Made by a program: the position numbers and the translations under genes. The notes beneath the pieces were generated by a model, which was not told where the DNA came from, did no database searches, and saw only the letters and a list, made by a program, of their open reading frames with translations. 43,807 nt of DNA from Butyrivibrio sp. Its GTDB lineage: Bacteria; Bacillota; Clostridia; Lachnospirales; Lachnospiraceae. Shown here piece by piece: positions 1 through 43,807 of this stretch (positions within the stretch are counted from its first letter, which is position 1; each line of letters starts with the position of its first letter). The DNA lies in NCBI GenBank assembly GCA_024697425.1, contig JAILFT010000047.1, positions 1 to 43,807 of the forward strand, in the 5' to 3' direction.

Positions 1-392
1 AAGATGTACTGAAGATTGAGCTCTGCGCCCCAGCCTGATTTAAGGGCAAAGTTAATGGAGATGGCGTTGCCGTCATTGATCTGTGCGAAGGTGTAGGCAT
101 CAAGAGGATCTGTGACATGTCCGCAGATTACTCCGGGGAAGCTGTTGCAGGCAAGCATTGCGCCTTCACCTGTTCCGCAGCCGGTGATCACATAATCTGC
201 TGCGCCTGAATTTAATAGAACGCAGGCAAGAATGCCGTTCTGAACGTAAGTGAGCTGAGCCTTGTCCTCAGCTGAATACATGCCGTAGTTAAATACTTCA
301 AAGCCATGGCTGTCGGCAACTTTCTTGAGAGCGCCGTAGATCATTTCATTCTTGGCAGCCTGACTGTTTTCATTTATAAGTGCTATTTTCAT
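1..392 (-). CDS. RpiB/LacA/LacB-family sugar-phosphate isomerase (3' part outside window)
   Basis: The minus-strand frame opens with MKIALINENSQAAKNEMIYG and runs off the left edge after 130 codons, so the C-terminus is missing. Early residues form a Rossmann-like start, and the segment TGCGTGEGAMLACNSFPGV matches the phosphate-binding and catalytic-Cys region of ribose-5-phosphate isomerase B and galactose-6-phosphate isomerase subunits. This family interconverts aldose and ketose phosphates in the cytoplasm. A good ribosome binding site (GGAGGG on the minus strand, about 399-404) precedes the ATG at 392, and a minus-strand TATAAT lies at 418-413 without an obvious -35. The substrate cannot be decided; many Firmicutes carry several paralogues. 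It is divergent from the TPR gene to its right. The family call is fairly safe, the specific enzyme is not. Confidence 0.8.
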   Translation of the reverse strand, partial: MKIALINENSQAAKNEMIYGALKKVADSHGFEVFNYGMYSAEDKAQLTYVQNGILACVLLNSGAADYVITGCGTGEGAMLACNSFPGVICGHVTDPLDAYTFAQINDGNAISINFALKSGWGAELNLQYI

Positions 393-551
393 ATTGAAAT
401 CCCTCCGTTAAGATTATAGTTTTTGACATGATTATTTTAGGTCTTTGGAATGTCACTGTCCACGTGGTTTTATCCTTTGTGCAGAATAGTCAAGAAACTG
501 GACAAATGTTACGGAATTGTTAATTTTTCCCTTTATATGGAAAGGGTTTCA

Positions 552-560
552 TGCTATACT
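552..560 (+). promoter_or_regulatory. Extended -10 promoter element for the TPR gene
   Basis: TGCTATACT is a TGn-extended -10 box. No convincing -35 lies 16-18 nt upstream (TTTATA at 532-537 at best). The TTG start at 607 follows about 46 nt downstream. The same TGnTATACT arrangement recurs at 21074-21082 (minus) and 21098-21106 (plus). Confidence 0.45.
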
Positions 561-606
561 AACGAAAGCATTTTGGTTTTTGGATAAATTTAAGGGTGGT
601 TTAGTT

Positions 607-2019
607 TTGGATATTTCAGTTTCAAATAATTACAGAAAAAAGGGACAGACAAGAAGGCTTACATCAGGCAAGAGATCTGCAAAGAGCAGAGCAAGGGTTT
701 CTGCCAGACCTTTTATAATAATCGGACTTTCACTTATTGTATTGGGTGTAGCCGGATTTTTTGTATACAACAATCTGCCTGCAGTTCAGGTTAACAAGGC
801 TATAGCTGCAGGGGACAAATACCTGGAGACATCGGATTATCAGTCTGCTATTGATTCCTACAACGAGGCAATAAAGATAGACAGTCATTCCGTTACAGCT
901 TATTCCAATATGGCAGGAGCATATCTTAGCAACAATGATGCTGAGTCAGCCAAGAAGATCCTCTATGCCGGTTGGGAGAATACAGAGAATACCGGACTTC
1001 TTGACAATTACCACACGGTGATCCTCAACGAGGCTGTGGATGCCATGAATTCCCAGACTGCCAATATGAACACGGCACTTGCGATTATGTCCGTACTTAA
1101 GGATAATAATACAAGCAGTGACGCAGTAAAGCTTCTTGATGCTGCTTATGACAGGGTATTCAAGGATGCCTATGGATACAATACAGATGCATTCTTCAGA
1201 TCAGGCAGCACCACATACACATCGGAAAATGGCGATGCAACTTTTTCCTATGCAGAGTATGCCGAATTTGTAAAGGAACTTACAGATATCTATAAGGCGG
1301 CTCCTTCAGAGGAACTTAAGAATGTTGTCCTTAAATACGCTGTTCCCGGCCTTGATTCCTTCACCATGAACTACGAGGATGCCCTTTCATATGAGGCGGT
1401 CATTGATGAGGTGGAGAGCAGTGTCGGCACAAGTGAGAGACTTGATTCCTTCAGGAAATGCATTGTAAATGCCCGTGAGGTACAGAGCGTATTCAGCGAT
1501 ATCTTTACCCAGCTGGACGTGGGAAATGTGGACGAACTGAGAAATTTTATCGTTTCAGCAGAATATATTTCTCTTAGAGATGTCTTTTTGAATAAAATGG
1601 AGACACCTCTTGAGAATACAACATATATTCCCGTCAGCAGGGAGGCTGTGATCTTCAATAACAATGAGGGAAGCTGGAGCTACAGATTCCTAAGCTTTGA
1701 TGAGAATCCTGCTACAGCCGGAGTTATCACCATCTGGGCCAATTATTTTGAGGACGGCGGTGTTCAGAGATGCGCCATTTCCTATGAGCCTGCCTCGGTT
1801 GATGACAGCTATTACCCTCATACCAAGTATTCAGTCACATATCTCAACAGCTATGTGACCCAGGGAAATTCCACCAAGGTTCCCAAAATGAATTACAGAC
1901 TTGAAACCTCCATTACAATGCAGGACGGAGAAGAGGAAGAGACTATAATAAGTGATTGGGGAGGGCCCAACGAAGCGACAATGGACATAGATACCATTGA
2001 GTCCAGAATCCGGGCGTAA
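607..2019 (+). CDS. Membrane-anchored TPR protein of unknown function
   Basis: This is a 470-residue protein if translation starts at the TTG at 607, which I prefer because a GGGTGG-type ribosome site (about 594-599) sits just ahead of it and because the upstream extension would run through the -10 box at 555-560. The N-terminus is basic (residues 8-32), followed by one transmembrane helix at about 36-56 (IIIGLSLIVLGVAGFFVY). Two tetratricopeptide-like helix pairs follow at about 60-120 (pattern GDKYLETSDYQSAIDSYNEA). The remaining 350 residues look extracytoplasmic, acidic and mixed alpha/beta, and I recognise no domain there. Topology is probably N-in with the bulk outside. The next gene starts 3 nt after the stop, so the two are likely co-transcribed. 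A function is not assignable. Confidence 0.75.
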   Translation: MDISVSNNYRKKGQTRRLTSGKRSAKSRARVSARPFIIIGLSLIVLGVAGFFVYNNLPAVQVNKAIAAGDKYLETSDYQSAIDSYNEAIKIDSHSVTAYSNMAGAYLSNNDAESAKKILYAGWENTENTGLLDNYHTVILNEAVDAMNSQTANMNTALAIMSVLKDNNTSSDAVKLLDAAYDRVFKDAYGYNTDAFFRSGSTTYTSENGDATFSYAEYAEFVKELTDIYKAAPSEELKNVVLKYAVPGLDSFTMNYEDALSYEAVIDEVESSVGTSERLDSFRKCIVNAREVQSVFSDIFTQLDVGNVDELRNFIVSAEYISLRDVFLNKMETPLENTTYIPVSREAVIFNNNEGSWSYRFLSFDENPATAGVITIWANYFEDGGVQRCAISYEPASVDDSYYPHTKYSVTYLNSYVTQGNSTKVPKMNYRLETSITMQDGEEEETIISDWGGPNEATMDIDTIESRIRA

Positions 2020-2022
2020 TAC

Positions 2023-3198
2023 ATGATCTGTTTTCTTGCTAGGTTCTTTATCAAAGACTATAACAGGGTTGATGACCCTGAAGTAAGGCAGAACTATGGC
2101 ATCCTCAGCGGTGTCATAGGCATTGCCCTGAATATTATTCTGGTTATTATCAAAATGTTTGCGGGCTACATCAGCGGGTCCATTGCGATCGTATCTGATG
2201 CCCTGAACAATCTATCGGATGTGGCATCCTCTGTGGTGACATTGGTGGGATTCAAACTCTCCGGGCAGGAAGCGGACGAGGAGCATCCCTATGGTCACGG
2301 CAGGCTTGAATATGTTGCCGGTCTTATTGTTTCCCTGTTTATCATGGTCATGGCAGTGGAGCTCCTTCAGAGTTCTTTTAACAAGATCCTTCATCATCAG
2401 GAGATCACATTTACTCCGGTGGTGGGATTCATTCTTGTGATATCCATAATCATCAAGCTTATAATGTTTGGCGCCAATCTTCAGGCCTCCAGGGCTATAA
2501 AAAGTGCCACTTTAAAATCCACGGCAATGGACAGCATTTCAGATGTCTTTTCCACGGGGATCGTTCTTATATCCGTGGCTGTAGCTCATTACTTCGGAGT
2601 CAATATTGACGGAATAGCCGGTATTATCGTTGGTCTGTTTATCATGAAGACAGGCTACGATGCCGCAAAGGATACCATCAGCCCGCTCCTTGGCGAGCCC
2701 GCTGACAAGGAATTCATTGATGAGGTAAAAGAGACGGTGCTTGCCCACGAGGGAGTTCTGGGAGTGCACGACATTATAGTCCACAACTACGGCCCCGGGA
2801 GGATCATGATGTCCCTCCATGTTGAGGTGCCTTCCGACAGAACAATGGTGGAAGCGCATGATCTTATAGATGAGATTGAAAGACAGCTTAATGACAAATA
2901 CAGGTGTATGGCGGTGATACATCTTGATCCTGTCAGCGATGATGACAGACAGGCAAGAGATATGAAGAGGTGGCTCAAGCTGGTCCTTGAGGAGATAGAC
3001 CCGAAGCTAAGGTACCATGATTGCCGTATCGTAAGAAACAGGGATGAGGAGCCAATAGTTTCTTTTGACCTGGAAGTACCTTATAAGTATGACATTAAGG
3101 ACGAGGAACTAAAGCGGATAATAGAGGACCGTGTTAGGGATATGGCCGGGGGATATAAACTGGATATAACAGTTGACAAGGCCAAGAAAGAGGACTGA
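2023..3198 (+). CDS. Cation diffusion facilitator family transporter, manganese-type signature
   Basis: CDF antiporters export divalent metal from the cytoplasm in exchange for protons. This 391-residue protein has six predicted helices. The transport site shows N62 and D66 in TM2 (NNLSD) and D170 and D174 in TM5 (DSISD), the Asn/Asp-Asp/Asp set that I associate with manganese exporters such as pneumococcal MntE rather than the His/Asp zinc type. The EEHPYGHGRLEY loop after TM2 is typical of the family. After the membrane part comes the cytoplasmic dimerisation domain (about 210-290), then roughly 100 extra residues resembling a second copy of that domain. The start follows the previous stop by 3 nt with no clear ribosome site, suggesting translational coupling. 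Metal specificity is inference from motif only. Confidence 0.88.
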   Translation: MICFLARFFIKDYNRVDDPEVRQNYGILSGVIGIALNIILVIIKMFAGYISGSIAIVSDALNNLSDVASSVVTLVGFKLSGQEADEEHPYGHGRLEYVAGLIVSLFIMVMAVELLQSSFNKILHHQEITFTPVVGFILVISIIIKLIMFGANLQASRAIKSATLKSTAMDSISDVFSTGIVLISVAVAHYFGVNIDGIAGIIVGLFIMKTGYDAAKDTISPLLGEPADKEFIDEVKETVLAHEGVLGVHDIIVHNYGPGRIMMSLHVEVPSDRTMVEAHDLIDEIERQLNDKYRCMAVIHLDPVSDDDRQARDMKRWLKLVLEEIDPKLRYHDCRIVRNRDEEPIVSFDLEVPYKYDIKDEELKRIIEDRVRDMAGGYKLDITVDKAKKED

Positions 3199-3257
3199 GA
3201 AGGATCAAGAGACCGGGGCTTAAGAAAAAGGGTTTAGAATAAGGAGAGGAAAAAGGT

Positions 3258-5012
3258 ATGTTGTGGTTTGGAAAAATAAGGGAGGATGCCAAGGCGGTAT
3301 TTAAGGAGCATCCTGCCTCAATTTTGTCGTGTTTTGCAGGCTTTCTTATACTTGGAGTCATTGACGACATTCTTTCAAGGATAGGAGGCATAAATACTGC
3401 AAGGGTAGTGCTGTCTGTTATCGCAGACTTTTGCTTTGCAATGACACCGGCATTTGCTCTATGCGAGTCCCATTTGGGTTTTAGCAGGAATAGGGGTGAG
3501 TCTCCGGATCTTAAGGACTTTAAAAAGTCCGTCATCTATATCATAGTTCTTTTGATTTCTGCCGGAATGAGCGGCAGATTTGCCTATATCAAATACGATC
3601 CCGCAAACCATATAAGCACAATATTTGATTTTGACGTCATCGGCGCGGACAATCCCTTTATGAGATTTTTCTTCGTGTATCTGGCGGCGTGCATTATCGG
3701 GGCCGTTTACTTCCTGTACAAGAAGAGCGGCGAGAGCTTTGAGAGCTATTTTGTAAAGGGCTTTCTTGGCACCATGAAGGGCGAGCTGGCCTACGGTGTG
3801 GTTCTTCTTGGAGGCCTTTGCATCGTGTGGGTTTTCCAGACTCTGATCTATGATATTGATGCCATCGCAATTGTTGTGGCACTTATCAGCGGAGCCATGG
3901 CTTATCCCGCGGTTCTTATCGCACTTTCAAGGCCGGGAGAAAAGGTGAGCAAATTCGGAAAGATCATGATGGGATATGTATTTCCCGGATTTCTTGCTGC
4001 GGCATTTATTATTCTTTATGTCTACATCCTGAAGATTGTGTTCACCTGGAAATTCCCCTCCAACGAAGCCTTTGCCATTGTCACGGCTCTTTTCATCTCG
4101 GGAATCTTCTTCTGGTCCATGGCCCAGGGGTGCACTGAGGGCAGATACAATCAGGCGCTTCGCATTATGCCCATGTTATTTATTCCTTTTATCGTGATAC
4201 AGATCATCTGTCTGTACATGAGAATAGCCCAGTACGGCCTTACACAGTCCAGGTATTTCGGAATTCTCCTGATAGTCTTTGAGGTACTCTACGAAGTCAT
4301 TTATATCCTGCGCTTTCTTAAAGGTAAAGGGATGGAGTGGATTCTTTTCCCGGTGGTCCTTGGATTTGTACTTATTGCTCTGATAGTGCCGGGAGTCAAT
4401 GTCTGTGCGGCCATAACCGGCTCCCAGGGCAAGGTTGTGGAGCGCTTTATAGAAGACACCCTCTCGGGAAAAGAGCTTTCATCTGCAGATAAGGCCATGG
4501 CCAGATCCGCCTATAAAGTCATAAACAGAGAGGCCGGTTTTGAGGGTTCAAGGTTCATCAAAAAGCTTGGGGGCAAATTCCCGGAATTTGACTTGAAAGC
4601 TGAGTTTGATCCGGAGGGAAGCGATAGCGAGGATTACGTTTCAAGCGAGTATTATTCTGCCGATAATGATATTACGGGATTTGACACCCTGGGCTATAAG
4701 CATGTTGAAGTGGTAGAGTTCTCTTCATATGATTATGATGAGGCTGCAAACATGAAAATTTCAGACACCAAAAAGGTGGAGCTTCGTCACAGGAATGAAG
4801 AAGAGCCGTATGCGGAGATTGATCTGTCGGAAACGATCGACAGGATGAGGCAGCTTCACAAAAATGGTGCCGTTCAGTTCGAGTATGACAAAGTGATAGA
4901 AGACCCGATCATATTCGATGACGGAAGCCTTTTATATATCACCTACATAAGCTTTGATGAGCAGAAGGATGTACTTACACATCTGTATTTAAACGGGTTT
5001 TACCTGCATTGA
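3258..5012 (+). CDS. DUF4153-like polytopic membrane protein
   Basis: A 584-residue protein with about ten to twelve hydrophobic helices in residues 20-385 and a soluble, acidic C-terminal portion of about 200 residues. The segment MRIAQYGLTQSRYFG within the last helices matches the most recognisable stretch of the DUF4153 family (pattern YxRIxQYGxTxxRY), and the C-terminal layout (SEDYVSSEYYSADNDITGFD) also resembles that family. Its biochemical role is not established; DUF4153 proteins are integral membrane proteins of Firmicutes and other bacteria. An AGGAGAGG ribosome site precedes the ATG. It lies 59 nt after the CDF gene and may share its transcript. The gpmI promoter starts only 31 nt after the stop, and I see no terminator in between. 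Confidence 0.7.
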   Translation: MLWFGKIREDAKAVFKEHPASILSCFAGFLILGVIDDILSRIGGINTARVVLSVIADFCFAMTPAFALCESHLGFSRNRGESPDLKDFKKSVIYIIVLLISAGMSGRFAYIKYDPANHISTIFDFDVIGADNPFMRFFFVYLAACIIGAVYFLYKKSGESFESYFVKGFLGTMKGELAYGVVLLGGLCIVWVFQTLIYDIDAIAIVVALISGAMAYPAVLIALSRPGEKVSKFGKIMMGYVFPGFLAAAFIILYVYILKIVFTWKFPSNEAFAIVTALFISGIFFWSMAQGCTEGRYNQALRIMPMLFIPFIVIQIICLYMRIAQYGLTQSRYFGILLIVFEVLYEVIYILRFLKGKGMEWILFPVVLGFVLIALIVPGVNVCAAITGSQGKVVERFIEDTLSGKELSSADKAMARSAYKVINREAGFEGSRFIKKLGGKFPEFDLKAEFDPEGSDSEDYVSSEYYSADNDITGFDTLGYKHVEVVEFSSYDYDEAANMKISDTKKVELRHRNEEEPYAEIDLSETIDRMRQLHKNGAVQFEYDKVIEDPIIFDDGSLLYITYISFDEQKDVLTHLYLNGFYLH

Positions 5013-5043
5013 TGAGATAATTTATTAAGGTTTTGTTAAATGC

Positions 5044-5073
5044 TTGTCATTATCGGGGCTTATGCGCTATACT
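5044..5073 (+). promoter_or_regulatory. Sigma-A type promoter of gpmI
   Basis: TTGTCA (5044-5049), 18-nt spacer, TATACT (5068-5073). The resulting leader of about 70 nt carries a GCTGCC/GGCAGC hairpin at 5111-5129 and then the GGAGG ribosome site. Confidence 0.75.
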
Positions 5074-5151
5074 AGGCAAGGACGAAAGTTCTTTTAAAGA
5101 TATTATTGTGGCTGCCGCCTGCAGGCAGCGTAGAAAACGGAGGATATAAAT

Positions 5152-6699
5152 ATGAGAGGTTCCAAACCTACAGTTCTTCTTATACTTGATGGATACGGAC
5201 TGAATGACAACCCTGAGTACAACGCCATTGCAATGGCCAATACACCTGTGATGGACGGACTTATGAAGGATTATCCCTTTGTAAAGGGCTATGCCAGCGG
5301 ACTTGCTGTCGGACTTCCCGACGGACAGATGGGTAACTCTGAGGTTGGCCACATGAACATGGGCGCCGGCAGGATTGTTTACCAGGAGCTTACAAGGATC
5401 ACCAAGTCCATTGAGGACGGAGATTTCTTTACAAACGAAGGTCTTATGGCTGCAATCACAAACTGCAAGGAGAAAGGCTCTGCACTTCACATGTACGGCC
5501 TTGTTTCCGACGGCGGTGTTCACAGCCACATTACACATATTTACGGACTTCTTGAACTTGCCAAGAAGAACGGACTGGATAAGGTTTATGTTCACTGCTT
5601 CCTGGACGGAAGAGATACTCCTCCCGAGAGCGGTATCGACTTTATTCAGCAGCTTGAGGACAAGATGAAGGAGCTTGGAGTTGGCCAGATTGCATCTATT
5701 TCAGGCCGTTATTATGCAATGGACAGAGATAACAACTACGATCGTGTAGAGATCGCATACAACGCACTTACAAAGGGCGAGGGCAACAAGGCTAATTCTG
5801 CTCACGAGTGCATGGTTGAGTCCTACAAGAACGGCAAGACCGATGAGTTCGTTATCCCTACAGTTATCATGAAGAACGGTGCTCCCGTTGCTACCATCAA
5901 GGACGGCGACTCCATTATCTTCTACAATTTCCGTCCCGACAGAGCAAGAGAGATCACTCACTGCTTCTGCGACGATGAGTTTGATAAGTTCAACAGAGGA
6001 AAGCGTCTTGACGTAACTTATGTATGCTTCACAGACTACGATCCTCTTATCCCCAACAAGGAGATTGCCTTCAAGAAGGTTCTTCTTAACAACACCTTCG
6101 GTGAGTGGCTGGCAAACAAGGGCATGAAGCAGGCTCGTATCGCTGAGACAGAGAAGTATGCTCACGTAACATTCTTCTTTAACGGCGGCGTTGAGAAGCC
6201 CAACGAGGGCGAGGACAGAGTTCTGGTTAACAGCCCCAAGGACGTTCCCACCTATGACCTTAAGCCTCAGATGAGCGCCCCCGAGGTTTGCGAGAAGATC
6301 CTTGATGCCATTAACTCTCAGAAATACGATGTGGTTGTTGCCAACTTTGCTAACCCTGACATGGTAGGACATACAGGTGTTATCCCTGCTGCAGTTAAGG
6401 CCATCGAAGTTGTTGACGAGTGCGTTGGCAAGATCGTTGATGCCATCAAGGCAGTAAACGGAACAATGTTCATCTGCGCAGACCACGGTAATGCAGATAT
6501 GATGGTTGACTATGAGACAGGAGAGCCCTGGACAGCTCACACAACAAATCCTGTTCCTTTCATCCTGGTTAACTACGATCCCGACTACACCTTAAGAGAG
6601 GGCGGATGCCTTGCTGATATCATCCCTACTCTTATAGAGTGCATGGGCGAGGAGCAGCCTGCTGAGATGACAGGAAAGAGTCTTCTTATTCATAAGTGA
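5152..6699 (+). CDS. gpmI: 2,3-bisphosphoglycerate-independent phosphoglycerate mutase
   Basis: This enzyme interconverts 3-phosphoglycerate and 2-phosphoglycerate in glycolysis using two manganese ions and a phosphoserine intermediate. At 515 residues it has the usual iPGM length. D13 (ILDGYG) and the catalytic serine S63 in GQMGNSEVGHMNMGAGR are present, followed by the phosphotransferase insert motifs DGRDTPP, GRYYAMDRD and NFRPDRAREI, and the second metal cluster ADHGNADMM with the downstream AHTTNPVP. The start is fixed by GGAGG eight nt upstream of the ATG. Codon choice is strongly restricted (CTT, GTT, AAG, GGC), as in highly expressed genes, and contrasts with the genes around ssrA. 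It has its own promoter and is followed by the secG promoter, so it may be largely monocistronic. Confidence 0.97.
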   Translation: MRGSKPTVLLILDGYGLNDNPEYNAIAMANTPVMDGLMKDYPFVKGYASGLAVGLPDGQMGNSEVGHMNMGAGRIVYQELTRITKSIEDGDFFTNEGLMAAITNCKEKGSALHMYGLVSDGGVHSHITHIYGLLELAKKNGLDKVYVHCFLDGRDTPPESGIDFIQQLEDKMKELGVGQIASISGRYYAMDRDNNYDRVEIAYNALTKGEGNKANSAHECMVESYKNGKTDEFVIPTVIMKNGAPVATIKDGDSIIFYNFRPDRAREITHCFCDDEFDKFNRGKRLDVTYVCFTDYDPLIPNKEIAFKKVLLNNTFGEWLANKGMKQARIAETEKYAHVTFFFNGGVEKPNEGEDRVLVNSPKDVPTYDLKPQMSAPEVCEKILDAINSQKYDVVVANFANPDMVGHTGVIPAAVKAIEVVDECVGKIVDAIKAVNGTMFICADHGNADMMVDYETGEPWTAHTTNPVPFILVNYDPDYTLREGGCLADIIPTLIECMGEEQPAEMTGKSLLIHK

Positions 6700-6717
6700 T
6701 TAAATCGGCTAAATCTG

Positions 6718-6746
6718 TTGACGATATAGTGCATTTATGTTAAAGT
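6718..6746 (+). promoter_or_regulatory. Promoter of secG
   Basis: TTGACG (6718-6723), 17-nt spacer ending in TGT, then TAAAGT (6741-6746), giving a TGn-extended -10. It starts 19 nt after the gpmI stop. Confidence 0.65.
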
Positions 6747-6791
6747 ATCTAAGTTGACTAAATTTGTAGAAATGCACTGGAGGATATGTTC

Positions 6792-7034
6792 GTGAGTGTT
6801 TTAGATTACGTATTCGGAGTATTATTTATCATAGTTTGTATCGCACTTGTAGTTCTCGTTCTTATGCAGGAAGGCAAGAACCAGGGGCTTGGTGCTATTC
6901 AGGGTACCGTTGAGAACACATATTGGGGCAAGAACAAGGGCCGTTCAAGAGAAGGCGTTCTTAAGAAGATCACAGTTGGATTGTCAGTACTGTTTGTGGT
7001 ATTTTCAATCGTTCTTAACATGGGATTATTCTGA
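6792..7034 (+). CDS. secG: Protein translocase subunit SecG
   Basis: SecG is a small two-helix partner of the SecYEG channel that assists protein export. The protein is 80 residues from the GTG at 6792. I choose this over the ATG at 6786 because the GGAGG at 6779-6783 is only 2 nt from the ATG but 8 nt from the GTG. Helix 1 is LFIIVCIALVVLVLMQ, followed by the conserved QEGKNQGLG and a loop, and helix 2 is ITVGLSVLFVVFSIVLNM. Its position before rnr and smpB is the classical Firmicute arrangement. A strong terminator follows at 7062-7096, so most transcripts probably end before rnr. Confidence 0.93.
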   Translation: MSVLDYVFGVLFIIVCIALVVLVLMQEGKNQGLGAIQGTVENTYWGKNKGRSREGVLKKITVGLSVLFVVFSIVLNMGLF

Positions 7035-7061
7035 TAACAGTTTTATCAATGAATTATTCGA

Positions 7062-7096
7062 GGCACTCTAATATTTTTATTAGAGTGCCTTTTTTA
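7062..7096 (+). terminator. Intrinsic terminator after secG
   Basis: Perfect 12-bp stem (GGCACTCTAATA with TATTAGAGTGCC), TTTT loop, then a run of seven T. It separates secG from rnr, so rnr needs read-through or a weak promoter that I did not identify. Confidence 0.92.
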
Positions 7097-7118
7097 CCTT
7101 TAGGAAAAGAGGAAATGA

Positions 7119-9503
7119 ATGGGTAAAGGAAAGCGATTAAAGCGCATGGATGATTCCCTCTTCGGGAAAAACAGCTCTAAAAGTGAATATATTGTAGGCC
7201 GCTTTGTCAGCAATGCAAGAGGCTTTGGCTTTGTTGAAGTAGAGGGAAGAGATGAGGATATCTTTATCCCTGAGGAGTATGTTCACGGTGCTTTCCACAC
7301 AGATACCGTTGAGGTTGAACTTCTCAATGAATATCCCGGAAGACGGGCTGAGGGCCGGATTAGAAACATTCTGGTAAGGGGCCTTGAAGAGGTTGTTGGT
7401 ACCTTCCAGGCTGAGAAGAACTTTGGCTTTGTTGTTCCCGATAATACCAAGATCCAGAACGATATCTTTGTTCCCATAGAGTTTTGCGGCGGAGCGGTTA
7501 CCGGAGATAAGGTGGTTGTTAAGATCACTGACTACGGCGATCCCCTGAAAAGAAGGAAACCCGAGGGCAAGGTTAAGGAAGTCATCGGTAATATCAATGA
7601 CCCCGGGGTAGATATCCTCTCTGTGGTCAAGAATTATGATATCCCTTACGAGTTCCCTGAGAGAGTTATGAATCAGGCCATGAGGTGCCCTGACTTTATC
7701 AGCGAAGCGGATATGCTGGGGCGTGAAGATCTTCGCGATGTTCAGATGGTCACCATTGACGGCGAGGATGCCAAGGACCTGGATGATGCCGTAAGCCTTC
7801 ACATAGATGAGAAGGGTCTTTTCCATCTGGGTGTTCATATTGCGGATGTGACTAATTATGTACAGGAGAATTCTGCACTGGACAGAGAAGCCCTTAAGCG
7901 CGGCACCAGTGTATATCTTGTGGACAGAGTTATTCCCATGCTGCCCCATAAGCTCTCAAACGGAATATGCTCCCTCAATCACGGAGAAGACAGACTGGCA
8001 CTTTCATGTCTTATGACCTTTGATGAGAATGGCGGGCTTCTTGATCATTCAATTGTTGAGTCCGTGATCAATGTCAATGAGAGGATGAATTACTCGGATG
8101 TTGCTAAGATCCTTGATGATAACGATGAAGAGACCATAGAGCGTTACAGCGAGCTTGTGCCCATGTTCAGGGATATGGAGAAGCTCTCTAAGATACTGAG
8201 GGTCAAAAGAGAGAGTAAGGGGGCCATAGATTTTGATTTTCCGGAGTCCAAGATAATTCTGGATAAAGAGGGGAATCCCATTGATATCGTTCCTCACGAG
8301 AGGAATACTGCAACAAAGCTTATAGAGGACTTCATGCTGGCAGCGAACCAGACTGTAGCAGAGCATTTCTACTACATGGAGAGTCCTTTTGTATATCGTA
8401 TCCATGAGCAGCCGGACCCTGAGAAGATTGCATCCCTCAATGCCTTTGTCAGCAATTTCGGACATCACATTAAGAGCAGAAGAGATGCCGGGGTCAGCCC
8501 CAAGGAACTTCAAAAGCTCCTTAAAGGGATACAGGGTTCAAGAGAGGAAGCGGTCATCAGCAGGATGGCGCTTCGCAGTATGATGCAGGCCAAGTACAGC
8601 ACTGAGTGCACAGGGCATTTCGGTCTTGCGTTTGACTATTATTGCCACTTTACATCTCCCATCAGGCGTTATCCTGATCTTCAGATCCACAGGATCATCA
8701 AGGATCACCTTCGCGGAAGGATGACTGTGGAGAAGGCACAGCACTATGCTGAGATCCTTGATGAAGTTGCCAAGCACTCCTCAGAGACTGAGCACAGAGC
8801 TGAGGAAGCCGAAAGAGAGACTGATAAGCTCAAGAAGGCACAGTATATGGAGAACCATGTGGGCGAAGTGTTCGACGGTATTGTATCCGGTGTCACCAAC
8901 TGGGGCATGTTTGTGGAGCTTGATAACAGCTGTGAGGGCATGGTAAGTGCCGCATCCATGGCTGATGATTTCTATGTATATGATGAACTAAACTTAAGGC
9001 TCATTGGCGAGAGGACCCGCAAGGAGTATACTCTTGGTCAGAAGGTTAAGATAAGAGTTCTGTCCGCTGACAGGCTTACAAAAGCCATCGACTTCAGGAT
9101 TGTAAGTGAAGACGAGGATGAGGAAGAGGCAGCACAGCAGGAACTTGAATGGGTTGAGTATTCCAAAGCCAGGAGAGTTACTGAGGACAGAGCGCGTAAA
9201 GTTAGAAGGCTGGTGGATAGAGCCGGGGAACGCAGTGAAGATAAGGCTTCTCGCAGGACTATAAAGGTTCGCGGCGAGGAAGTGGACATTAACGAGGTTG
9301 AACCGGATCCAAGAACAGGAAAGCCAAGGAAGAAGAAAAGCGCTGGTGGATCTAAGTCCGGCAGGGGCACTGCAGGAAAAGCTTCCGCTGCAGGTAAATC
9401 TACATCCGGCCGCAAGGTATACAAGGTACACAAGTACAAGAAGTCAGCCACCAGTAAGGCGGCAAGAAGCGCCCAGGGCAAGGGCAGACGCAAGAAGCGT
9501 TGA
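7119..9503 (+). CDS. rnr: Ribonuclease R
   Basis: RNase R is a processive 3'-5' exoribonuclease of the RNB family that degrades structured RNA and works with tmRNA on non-stop messages. The protein is 794 residues. Two cold-shock/OB-like segments occupy about 25-150 (RGFGFVEVEGRDEDIFIP and KNFGFVVPDN). The RNB core starts near 210 with the magnesium-binding acidic cluster DGEDAKDLDDAVSL. An S1 RNA-binding domain lies at about 580-655 (GIVSGVTNWGMFVEL). The last 90 residues are a Lys/Arg/Ser/Gly-rich tail. The N-terminal winged-helix domain found in many RNase R proteins is absent. The ATG at 7119 follows an AGAGGAA site. It is next to smpB, as expected for this pathway. Confidence 0.95.
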   Translation: MGKGKRLKRMDDSLFGKNSSKSEYIVGRFVSNARGFGFVEVEGRDEDIFIPEEYVHGAFHTDTVEVELLNEYPGRRAEGRIRNILVRGLEEVVGTFQAEKNFGFVVPDNTKIQNDIFVPIEFCGGAVTGDKVVVKITDYGDPLKRRKPEGKVKEVIGNINDPGVDILSVVKNYDIPYEFPERVMNQAMRCPDFISEADMLGREDLRDVQMVTIDGEDAKDLDDAVSLHIDEKGLFHLGVHIADVTNYVQENSALDREALKRGTSVYLVDRVIPMLPHKLSNGICSLNHGEDRLALSCLMTFDENGGLLDHSIVESVINVNERMNYSDVAKILDDNDEETIERYSELVPMFRDMEKLSKILRVKRESKGAIDFDFPESKIILDKEGNPIDIVPHERNTATKLIEDFMLAANQTVAEHFYYMESPFVYRIHEQPDPEKIASLNAFVSNFGHHIKSRRDAGVSPKELQKLLKGIQGSREEAVISRMALRSMMQAKYSTECTGHFGLAFDYYCHFTSPIRRYPDLQIHRIIKDHLRGRMTVEKAQHYAEILDEVAKHSSETEHRAEEAERETDKLKKAQYMENHVGEVFDGIVSGVTNWGMFVELDNSCEGMVSAASMADDFYVYDELNLRLIGERTRKEYTLGQKVKIRVLSADRLTKAIDFRIVSEDEDEEEAAQQELEWVEYSKARRVTEDRARKVRRLVDRAGERSEDKASRRTIKVRGEEVDINEVEPDPRTGKPRKKKSAGGSKSGRGTAGKASAAGKSTSGRKVYKVHKYKKSATSKAARSAQGKGRRKKR

Positions 9504-9533
9504 GAATAATTAGTATAGAGTTGGTGCATAAAT

Positions 9534-10004
9534 ATGGCAGAAGATAATAAGGCAAGAAAGTTAATAGCGAATAACAAGAAGGCTTACCACGACTACTTCA
9601 TTGAGGAGAAGTACGAGGCAGGCATAGAGCTCTTTGGCACAGAGGTTAAGTCTCTTCGCCAGGGTAAGTGCAGTATCAAGGAAGCCTGGATCAGCATAGA
9701 CAAGGGTGAGGCCTTCATCAACGGTATGAATGTCAGCCCTTATGAGAAGGGTAACATTTTCAACAAGGATCCCCTTCGTGTGAGAAAGCTTCTTTTGCAC
9801 AAGGCTGAGATCAGAAAGCTTGATCAGCAGAAGATGGTTCAGGGCTATACTCTGGTTCCCCTTGAGGTTTACTTCAAGAACGGCAGAGTCAAGGTAGAGA
9901 TCGGCCTTGCCAAAGGTAAGAAGCTCTATGACAAGCGAGCTGACAAGGCCAAGAAGGACCAGCAGAGAGAAGTAGAAAAAGAGTTCAAGATGAAGTTTAA
10001 GTAA
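9534..10004 (+). CDS. smpB: SsrA-binding protein SmpB
   Basis: SmpB binds the tRNA-like domain of tmRNA and brings it to stalled ribosomes for trans-translation. At 156 residues it has the usual length. Family hallmarks include the N-terminal [31 protein letters not shown], the [12 protein letters not shown] stretch and the basic C-terminal tail [20 protein letters not shown], which enters the decoding centre. GGTG precedes the ATG. The gene starts 30 nt after rnr and is probably co-transcribed with it. The tmRNA gene itself lies 3 kb further on at 13038, with two accessory genes in between. Confidence 0.97.
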
Positions 10005-10022
10005 AAGGACGGGGCGTCAAAG

Positions 10023-12098
10023 ATGAAGGTTCGCACAAAGGGTAATGGAAGCCCAAACGGTAAGCCAAGGATATTTTTTTCGTGCCATCCTGATGACAGA
10101 AAGAAATGTTTTGACAGGATATGCCAGGAGATATTTAAGTTCTTTGAAGCTGCTGTTTATTATATTGACGATTCTGATGATCAGGATGAGAATCTTGAGT
10201 CAGATCTTCGTCAGATGAGTATTTTTGTGATTCCCGTCAGTCTTAAGTTTTTATCTGATGATTCTTTTGCAAGTTCCTTTGCACTCCCATTTGCTAAAAA
10301 AGAGCATATACCGATTCTTCCTATCATGCTGGAATCCGGGATAGAGGAGATTTATTCCACTGAGGATAAGTTCGGAACGCTGCAGTATCTGATGCTTGAT
10401 CCCAATGATGATACTGCGATAGGTTTTGAAAAGAAACTCAAGGATTATCTGGATTCAATCCTTGTGGGAAAAGAGCTGGCGGAGCGGGTCAGAAAAGCCT
10501 TTGATGCTTACGTGTTCCTTAGCTACAGAAAAAAAGACAGAGCCTTTGCCAATGAGATCATGAGGCTTATCCACAAGGATCCCTTATGCCGAGACATTGC
10601 TATCTGGTATGATGAGTATCTTGCACCAGGAGAGGCTTTTGATGAATCGATAAACAAGGCTCTTGATAAGAGCAGTCTCTTTACCCTGCTTGTGACTCCG
10701 AATCTTGTCAACGAACCAAACTATGTTCAGCAGAAGGAATATCCAAGAGCCAGAGAGATAGATCTTAAGGTACTCCCAATTGAAGTGGTAAAGACTGACA
10801 GAACTCTTCTGGAACAGTTGTATCCTGAGATTCCTGAATGTGTCAGCCCACAGCAGGAAGAGAATCTTAAGAACAGGCTTCTGGAGAACCTGGGAAGAAT
10901 AGCCCGGACAGAAAATGATAATGACCATGAACATAATTATCTGATAGGACTTGCTTATCTGGAGGGCATAGATGTTGAAGTCGACAGATCCAGGGCAGTA
11001 AGTCTTATAGAAAGCGCAGCAGAGGGTGGACTTCCGGAAGCCATGCTGAGGCTCTCCCGGATGTATTATGATGGATACGGACTTCCCAGGGATTACAGGC
11101 TATACCTTGAATGGATGAAAAAGGCTGAGGACATTTTTGAACGGACCCTTAGTGAGGATGATCAGCAGCTGACTGACTACAGGATTGAGCTGGCTTTTGC
11201 CTACGAGAGCCTGGGGTATTATGATGAAGCACTGGAACTTCTCATGAAAGCAAGGAAGGCCTACGAGGAAGTTCTTCAGCGGAACGATAGTGAGATGTTT
11301 CGTATAAGCTGCAGTATTGCAAATATCTTTTACAAGCAGGGTGATTATGAAGGCGCCTACAGGATGTATGGTATCAATTATAAGTACAGGACAATGCACT
11401 GGAGAAAAGATGATGCCTTTAGCTTAACCATTCTCAGTGATATGGCTGCATGCTGCGTGAAGTTCAAAGATTATGAAAAAGCTTTACAGCTATACTCTGA
11501 AGTTTATGAAGGCCGGAAAAAAGAGCTTGGTGAAAACCATCCTGATACCTTAAAGTCACTTCTGGATATGGCTGATTGCTGCAGCAGTCTCGGAGACCAT
11601 AAATCGGCTCTTGCAGTATACAGAAATGTTTACTATGAACTGATCAAGTACTACAAAAATGATCATCCGCGTGTTATTCATGCTATGAATAATATGGCTA
11701 TTCTTATGGAGAAAATCGGAGATATTGAAGGTGCACTGGCTCTTCATAAAGTTGTCCTTGAAACAAGGCTTAAGCTATATGGTGAAAGCCATCCCGATAC
11801 GCTTGTCAGCATGTACAATATTGCTAATATATATAAGGACAAAGGACGTTTTCAGGAAGCGCTGGAGCTTCATAAAAAGGTATATGATGAGAGGGTCCGG
11901 ATACTAAAGGATTATCATCCCCTGTCTCGGAAAAGCAGCCAAGCGCTTTTTGATATGTATGTGCTTGTGAGTGATTATGAGAATGCGCTGAAGGTGGCCG
12001 AGGCGCAATACGATGTATGCAGAAGGGTATTTGGAGAAGATGATGAGACTACCCGGAAGGTGCTTAAGAATATAGATATCATCAAAAATTCCAATTAA
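10023..12098 (+). CDS. Double TIR-domain protein with Sel1 and kinesin-light-chain-type TPR repeats
   Basis: A 691-residue soluble protein. Residues 15-148 form a degenerate TIR-like fold (RIFFSC, AVYYIDD, SIFVIPVS, PILPIML). Residues 158-260 form a better TIR domain (FDAYVFLSYRKKD, WYDEYLAPGEAFDESI, FTLLVTPNLV), with E239 in the place of the NADase catalytic glutamate; the aligned position of the first domain is A87. Residues 300-375 carry Sel1-like repeats (GLAYLEGIDVEVDRSRAVSL). Residues 385-690 carry six or seven TPRs of the kinesin-light-chain type (GENHPDTLKSLLDMA). Bacterial TIR proteins often cleave NAD in antiphage defence, and TPRs usually bind partners, so a defence or signalling role is inference. 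It starts 18 nt after smpB with GGACGGGG ahead, so it is likely on the smpB transcript. Codon usage is looser and more AT-rich than in rnr or smpB. Confidence 0.85.
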   Translation: MKVRTKGNGSPNGKPRIFFSCHPDDRKKCFDRICQEIFKFFEAAVYYIDDSDDQDENLESDLRQMSIFVIPVSLKFLSDDSFASSFALPFAKKEHIPILPIMLESGIEEIYSTEDKFGTLQYLMLDPNDDTAIGFEKKLKDYLDSILVGKELAERVRKAFDAYVFLSYRKKDRAFANEIMRLIHKDPLCRDIAIWYDEYLAPGEAFDESINKALDKSSLFTLLVTPNLVNEPNYVQQKEYPRAREIDLKVLPIEVVKTDRTLLEQLYPEIPECVSPQQEENLKNRLLENLGRIARTENDNDHEHNYLIGLAYLEGIDVEVDRSRAVSLIESAAEGGLPEAMLRLSRMYYDGYGLPRDYRLYLEWMKKAEDIFERTLSEDDQQLTDYRIELAFAYESLGYYDEALELLMKARKAYEEVLQRNDSEMFRISCSIANIFYKQGDYEGAYRMYGINYKYRTMHWRKDDAFSLTILSDMAACCVKFKDYEKALQLYSEVYEGRKKELGENHPDTLKSLLDMADCCSSLGDHKSALAVYRNVYYELIKYYKNDHPRVIHAMNNMAILMEKIGDIEGALALHKVVLETRLKLYGESHPDTLVSMYNIANIYKDKGRFQEALELHKKVYDERVRILKDYHPLSRKSSQALFDMYVLVSDYENALKVAEAQYDVCRRVFGEDDETTRKVLKNIDIIKNSN

Positions 12099-12243
12099 AC
12101 TGCAGGAAAACGGCGAGTTGTCAGCACTTTCCTATAGTGCTATCATTAAGTTGACACACAGCGTAGCGTATAAACTTACAATGAAACAGGATGACGTTCA
12201 GAAGAAGGTTGATGATTTCATGGGCGGAATCAAATGTGACTGT
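12094..12243 (+). other. Possible gene remnant ending in a 21-codon open frame
   Basis: Downstream of the TIR gene one frame stays open and ends at the TGA at 12241-12243. From the ATG at 12181 it reads MKQDDVQKKVDDFMGGIKCD and a final Cys. Upstream, the frame continues in protein-like fashion (SYSAIIKLTHSVAYKLT) without a start codon or ribosome site. It looks more like the tail of a decayed gene than a new small protein, but I cannot name a parent family. An alternative is chance. A TTGTCA-17-TATCAT promoter match overlaps it. Confidence 0.3.
12118..12146 (+). promoter_or_regulatory. Promoter-like sequence with palindromic spacer
   Basis: TTGTCA (12118-12123), 17-nt spacer, TATCAT (12141-12146), each one mismatch from consensus. 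An AGCACT/AGTGCT inverted repeat (12123-12128 and 12136-12141) fills the spacer and could be an operator. It could drive the membrane-protein gene at 12378 or a short RNA ending at the hairpin at 12300-12340. Confidence 0.45.
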
Positions 12244-12299
12244 TGATTACGTAAAGACAGTTCTTAAAGGCAATGGAATCAGTTTTTGATGAATAATGT

Positions 12300-12340
12300 G
12301 AGCAGCAAAAGGGCATCCTAGTGATGCCCTTTTGCTGCTC
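12300..12340. terminator. Long perfect hairpin, possible bidirectional terminator
   Basis: An 18-bp perfect inverted repeat (GAGCAGCAAAAGGGCATC and its complement) with a 5-nt CTAGT loop. On either strand the inner part GGGCATC/GATGCCC is flanked by an A run and a T run, so a shorter terminator AAAAGGGCATC-loop-GATGCCCTTTT is embedded. No T run follows the full stem. It ends 22 nt before the ribosome site of the next gene. Confidence 0.6.
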
Positions 12341-12377
12341 TTGACAAAATGAACCCTTTGAAAAGGAGTGATCAAAC

Positions 12378-12950
12378 TTGGAGCAGATAATATTAGGACA
12401 AGGGCTTCTGATTGTTTGTTGTATTTTTTACCTGATCTGGTGGGGAGTGGCATTTCACCCGTCTCATGGAGACAGCCATACTTCCGGAATAGATGGGATT
12501 CTTTTGCTTGCCACGGCTATTTTTGGACTGGCCGGACTTGCTGTTAATATGCTGGGAATAGTCAAGATTCCGCCAAAAGAAGAACTGATATCCGGCATTG
12601 TAATAATTATTGCCGGAGTTGTGACATATGTGGTACTTCTTTTGGGCTCAAGGATCATTCTGAATAGGCAGGTTACGTCGGAACTGTTTCTGATTATTGG
12701 GTGGACCATGCTGGAGGTGGCTTCAATCAACAGGTCTTTTGCATGGGAAATGGTGACAGCAAATCAGGTCGTTGTGCTTCTGGTGATTGTTGCAGCGGCA
12801 GCAATTCTGAGCCTGTATTTCTACTTGCAGTATTACAGGGTAAAGCCGATGGTTGGATATATTTATGGAATGATTCCGCTTATTATGGTTGCTGTAAGTA
12901 TGGGGGTATTTGAGTATTTGATTTACGTAGGGCGTGAATTTACCAAATAA
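12378..12950 (+). CDS. Six-helix integral membrane protein of unknown function
   Basis: 190 residues starting at a TTG codon. AAGGAG at 12363-12368 lies 9 nt upstream and no better start is available. Six hydrophobic helices can be read: about 6-24, 39-62, 69-92, 98-114, 124-147 and 153-179. The loop after helix 1 holds HPSHGDSHTSG, a His/Ser-rich stretch that is distinctive. I recognise no named family; I believe related hypothetical proteins exist in Clostridia but cannot verify this. It lies between the TIR/TPR gene and ssrA, so it belongs to the accessory insert, and partnership with the TIR protein is possible but only inferred from position. The TATACT promoter of ssrA follows within 70 nt of its stop. 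Confidence 0.7.
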   Translation: MEQIILGQGLLIVCCIFYLIWWGVAFHPSHGDSHTSGIDGILLLATAIFGLAGLAVNMLGIVKIPPKEELISGIVIIIAGVVTYVVLLLGSRIILNRQVTSELFLIIGWTMLEVASINRSFAWEMVTANQVVVLLVIVAAAAILSLYFYLQYYRVKPMVGYIYGMIPLIMVAVSMGVFEYLIYVGREFTK

Positions 12951-12989
12951 TAGTTACAAAACCGCGTGGAGGCTGAACCATAAGTTTAG

Positions 12990-13018
12990 TTGCCAAGCAG
13001 CTCAAAACAATATATACT
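12990..13018 (+). promoter_or_regulatory. Promoter of ssrA
   Basis: TTGCCA (12990-12995), 17-nt spacer, TATACT (13013-13018). The predicted start lies about 12-14 nt before the mature 5' end of tmRNA, leaving a short leader for RNase P to remove. Confidence 0.75.
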
Positions 13019-13037
13019 AGAGAAGCAAATTGAATAA

Positions 13038-13390
13038 GGGTTAGTAAAGGTTTCGACAGGGATTTTGAAGCTGGAGAAGCTATCCGCAGGACGGTGCGTT
13101 AAACCTCAAACCTAAATATAAACGCTAACGATAATTTAGCATACGCTGCTTAATTGCAGCCCGTCGACCTGAGTGCACCTACACACTCAGTAATCGGCGT
13201 CAAACTTTGTAGGAAACGACATGGTAAGGGCTTCGTCGCCATGGTCGTATCAGAAGCTACCGATCACTTTCGGCTGTTAGTTTCCGGGGATGTGAGGGAA
13301 CAGGGATGCAGAGTCCCACAATAACTGACTATGATAGTAGAAGGACAGGGGATGAATTTTTGGACGCGGGTTCGACTCCCGCCTAATCCA
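13038..13390 (+). ncRNA. ssrA: Transfer-messenger RNA (tmRNA)
   Basis: tmRNA rescues stalled ribosomes by acting first as tRNA-Ala and then as a template for a degradation tag. The acceptor stem forms between GGGTTAG (13038-13044) and CTAATCC (13383-13389), with one G-U pair. The T-arm core GGGTTCGACTCCCGCC and the 5' GGTTTCGACAGGG block are standard. The tag frame begins at GCT 13124 and reads ANDNLAYAA with stop TAA at 13151-13153. This is a short tag ending in YAA instead of the commoner LAA. CCA is not encoded in full: the genome has A and then TTGC after the stem, so CCA addition is enzymatic. GCTGC/GCAGC just after the tag starts the pseudoknot region. Ends are set by stem pairing and may be off by one nucleotide. 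Confidence 0.97.
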
Positions 13391-13394
13391 TTGC

Positions 13395-13430
13395 AAAAGC
13401 TCGCATGATTGCGGGCTTTTTCTTTTTTTG
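13395..13430 (+). terminator. Intrinsic terminator of ssrA
   Basis: An 11-bp stem (AAAAGCTCGCA with TGCGGGCTTTT, one G-U pair), TGAT loop, then a T-rich tail (TTCTTTTTTT). Confidence 0.88.
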
Positions 13431-13448
13431 TGTCATGCTTTGTGTCAT
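13427..13448. repeat. Two direct copies of TTTGTGTCAT with 12-bp period just after ssrA
   Basis: Copies at 13427-13436 and 13439-13448, followed by a partial TGTGAG at the next 12-bp step. Short direct repeats beside the 3' end of ssrA resemble arm-type binding sites of tyrosine integrases. No integrase gene is visible in the window, so this may be a relic of an integrated element or chance. Confidence 0.4.
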
Positions 13449-13469
13449 CTTGTGAGTTACAGTTTCCCG

Positions 13470-13498
13470 TTGATTTATGGATGGAGCTTTGTTATGCT
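13470..13498 (+). promoter_or_regulatory. Likely promoter of the giant Ig-like protein gene
   Basis: TTGATT (13470-13475), 17-nt spacer, TATGCT (13493-13498). The leader from here to the ATG at 13657 is about 150 nt and contains a terminator-like hairpin. Confidence 0.5.
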
Positions 13499-13582
13499 GT
13501 ATTTGTGTGAAAAAGTTTCGGTTTTTTGGGGGAAGGGGCTGATACGCATGTTTATTGCGGCAACATATTGTGATGATGGATA

Positions 13583-13626
13583 ACTGTCGAATTTTGGATT
13601 TCTATGCCCAAAATTCGGCAGTTTTT
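13583..13626 (+). terminator. Leader hairpin with T run, candidate attenuator
   Basis: A 15-bp stem (ACTGTCGAATTTTGG with CCAAAATTCGGCAGT, one G-U pair), 10-nt loop, followed by TTTTT. It sits between the predicted promoter (13470-13498) and the AGGGGGA ribosome site at about 13644-13650. Since ssrA already has its own terminator upstream, this one is well placed to attenuate transcription of the following gene. Confidence 0.7.
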
Positions 13627-13656
13627 GCATATAAAAATACAACAGGGGGAATTGTC

Positions 13657-16600
13657 ATGAAGAAAGTAAAAAGCATTACAAAAAGATTACTGGCACTAAT
13701 TCTATCGGCAATGCTGATAACCGGATCGCTTCCGGGAAAAGTTTATGCCGCTGAAGATGGTGCTCTGACAGGCGAAGAAGCTCTGATCTCCGTTGGTGAT
13801 GATGCGGAAGTTTCCGGAGAAGAAGCTTCTGTTTCTGAAGCTTCAGCTGAAGCAGCTTCCCAGGAAGTTATCCCGGGAGATCAGAATTCTGAAGAAGAGG
13901 ATAAGGCTGAATCAGGCTCCGGCAAGGAGGATGCAGAGGACTCTGAAGAAAAGAGTTCTGCTGAAGAAAAGAGCTCTGAAGATGAACAGAATCCAGAAGA
14001 AGCTTCTGAGTCCGGAGAGGCTCAGGCATCATTGGAGGAATCTGCTGCTGAAGAAGATTCTGCAGCTGAAGAAGATTCTGCAGCTGAGGCATCTTCCGAG
14101 GAAGAAAAGATTATAGAAGAGCAGGACGATAATGCACTTCTTGGAGATGGGTTAATAGGCTCTGATATAGATGACTTATGGGATGCAGGGCGACGCCAAA
14201 CTCACAGAAAGACAGGTAATACAAATAAGACGATTACAGGCCTTGGAACAGGAGCTATAACTGACCCTATATATCCTGAGACAAAGGATACTCCATGGCA
14301 GGGAAGCTATGTGTGGTATGGGTTTGAATGGGTAGACGAAGATAATATTCAGGAAGAAGTAAGATACAGGGTTCTGGATGCTAAAACAGATCGTTTCGGT
14401 GACGATACAATGCTTTTAGACTGCGATACAGTGTTAGGTAGAATCAACGATACTCATAAATTTCTTAAAGACACAGAAAATCCTTGTTACGCTACGTTTC
14501 CACTGCGTATAGCTCTGAATGACTTTAATAATAATTCTGAGTTTGATTTTTTACAGCAAGATGAAAGTTTTGCTCTTGCTCAGAGTACTATCGATACACA
14601 TAAGATCAGTGATAAGCTGCCTAATCTTGAAATTGACGGGACAAAGGCTTTTACTGATTACACTCCGCTTGATGGAGATGATGTTTTCATACTTGATTAT
14701 GAAGATATAGTCAACATGGAATATGGATATTTTACGCACATTGGTGCAAACCAGGAAAAGATAAACCAGCTTGACCATTGGCAAGGTTTTGATCAGCATG
14801 CATATCATTTAAGATCTTTTGCTAACAGCGACTATTTACAGGCTGATGGGCGTTACACTGCAGCAAATGGACAATTTTATAAGTATAGAGAAGTCGGCCC
14901 GGCTGTATATTTACAAGGCGCTTTTCAAAATGAAAGTAATACAGCTGGTATAAGCCCTGCATTTAACGTCGACAGGGGTAATATCGTTTTTTCATCACTT
15001 GTTTCAGGTACGGCAGGACAAGTCGGAGCAGAGTATAAACTGACACTTGTAACCCAGGATGGCTTTAGTTTATCTGCTTCTGATGTCATAAAGGATGGGA
15101 ATAGTTACAAAGTTCCTTTCTGGATCAATATCGGAGAGGACCAAGATGGCAATGATATAGGTCCCACACAGGTTTCTGTTGTGGTGACTGACGGAACATG
15201 GTCTTATGATGATGGCTGGAGCGATAATGCAAATCTTCTTCAGTACACATCAATAAACAATGATTCTTTTACAAAAACAGGAAGTGGTGAGGGAACATTT
15301 ACTCTCGACAGCAGCATAACAGGTGAGTGGGGAAAAGATTACCATGTATACATTTTAGCTGAGTGTATCAATGGCGAGAAAGAATCCGATCTTGCAAGTG
15401 AGCCCTATGAGATTTTTCCTCATGCTCATAGCATCAAGATTACAGCTAAAGACAATGAGCTTATAGCGACATGTACTGAGGCGGGATGTTATCTGCCTGA
15501 TAATAAGCTGTCAGTTAGGATAATTTCTCCTGAAGCTCAAACCTATGGATCAGAAGAATCATATGCTGCATTTCTTGATGGAGAAGATGTACAAAAATTC
15601 TTGGCTATTGTGTCAGCACATTTTAAGGATGATTTCACTATATATTATACAGGCAGGGGAGACACAACCTATGCCAAGAGCAATATTCCTCCCACAGGAG
15701 TAGGCTTGTATACAGCAAGCCTTACAATAGGCGGTGGGACGGCTTTTGTGAACTATGAGATTCAAAAGAAATATCTGAGAGTTAAAGCTGATGATAAGAG
15801 CATTTCTTACGGTGATGGTCCGCCTACAAATTACACTGCCAGCTACGATGGATTTGTAAATGGAGATAACAAATCTTCACTTGGAGGCACTCTTACTTTC
15901 GACTGCGATTACGAACGAGGAAATGATGCCGGTGAATATAATATTATTCTGAAGGGGCTGACATCTGACAATTACGAGATACAGTATATGTCAGGAAAGC
16001 TTACTGTTCAAAAAGTTGATGCTACAATAGGGTTACCAAGAGGATATACAAATGTTGCTTTCACCGGAAGAGCACAAGAACTTGCAGCTCCAGGTTCATC
16101 AGATCATGGACAATTATGGTATGCATTAACTGACGCAGGATCCTCAGCGCCTCAATTCGATAATGGCAGATACGGAATTTGGAGTACTGATGTACCTACA
16201 GCTGTAAATGCCGGAAGTTATAGAATATGGTACATGCTCATAGGAGATAAGAACCATAATGACTCCAAAGCTGAATATATAACAGCATCTATAGTAAAAA
16301 AGTCACTTCCGGAGGATGACTATGTTAAGATCATTAAGAGAAATTATCCTATTGGAGTATTCTCACCAGAAAAAATATATCTTTCGGAATATCTTCCGGC
16401 TGATTGCGGAGATGTAAACTATGGAAAATGTCAATATAGTAATCAGTCAATGTATGATAAAGGTATTACCCCAGATGTGTTAAATAGTGGCTTACTTAGT
16501 TATGTAGTAAGTCATTATGGTGATGAGTCCAGAACTGACACAATAACAGTAACTGCAACTGCTCAAAACTACGAAGATGCTTTCACAATTAGTATCATTG

Positions 16601-19191
16601 TAACAACTGTTCCTGTTGCTTTATGTGAAAAGAAAGGGAATTCTTATTCGCCAGAAACAGAAGAAAAACTATTAATCGGAAAGAGCATAACGTTGTTTTT
16701 AACTGATAATAATGGCGTACCGGTTAGTGGTGAAAAGGTTATTTGGAAGAGTGATAATCCTAGTATTGCTTCAGTTTCCCAAAACGGAAAGATAACAGGA
16801 GTCAGTGCAGGCAAAACTATTTTGACGGCACAACAAGAATCTTTAGATAGCCTTGAGGCACAGTGTGAGATTATTGTTTCTGAACCGGTTACTGAGATAA
16901 GCCTTGACAAGAAAAAATATTCCTTTGGCACCGGTGAGGAAGTTGAATTAACTGTTTCGATTCTTCCTCTTACTGCCACTCAGTCAATAAAATGGAGTAC
17001 TTCTGATAGAAATGCTGTAATCATATGTGACAAATGGGGTGATGAACTTAACATATTAAAAGATGACGACGGAAAAGGAAGAGTATACGATGCCGAAATC
17101 ATGTCGACAGTGATTGTCCGTGCTGTTGGCCTTTCCAAGGGAAAAGTTACAGTAACTGCAGAAACTATAGATGGAAGCGGAAAGAAGGCATCCTGCAGCT
17201 TTGAAGTAGGTAATCCTGTTGGTGAATTTAAAATAACTGCAAAATCCGGAAAGAATGTTGTTACGAAACTGCAGGCTGGAAAAACCGTAAATATGGCAGT
17301 GGAGTGGACAGGTGGCGTGCCAAAGAATAAGGACCTGACCTGGAAAGTTGTGGATCTTGAAGGATATCCTATTTATGGAAAAGCTACAATTTCTGAAAAA
17401 GGGGTACTTAAAGGAATATCTGAAGGAACAATTCGAGTTGCTGCTTTTAGCAATGCTAATCCTGATATTTATTCTTTATCTGATCCTATCGTAATTTATG
17501 TTCCTATTAAGAGTGTTGCCCTCAGGGAAAAGACTGCAACCGTTAGCCTGAAAGAGTATTCTGAAGATGCTAAAATAGTTGTTGATCTTGTTGCAGTTGA
17601 TGGCTCGAAGGGAATGTCGATGCCTTCTACCACTGGCGGATCTTTCATTGTCGGAAGCAATGCGACAGGAGAGAGTTTAAAAGAGAGTCCCTATGTAACA
17701 TATGAGGTCCAGGATAAGTATAAATCTCTTATAGAAGTAACTGGAGAAGGGCGTGTATCAGCAAATAAATCGATTCCGGCAGGAACCAAATTACCTGCAA
17801 CAGCCTATGTAAATGTAACCGTACATGCATACGACTACATAAAGACGCTTAGTTATAAGGTTACAGTAAAAGACAATAATCCTCTTAAGGGGATAAAGCT
17901 TCAAAAGAACTTGACAATTGGCGTAAACAATCTGGTTACCTTGAAAGCATCACTTGATCCTTTAAATCCGGATAATGATTTCGCTCCTGGGTTGATATGG
18001 TCTATAGATGAAAAAGATAAGGATATCATCCGTATTTCACAGGGATTCATGGGGTATGAGGTTGTCGGACTTAAGCCGGGAACAGCGACTATTACTGTTA
18101 AGACACGGGCTTCATTTAAGGTTGGTAAGAAGGAAGCTCCTTTCTCGGCTACCTGCAAGGTGACGGTAAAGCCATCGGTTTCAGCTATATCATTCAAAAA
18201 TGCAGAAACTCTTACTAAGAATGGTCTGGCTGTTGGCAAGTCATTTAAGCTTCAACCTGAATTTACTCTTACCGGTAAAGGAAGTGCTGCTTCAAAAGCG
18301 CTTGTATGGGAGAGTTCAGATACAACTATAGCTCAAGTTTCTGACAAAGGTGTTATTACTGCTGTTGGTGCAGGAAGTGGTGTTACTATCACAGCTACGA
18401 TGGCAGGTGATAATAATTCGTTTACTAATACTAAGCCTGAAGTTTCCGTGACTTTTGATGTATTTAACCAGATTAAGACCATCAAAATTGATAAAACAAA
18501 GATGACTATCGGAACTCAGGATAATTCAAGGTTTGGTAGGATAAGCATCGCGATGGTTACGCCGGAAAATGCAACATCACCGGCTGTGAAATGGAGTGTA
18601 GACAAGAATAACACAAGCGTTCTGCTTGGTGTTATCAGCGGTGACAAAACAGCAAGAAATGCTTCCTATGCAGCAAATCCGGGTGAGAGTGTTACGACAA
18701 GAGATGGAGAGTATTTGGCAGTAATGGGTATTACTCCGGGTGTTGTGAAGATCACCGGAGTTACCACCGACGGGTCAAATAAAAAGGTATCCTGTACCGT
18801 TACTGTAAGAGGGCAGGTAACGAGACTAAAGCTCAAGGAGAGATATAATAAGAACGGATACAATGGTATATTGCGAGTTAGTAATATAAGTGATACCGTA
18901 CAAAAGTATGAAAGCACTATGAAGACAAATACCAGTATGTCAGTGACTACAATGTTTGAGATAAATGGAGTAGAATCTACCAATAAACTGTATAACTCAT
19001 ACAAGAAGTACACAGATACAGGTGTTGTATTCCGAAGCTCAAATACTCATGTTGCAACCGTGGACTCCAAGGGCAAGATCAAGATTCTAAAGGAACCGAA
19101 CGACTCTAGTGTAACGATCTATGCATCTACCATCGACGGACGGCAAACCGCAGAGCTACATATCGATGTTGATGATATGAGCGGAAAATGA
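13657..19191 (+). CDS. Giant secreted protein with DUF6273-like, MBG-like and BIG2 Ig-like domains
   Basis: 1844 residues from the ATG at 13657, chosen because AGGGGGA precedes it and MKKVKSITKRLLALILSAML begins a signal peptide with likely cleavage after VYA near residue 31. Residues 32-165 are low-complexity Glu/Ser/Ala. About 205-450 resembles DUF6273 (WYGFEWVDEDN, YRVLDAKTD, AGISPAFNVDRGNIVFSS). About 705-785 is an MBG-like domain (SISYGDGPPTNYTASYDGF). From about 1005 onward come repeated bacterial Ig-like group 2 modules, for example WKSDNPSIASVSQNGKITGV and WESSDTTIAQVSDKGVITAV. No LPXTG motif, terminal helix or SLH domain is seen, so release or non-covalent attachment is likely. Adhesive or structural surface function is inferred from the Ig-like repeats. 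Base composition is more AT-rich than in neighbouring core genes. Confidence 0.85.
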   Translation: MKKVKSITKRLLALILSAMLITGSLPGKVYAAEDGALTGEEALISVGDDAEVSGEEASVSEASAEAASQEVIPGDQNSEEEDKAESGSGKEDAEDSEEKSSAEEKSSEDEQNPEEASESGEAQASLEESAAEEDSAAEEDSAAEASSEEEKIIEEQDDNALLGDGLIGSDIDDLWDAGRRQTHRKTGNTNKTITGLGTGAITDPIYPETKDTPWQGSYVWYGFEWVDEDNIQEEVRYRVLDAKTDRFGDDTMLLDCDTVLGRINDTHKFLKDTENPCYATFPLRIALNDFNNNSEFDFLQQDESFALAQSTIDTHKISDKLPNLEIDGTKAFTDYTPLDGDDVFILDYEDIVNMEYGYFTHIGANQEKINQLDHWQGFDQHAYHLRSFANSDYLQADGRYTAANGQFYKYREVGPAVYLQGAFQNESNTAGISPAFNVDRGNIVFSSLVSGTAGQVGAEYKLTLVTQDGFSLSASDVIKDGNSYKVPFWINIGEDQDGNDIGPTQVSVVVTDGTWSYDDGWSDNANLLQYTSINNDSFTKTGSGEGTFTLDSSITGEWGKDYHVYILAECINGEKESDLASEPYEIFPHAHSIKITAKDNELIATCTEAGCYLPDNKLSVRIISPEAQTYGSEESYAAFLDGEDVQKFLAIVSAHFKDDFTIYYTGRGDTTYAKSNIPPTGVGLYTASLTIGGGTAFVNYEIQKKYLRVKADDKSISYGDGPPTNYTASYDGFVNGDNKSSLGGTLTFDCDYERGNDAGEYNIILKGLTSDNYEIQYMSGKLTVQKVDATIGLPRGYTNVAFTGRAQELAAPGSSDHGQLWYALTDAGSSAPQFDNGRYGIWSTDVPTAVNAGSYRIWYMLIGDKNHNDSKAEYITASIVKKSLPEDDYVKIIKRNYPIGVFSPEKIYLSEYLPADCGDVNYGKCQYSNQSMYDKGITPDVLNSGLLSYVVSHYGDESRTDTITVTATAQNYEDAFTISIIVTTVPVALCEKKGNSYSPETEEKLLIGKSITLFLTDNNGVPVSGEKVIWKSDNPSIASVSQNGKITGVSAGKTILTAQQESLDSLEAQCEIIVSEPVTEISLDKKKYSFGTGEEVELTVSILPLTATQSIKWSTSDRNAVIICDKWGDELNILKDDDGKGRVYDAEIMSTVIVRAVGLSKGKVTVTAETIDGSGKKASCSFEVGNPVGEFKITAKSGKNVVTKLQAGKTVNMAVEWTGGVPKNKDLTWKVVDLEGYPIYGKATISEKGVLKGISEGTIRVAAFSNANPDIYSLSDPIVIYVPIKSVALREKTATVSLKEYSEDAKIVVDLVAVDGSKGMSMPSTTGGSFIVGSNATGESLKESPYVTYEVQDKYKSLIEVTGEGRVSANKSIPAGTKLPATAYVNVTVHAYDYIKTLSYKVTVKDNNPLKGIKLQKNLTIGVNNLVTLKASLDPLNPDNDFAPGLIWSIDEKDKDIIRISQGFMGYEVVGLKPGTATITVKTRASFKVGKKEAPFSATCKVTVKPSVSAISFKNAETLTKNGLAVGKSFKLQPEFTLTGKGSAASKALVWESSDTTIAQVSDKGVITAVGAGSGVTITATMAGDNNSFTNTKPEVSVTFDVFNQIKTIKIDKTKMTIGTQDNSRFGRISIAMVTPENATSPAVKWSVDKNNTSVLLGVISGDKTARNASYAANPGESVTTRDGEYLAVMGITPGVVKITGVTTDGSNKKVSCTVTVRGQVTRLKLKERYNKNGYNGILRVSNISDTVQKYESTMKTNTSMSVTTMFEINGVESTNKLYNSYKKYTDTGVVFRSSNTHVATVDSKGKIKILKEPNDSSVTIYASTIDGRQTAELHIDVDDMSGK
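14044..14088 (+). repeat. 18-bp tandem repeat inside the acidic region
   Basis: The unit GCWGCTGAAGAAGATTCT occurs at 14044-14061 and 14062-14079, followed by half a unit. It encodes AAEEDS twice in frame within the Glu/Ser/Ala-rich region of the giant protein and is expected to vary in copy number by slippage. Confidence 0.8.
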
Positions 19192-19196
19192 GCCCT

Positions 19197-19224
19197 GGGG
19201 ACGGAGTCAAGGGACCATTTTTAG
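19197..19224. repeat. Possible half of a dispersed GGGGACGGAGTC-type element
   Basis: GGGGACGGAGTCAAGGGACC followed by ATTTTTAG begins 6 nt after the stop of the giant gene. From memory, this wording recurs in intergenic palindromes of many Firmicutes, where an inverted partner copy normally follows. I see no partner here. The rest of the interval up to the proB promoter holds only the terminator at 19301-19327. Confidence 0.3.
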
Positions 19225-19300
19225 AATGAGCTTTGAGGACTGGGACAGGCCACATGCTACTGCGATATTTCTTTTGACAGAAATAAGTAATGAAACAGAA

Positions 19301-19327
19301 GGGCATCCTCGTTGGGATGCTCTTTTT
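19301..19327 (+). terminator. Intrinsic terminator upstream of proB
   Basis: Stem GGGCATCC/GGATGCTC (one G-U pair), loop TCGTTG, then TTTTT. It ends the transcript of the giant gene. Confidence 0.8.
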
Positions 19328-19391
19328 GGTTATGCTTAATTTTGAGAATTGTTGTGCCTGTCAACATATATTTGGAGGATATGGATTTTAC

Positions 19392-19419
19392 TTGATTATT
19401 TGATATTCGGCTATATAAT
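19392..19419 (+). promoter_or_regulatory. Promoter of proB
   Basis: TTGATT (19392-19397), 16-nt spacer, perfect TATAAT (19414-19419). The leader to the ATG at 19477 is about 50 nt. Confidence 0.75.
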
Positions 19420-19476
19420 AGGATATATGTTTTAATAGATTAAAGCGTGAAATCAACTGAGGGAGACATTTTTGGA

Positions 19477-20277
19477 ATGACACTTAGTAAGAAGAGAATT
19501 GTCGTTAAGGTAGGTACATCCACAATCACCAATGACCAGGGCCATGTGGATCTCAGGAATCTGGATCATCTTTGCAGAGCTCTTGCGGGAGTTGAGAATC
19601 TGGGATATGACCTGGTGCTGGTATCTTCAGGAGCCATCGCTGTTGGAGCAGGTAAGATGAGACTTGCCCAGAAGCCCAAGGAGATAAGGATGAAGCAGGC
19701 AGCTGCGGCTGTTGGCCAGACAGAGCTGATGCACCTTTATGATAAGTTCTTTAGTGAGTACGGAAGAATGGTAGGTCAGATTCTTCTGGATAATGGAGAT
19801 ATCACTGATCCCGTAAGAAGCGAAAACCTCAAGAATACCTTTGATGCACTTCTTGAGAACCACATTATTCCTATAGTAAATGAGAATGACTCAGTCAGCC
19901 ACACGGAGATTGAGTCAGAGAAAAAGCTCTTTTCCGATAACGATATGCTCTCAGCTGTGGTAGCTGTATTCTGCAAGGCAAGTAAGCTGATAATTTTCTC
20001 CGATATTGATGGCCTTTATGACGGCAATCCCAAGGAGAATCCCGATGCAGAGCTGATCAGCAGGGTAGAAGAAATCACTGATGAGCTTAAGAGCAAGGCT
20101 TCCGGAAGCGGCTCAAACCGCGGAACCGGCGGCATGATCACCAAGCTTGAGGCGGCCGAACTGGCAACATCTCACGGCATCGACGTTCTTGTTACCAATG
20201 GCAAGAATCCTGAGAAACTCTATGATATCATTGAGAAAAAGAAAGTTGGTACACTGTTCGTAGGTAAGAAGGTATAA
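19477..20277 (+). CDS. proB: Glutamate 5-kinase, short form without PUA domain
   Basis: ProB phosphorylates glutamate to gamma-glutamyl phosphate, the first step of proline synthesis. The ATG at 19477 is preferred, with GGGAG 11 nt upstream; a GTG at 19447 would place the ribosome site inside the gene. The 266-residue product is an amino-acid-kinase fold: VVKVGTSTIT at the N-terminus, LVSSGAIAVGAG, IPIVNENDSVS and GTGGMITKLEAAELA. It stops where the kinase domain ends, so the C-terminal PUA domain of the E. coli-type enzyme is lacking; single-domain versions are known. proA is not adjacent: the gene is followed by a terminator and a convergent unknown gene. Confidence 0.95.
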   Translation: MTLSKKRIVVKVGTSTITNDQGHVDLRNLDHLCRALAGVENLGYDLVLVSSGAIAVGAGKMRLAQKPKEIRMKQAAAAVGQTELMHLYDKFFSEYGRMVGQILLDNGDITDPVRSENLKNTFDALLENHIIPIVNENDSVSHTEIESEKKLFSDNDMLSAVVAVFCKASKLIIFSDIDGLYDGNPKENPDAELISRVEEITDELKSKASGSGSNRGTGGMITKLEAAELATSHGIDVLVTNGKNPEKLYDIIEKKKVGTLFVGKKV

Positions 20278-20331
20278 GCTTCATACCGAAAATGTGCAGT
20301 ACTCGGACGAGCAAGACAAATCATGAAATGA

Positions 20332-20394
20332 AAAAGCAAGGAACTGCTGACTGCTATGAGCAACGTCGATAGGAAGCAGGCCCTTGCTTTTGAA
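20332..20394. terminator. Shared terminator between convergent proB and the unknown minus-strand gene
   Basis: AAAAGCAAGG (20332-20341) pairs with CCTTGCTTTT (20382-20391) across a 40-nt loop that has its own CTGCT/AGCAG pairing. A runs on one side and T runs on the other let it act in both directions. It lies in the 182-nt convergent gap. Confidence 0.55.
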
Positions 20395-20459
20395 TTTATA
20401 TGATTTGCTGCGCAGACGAACGCAAGCATTTTCGGGATGATGTTATACGTCTTCTATGA

Positions 20460-21029
20460 TCAAGGGTTCTCGTGGAACTTGTCGTAGATCTCGTTGAGGT
20501 AAGTCTTAACGATCTGGATGTTGGACATCTTGCGAAGATCAAGATTTCCCATGAGAACTGCGATCTCATCTGCAAGAAGAAGCATGTTGAAGATCTTGAG
20601 CTTGAACTCGTCACGGGTAAGCTGGTCAACGTTGACTTCCATAAGAGGTGCGCCAAGCTTCATGGTTACGTTGTCATCGGCGATTCCTGTCATGACCATT
20701 CTGGTGACGGGATCGAAGTTAACATAGAGGATAAGCTGTTCCTTCTCATGTTTCTTGAGGGTAAGAGGAGTCTGGTGTGACTGCTCCATCCATTCGTAGA
20801 GGTCAGCCTCGTCGGGGTTCATGAGATACTTGGTGAGCTCCTCGCGGTTCTTCTCAACATACTGCATATATTTGCTGGCATTAGGGCCTGTGTAGGCCAA
20901 TTCAACCTTAACGCCGGTCTCAGTTTTAACCAGGCGGCACTTCTCGGCAACTTCCTTGATCTTAAGGGAAGTTTCGTTGCTTCCGATCATCTTAAATCCG
21001 CCGGTTTCTAATTCCTGCTTGAATTCCAT
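20460..21029 (-). CDS. Conserved-looking cytoplasmic protein of unknown function
   Basis: 189 residues on the minus strand, starting at ATG 21029 with an AAGGAG site 6-7 nt upstream. No signal peptide, membrane helix or metal motif is visible. The protein is charged, mixed alpha/beta, with a repeating pattern of Lys/Glu helices and hydrophobic strands (QLILYVNFDPVTRMVMTG). I do not recognise the family. Codon bias (AAG, CTT and GTT preferred) resembles the housekeeping neighbours, which supports a real, expressed gene. It is divergent from ftsK, with two TGn-extended -10 boxes back to back in the 146-nt gap, and convergent with proB. Confidence 0.75.
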   Translation of the reverse strand: MEFKQELETGGFKMIGSNETSLKIKEVAEKCRLVKTETGVKVELAYTGPNASKYMQYVEKNREELTKYLMNPDEADLYEWMEQSHQTPLTLKKHEKEQLILYVNFDPVTRMVMTGIADDNVTMKLGAPLMEVNVDQLTRDEFKLKIFNMLLLADEIAVLMGNLDLRKMSNIQIVKTYLNEIYDKFHENP

Positions 21030-21073
21030 TGTGTTCTCCTTCTTAGTAAATACATTTCTTTAAATCAGTTTGT

Positions 21074-21082
21074 AGTATAGCA
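21074..21082 (-). promoter_or_regulatory. Extended -10 promoter of the unknown minus-strand gene
   Basis: On the minus strand 21082-21074 reads TGCTATACT, with no clear -35. It lies about 45 nt from the start codon at 21029, and its mirror-image partner for ftsK begins 16 nt away. Confidence 0.5.
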
Positions 21083-21097
21083 TAAAGAGACTAAAAA

Positions 21098-21106
21098 TGA
21101 TATACT
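21098..21106 (+). promoter_or_regulatory. Extended -10 promoter of ftsK
   Basis: TGATATACT on the plus strand, no clear -35. The leader to the ATG at 21176 is about 63 nt and includes a TTAGCTGTAAAAGCTAA palindrome at 21122-21138. Confidence 0.5.
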
Positions 21107-21175
21107 ATCTAGAGTTTTGTTTTAGCTGTAAAAGCTAAGAAAAATATAAGACAAAAGTTTTGCGGCGGGGATAAA

Positions 21176-24061
21176 ATGGCAACTAAAAAACGGGGAAAAT
21201 CTACAAAAAAGGCAAACATCCGCGAGGAGGAGTTTGACTATTCCTTAAAGAGTGAGCTCATCGTGCTGGCCATGGTGGCGCTTACCATCTTTCTTTTTCT
21301 GTGCAATTTTGGAGTATGCGGCGCTCTGGGCAATGCTGTGAGCGGCGTTCTTTTCGGACTCTTTGGATTAACTGCATATATAGCGCCTCTGGTGGCCCTT
21401 GGAGCAGTGGCTATCGGAATAGCGAATTTCGGCTCAAGTGCAGCTACCCGGAAGATTGTGTCCGGCGTAGTTCTTTTTCTGATACTGGGAATGGTGGCAG
21501 ATCTTTTGACCGGTCGTCCCCAGGGCATGAATTCCTATGACATTAAGTACATATACAGTGAGGCAAGTGCCGGCAGAAACGGCGGCGGATTCTTTGCGGG
21601 GTCGCTGGCCTATGCTTCCTATAAATTTCTGTCTCTGGCGGGAACAGCGCTTTTGATCCTGCTTATTGGAATAGCGGCGATTGTGATCTTCACTCAGCAT
21701 TCCTTTGTTGGCGGACTTAAGAAGGGCTCGAAACGCATTATCGAAAGGACCAGGCAGGAGGCTGACAACTACAGGGATTATGCCGAGAAGCGCCGTGAGA
21801 AGATGGAGAAGAGGCGGGCTGAGATTGAGGAAGAGAAGCGCCTTCTTATAGAACAGAAGGAAGATGAAAAGATACTTCGAAGAGACCGGAAGGTTATCGG
21901 AGTTACGGAAGATATAACTCTTGATAAAGAGGAAGAGAACGGCGATGACCTGGGTGAGATCAAGCTCCACAACGAAGAGAAGAATAGCAGCAGTAAGCTT
22001 TTCATTCCGGATGAAGATGAGTTCCACGACGATATTCACGAGATCACCATTAAACATGAGATAGAGACCGACGTTGAGGATGACGGTCAGAGAGTATTCA
22101 GGACCGAGCCCGCTATCCACGGTATGGGATATGACGACGCAGAGGACGACAGGCCTGATGAGTACAATGACCACCGATCAGATGATTACTCCTCAAGGAA
22201 TGACAACACACATCAGACTCCTGTTTCAAAGACTGATTCTTCACACCGGGATACTGACGAAGAAGCGGTACGCGATGAACAGACTCATGCTCCCAAATAC
22301 GAGAATATAGAGAAGATACAGGTGGGCAAGCTTGTGGCCAGAGCAGCCCAGGACATTGACGACCGGGATGAGGTACTTTCGGATGTGCCCGTCCATGCAG
22401 AGCATCTTGGAAATGGCATGAACGGAGACTATGTTGTTCATGCTCAGGACCATATCTCCAGGAGCAAGGATGCCGACAGCACCATAACCTCAAGAGGAGG
22501 CTCATCAAGCTCCGCAGTTCTCGATGCCGGAGGCAAGGTTACAAGCCCCGGTATGGAAAAAGAGATAGAGGCCCACAAGAGGAAGATTCCCAAGAAGTAC
22601 GTATTCCCAAGAACCGATCTGCTTGAGAAGGGCGTAAAGAGCAAGAATCCTGATACGGCAAGAACCTTAAGGGAGACTGCAGCCAAGCTTGAAGAGACCA
22701 TGAGGACTTTTGGTGTTAACGTTAAGGTTACCGATATTAGCCAGGGACCTGCGGTTACAAGGTTTGAACTTCAGCCTGAGGCAGGGGTACGTGTTAACAA
22801 GATCGTAAATCTGGCTGACGATATCAAGATGAATCTTGCAGCCAGCGATATCAGAATAGAAGCGCCTATTCCGGGCAAAGCTGCTGTGGGAATTGAGGTT
22901 CCCAACAAGGAGAATCAGGCGGTTGCGCTGCGAGACCTTTTGGAGTCTCCGGAATTCAGAGATTTCTCCTCAAGACTGGCATTTGCAGTTGGTAAGGACA
23001 TAGCGGGCAAGACGGTTGTTACGGATATTGCCAAGATGCCTCACCTTCTTATTGCAGGCGCTACGGGATCAGGTAAATCGGTTTGTATCAATACCATCAT
23101 CATGAGCCTTCTGTATAAGGCCAAGCCCGAAGAAGTTCAGATGATCATGATCGATCCCAAGATTGTAGAGCTTTCTGTTTACAACGGTATTCCTCATCTG
23201 ATGATCCCTGTTGTGACAGATCCCAAGAAGGCTGCAGCCGCACTGAACTGGGCAGTTGCAGAGATGACCAACAGATACAAGAAATTTGCAGATACCGGAG
23301 TAAGGGACCTGAAGGGATACAACAAACTTGCTGAGAGCAGCGGTGATCCCGATATGGAGGTGCTTCCTCAGATAGTTGTTATTGTGGACGAGCTTGCAGA
23401 CCTTATGATGGTTTCCGCCAATGAAGTAGAGGATGCAATCTGCAGACTGACTCAGCTGGCAAGAGCTGCGGGAATCCACCTTATAATTGCAACTCAGAGA
23501 CCTTCGGTGGATGTCATCACCGGCCTTATCAAGGCCAATATGCCAAGCCGAATTGCCTTTGCGGTTTCCAGCGGTGTTGACTCCAGAACAATCCTTGATA
23601 TCAACGGTGCCGAGAAACTTCTTGGTAAGGGCGACATGCTCTTTTACCCGCAGGGATATACAAAGCCCGCCAGAGTACAGGGCGCTTTCGTATCCGACAA
23701 GGAAGTTCAAAAAGTTACTGATTTCTTACGCAATCAGGGAATGGAATCTTCTTACAATGAAGAGGCCATGAATAGAATAGACAGTATGGCAGTATCCTCA
23801 GGATCGGGCTCCGGCCAAGGCGCGTCAGATTCCGACTCCGACAGAGATGAGTACTTTGTTCAGGCAGGGAACATTATTATAGACAAAGAGAAGGCTTCCA
23901 TCGGAATGCTCCAAAGAGTATTCAAGATCGGCTTCAACAGAGCGGCCAGGATAATGGATCAGCTTTGCGAAGCGGGAGTCGTAGGCGAGGAGGAAGGTAC
24001 CAAGCCGAGGAAAGTACTGATGACGCAGGCGGAGTTTGAAGCTTACCTTAACCAAGAGTAA
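21176..24061 (+). CDS. ftsK: DNA translocase FtsK/SpoIIIE
   Basis: FtsK/SpoIIIE proteins pump double-stranded DNA through the septum so that chromosomes clear during division or sporulation. The protein is 961 residues. Four membrane helices lie in about 20-180. A 300-residue charged, Asp/Glu/His-rich linker follows. The alpha/beta RecA-like motor has Walker A GATGSGKS at about 624-631, Walker [14 protein letters not shown] near 735, and [20 protein letters not shown]. The gamma winged helix that reads oriented DNA sites occupies about 885-957 ([20 protein letters not shown]). The start at ATG 21176 has GCGGGG upstream. Cell-division versus sporulation role cannot be told from sequence. fhs follows after a structured 131-nt gap. 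Confidence 0.96.
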
Positions 24062-24102
24062 GCTGCAGTCCGAACCACTTGCTGGTGAGGACGTGAGAAA
24101 GT

Positions 24103-24184
24103 GATGCAAGTGTGAGCGTGCTCTGGCCGAAGGCCGCTGGAATGAGCGCGCGAATCGTTTGCATCGAAGATGCAAAGGAAGGAG
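24103..24184 (+). promoter_or_regulatory. Structured leader RNA ahead of fhs, candidate translational switch
   Basis: Three related segments can pair in two exclusive ways. GATGCAA (24103-24109) pairs with TTGCATC (24159-24165), enclosing GCGTGCTC/GAGCGCGC (24116-24123 with 24144-24151) and the GGCC-GAA-GGCC hairpin (24125-24135). Alternatively TTTGCATC (24158-24165) pairs with GATGCAAA (24169-24176), forming a hairpin directly against the GGAAGGAG ribosome site (24177-24184). There is no T run, so control would be at translation. Upstream, GTCC/GGAC and CCAC/GGTG (24069-24093) form a further helix. It does not match the ZTP or THF riboswitch consensus as I remember them. Confidence 0.5.
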
Positions 24185-24192
24185 AACTGCAA

Positions 24193-25869
24193 ATGGCTGT
24201 AAAGAGTGACATCGAGATCGCACAGGAAGCAAAGATGCTTCACATCAGGGAGGTTGCCGAGAAGATCGGTATAACCGAGGACGACCTGGAGTACTACGGA
24301 CGGTACAAGGCTAAACTCACGGAAGAGTATATGAAGAAGGCTTCCGGTGCCAAAAAAGGAAAACTAATCCTTGTAACTGCAATCAACCCTACACCTGCAG
24401 GTGAGGGAAAGACCACTACCAGCGTAGGACTGGGAGATGCCCTTAACCGACTGGGTTATAAGACTGTTATCGCACTTCGTGAACCATCCCTGGGACCGTG
24501 CTTCGGTATCAAGGGCGGCGCTGCCGGCGGCGGATATGCACAGGCTGTTCCCATGGAGGATCTGAACCTGCATTTCACCGGAGATTTCCATGCCATTACA
24601 TCAGCCAATAACCTTCTGGCTGCACTTCTGGACAACCATATCCAGCAGGGCAACGAGCTTGGTATAGATACAAGACAGATCATATGGAAAAGAGCTGAGG
24701 ACATGAACGACAGAGCCCTCAGAAATATAGTTGTCGGTCTTGGTGCAAAGGCCGACGGTGTTCCCAGAGAGGATCACTTCGTAATCACAGTTGCATCTGA
24801 GATCATGGCTATCCTTTGCCTTGCCAGCGACATGGATGACCTCAAGGCAAGACTTTCAAGAATCATTGTTGCTTACACAAGAGACGGCCAGCCCGTTACA
24901 GCCAAGGACCTCAACGCAGTTGGCTCAATGGCAGCTCTTTTGAAGGATGCCATCAAGCCCAACCTTATACAGACCCTGGAGCACACACCTGTATTTGTAC
25001 ATGGCGGACCTTTTGCCAACATCGCACACGGATGTAACTCAGTAAGAGCAACAAGGACTGCTCTTGGAGTTGCTGATTATACAGTAACCGAGGCAGGTTT
25101 CGGTGCTGACCTTGGAGCTGAGAAGTTCCTTGATATCAAGTGCAGGATTGCAGGACTAAAGCCCGATGCGGTTGTGCTGGTTGCTACAGTAAGAGCTCTT
25201 AAGTACAACGGCGGCGTTCCCAAGGCTGAGCTTGGAACAGAGAACCTTGAGGCTCTCAAGAAGGGTATCGTAAACCTTGAGAAGCACATCGAGAACATCC
25301 AGAAGTATAAGGTCCCCGTTGTTGTTACCCTTAACTCCTTCCTCACAGATACAGAGGCAGAGACAGAGTATGTAAGACAGTTCTGCGAAGAGAGAGGCTG
25401 CAAATTTGCTCTTTCAGAGGTGTGGGCAAAAGGCGGCGAAGGCGGAGAAGCTCTTGCTAAGCAGGTTATCGAGACTATCGAGACCAAACCTTCAAATTAC
25501 GAGCCTATCTATGCGGATGACCTTCCTCTCAAGGACAAGATCACAAAGGTTGCCACAGAGATTTACGGTGCAGACGGCGTAACATTCCTTCCTGCAGCAA
25601 GTAAGCAGCTGGCTAAGATCGAGGAGATGGGCTTTGGAAATCTTCCTGTATGTATGGCCAAGACTCAGTATTCACTTTCAGATGATCCTAATATGCTGGG
25701 AAGACCTACAAATTACAACATTACAGTTCGTGAAGCCTATGTTTCCGCAGGAGCAGGCTTTGTGGTTGCACTTACAGGCGCAATCGTAACAATGCCCGGA
25801 CTTCCCAAGAGACCTGCGGCCTTCGATATCGATGTAAATGAGGAAGGCAGGATTACAGGCCTCTTCTAA
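24193..25869 (+). CDS. fhs: Formate-tetrahydrofolate ligase
   Basis: This ligase makes 10-formyl-THF from formate, THF and ATP, feeding purine synthesis and one-carbon metabolism. The ATG at 24193 with GGAAGGAG 9 nt upstream gives 558 residues, the usual length; the frame is open further upstream but that extension would overlap the leader structures. The P-loop [18 protein letters not shown], the [19 protein letters not shown] loop, HFTGDFHAI, and the C-terminal [19 protein letters not shown] are all present. Codon bias is strong. It is followed after 68 nt by folD, which acts on the same folate pool, so the two probably form an operon. Cytoplasmic homotetramer is expected for the family. 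Confidence 0.97.
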
Positions 25870-25878
25870 GGTATATCA

Positions 25879-25907
25879 GGATTGCAAAAAAAGAATCATA
25901 GCAATCC
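25879..25907 (+). promoter_or_regulatory. Intercistronic hairpin between fhs and folD
   Basis: GGATTGC (25879-25885) pairs with GCAATCC (25901-25907) around a 15-nt A-rich loop, with weaker flanking ATAT pairing. No T run follows, so it is more likely an RNA processing or stability element than a terminator. The AAAGGAG site of folD lies about 20 nt downstream. Confidence 0.45.
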
Positions 25908-25937
25908 GTATATCACATTTGATAAAGGAGAACGAAC

Positions 25938-26789
25938 ATGACACTTATAGACGGTAAAGCCATATCGGCACAGATAAAGGATGAGCTCAAAGAGAGGACC
26001 AGAGAGCTTAAGGAAAGAGGCATCGAGGTTACACTGGCAGTTATCCTTGTGGGGGAGGATCCCGCATCCCAGGTATATGTAAGGAACAAGAAAAGGGCCT
26101 GTGAATACATCGGTTACAGATCTCTTTCCTACGAGCTTCCTGCAGATACAACACAGGAGAAGCTTCTTGAACTTGTTGAAGAACTCAACGGCAGAGATGA
26201 TGTGGACGGAATTCTGGTACAGATGCCGCTTCCGGGGCACATTAACGAAAAGGCTGTTATTGAGGCCATCAGTCCCGACAAGGACGTTGACGGTTTCCAT
26301 CCCGTAAACGTTGGAAGGCTCTGCATAGGAGAGGAAGGGTTCGTATCCTGTACTCCCGCAGGCGTTATCCAGCTTATAAAGCGTGGATGCCCGGATTTTG
26401 ATATCACAGGCAAGGAATGCGTTATCGTAGGAAGATCCAACATCGTTGGCAAGCCCATGGCACTTCTTATGCTCAGGGAGAATGCCACTGTTACAGTGGC
26501 TCATTCCAGAACCGCCGATCTTAAGGCAGTATGCAAAAGAGCTGACATCATTATTGCAGCCGTTGGCAAAGCCGGAATGATCACAGAGGATTATGTCAAA
26601 GAGGGAGCTGTAGTCATTGATGTCGGCATCAACAGAACAGAAGACGGCAAGCTCTGCGGAGACGTTAAGTTTGATGAAGTGAGCAGGATTGCCGGAGCCA
26701 TCACTCCGGTACCCGGCGGTGTCGGGCCCATGACCATTGCCATGCTCATGAACAACTGCTATGAAGCAGCGCTTCGCCATAACAGGTAA
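25938..26789 (+). CDS. folD: Bifunctional methylene-THF dehydrogenase / methenyl-THF cyclohydrolase
   Basis: FolD oxidises 5,10-methylene-THF with NADP and hydrolyses 5,10-methenyl-THF to 10-formyl-THF. The protein is 283 residues, the normal size. Diagnostic stretches are YVRNKKRACEYIGYRS with the catalytic Lys, QMPLPGHINEKAVIEAI, PDKDVDGFHPVNVG, the Rossmann motif VIVGRSNIVGKPMALL and the C-terminal ITPVPGGVGPMTIAML. AAAGGAG precedes the ATG. With fhs immediately upstream, this gives the cell the full route between formate, 10-formyl-, methenyl- and methylene-THF. Confidence 0.97.
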   Translation: MTLIDGKAISAQIKDELKERTRELKERGIEVTLAVILVGEDPASQVYVRNKKRACEYIGYRSLSYELPADTTQEKLLELVEELNGRDDVDGILVQMPLPGHINEKAVIEAISPDKDVDGFHPVNVGRLCIGEEGFVSCTPAGVIQLIKRGCPDFDITGKECVIVGRSNIVGKPMALLMLRENATVTVAHSRTADLKAVCKRADIIIAAVGKAGMITEDYVKEGAVVIDVGINRTEDGKLCGDVKFDEVSRIAGAITPVPGGVGPMTIAMLMNNCYEAALRHNR

Positions 26790-26814
26790 AAGAGATTTAT
26801 CAGGGTGATACTGC

Positions 26815-28269
26815 ATGAAATGTCCTAATTGCGGTCTTGAGATTCCCGAAGGGCAGATGTTCTGTAACAGTTGCGGTACAGAGATAAACATTGTCCCGGA
26901 TTTTGAGCCGGAGGTTGAAAATGAAATAAATGCCACCCTTTCGGGGCTGGCAGACGAACTGAATAAAGACGATCAGGCCTCCGGTAAAGGCGGGGACAGA
27001 AGGAAGAACAATTCCGGATTCTTTGGTGAGAAAGCCGAAAGAATGAGGCTTATTATCAATGTTGCTCTTGTTTTTCTCATGATAGCAATTGGAATAGGTG
27101 CATTTCTGATCTACATGAACAGTACCAATGTCAGGTATGTCAGGAAGGCTGAGGAAGCAAGGCAAGCGGGAAATCTTACCCAGGCCATAGGCTATCTTAA
27201 GCAGGCCAACAGGGAGAATCCCACCAATTCGGATATTATTTTCAGACTCTCTGATTACTATCTTGAAAACGGCGACGCCACAGAGGCTATTGATTCACTG
27301 AAGCTCATTACTGAGTCGGATCTTTTCCCTGAGGATAAGGTAAGGACTGCTTACGAGAGCATGATCTCCGTTTACAGACAGACCGGTGATTATGAGGGTA
27401 TTGAACAAATGCTTTCTTCAGGAGACAGCGAGATAGTATCGTCATTGAGGGGCAAATATGTTCCAAATATGCCAAGCATGTCTCCTTCATCAGGAACTTA
27501 TGAGTCTGTCAGCGTGACTTTAAGTCTTCTTGACGGATCAGGAAATAAGATCTACTACACGGTCAATGACGGAGAGCCGGATGAGGGAAGTATCCTCTAT
27601 GAGAGCGATATTGTTCTTACTGAGGAGGGGACCTATAATGTCAAGGCTGTGGCTGTAAATGAATTTGGGATAGCCAGTGTGGTTTCGGAGAATGAGTATG
27701 TGATCGAGAGGGGAGCGCCGCTTCCGCCCGAGATCATGGAGCCCAGCGGTGATTATTATCAGAACACCATGATCGTGGCTGTGGCAGAAGCCGGAGTGAG
27801 CATTTTCTATACTACTGACGGAACAGAGCCCACAATGGAGTCCAAACAGTACATATCGCCTATCACCATGCCCATGGGTACGTCTCATTTTAACTTCATT
27901 GCTTTTGATAATGCCGGCAATGCCAGTGAGATAGTAGAAAGAGACTATCACCTTGTCTACACAAGGCTGGTATCCACCGAGCAGGCAGTGAATAACCTTG
28001 TGAACACCCTGGTAAGGCTTGATATTCTTCTTGATACTTCAGGTAAGGTAAGAGGAATAGAGGGGCACAACGAGTATATTTATAACTCCATCATCGAGAT
28101 TGAGGGTGCCGGAGAATATTATGTCGTTGCGGAGAACCATGTTCTGAACGACGGAACATCGGCTCCTACGGGGCTTATGTACGCAGTAAATACCCATGAC
28201 GGTACAGTAAACAGACTGGGATATGATTCCAGCGGCAAATATACACTTATCACTATTTCAAACAGGTGA
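26815..28269 (+). CDS. Zinc-ribbon, single-helix, TPR and chitobiase-C-domain protein
   Basis: 484 residues with an unusual domain order. A zinc ribbon sits at the N-terminus (C3, C6, C17, C20). An acidic then basic linker leads to one membrane helix at about 80-101 (INVALVFLMIAIGIGAFLIY). TPR-like helices occupy about 107-210 (RKAEEARQAGNLTQAIGYL). Two domains of the chitobiase/beta-hexosaminidase C-terminal type follow at about 218-298 and 302-380; the second has the hallmark IFYTTDGTEPTMESKQY. The last 100 residues are unassigned. Topology would place the ribbon in the cytoplasm and the rest outside. A role in the envelope is inferred; no enzymatic motif is seen. The ribosome site (AGGGTGA) is modest, and the gene starts 25 nt after folD. 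Confidence 0.8.
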   Translation: MKCPNCGLEIPEGQMFCNSCGTEINIVPDFEPEVENEINATLSGLADELNKDDQASGKGGDRRKNNSGFFGEKAERMRLIINVALVFLMIAIGIGAFLIYMNSTNVRYVRKAEEARQAGNLTQAIGYLKQANRENPTNSDIIFRLSDYYLENGDATEAIDSLKLITESDLFPEDKVRTAYESMISVYRQTGDYEGIEQMLSSGDSEIVSSLRGKYVPNMPSMSPSSGTYESVSVTLSLLDGSGNKIYYTVNDGEPDEGSILYESDIVLTEEGTYNVKAVAVNEFGIASVVSENEYVIERGAPLPPEIMEPSGDYYQNTMIVAVAEAGVSIFYTTDGTEPTMESKQYISPITMPMGTSHFNFIAFDNAGNASEIVERDYHLVYTRLVSTEQAVNNLVNTLVRLDILLDTSGKVRGIEGHNEYIYNSIIEIEGAGEYYVVAENHVLNDGTSAPTGLMYAVNTHDGTVNRLGYDSSGKYTLITISNR

Positions 28270-28278
28270 TGATTTTAA

Positions 28279-28307
28279 TTGATATTTAAATAACCATCAT
28301 TTACAAT
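28279..28307 (+). promoter_or_regulatory. Promoter of nfnA-nfnB
   Basis: TTGATA (28279-28284), 17-nt spacer, TACAAT (28302-28307). A further TATAAT at 28311-28316 lacks a matching -35. The leader to the ATG at 28352 is about 40 nt. Confidence 0.7.
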
Positions 28308-28351
28308 ATCTATAATTATGCAAAAAACGAAAAAAGCGTAGGAGGGAGATT

Positions 28352-29227
28352 ATGTTCAAAATTTTAGAGGCTAAAGAGCTGACAACGAACATTTTCCAGA
28401 TGATCGTTGAAGCTCCCCGTGTGGCCAGTGCCTGCTTACCCGGACAATTCCTTATTATCCGTGTAGACAAGGATGGGGAAAGAATTCCGCTTACAATCTG
28501 TGATTACGACAGGGAGAAGGGAACAGTTGAGATTGTTGTTCAGGCGATCGGTGCCGAGACATTTAAGCTTTCCAAGCTTAAGGCCGGCGACTGCCTTGCT
28601 GATGTTGTAGGCCCATTGGGAAATGCATCTGATCTTTGCTTTGAGGACATCGAAGAACTCAAGAAAAAGAAGATCGTTTTCATTGCCGGCGGCGTAGGCA
28701 CAGCTCCTGTTTATCCTCAGGCTAAGTGGCTCAAAGAGCATGGCGTGGACTGTGATGTTATCATCGGTGCCAAGAACAAAGACCTGGTAATTCTTGAGGA
28801 CAGATTCAAAGAGGTATGTAATCTTCATATCACTACTGATGATGGCTCCTACGGAAGATCGGGTATGGTTACGGTTGCTCTTCAGGACCTTTGGAATGAA
28901 GGCAACAAGTATGATCATTGCGTAGCTATCGGACCTATGATCATGATGAAATTTGTATGCAAACTGACAAAAGAGCTGGGAATCCCCACTGTTGTCAGCA
29001 TGAATCCTATTATGGTTGACGGAACCGGAATGTGCGGTGCCTGCCGTCTTACAGTTGATGGACAGGTTAAGTTCGCCTGCGTTGACGGACCTGAGTTTGA
29101 CGGCCACAAGGTTGATTTTGATCAGGCTATGAATCGTATGAAGCTCTACAAGACAGAAGAAGGCAGACTCATGCTCAAGGCTCAGGAAGGTGACACTCAC
29201 CACGGCGGATGCGGAAATTGCGATTAA
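28352..29227 (+). CDS. nfnA: NADH-dependent ferredoxin:NADP+ oxidoreductase small subunit
   Basis: NfnA is the FAD and [2Fe-2S] subunit that exchanges electrons with NADH in the flavin-bifurcating NfnAB complex. 291 residues. The FAD region contains PLTICDYDREKGTVEIVVQ, the NAD region IVFIAGGVGTAPVYPQAKWL, and the iron-sulfur site DGTGMCGACRL with C228, C231 and C243; the Asp upstream (D223) is, as I recall from the Thermotoga structure, the fourth ligand. A Cys-His tail HHGGCGNCD ends the protein. The same fold occurs in dihydroorotate dehydrogenase electron-transfer subunits, but the partner gene 28 nt downstream is of the GltD type, which decides for NfnA. GGAGGGAG precedes the ATG. Confidence 0.92.
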   Translation: MFKILEAKELTTNIFQMIVEAPRVASACLPGQFLIIRVDKDGERIPLTICDYDREKGTVEIVVQAIGAETFKLSKLKAGDCLADVVGPLGNASDLCFEDIEELKKKKIVFIAGGVGTAPVYPQAKWLKEHGVDCDVIIGAKNKDLVILEDRFKEVCNLHITTDDGSYGRSGMVTVALQDLWNEGNKYDHCVAIGPMIMMKFVCKLTKELGIPTVVSMNPIMVDGTGMCGACRLTVDGQVKFACVDGPEFDGHKVDFDQAMNRMKLYKTEEGRLMLKAQEGDTHHGGCGNCD

Positions 29228-29255
29228 CTTTGTCGATGAGAATAGGAGAATAAAT

Positions 29256-30641
29256 ATGGATGGATTTGTACGAGTTCCTGTCCGTGAACAGGAAGCAAAA
29301 GTAAGAGCCACAAACTTCAAGGAAGTTTGTCTTGGATACAACAAAGAAGAAGCAGAAAAAGAAGCTGCAAGATGCCTTAATTGCCCGAATCCCAAATGTG
29401 TTGCCGGATGTCCCGTTTCCATCGATATCCCCGGATTCATTCAGCAGGTTAAGGAAGGCAACGTTGAAGCCGCTTACCAGGTTATCAGCAAGTCCAGTGC
29501 ACTGCCTGCAGTATGTGGACGTGTTTGTCCTCAGGAGAGCCAGTGCGAAGGAAAGTGCGTAAGAGGAATCAAGGGAGATCCCGTTTCCATCGGTAAACTT
29601 GAGAGATATGTTGCAGATTCTGCAAGAGAACTTGGAATCAAGCCTGAAGGAGCCAAGGAGAAGAAGGGCAAGAAGGTTGCCGTAATAGGATCAGGTCCTT
29701 CCGGACTTACCTGCGCAGGAGACCTTGCAAAGATGGGCTATGATGTAACTATCTTTGAGGCACTTCATGAGGCAGGCGGCGTTCTGGTTTATGGTATCCC
29801 TGAGTTCCGTCTTCCCAAGGATGACGTTGTTAAGAAGGAAATTGAGAACGTTAAGGCTCTTGGCGTTAAGCTGGAGACTGACGTTGTAATAGGAAAGTCT
29901 GTTACCATTGATGAACTCATGGAGAAGGAGGGCTTCGAGGCCGTATTTATCGGATCCGGCGCAGGACTTCCCAGATTCATGAACATCCCCGGCGAGCAGG
30001 CTATGGGTGTATTCTCAGCTAATGAGTATCTCACAAGAAGCAACCTTATGAAGGCTTTTGACGAGAATTCAACAACACCTATCATGAAGGCTAAAAAGTG
30101 CGTAGTTGTCGGCGGCGGAAACGTTGCTATGGACGCTGCAAGAACAGCTCTTCGTCTTGGAGCTGAGGTTCACGTTGTTTACAGACGTGGTGAGGAAGAG
30201 CTTCCCGCACGTAAGGAAGAGGTTCATCACGCTAAGGAGGAGGGCATCATCTTTGACCTTCTCACTAACCCCGTAGAGATCCATGAGGATGAGAACGGCT
30301 GGGTAAAGAGCATCACATGTATCAGAATGGAACTTGGTGAGCCCGATGAGTCAGGCAGAAGAAGCCCTGTTGAGATCCCCGGATCTGAGTTCGAGATTGA
30401 GTGTGACGCTGTTATCATGTCACTGGGAACCTCACCCAATCCTCTTATTTCATCTACAACTAAGGGACTTGAGGTAAACAGAAGGAAATGTATCGTTGCT
30501 GAGGAAGCAAACGGACAGACTTCCAAACCCGGTGTATTTGCCGGTGGAGATGCCGTTACAGGTGCAGCTACAGTAATCCTTGCCATGGGTGCAGGAAGAG
30601 CTGCCGCTAAGGGTATTGACGAGTATCTCTCAAATAAATAA
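29256..30641 (+). CDS. nfnB: NADH-dependent ferredoxin:NADP+ oxidoreductase large subunit (GltD-type)
   Basis: NfnB carries the bifurcating FAD and two [4Fe-4S] clusters and binds NADPH. The ATG at 29256 with AGGAG upstream gives 461 residues. N-terminal cysteines CLNCPNPKCVAGCPVSIDIP and VCGRVCPQESQCEGKCVRG bind iron-sulfur clusters. The FAD motif is VIGSGPSGLTCAGDLAKMG, followed by YGIPEFRLPK and the NADPH motif VVGGGNVAMDAARTALRLG, and the protein closes with GVFAGGDAVTGAATVILAMG. Databases often label such proteins glutamate synthase small chain (gltA/gltD); pairing with nfnA and the absence of a large glutamate synthase gene argue for Nfn. The complex links reduced ferredoxin and NADH oxidation to NADPH formation in anaerobes. 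Confidence 0.93.
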   Translation: MDGFVRVPVREQEAKVRATNFKEVCLGYNKEEAEKEAARCLNCPNPKCVAGCPVSIDIPGFIQQVKEGNVEAAYQVISKSSALPAVCGRVCPQESQCEGKCVRGIKGDPVSIGKLERYVADSARELGIKPEGAKEKKGKKVAVIGSGPSGLTCAGDLAKMGYDVTIFEALHEAGGVLVYGIPEFRLPKDDVVKKEIENVKALGVKLETDVVIGKSVTIDELMEKEGFEAVFIGSGAGLPRFMNIPGEQAMGVFSANEYLTRSNLMKAFDENSTTPIMKAKKCVVVGGGNVAMDAARTALRLGAEVHVVYRRGEEELPARKEEVHHAKEEGIIFDLLTNPVEIHEDENGWVKSITCIRMELGEPDESGRRSPVEIPGSEFEIECDAVIMSLGTSPNPLISSTTKGLEVNRRKCIVAEEANGQTSKPGVFAGGDAVTGAATVILAMGAGRAAAKGIDEYLSNK

Positions 30642-30665
30642 TCAGCCAGTTAGTGAGGAATTTTT

Positions 30666-31529
30666 ATGTCTTTTGCTGTATTTACAGATGGTTCTGCGAA
30701 CCTTCCCAAGAAGTTGCTGGATGGGATATCACTTCTTCCCTGCGACTATGTTGTGAATGGTGAACCGGTTACATACATGGGGGATGTTGACAGTTTTGAT
30801 GCACATCCTTTTTACGAGGGGTTGAAGAATGGAGATGTTGTTAAGACATCGCTCCTGAACACCCAGCTTTTTCTTACACATTTTACTCCGGTTCTTGAAG
30901 CCGGGCAGGATGTTATGTATGTTTCCATGAGTTCGGGAATCAGCGGAACCTACAATGCTGCCATTGCTGCAGCCCAGGAGCTCATGGAGGAGTTTCCTGA
31001 CAGATTTGTCCATATAGTTGATTCCAAGGGATGCGGATTTGGAACAGGACTGCTGGTTTTGAAAGCTGCAAAGCTCAGCCGTGATGGAATGAGCTGCAGG
31101 GAAGCTTCAAAGATCATTGATGATGCGGTACCTCATGCATGTCAGTATTTTACCGTTGATGATCTGAACTTTCTTAAGAAGACAGGCCGCGTAAGCGGGG
31201 TGACTGCAGCCATCGGAACAGTTCTTAATATCAAGCCCATTCTTTTTGGCGACAGTACTGGACACATAGTTTCCTGCAGTAAGGTTCGCGGCAGAAAGAG
31301 CGCTATTCAGGAGATCATCAGGAAATATACCGAGAAGAGAATGGATACTGACGATGATGTTGTATTTATTTCTCACGGCGACTGTCTTGATGAGGCAAAC
31401 ACTTTGGCAGGACTTGTTGCCGGGGTAGACCCCAACGCCAGGATAACTGTCTGTCAGCATGAGCCCTTTTCCGGAGCTCACGTAGGACCCGGAATGCTGG
31501 CATTGTTCTTCTGGGGTAAAGAAAGATAA
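30666..31529 (+). CDS. DegV family fatty-acid-binding protein
   Basis: DegV/FakB-type proteins bind a fatty acid and, in Firmicutes, present it to the kinase FakA for phosphorylation. 287 residues, usual length. The N-terminal FTDGSANLPKKLL, the SSGISGTYNAAIAAA helix, KKTGRVSG and the C-terminal SGAHVGPGMLALFFWG are family signatures. GTGAGG precedes the ATG. It begins 24 nt after nfnB and ends with a strong terminator, so it may be the last gene of that transcript. Which lipid is bound cannot be read from the sequence, and no fakA is in the window. Confidence 0.9.
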   Translation: MSFAVFTDGSANLPKKLLDGISLLPCDYVVNGEPVTYMGDVDSFDAHPFYEGLKNGDVVKTSLLNTQLFLTHFTPVLEAGQDVMYVSMSSGISGTYNAAIAAAQELMEEFPDRFVHIVDSKGCGFGTGLLVLKAAKLSRDGMSCREASKIIDDAVPHACQYFTVDDLNFLKKTGRVSGVTAAIGTVLNIKPILFGDSTGHIVSCSKVRGRKSAIQEIIRKYTEKRMDTDDDVVFISHGDCLDEANTLAGLVAGVDPNARITVCQHEPFSGAHVGPGMLALFFWGKER

Positions 31530-31551
31530 AGAATAATAAGATATTTGCGAA

Positions 31552-31588
31552 GGGCCTCGTTGCTAAATGCGGCAACTAGGCCTTTTTT
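31552..31588 (+). terminator. Intrinsic terminator after degV
   Basis: Stem GGCCT-C-GTTGC with GCAAC-T-AGGCC (one C-T mismatch), loop 31564-31571, then six T (31583-31588). The extended -10 of the next operon begins directly after it. Confidence 0.88.
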
Positions 31589-31589
31589 A

Positions 31590-31598
31590 TGATATAAT
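31590..31598 (+). promoter_or_regulatory. Extended -10 promoter of the MORN-rlmH-phoH operon
   Basis: TGATATAAT, a consensus TGn-extended -10. The -35 region would fall within the 3' arm of the upstream terminator and has no consensus hexamer. Confidence 0.6.
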
Positions 31599-31623
31599 TA
31601 TTAGGATTTGTCGGAGGAGAATT

Positions 31624-32679
31624 ATGGAAAGAAATGAAAAGATAAAAATTGCGATCACAGCAGGAATTGCTGCGATAATTCTTTTGATATTGGTACTGCT
31701 TCTGGCCCTTTCCGGGAAGAGCAGCAATGATGAGGACAAGCTTGCCGGGAACATTGCAGAGTATGCCGAAAGCGGGGCAGAAGATCAGGACAAAGATACA
31801 GACCCTATAGTTAATGCTTCAGGCCAGGCTTCAGATGAAGATGCTAAGGCAGCGACGCAGGAAGGTTCGTCAGACAGCAGCACTGCTTCTTTAGGGGCAT
31901 CAAAAGAGACTGTATCCGAATATCTTGATACGGCTAAGAATTCAGTTTCCGGAAACAGCTTTTATGCTACTAATCATGCGGTTTTCAAAGATGTGTATCG
32001 CAAAGTCGACTATAATGTAGACGAACAGCTCAAGGAGCTTTTCGGATACTGGTCACAGGGGAATACCGAGGCTGTAAGGGATCTTGTTCATCTTGAGAGG
32101 TTTGAGGCAATGTCATATTCCCTTAATGGAAGCAATAACTTTTATTACTACGGTGAGATGGACAGTGAGAGCCTTCCAAACGGAACCGGTGTTGCGGTTT
32201 ATGCCAACGATCAGTACTACTACGGACAGTGGGTTAACGGTAAGAGGAGCGGAGACGGAACCTGGTTTTCCTTCTATCCGGGATACAGCAGCTATGTTGT
32301 TACCGAGCATATGTACACAGGACAGTGGGCGGAAGACAGGCCAAATGGCAAAGGCCAGGAGCATTACGACTATAATCCCGAGCATATGAACACTGCAGAT
32401 ATTTATCTTCAGAACATCATCGGTGTATTTACAGATGGTATGTACAACGGCTCGATGTACGTCATTACTGTTGATAATGCCGGCAACACCACTGAGTGGG
32501 ACGGCATCTGCAGCAGAGGCAAATGGGAGGCAGTAAGGAACGCCAGCCTCGACAAGAAAGGCAAGATACCTGTTCTTTCCGCAAGACTGAACAAGGACAA
32601 TCATATATACATGACTGAGGAAGGTGCTACAAATAACGGGGTATCCAACCTCATTTCCGGCGGAAGCAAAAGAGACTGA
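31624..32679 (+). CDS. Membrane-anchored MORN-repeat protein
   Basis: 351 residues from the ATG at 31624 with GGAGGAG 3-9 nt upstream. One membrane helix lies at about 9-30 (IAITAGIAAIILLILVLLLA), then a low-complexity Ser/Asp/Ala/Glu linker to about 105, then a domain with MORN-type repeats between about 170 and 260: YYYGEMDSESLPNGTGVAVY, YYYGQWVNGKRSGDGTW and YTGQWAEDRPNGKGQEHY. MORN repeats bind lipids or proteins; in bacteria their roles are mostly unknown. The bulk is predicted outside the membrane. The gene leads an apparent operon, with rlmH 15 nt downstream. Confidence 0.82.
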   Translation: MERNEKIKIAITAGIAAIILLILVLLLALSGKSSNDEDKLAGNIAEYAESGAEDQDKDTDPIVNASGQASDEDAKAATQEGSSDSSTASLGASKETVSEYLDTAKNSVSGNSFYATNHAVFKDVYRKVDYNVDEQLKELFGYWSQGNTEAVRDLVHLERFEAMSYSLNGSNNFYYYGEMDSESLPNGTGVAVYANDQYYYGQWVNGKRSGDGTWFSFYPGYSSYVVTEHMYTGQWAEDRPNGKGQEHYDYNPEHMNTADIYLQNIIGVFTDGMYNGSMYVITVDNAGNTTEWDGICSRGKWEAVRNASLDKKGKIPVLSARLNKDNHIYMTEEGATNNGVSNLISGGSKRD

Positions 32680-32694
32680 TATAGGAGCATACAC

Positions 32695-33177
32695 GTGACC
32701 AGGATCAGCATTGTCTGTGTGGGCAAGATCAAAGAAAAATACTGGAATGATGCCATAGCAGAGTATTCCAAGAGACTCTCCAGATATTGTAAGCTGGAGA
32801 TAATTGAAGTGGCGGATGAGAAAACTCCCGATAACGCTTCAGAGGCTCTTGAGGGTCAGATCAAGAAGAAGGAAGCCGAGAGGATACTTAAGCACCTGGA
32901 AGACGGGGCTGCAATCTGCGCCCTGGCCATTGAAGGCAAGAGATATACCTCCGAGGGCTTTTCTGAGTATATTGAGAATCTGGGTGTTCAGGGAGCAAGT
33001 CACATTCAGTTCGTCATCGGCGGCTCTTTGGGACTTCATGAATCAGTTATGAAAAAAGCGCAGTACAAGATCAGTTTTTCGGATATGACATTCCCTCATC
33101 AGATGATGAGAGTCATTTTGCTGGAACAGATCTACAGGGGATACCGGATAATGACCGGTGAGCCTTATCATAAATAA
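32695..33177 (+). CDS. rlmH: 23S rRNA (pseudouridine-1915-N3)-methyltransferase
   Basis: RlmH is a SPOUT-fold enzyme that methylates pseudouridine 1915 in helix 69 of 23S rRNA, using SAM, on the assembled 70S ribosome. 160 residues starting at GTG 32695, with AGGAG 7 nt ahead. The N-terminal ISIVCVGKIKEKYW, the SAM-binding knot FVIGGSLGLHESV, and the C-terminal EQIYRGYRIMTGEPYHK are diagnostic. It lies 15 nt upstream of phoH, in company with ybeY, another ribosome-maturation gene. Confidence 0.96.
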   Translation: MTRISIVCVGKIKEKYWNDAIAEYSKRLSRYCKLEIIEVADEKTPDNASEALEGQIKKKEAERILKHLEDGAAICALAIEGKRYTSEGFSEYIENLGVQGASHIQFVIGGSLGLHESVMKKAQYKISFSDMTFPHQMMRVILLEQIYRGYRIMTGEPYHK

Positions 33178-33192
33178 AACGGGGATTATTGA

Positions 33193-34248
33193 ATGAGTGA
33201 GATAACAGAACTTACGCTATCTCTGTCGGCCGAGGACCAGAAGAATATTTTCGGCGGCAATGACAGTTATATCCGCAAGATTGAAAAGAGTTTTAGGGTA
33301 GAGATAATCGACAGAAACGGACAGCTGCATATCATCGGAAGCAGAGAGGATGCAGACAGTGCCGCAGGGATCTTAAGAGAGCTGGTTCAGCTTTCAAGAC
33401 GGGGTTCCGCAATAGAGGAACAGAACGTGGATTATGCTATTTTCCTGAAGAAGGAGAATGGTGAGAAGCCCGATGTAAAAAGGGAGAAGGAAAACGACAA
33501 CGTACTTGTTGATATTGACAGGGATGTGATCTGCCATACCATTTCCGGAAAGCCCATCAAACCCAAGACCCTCGGGCAAAAGAAATATATAGACGCCATA
33601 CGTAACAACATGATCGTATTTGGTCTGGGACCTGCGGGAACCGGTAAGACATACCTTGCCATGGCTATGGCAATAACCGCTTTTCAGAGAGAAGAGGTCA
33701 GCAGAATCATTCTGACAAGACCTGCCATAGAAGCGGGAGAGAAGCTGGGATTTTTGCCCGGCGACCTTCAGAGTAAGGTTGACCCGTATTTAAGGCCTCT
33801 CTACGATGCCCTTTATCAGATCATGGGCACCGAGAACTTCATCAAGAATATGGAAAAAGGGCTTATAGAGGTTGCACCCCTTGCATACATGAGAGGAAGA
33901 ACCCTTGATAATGCCTTTATCATTCTGGATGAGGCTCAGAATACAACTCCCGCTCAGATGAAGATGTTTTTGACCAGAGTAGGATTCGGTTCCAAGGTTA
34001 TCATCACAGGTGACGCCACCCAGAAGGACCTTGCTCCCGATGTAAAATCAGGACTTGATGTTGCGAAGGCAGTACTCAAGGACATTGATGAGATTCAGTT
34101 TATCAATCTTACCAGTGCGGATGTTGTAAGACATCCTCTGGTTCAGAAGATCGTTAAGGCTTATGAGGACTTTGAGAAGAAGTCTGTGAATAAGCAGAAC
34201 AGAAAATCCATACAAAAACTGGAGAGACGTTCCGGAAATGGAAAATGA
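33193..34248 (+). CDS. PhoH-family ATPase (PhoH-like protein)
   Basis: 351 residues. The N-terminal 90 residues contain a KH-like RNA-binding segment (SYIRKIEKSFRVEIIDR). The P-loop ATPase follows: Walker A GPAGTGKTYLA at about 148-158, LTRPAIEAGEKLGFLPGDL, MRGRTLDNAFIILDEAQNTT with Walker B, and TGDATQKDL. PhoH proteins are linked to RNA metabolism and usually neighbour ybeY, as here, although their exact substrate is unsettled. The start has AACGGGG upstream. The stop overlaps the next start by 11 nt, implying translational coupling. Confidence 0.93.
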   Translation: MSEITELTLSLSAEDQKNIFGGNDSYIRKIEKSFRVEIIDRNGQLHIIGSREDADSAAGILRELVQLSRRGSAIEEQNVDYAIFLKKENGEKPDVKREKENDNVLVDIDRDVICHTISGKPIKPKTLGQKKYIDAIRNNMIVFGLGPAGTGKTYLAMAMAITAFQREEVSRIILTRPAIEAGEKLGFLPGDLQSKVDPYLRPLYDALYQIMGTENFIKNMEKGLIEVAPLAYMRGRTLDNAFIILDEAQNTTPAQMKMFLTRVGFGSKVIITGDATQKDLAPDVKSGLDVAKAVLKDIDEIQFINLTSADVVRHPLVQKIVKAYEDFEKKSVNKQNRKSIQKLERRSGNGK

Positions 34249-35449
34249 AAAATCTTCCCTGGGGAAAGTTAAAATATTATATGGTGTGATGTTTGTGTTC
34301 ACCGGGCTGATGGTTTTCGGAATGTCTTTTGCCATGGGGAAAAGCTACGAGGCTATCCTCAGAAATACCATTGTTTCCCTTGTGATTGCGGGCACTGTTA
34401 TTTTCATGCTGCTGGATGCCATATCCAGAGGCAGGGAGGCTATGTCCTACGATAACTTTTACAGGAAGAACAGATTTGGCGTGGTATTCATGATAATGGT
34501 GGTCTTGTCATGTCTCTTTTCCCTGGTTCCCAACGCCTTCTGGCCATATATGTCACTGCTCGTTATCCTGGCATTGTTCTCCAATACGGAGATAGGGCTT
34601 GCTTCAGGGATTGGATTTGTGATCATCACGGTGATGCTTGAGGAAAACGGCGATGTGGGAGAACTGTTCATGTATGTTGTCGCCGGTATTGTGGCGGTGG
34701 CTCTTTTCAGGGATCTGAAGGAAAATACCTCCATCGGACTTCCGGTGTTCATATCTCTTTTGATGCAGGCGGTCCTTCTTATGGCATTTAATGTGCTGTT
34801 CCAGAACAGGACCTTTTCCATCAATATCCTGATCCTGCCGGTTCTGAATCTGATGCTGAATCTTATTATACTTCTGGTGTTCCTTAATATTTTCGGAGTT
34901 TATGTTTTGCGAAAATCCAACGATGTTTACATGGATATCAACGACGCCGAATATCCGCTTCTTGTAAGCCTTAAGGAAAAAGACAAGGATGAATACTTCA
35001 GGGCAATCCATACCGCATACCTTGCAGAGCGAATAGCCATGGGACTTGGCTATAATGCCAGGGCTATCAAGACCTGCTCCTATTATCACAGGATAGGAAT
35101 TCTGGATGGCAGTCTAAAGTGGGCAGATATGGAGCATTACTATCTGGAGAATAACTTTCCGGAGGAAGCCGTGGAGTTCCTTCATGAATATCTTGAACCG
35201 GTAAAGGGCAAGGCCAAAAGCAGAGAGGCTCTGGCGGTTCAGCTTTCCGAGACGGTTATTGCCTCTATAATGTATCTGGTTCGCCAGAACAAAGAGGTGA
35301 AGATAGATTACGAAAAGCTCATTGACGATCTGTTCGACAAGAAAGAAAAAGAAGGAGAGCTGAAAAACTACGGCGTAACATTCTACGAATACGATCAGAT
35401 GAGAAAGATTCTTAAGAAAGAGAAACTGTATTATGACTTTTTACGTTGA
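34238..35449 (+). CDS. Truncated PgpH-like membrane protein with degenerate HD domain
   Basis: In most Firmicutes the gene between phoH and ybeY encodes PgpH, a c-di-AMP phosphodiesterase with an extracellular domain, seven helices and an HD domain. This 403-residue protein keeps about seven hydrophobic helices (residues 10-230) and the HD-region scaffold (H258 in AIHTAYLAERIA, SYYHRIG). The catalytic HD pair reads H284-R285, the following Lys is missing, and the later HHGT-type metal ligands are not found. The C-terminal helices (LIDDLFDKKEKEGELKNYGV) still resemble PgpH. The extracellular domain is lacking. It is probably a catalytically dead relative with a structural or sensory role, or one being lost. 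It overlaps phoH by 11 nt and ybeY by 17 nt and has intact reading. Confidence 0.75.
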   Translation: MENEKSSLGKVKILYGVMFVFTGLMVFGMSFAMGKSYEAILRNTIVSLVIAGTVIFMLLDAISRGREAMSYDNFYRKNRFGVVFMIMVVLSCLFSLVPNAFWPYMSLLVILALFSNTEIGLASGIGFVIITVMLEENGDVGELFMYVVAGIVAVALFRDLKENTSIGLPVFISLLMQAVLLMAFNVLFQNRTFSINILILPVLNLMLNLIILLVFLNIFGVYVLRKSNDVYMDINDAEYPLLVSLKEKDKDEYFRAIHTAYLAERIAMGLGYNARAIKTCSYYHRIGILDGSLKWADMEHYYLENNFPEEAVEFLHEYLEPVKGKAKSREALAVQLSETVIASIMYLVRQNKEVKIDYEKLIDDLFDKKEKEGELKNYGVTFYEYDQMRKILKKEKLYYDFLR

Positions 35450-35936
35450 GAATGAAGTTGATGCCGAATTTGATTTTGATATAGAGGAGCTCTGCAAGCT
35501 TGTGGGTGATGAGGTCATGAGGTCCGAGGGATGCAAGGAGGGCCTTGAAGTGTCGCTTATCATAACCGATGATGAAGGGATAAGGCAGATGAACAGTGAA
35601 TTCCGTCAGATAGATAAGCCTACTGACGTATTGTCTTTTCCCAATGTAAGCTATGAGACTCCCGGAGACTTTTCCGTTATGGAAGGGGCTCAGAGAGTGG
35701 ATCTTTTAGATCCCGACACAGACAAGATCATGTTTGGTGATATAGTTATAAATGAGAACCGTGTAAGAAGCCAGGCTTTGGAATACGGACACAGCGAAAA
35801 GAGGGAATTTGCGTTTCTTCTGGCCCACAGCCTTTTGCATCTTTGCGGATATGACCACATGGAGCCGGAGGAGGCAAAGGTCATGGAGGACAAGCAGGAG
35901 GGCATCTTAAATACACTGGGTATAACAAGAGACTGA
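35433..35936 (+). CDS. ybeY: Endoribonuclease YbeY, rRNA maturation factor
   Basis: YbeY is a zinc-dependent single-strand endoribonuclease needed for 16S rRNA 3'-end maturation and late 70S quality control. 167 residues. The metal site HSLLHLCGYDH supplies H132, H136 and H142, and RQIDKPTDVLSFP is the other conserved block. The protein carries a short insert after SFPNVSYE that is common in Clostridia. The ATG at 35433 lies within the last codons of the PgpH-like gene (17-nt overlap), so coupled translation is likely. Confidence 0.96.
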   Translation: MTFYVENEVDAEFDFDIEELCKLVGDEVMRSEGCKEGLEVSLIITDDEGIRQMNSEFRQIDKPTDVLSFPNVSYETPGDFSVMEGAQRVDLLDPDTDKIMFGDIVINENRVRSQALEYGHSEKREFAFLLAHSLLHLCGYDHMEPEEAKVMEDKQEGILNTLGITRD

Positions 35937-35976
35937 ATTTTGTTTGGGGAATATATAAAATGGGGAGAACGTCGAA

Positions 35977-37617
35977 ATGAAGACGTATACAGAAAGTAAC
36001 AGGATAAGGCCGCATATTCTTACGGCTTCCGTATACTGGGCAATCGCATTGCTGATGGCCTTTTGCATTATCGCACACAGGATCTACGGAGAAAAAGGCT
36101 CCTACTTTACGGCAGGGGCATTTGGATTCTTTGGATTTTTCTATACTGGACTGGTGCTTGCCTGCCAGAAGGCGGTTTATATCATGGTAAGGCTAAGAGC
36201 CAGAAGATCGCAGTATCTCAATGCTGAGACCAATATGCACAGGTCCCTGAATATCTTTGGCGCAGCAGGAGTTATTCTGGGAATTCTGCTGGCGGCACTA
36301 AGCTACAGGATTGCGGGATTTCTTTTCCATGGAGAAAGAGGCTTCTTCCAGCTGATAATTGTTGCGGTATGCGGCGTGCTTATGGGCGTACAGGGAGTTC
36401 TTAGAGGATACCTGCAGGGAATAGGATACACGAAGCCTATTCTGATCGCAGACCTTCTGGTTGCTCTGGTTTCCGGAATTACCGGAACTGTGGCCACGAT
36501 ATTCCTTTACAGCTACGGACTTAAGGTCAATGACCTGTTTCATGTGGACGAGTACAGCGCGGTTTACGGATCTGTGGGAGTTATGCTGGGGCTTCTGGCC
36601 GGAACTCTTACAGGACTTATACAGATTCTGATCAGCTATCATATCAGAAAAGCTGAAATAAAGGACGTTGTAAAGAGCGGCGCTCCAAGATACCTTGACA
36701 ACAAAAATGATGTCATCGCAGGAGTACGGGTTATCCTGCTTTTATATGTTACTGCCGCTGTGGCGCTTATTGTGGATGAGGTATACTTTGTGCTTCATTC
36801 GGTGAGGGTCCATCCCGATGGGGATTTCATGTCAAATTTCGGAAGCTACTTCGGAAGGGGCATTTGCCTTGTGGCTCTCTTTACGGTGCTTTGCTGCATT
36901 CCCTTTATCAAGTCCTGGAACAGGGTTATGGCAAGGGTTGAGCGAGATGAGTATGAGGGAGCGAGGGAGAGACTGAAGAAGCTGATCCGTTTCTCAGGAA
37001 TGCTGGTAATCCCGGTTGGGATATTTATGCTGGCAATCCCTCAGACTTTGCAGATCACAATCTACGGCAAAAGTAATGAACTGGCCAACACCTTTACCAT
37101 GGTCAGCGGCGTTCTTGTGATCGTATGCGCTGTTGGAATGTTCTTTTCCTGGTTCCTTAATCATATGGGAAGATCGATCCTTATACTTCTCAATGTAGGA
37201 GTGGGATGGGGAGTTCACGCCCTTGGACTGTTTGTTTTTGTTACCATTCTTGACCGCGGGATTTACGGAATACAGATGGCAACCCTGGTGGCAGTTGTGA
37301 TATATGACCTTATGTGCACAGTGATCACCTTTAAGATGCTCAAGCTTAAAGTGAGTACGCTGAAGGTGTGGACCACATCTTTGCTTTCTTCTGCAGCTGC
37401 CGGGTTTGTGATATTTCTTTTGAATATGCTTCTGACCAATCTCATCGGAGAGGTACTGACGTTTATTCTGTGCGTGATTGTGTTCTTTGTAATATACATG
37501 CTGATCATGATCGTGACCGGCGGTATCAGAAAGCATGAGCTTGGTTCAATTCCGCTTGGCGGTCTGTTTAAGGGCTTTGCCGCAATGGTGCAGCCTTCGA
37601 GATTAGATGAGGAGTAA
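35977..37617 (+). CDS. MVF/polysaccharide flippase-like membrane protein (SpoVB/MurJ/Wzx type)
   Basis: 546 residues with about fourteen hydrophobic helices. The pattern GAFGFFGFFYTGLVLACQKA early and GVLRGYLQGIGYTKPILIAD in the middle matches the MOP exporter superfamily, in which SpoVB, MurJ and Wzx proteins flip lipid-linked sugars across the membrane. The second half (MVSGVLVIVCAVGMFFSWFL, then GVGWGVHALGLFVF) matches the C-terminal domain of polysaccharide biosynthesis proteins. GGGGAG lies 10 nt before the ATG. No glycosyltransferase neighbours are present, so substrate (lipid II versus other) is open. It ends exactly one base before the next start, so the two are translationally linked. 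Confidence 0.8.
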   Translation: MKTYTESNRIRPHILTASVYWAIALLMAFCIIAHRIYGEKGSYFTAGAFGFFGFFYTGLVLACQKAVYIMVRLRARRSQYLNAETNMHRSLNIFGAAGVILGILLAALSYRIAGFLFHGERGFFQLIIVAVCGVLMGVQGVLRGYLQGIGYTKPILIADLLVALVSGITGTVATIFLYSYGLKVNDLFHVDEYSAVYGSVGVMLGLLAGTLTGLIQILISYHIRKAEIKDVVKSGAPRYLDNKNDVIAGVRVILLLYVTAAVALIVDEVYFVLHSVRVHPDGDFMSNFGSYFGRGICLVALFTVLCCIPFIKSWNRVMARVERDEYEGARERLKKLIRFSGMLVIPVGIFMLAIPQTLQITIYGKSNELANTFTMVSGVLVIVCAVGMFFSWFLNHMGRSILILLNVGVGWGVHALGLFVFVTILDRGIYGIQMATLVAVVIYDLMCTVITFKMLKLKVSTLKVWTTSLLSSAAAGFVIFLLNMLLTNLIGEVLTFILCVIVFFVIYMLIMIVTGGIRKHELGSIPLGGLFKGFAAMVQPSRLDEE

Positions 37618-38934
37618 ATGGCTAAGAAGATTATAATCGCTGGCGGAGGCGCTTCGGGTATGTGTGCCGCGATATATGCGGCCCGCAACGGCGCCAACGT
37701 CACCATAATAGAAAAGAATAATGTCCTTGGGAAAAAGCTCTCAATGACAGGAAACGGCAGATGTAACCTGACCAATCTTGACATGAGAGAGGACTGTTTT
37801 AATGCTGCTGCAAGAACCAGAATGAAAAGCTGGCTTGCAGCTTTTGGCGCTACAGAGGTAATAAGGTTTTTTGGGTCCTTAGGAGTAGTGGTAAGGAGCG
37901 AAGACGGTTATATCTATCCGGCTTCCGGCCAAGCCACCACTGTTGTGACTGCGCTTTGCGACGAGATAAGAAGGCTCGGCGTTACGGTGGTTTACGAACA
38001 GCAGGTTAAGAGGATTGAAGTGGCGTATGGCGCTGCGGGGGATTCCCGTGGAAGTTTTGGTGGCAATTTAAGCGGCGATGCTAAGAAGGATTCTGGTGGA
38101 AACTATGGCGCCGAGGGGGATTGCGGAGGATATGTTGTTGTTACCGACAAGGACAGGTTCTCCTGCGATGCAGTTATCATGGCCACAGGTTCTTTGTCGG
38201 GACCCAAGACTACCATGTCCACCGGGGATGGCTACTATATTTGCAGACAGCTTGGCATGAGCATCAAGGATACCTTCCCGGCACTTGTGGGATTTAAATG
38301 CGACCGCGAGGATGGACTTCCCCAGGCCGGAGTGCGGAGCATGGCCAATGTTTCTTTTTACCTGGGAACAGAGGAGCTTGCTCGTGAATACGGTGAAGTC
38401 CAGATAACGCCTGAGGGGATTTCGGGAATCCCAGTTATGCAGGCGTCAAGGGAAGTGGTAAAGCTTGTTTCCGAGAAAAAGCCTGTTTATGCAGAGGTGG
38501 ACTTTTTCCCGGATTACGATGATAAGGAATTTGAAGCCCTCAAGCAGGATATGATGCGATTTCTTGATAAGAGGACGCTGGGAGAATTTCTTCAGGGCTT
38601 TGGCAACAGCAATATAAACGAGCTTGTGATGTCCCGCATGAAGCTTGGCAAGGGAATGAAGATGAAGAATATCTCACCTTCCATGGCGGAGTGCATCCTG
38701 GATAACTATAGAAAGCTGAAATTCAGGATTGTTGACTGCAACGGCTACCAGGCATCCCAGGTTACCACCGGCGGCGTAAGCCTCGGAGATATCGGAGATC
38801 ACTTTGCCTATGTAAATGATAACGGCATCTACTGCATCGGCGAGCTCCTGGACGTTGACGGCAGATGCGGCGGCTACAACCTTCAGTGGGCCTTCATGAG
38901 CGGCAGCATCGCCGGCACTGCGGCATCCATGTGA
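37618..38934 (+). CDS. HI0933-type FAD-dependent oxidoreductase (BaiN/YhiN-like)
   Basis: 438 residues. N-terminal dinucleotide motif IIAGGGASGMCAAIYAARNG, then LGKKLSMTGNGRCNLTN, which is characteristic of the HI0933 family, ATGSLSGPKTTMSTGDGYYI, and the C-terminal TTGGVSLGDI and ELLDVDGRCGGYNLQWAFMS. The family is flavin-dependent; a few members reduce bile-acid intermediates (BaiN), but most have unknown substrates. Residues 138-171 are a Gly/Ser/Asp-rich insert in a surface loop, unusual for the family. The ribosome site GAGGAG overlaps the preceding stop. It is the last gene of the run that starts at 31624. Confidence 0.87.
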   Translation: MAKKIIIAGGGASGMCAAIYAARNGANVTIIEKNNVLGKKLSMTGNGRCNLTNLDMREDCFNAAARTRMKSWLAAFGATEVIRFFGSLGVVVRSEDGYIYPASGQATTVVTALCDEIRRLGVTVVYEQQVKRIEVAYGAAGDSRGSFGGNLSGDAKKDSGGNYGAEGDCGGYVVVTDKDRFSCDAVIMATGSLSGPKTTMSTGDGYYICRQLGMSIKDTFPALVGFKCDREDGLPQAGVRSMANVSFYLGTEELAREYGEVQITPEGISGIPVMQASREVVKLVSEKKPVYAEVDFFPDYDDKEFEALKQDMMRFLDKRTLGEFLQGFGNSNINELVMSRMKLGKGMKMKNISPSMAECILDNYRKLKFRIVDCNGYQASQVTTGGVSLGDIGDHFAYVNDNGIYCIGELLDVDGRCGGYNLQWAFMSGSIAGTAASM

Positions 38935-39292
38935 GGCGAGGGTGAACTGGCGGCGCGGCATGGGAGATGACCTAATAGCTGTTTTTTGGTAGGGAAGTCA
39001 ATTTACTTATTTTGCTTTTGGAAATAATTCCAGTGTTTTGTTGAATATTTTTCCAAAATGAGCTCTTTTTCACCTTGAAGGATTAGAATTTGGAAAAAAG
39101 AGAAATCAATTTTCTCGTATTTTCCAAAAATCAGCTGTTTTTGGAAAAAACTGAATGATCAGGTTGCCAAGGCTGTGTCTATGATGATCGGGTTGCAAAA
39201 GGGTAAGTAGTGAGACGGCGAAGCCTGCATAGATAGAAACAAAGATAGAATTGAAATCATAACCAAACACAAATAGAAGCAGAGATACCAAC
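38935..39292. other. 358-nt AT-rich intergenic region with repeats and palindromes
   Basis: No protein-like frame is convincing; a 62-codon minus-strand frame here looks fortuitous. Two 25-nt near-identical direct repeats of the form TATTTTCCAAAA-T-AGCT-TTTTT lie at 39046-39070 and 39118-39142, and a shorter copy, AATAGCTGTTTTTTGG, at 38974-38989. TTTGGAAAA (39089-39097) and TTTTCCAAA (about 39120-39128) can close a hairpin with GAGAAA/TTTCTC inside. The region probably terminates the upstream operon and holds the promoter of the next gene, which I could not pick out. Confidence 0.6.
39046..39142. repeat. Pair of 25-nt direct repeats, TATTTTTCCAAAATGAGCTC type
   Basis: Copy one is 39046-39070 and copy two 39118-39142, spaced 72 nt apart. 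They differ at a few positions, and the central hexamers GAGCTC and CAGCTG are both palindromic. A truncated third copy lies at 38974-38989. The flanking complementary runs make the whole block self-complementary. Confidence 0.65.
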
Positions 39293-41068
39293 ATGATAAG
39301 AATTAGTCAGATCAAGATTCCTATTGAAATAAATAATAGACTCAAAGCACAATCAGAGGTGCCGGGAAAGTCCTCGTCTGATGATGCGCTGAAATCTGCC
39401 CTCAGAAAAAAGGCTGCAAAGATTCTCAGGATAGATGCAGGTAAAATCAGTCAGATTGAAATCGTTAAGCACTCTATCGATGCAAGAAAAAAGCCTGAGC
39501 TCTACGACGTTTATGTTGTTGATCTGAAAGTGCATGGCGAAAAGAATGTAGCCAAGAAGTGCCGGGATAGAAATGTGTCGGTGATTGAGGAAAAGAAATA
39601 TGATTTCCTTGAGAAAGTCAGCCGTCTAATAAATGTACCTTTGGATTGCGATGAACATGCTTCCGGCCGAATTGTCATAGTTGGAGCAGGCCCGGCAGGA
39701 CTGTTTTGCGGGTATGAGCTGGCAAAGCATGGATATAAGCCCATTATTATCGAGCGCGGCGCGGATGTAGACAAGAGAAGTGAGATTGTTGAGAAGTTCT
39801 GGGAGAGCGGAGAGCTTGATCTTAAGACCAATGTTCAGTTTGGAGAAGGCGGAGCCGGAACTTTTTCTGACGGCAAGCTCAACACCATGGTGAAGGACAA
39901 GGAAGGAAGAGGTGCTGAAGCCCTTAGGATCTTTGCAGAGAACGGAGCACCGGAGCGCATTAAGTACGAGTCCAAGCCCCACATCGGAACCGACATTCTC
40001 AAAAATGTAGTAAAGAATATCAGAAACGAGATAATAGCCTGTGGCGGACAGGTTCTTTTTGAGACTCAGCTGACAGAGCTTATCACAGATGCAGATGGAA
40101 GGCTCACCGCTATTAAAGTCAGTGGTGTTGCAAAAAAAGATGCTTCAGCCCCTGATATTGAATCAACCATAAAGTGCGACGCCGTTGTCCTTGCCATAGG
40201 CCACAGCGCCCGTGATACCTTTGTTATGCTCAAGGAAAAAAGCGTTGACATGCAGCCCAAGCCTTTTGCTGTGGGTTTTAGAGTTGAGCATCCCCAGGGC
40301 CTTATAAATCTGTCTCAGTACGGCATCGATGCTCCGGATATTCTTCCGGCTGCGCCCTACAAGCTTACGACTACCACAAAGGAGGGAAAGGGAGTCTATT
40401 CCTTCTGCATGTGCCCCGGAGGATATGTGGTTAATGCTTCTTCCGAGGAGGGAAGGCTTTGCGTCAATGGTATGAGCTACAGCAAAAGAGACGGCAATAA
40501 CGCCAACTCCGCCATCATAATAACCGTTGATCCCAAGGACTTTGGCTCCGAGGATGTCCTTGCCGGAGTGGAGTTCCAGAGAAATCTTGAAAAAAGAGCC
40601 TTTGACCTGGCGGGAGGTAAGATTCCCGTTGAGTACTATGGAGGCTTCAAGCGGGCTGTAAATTCGGCTAATACAGATGAACAGAAAAATCATACATCTG
40701 TTGGCGCAACCCAAGACAATACATGCAGTATAGACCCGGAAACCTTCACCCCTCAGATGAAGGGTGCCTATGAGTTTGCTGCTGTTCACACCATACTTCC
40801 CAAAGACCTGAACGAAGCCTTTGTTGAAGGAATGGAGAATTTCGGTCGTACGATAAAAGGCTATAATGATGCCCATGCCCTTGTCTCCGGCGTTGAGAGC
40901 AGGACTTCCTCACCGGTAAGGATAAACAGAGGTGATGACGGGCAGTCCCTTAATATAAAAGGTCTTTTCCCTTGTGGAGAAGGCGCAGGATATGCAGGCG
41001 GCATTATGTCCGCAGCAATGGACGGCATCCGCACCGCGGAGCTGGTGGCTGCGCAAATATTATTATAA
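39293..41068 (+). CDS. COG2509-type FAD-dependent dehydrogenase
   Basis: 591 residues. The N-terminal 110 residues form the small ferredoxin-like domain of this family (IRISQIKIPI, LRIDAGKISQIEIVKHSIDA), followed by the FAD motif IVIVGAGPAGLFCGYELAKH at about 127-146, QFGEGGAGTFSDGKLNT, SKPHIGTDIL, AVGFRVEHPQGLINLSQYG, and the C-terminal GLFPCGEGAGYAGGIMSAAM. Members are widespread in Firmicutes; their substrate is unknown. The ATG at 39293 has only a weak ribosome site (GCAGAGA), and no other start fits better. It stands apart from the upstream operon, separated by the AT-rich region. Confidence 0.9.
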   Translation: MIRISQIKIPIEINNRLKAQSEVPGKSSSDDALKSALRKKAAKILRIDAGKISQIEIVKHSIDARKKPELYDVYVVDLKVHGEKNVAKKCRDRNVSVIEEKKYDFLEKVSRLINVPLDCDEHASGRIVIVGAGPAGLFCGYELAKHGYKPIIIERGADVDKRSEIVEKFWESGELDLKTNVQFGEGGAGTFSDGKLNTMVKDKEGRGAEALRIFAENGAPERIKYESKPHIGTDILKNVVKNIRNEIIACGGQVLFETQLTELITDADGRLTAIKVSGVAKKDASAPDIESTIKCDAVVLAIGHSARDTFVMLKEKSVDMQPKPFAVGFRVEHPQGLINLSQYGIDAPDILPAAPYKLTTTTKEGKGVYSFCMCPGGYVVNASSEEGRLCVNGMSYSKRDGNNANSAIIITVDPKDFGSEDVLAGVEFQRNLEKRAFDLAGGKIPVEYYGGFKRAVNSANTDEQKNHTSVGATQDNTCSIDPETFTPQMKGAYEFAAVHTILPKDLNEAFVEGMENFGRTIKGYNDAHALVSGVESRTSSPVRINRGDDGQSLNIKGLFPCGEGAGYAGGIMSAAMDGIRTAELVAAQILL

Positions 41069-41174
41069 ATGACGATGTGGCATAACTGCTCATTCGAAGC
41101 TATCAAAGACAGAAAGCTCAATGCAGCGAAGCTATGCACTTCCGGCCCATGATCAAACAAAAGGAGTCCCAATA

Positions 41175-41474
41175 ATGTCTACACAGGACGCAGTAAAAGA
41201 AAAATCGAAAAGCAAGATCAAGGAACCCAGGCAGTACAACGTTGTCATGCACAACGATGACTTTACCACCATGGAATTTGTGGTGGAGGTTCTGGTGGAT
41301 ATTTTTCATAAGGATGAAGTAACAGCCCAGGCCATAATGCTGAACGTTCACAAGAAGGGCAAGGCAGTTGTGGGAAAATATCCCTACGACATCGCCAGCA
41401 CCAAGGTGAATGCGGCTCTTTCAAGGGCCAAAAGCCAGGGATACCCATTTCGAATGACGGTTGAGGAGGCGTGA
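41175..41474 (+). CDS. clpS: ATP-dependent Clp protease adaptor ClpS
   Basis: ClpS delivers N-degron substrates to ClpA-ClpP. The ATG at 41175 with AAAAGGAG upstream gives 99 residues. The hydrophobic-pocket residues are present in HNDDFTTMEFVVEVLVDIFH, and the conserved His and basic loop in NVHKKGKAVVGKYPYDIA. The C-terminus is RMTVEEA. clpA follows after 144 nt. The last 21 nt of the gene are the first copy of a 32-bp tandem repeat that continues into the intergenic space and repeats the MTVEEA-stop coding three more times. Confidence 0.95.
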   Translation: MSTQDAVKEKSKSKIKEPRQYNVVMHNDDFTTMEFVVEVLVDIFHKDEVTAQAIMLNVHKKGKAVVGKYPYDIASTKVNAALSRAKSQGYPFRMTVEEA

Positions 41475-41581
41475 AACAAAGCCAAATGACCGTAGAAGAG
41501 GCCTGACACAGAGCCAAATGACGGTGGAGAAGGCGTGAAACAAAGCCACATTACTGTTGAAGAGGTTTAAGACAGCGCCCC
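41454..41581 (+). repeat. Four 32-bp tandem copies of the clpS 3' end
   Basis: Copies at 41454-41485, 41486-41517, 41518-41549 and 41550-41581. Copy one encodes MTVEEA-stop of clpS. The others encode MTVEEA-stop, MTVEKA-stop and ITVEEV-stop, each in its own frame because 32 is not a multiple of three. Differences among copies one to three fall mostly at third codon positions. Copies are contiguous with no spacers. Confidence 0.95.
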
Positions 41582-41618
41582 CACTGAATGCCATATAGAC
41601 TATCCGGGAGATCACAAC

Positions 41619-43807
41619 ATGAAGCTTTCAGAGAATACCGCGCAGATTCTGCAGGAAACTGTGGAATATGCCCGTGAGAATAATTACGAATATGTTACGC
41701 CTGAGATGCTGCTTCTTTTCATAATGCAGGATGAGACCTTTGCGGAGGCTTTCTATTACTGCGGCGGAGATGGCACCATTCTGGCTTCGCAGCTGAACGC
41801 CTATATCTCTGACTATATCGAGAAGACTCAGGGAAAAGAGCCGGAGCTTTCAGCGGGGCTTAATTTTGTGCTGGCCTTTGCGGGGCAAAGTGCCTACAGC
41901 AGCGGCAACGAGGAGATAAATGTAAGGCATCTTGTTCATGCCATCTGGAATCTGGATGAGAGCTATGCCAAGTACTATCTGGAACAGCAGCTTTCTGAGG
42001 CAGATCTTTTACAGGAGATGGCCAATATAGAAGATGCCGCAGGCGAGGAGGACGGATACGAAATGCCCTTTGGCAATGAGGAAATGTCTGATGGTGAGGG
42101 CGGACATCCCTCAGGTCACAGAAATCAGGAAGACAACTGGAAGCTTTATGCACCGTGCCTCAATGATACGCTGAAGGATGTAAATCCTCTGATAGGAAGG
42201 CAGGCAGAACTGGAGCGGACAATTCAGATCCTCTGCAGGAAGGACAAGAACAATCCCCTTCATATCGGAGAACCCGGTGTTGGCAAAACTGCCATTACCT
42301 ACGGCCTTGTTGAGCTTCTTAAGAAGGACGAGGTTCCGGACGCCATTAAGGGAGCTAAGGTATTTGCCCTCGACCTTGGCGGTATGCTGGCGGGAACCCA
42401 GTACAGAGGCGACTTTGAAAAGAGATTTAAGAAGGTGCTTTCCGAGATCGGCAAAGAGGAAAGGCCCATCATTTACATTGACGAGATCCACAATTTATCA
42501 GGAGCAGGAGCGGTTGGTGAAGGCTCTTTTGACGCATCAAATATGTTAAAGCCCTATCTGTCTGACGGGCACATCAGGTTCATAGGTGCTACCACCTTCG
42601 AGGAGTACAAAAAATACTTCGAGAAAAACAAGAGCCTCATAAGGCGCTTCCAGAACGTGGAGATCAAGGAGCCCACTGAGGAGGAGAGCGTTAAGATCCT
42701 TGAGGGCCTGAAGGAAAAGTACGAGACCTATCACGGTGTCAGATATGATAAGGACGTTCTGGAATACGCTGTTAAGATGAGCAGCAAGTACATCAATGAG
42801 AGGTTCCTCCCGGATAAGGCCATCGACATCATCGATGAAGCCGGCTCCTACAGAAAGCTCCATCTGCTTGAGGGCAGCAACCAGACCGTTGGCAAGGATG
42901 TTATTAACGAGATCCTCACCAAGATCTGTCGTGTGCCCATCGAGACTGTTGAGACAGACGACATGGCCGGTCTGGCTACTTTGGAGGAACGTCTTAAGAA
43001 GCTTATCTTCGGACAGGACGAGGCGGTAAGCCAGGTGGTTAACGCCGTGAAATTCTCTAAGGCAGGACTTATCGAGGATGGCAAGCCTTTAGCAAGCCTT
43101 CTTTTCGTGGGCCCCACAGGTGTTGGCAAGACCGAGATAGCAAGGTGCCTGGCAAAAGAGCTGGGATCAAAGCTTATACGTTTTGATATGAGTGAGTACG
43201 GAGAAAAACACGCAGTGGCCAAGCTCATCGGCTCTCCCGCAGGATACGTGGGATATGAGGAGGGCGGCATACTGACTGAGGCCATAAGAAAGAGCCCGTC
43301 CTCTGTGCTTCTTCTTGATGAGATAGAAAAAGCTCATCCCGACATATTTAATGTGCTTTTGCAGGTAATGGATTATGCTACGCTGACCGATAACCAGGGC
43401 AGAAAGGCGGATTTCAGGAACGTGATCGTGATCATGACTTCCAACGCCGGCGCCAATAAGCTGGGAAAGAGCGGCATAGGTTTTGTAAGCGAGAAGCAGG
43501 ACAACGGAGCTCTTATGGATGCTGTAAAGCAGACCTTCCAGCCTGAGTTCAGGAACCGTCTTACCAAGATTGTTGCCTTTAACAGCATGGATGAGGAAAT
43601 GGCAAGGCTTGTAGTTGACAAGAAGCTTTCCGAGATGGCACTGCAGCTTGAGGCCAGGAACATTATCGTTAAGGCAGATAAGAAGGCAAAAGAGCTGGTG
43701 AAGGTAAGAGGTATCAGTCAGGAATTCGGTGCCAGAGAAGTGGACCGCGTAATCAGAAATGATATTAAGCCTTTGTTTGTGGATGATATTCTCTTTGGCA
43801 GTCTTAA
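41619..43807 (+). CDS. clpA: ATP-dependent Clp protease ATP-binding subunit ClpA (3' end outside window)
   Basis: ClpA is the hexameric AAA+ unfoldase that feeds substrates into ClpP. 729 codons are visible before the right edge. The N-domain (1-145, KLSENTAQILQETVEYAREN, YVTPEMLLLFIM) binds ClpS. An acidic linker follows at about 145-180. The first AAA domain has Walker A GEPGVGKT near 215-222 and IIYIDEIHNL; the second has GPTGVGKT near 498-505 and LLLDEIEKAHPDIFNVLLQV. The ClpP-docking loop contains I620-G621-F622. The start is ATG 41619 with a weak CGGGAG site. Adjacent clpS and the lack of a ClpC/ClpB middle domain support ClpA. Only the last few dozen residues are missing. Confidence 0.94.
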   Translation, partial: MKLSENTAQILQETVEYARENNYEYVTPEMLLLFIMQDETFAEAFYYCGGDGTILASQLNAYISDYIEKTQGKEPELSAGLNFVLAFAGQSAYSSGNEEINVRHLVHAIWNLDESYAKYYLEQQLSEADLLQEMANIEDAAGEEDGYEMPFGNEEMSDGEGGHPSGHRNQEDNWKLYAPCLNDTLKDVNPLIGRQAELERTIQILCRKDKNNPLHIGEPGVGKTAITYGLVELLKKDEVPDAIKGAKVFALDLGGMLAGTQYRGDFEKRFKKVLSEIGKEERPIIYIDEIHNLSGAGAVGEGSFDASNMLKPYLSDGHIRFIGATTFEEYKKYFEKNKSLIRRFQNVEIKEPTEEESVKILEGLKEKYETYHGVRYDKDVLEYAVKMSSKYINERFLPDKAIDIIDEAGSYRKLHLLEGSNQTVGKDVINEILTKICRVPIETVETDDMAGLATLEERLKKLIFGQDEAVSQVVNAVKFSKAGLIEDGKPLASLLFVGPTGVGKTEIARCLAKELGSKLIRFDMSEYGEKHAVAKLIGSPAGYVGYEEGGILTEAIRKSPSSVLLLDEIEKAHPDIFNVLLQVMDYATLTDNQGRKADFRNVIVIMTSNAGANKLGKSGIGFVSEKQDNGALMDAVKQTFQPEFRNRLTKIVAFNSMDEEMARLVVDKKLSEMALQLEARNIIVKADKKAKELVKVRGISQEFGAREVDRVIRNDIKPLFVDDILFGSL

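Follow-up and report, generated by a model that had tools for sequence, protein, structure and literature searches.

Tandem copies of the clpS 3' end in front of clpA in a Butyrivibrio genome, possibly relics of former gene ends

The closest described counterparts of the locus reported here are termination-reinitiation coupling between neighbouring genes, minisatellites in intergenic DNA, and mosaics left by homologous recombination between related species. For coupling, the distance between the genes matters: the available part of PMC10666635 describes tests in E. coli and Haloferax in which coupling was much reduced at 13-14 nt and nearly or wholly lost at 20-38 nt, and one study without loss of coupling up to +25 nt is cited in the available part of the review PMC12548453. 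Among the matches listed in a literature search, judged by title or by the start of the abstract, none dealt with copies of gene tails between clpS and clpA.

The junction lies in a stretch of 43,807 nt (contig JAILFT010000047.1 of the Butyrivibrio sp. assembly GCA_024697425.1), the whole of which is called the window below; the assembly comprises 3.03 Mb in 232 contigs, with 84.5% completeness and 6.6% contamination. On the plus strand, clpS (41175-41474) encodes a ClpS adaptor of 99 aa plus stop, which matches Pfam ClpS (PF02617, 1.8e-32) over residues 16-95 of 99 and is aligned by phmmer through the last residue of solved ClpS chains, e.g. 1mbu_C and 3o2b_A. The gene was found in 34 of the 79 genus genomes (counting that of the window), and the nearest named records by clpS (99 residues) are Butyrivibrio sp. 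SIG346 (98%) and FCS014 (97%). Downstream on the same strand, clpA (41619-43805; Pfam Clp_N, AAA, AAA_lid_9, AAA_2 and ClpB_D2-small) runs off the contig end. The gap of 144 nt between the two genes differs from the short gap or overlap of a translationally coupled pair, and clpA has a Shine-Dalgarno sequence (SD) of its own, CCGGGAG (41604-41610, plus strand), located 8 nt before its ATG, with a duplex energy of -7.4 kcal/mol against an anti-SD that I take to be the 16S end. The fold of the RNA from 41440 to 41630 does not stand out (z = -0.86, with 37 of 200 shuffles folding as well), and a search of 40800-42000 against Rfam gave one sub-threshold lncRNA match on the opposite strand, inside clpA (13.7 bits, for a gathering score of 50).

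Within this gap the end of clpS is repeated. Four contiguous 32-bp units without indels occupy 41454-41581 on the plus strand, each corresponding to the last 21 nt of clpS followed by an 11-nt spacer, and the first of them is the end of clpS itself. Unit 1 (41454-41485) holds the live tail MTVEEA, unit 2 (41486-41517) reads MTVEEA in frame +2 relative to clpS, unit 3 (41518-41549) MTVEKA in frame +1, and unit 4 (41550-41581) ITVEEV, again in frame 0, all of them closed by a stop codon. Unit 2 differs from unit 1 at four third positions and two spacer positions, whereas unit 4, the farthest from the live clpS end, is the most decayed copy, with its ATG lost and its stop changed to TAA. A purine run, GARRAGG, is kept in all four units. 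Tandem Repeats Finder reports 41453-41565 with a period of 32 and a score of 142, which tops the 20 rows reported for the window; other tandem repeats, with lower scores, are found at 13941-14087 and 30193-30249 (periods of 18 and 21 bp, respectively). The best 96-base self-match for periods from 10 to 60 is 70/96 at period 32, whereas 60 simulations of the window under an order-2 Markov model reached at most 49, and by both approaches the units are head-to-tail copies above chance. The four units, their frames and their translations are as described in the initial annotation of this DNA, which had also raised the concern of an assembly artefact. As the longest exact repeat within the array measures 18 bp, collapse or creation of the array by short-read assembly is unlikely, and the array is genuine. 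That the units arose by in-frame duplication followed by the loss of one base each, an option put forward at the same time, finds no support, with the spacer measuring 11 nt in all four units. No second copy of the array was present elsewhere in the genome among the matches listed, the best other match having E = 2.2, and a search of the genome for the tail pattern with three mismatches gave 12 forward hits, including the four of the array, and 12 reverse hits, the reversed control giving 8 and 11, respectively. One weak match (E = 1.7e-4), a stretch of 41 bases that is 83% similar to the end of unit 1 plus unit 2, lies at G073:C52:5243-5283, on a contig different from the one that carries clpS in G073.

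Counted as minimum changes per column across the four units, codon positions 1, 2 and 3 show 1, 2 and 8 changes, and the 11 spacer columns show 6. Third positions hold 8 of the 11 codon changes (P for at least 8 of 11 given 1/3 = 0.009), 5 of 6 if units 1-3 are taken alone (p = 0.018), and 7 of 9 outside the purine run (p = 0.013). The third-position excess pointed out in the initial annotation is present and suggestive, yet modest: it was tested after being noticed and rests on 11 changes, and relative to the spacer neither the faster change of third positions (p = 0.18) nor the slower change of first and second positions together (p = 0.19) is significant. Comparing tail copies with live tails gives third-position shares of 4/6 for the second copy in FCS014 (p = 0.10) and 3/5 for a TLEEA copy in SIG345 (p = 0.21), and the pool of these two with the window amounts to 15/22 (p = 0.0009).

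A tentative explanation, which I rank second, would be that a 32-bp segment happening to start in clpS was amplified by replication slippage and drifted neutrally, with the codon bias arising by chance. The exact period, the similar 11-nt spacer and the lack of indels agree with this, as do the post hoc nature of the p value of 0.009 and the lack of a significant difference in pace between third positions and spacer; against it, tail copies recur with different spacing in FCS014, SIG345 and a more distant relative, and the junction is a boundary of divergence, as described below. The initial annotation had instead suggested selection on the coding capacity of the copies, for example as back-up C-termini for frameshifted ClpS. 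The first three copies do occupy all three frames, but frame +1 stops at 41455 and frame +2 at 41462, inside unit 1 and before units 2 and 3, which could be reached only by shifts within the last few clpS codons. These stops contradict the back-up proposal, and I regard it as practically excluded.

I surveyed 67 of 80 fetched clpS loci (L061-L126 and L137, leaving aside L127-L136 and L138-L140), of which 64 have a recognisable clpA downstream (L087, L098 and L112 were dropped). In 58 of these 64 junctions the spacing from the stop of clpS to the start of clpA is -1 to +3 nt, and the SD starts inside the clpS tail: it is AGGAGG in 42 cases, of which 36 have it at a distance of 6-7 nt from the start, and GGAGG or GAGG in the remaining 16. 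The tail codons of the relatives are typically GTN GAG GAG GCN (V-E-E-A), and these codons likely serve as the ribosome site of clpA as well, which accounts for the recurrence of GAGGAGG in the array and for the tail being the piece that is copied. The connection with SDs in front of clpA that the initial annotation had proposed accordingly holds for the relatives, but not in its further form, in which the units are serial SD-like standby sites that keep ribosomes near clpA in the window. The purine run present in every unit is in line with such sites, and so is the anti-SD pairing of unit 4, at -7.0 kcal/mol nearly equal to the -7.4 kcal/mol of the site that clpA has to itself. However, the pairing drops from -11.5 kcal/mol in unit 1 to -5.8, -6.4 and -7.0 kcal/mol in units 2, 3 and 4, about 53 nt separate the nearest purine run from the clpA start, and selection on SDs leaves the third-position bias outside the purine run unexplained. 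I therefore consider serial working sites very unlikely.

Long junctions are found in SIG346 (95 nt), FCS014 (90 nt), SIG345 (84 nt) and the loci L093 (92 nt), L119 (67 nt) and L125 (43 nt), and the window is a seventh case. The close spacing is gone in the window, SIG346 and FCS014 alike, with gaps of 90-144 nt and CCGGGAG in front of clpA in all three. Downstream matches to the clpS tail exceed those in base shuffles in FCS014 (18/21; 0 of 500 shuffles), L093 (16/21; 0 of 500) and SIG345 (15/21; 4 of 500), and are no better than shuffles in SIG346 (277 of 500), L119 (392 of 500) and L125 (430 of 500). The second tail of FCS014 lies 20 nt on and is the one extra intact tail there; its 12 codons read GLPFHMTVEEA plus stop and are followed by GAAAGAGCCAA, like the spacers of the window. 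The word "quiver" in the name of the FCS014 contig presumably refers to the PacBio polishing program, and this second tail probably rests on long reads. SIG346 is without a second intact tail, and GTTTAAGAAGAAGCCCCCAC in its junction resembles, by eye, the end of unit 4, GTTTAAGACAGCGCCCCCAC; the 3' part of unit 4 resembles both the second copy of FCS014 and this SIG346 remnant, likewise by eye. The copy number is thus two in FCS014 and one in SIG346, plus the remnant recognised by eye. In SIG345, where ClpS ends in MTVEEA, the shuffle-tested match is a GAAGCCTGA piece directly after the clpS stop, and a TLEEA tail of the old type touches the clpA ATG (13/18, matched by eye and without a shuffle test). 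Several GAAGCCTGA-like pieces along this junction (L070, 1764-1885) form, together with the TLEEA tail, a second and different set of tail copies. The junction of L093 (MAG S2A_St_11; 1764-1900) contains an insert of about 77 nt bordered on either side by AGGAGGAACACTAATG, and the second of these copies holds the SD and the start of clpA; small inverted repeats can be seen by eye in the insert. Two intact tails at a distance of 4-34 nt were found in 2 of the 79 genus genomes, those of the window and FCS014, and in the window's genome only among 397 genomes drawn from the family and 392 drawn from the order (the two draws partly overlap), by a pattern that requires intact tails and would miss arrays of the SIG345 and L093 type.

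The junction also marks a change in relatedness. Comparison of the window with FCS014 gives 32 third-position differences in 99 clpS codons versus 80 in 729 clpA codons (Fisher p = 1.6e-7), whereas there is no such break between the window and SIG346 (33/99 and 260/729) or between SIG346 and FCS014 (33/99 and 249/729); 4-fold sites in clpS differ by 36-46% within this group. In 100-base bins, the identity of the window to FCS014 ranges from 56 to 94% over 39400-41400, and from 84 to 100% from bin 41600 onwards, where the clpA SD is located, and is at least 92% in 20 of these 22 bins. The identity of the window to SIG346 reaches 96-98% in four of the five bins from 40600 to 41000, for a background of 87%. 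Over the 16.9 kb upstream, the window is 92% identical to FCS014 versus 87% to SIG346. Because both the bin identities and the contrast between clpS and clpA change there, a recombination boundary lies within or adjoining the array, with divergence differing significantly on its two sides. A chimeric contig in the fragmented assembly of the window, with its 6.6% contamination, could mimic part of the mosaic. In trees of clpS and of the N-terminal part of clpA (36 rows each), the window, SIG346 and FCS014 form one clade (SH-aLRT 98 and 100, respectively); the order within this clade is not resolved in either tree, and SIG345 shows no incongruence between them. Further upstream, the intergenic stretch 38937-39290, which precedes the gene for an FAD-dependent protein, has no BLAST match in the stretches fetched from FCS014 or SIG346; the DNA preceding 38937 matches these at 92% and 87%, respectively, and the tract of low identity begins at 38937-39290. 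The intergenic stretch in front of clpS (41069-41171, plus strand), which is part of the mosaic, is 95% identical to SIG346 and without a match in FCS014, yet the adjoining clpS and that of SIG346 have different bases at 33 of 99 third positions.

The explanation that I prefer, with a probability of roughly 60%, is that units 2-4 are former clpS C-termini, which diverged as coding sequence in other alleles and were left at the junction by tail duplication and allelic exchange. As long as an SD-bearing clpS tail touches the start of clpA, an insertion or duplication at the junction would survive best if it kept one tail for each gene, one ending ClpS and the other starting ClpA. The clade that comprises the window, SIG346 and FCS014 would subsequently have seen its junction opened and an SD of its own gained by clpA, leaving the old tail free to decay. 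Allelic exchange bounded at the tail, together with unequal exchange or slippage of 32-bp units, could then have produced the array of four. The second tail may be ancestral to the clade, with further copies added in the lineage of the window. Copies that had diverged while coding for C-termini would keep a pattern biased to third positions without being translated at present, and a present function of the extra copies seems unlikely. The coding-like divergence calls for no selection on the coding of units 2 and 3: copies that separated as C-termini of different alleles should show it, and a recombination boundary lies at the junction. Some observations weigh against former C-termini: the regular 32-bp spacing and similar 11-nt spacer fit simple tandem amplification better than repeated replacement of alleles, and the matches listed from the 78 other genus genomes, for which the best candidates, up to eight per genome, were scored, include no close donor of unit 2 or unit 3. 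Moreover, copies dating back to the origin of the clade would be expected, under free decay, to have lost more of their first and second positions than units 2 and 3 have, unless exchange between units refreshed them.

Alternatively, the copies could still be translated. Ribosomes that end clpS might restart at the ATG of unit 2 and again at that of unit 3, and so be passed on towards clpA. The hops from stop to ATG are 11 nt between units 1 and 2 and between units 2 and 3, the reading MTVEEA or MTVEKA is retained, and coupling can be obtained with just 15 nt from the end of an upstream gene according to the available part of PMC10666635. However, the last hop to clpA would span 80 nt from the stop of unit 3, or 48 nt from that of unit 4, which is without an ATG, and so would exceed the 20-38 nt at which coupling was nearly or wholly lost in E. 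coli and Haloferax. In addition, both SIG346, where no extra intact tail is found, and FCS014, with a single one, nonetheless carry the same clpA SD. Such a relay of ribosomes appears improbable. A little less credible still is that units 2 and 3 are six-codon reading frames translated as a selected reinitiation chain, gene tails having turned into regulatory mini-ORFs after the spacing was lost; conservation across species is not seen for them, as two intact tails occur in 2 of 79 genus genomes.

If units 2-4 are indeed former C-termini, the array is a local scar, informative about evolution, at a junction where most of the relatives surveyed have closely spaced genes. Where a gene end doubles as the ribosome site of the next gene, extra gene ends would tend to be left behind when the junction changes, and, having diverged elsewhere as coding sequence, they can look as though selection acted on their coding, which is a trap of a general kind. 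The relatives also offer a natural series for the loss of coupling between clpS and clpA, from abutting genes, through an expanded junction with the tail retained, to an expanded junction with a new SD.

Compared with the described systems, most of the relatives share the geometry of overlapping and abutting pairs with termination-reinitiation coupling, as given in the available parts of PMC10666635 and PMC12548453 (PMC6728339 is a further listed paper on such pairs), with clpA at -1 to +3 nt and an SD located within clpS. A gap of 90-144 nt and an independent SD set the clade of the window apart, and the likeness of the relatives is one of geometry. The array resembles an intergenic minisatellite in its head-to-tail 32-bp units with drift between them, but its first unit is still in use as the 3' end of a gene, and in related junctions the tail copies are spaced differently. 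With the mosaics formed by homologous recombination between related species it shares a sharp change in identity and different nearest relatives on the two sides, whereas in this locus the boundary coincides with repeated gene ends.
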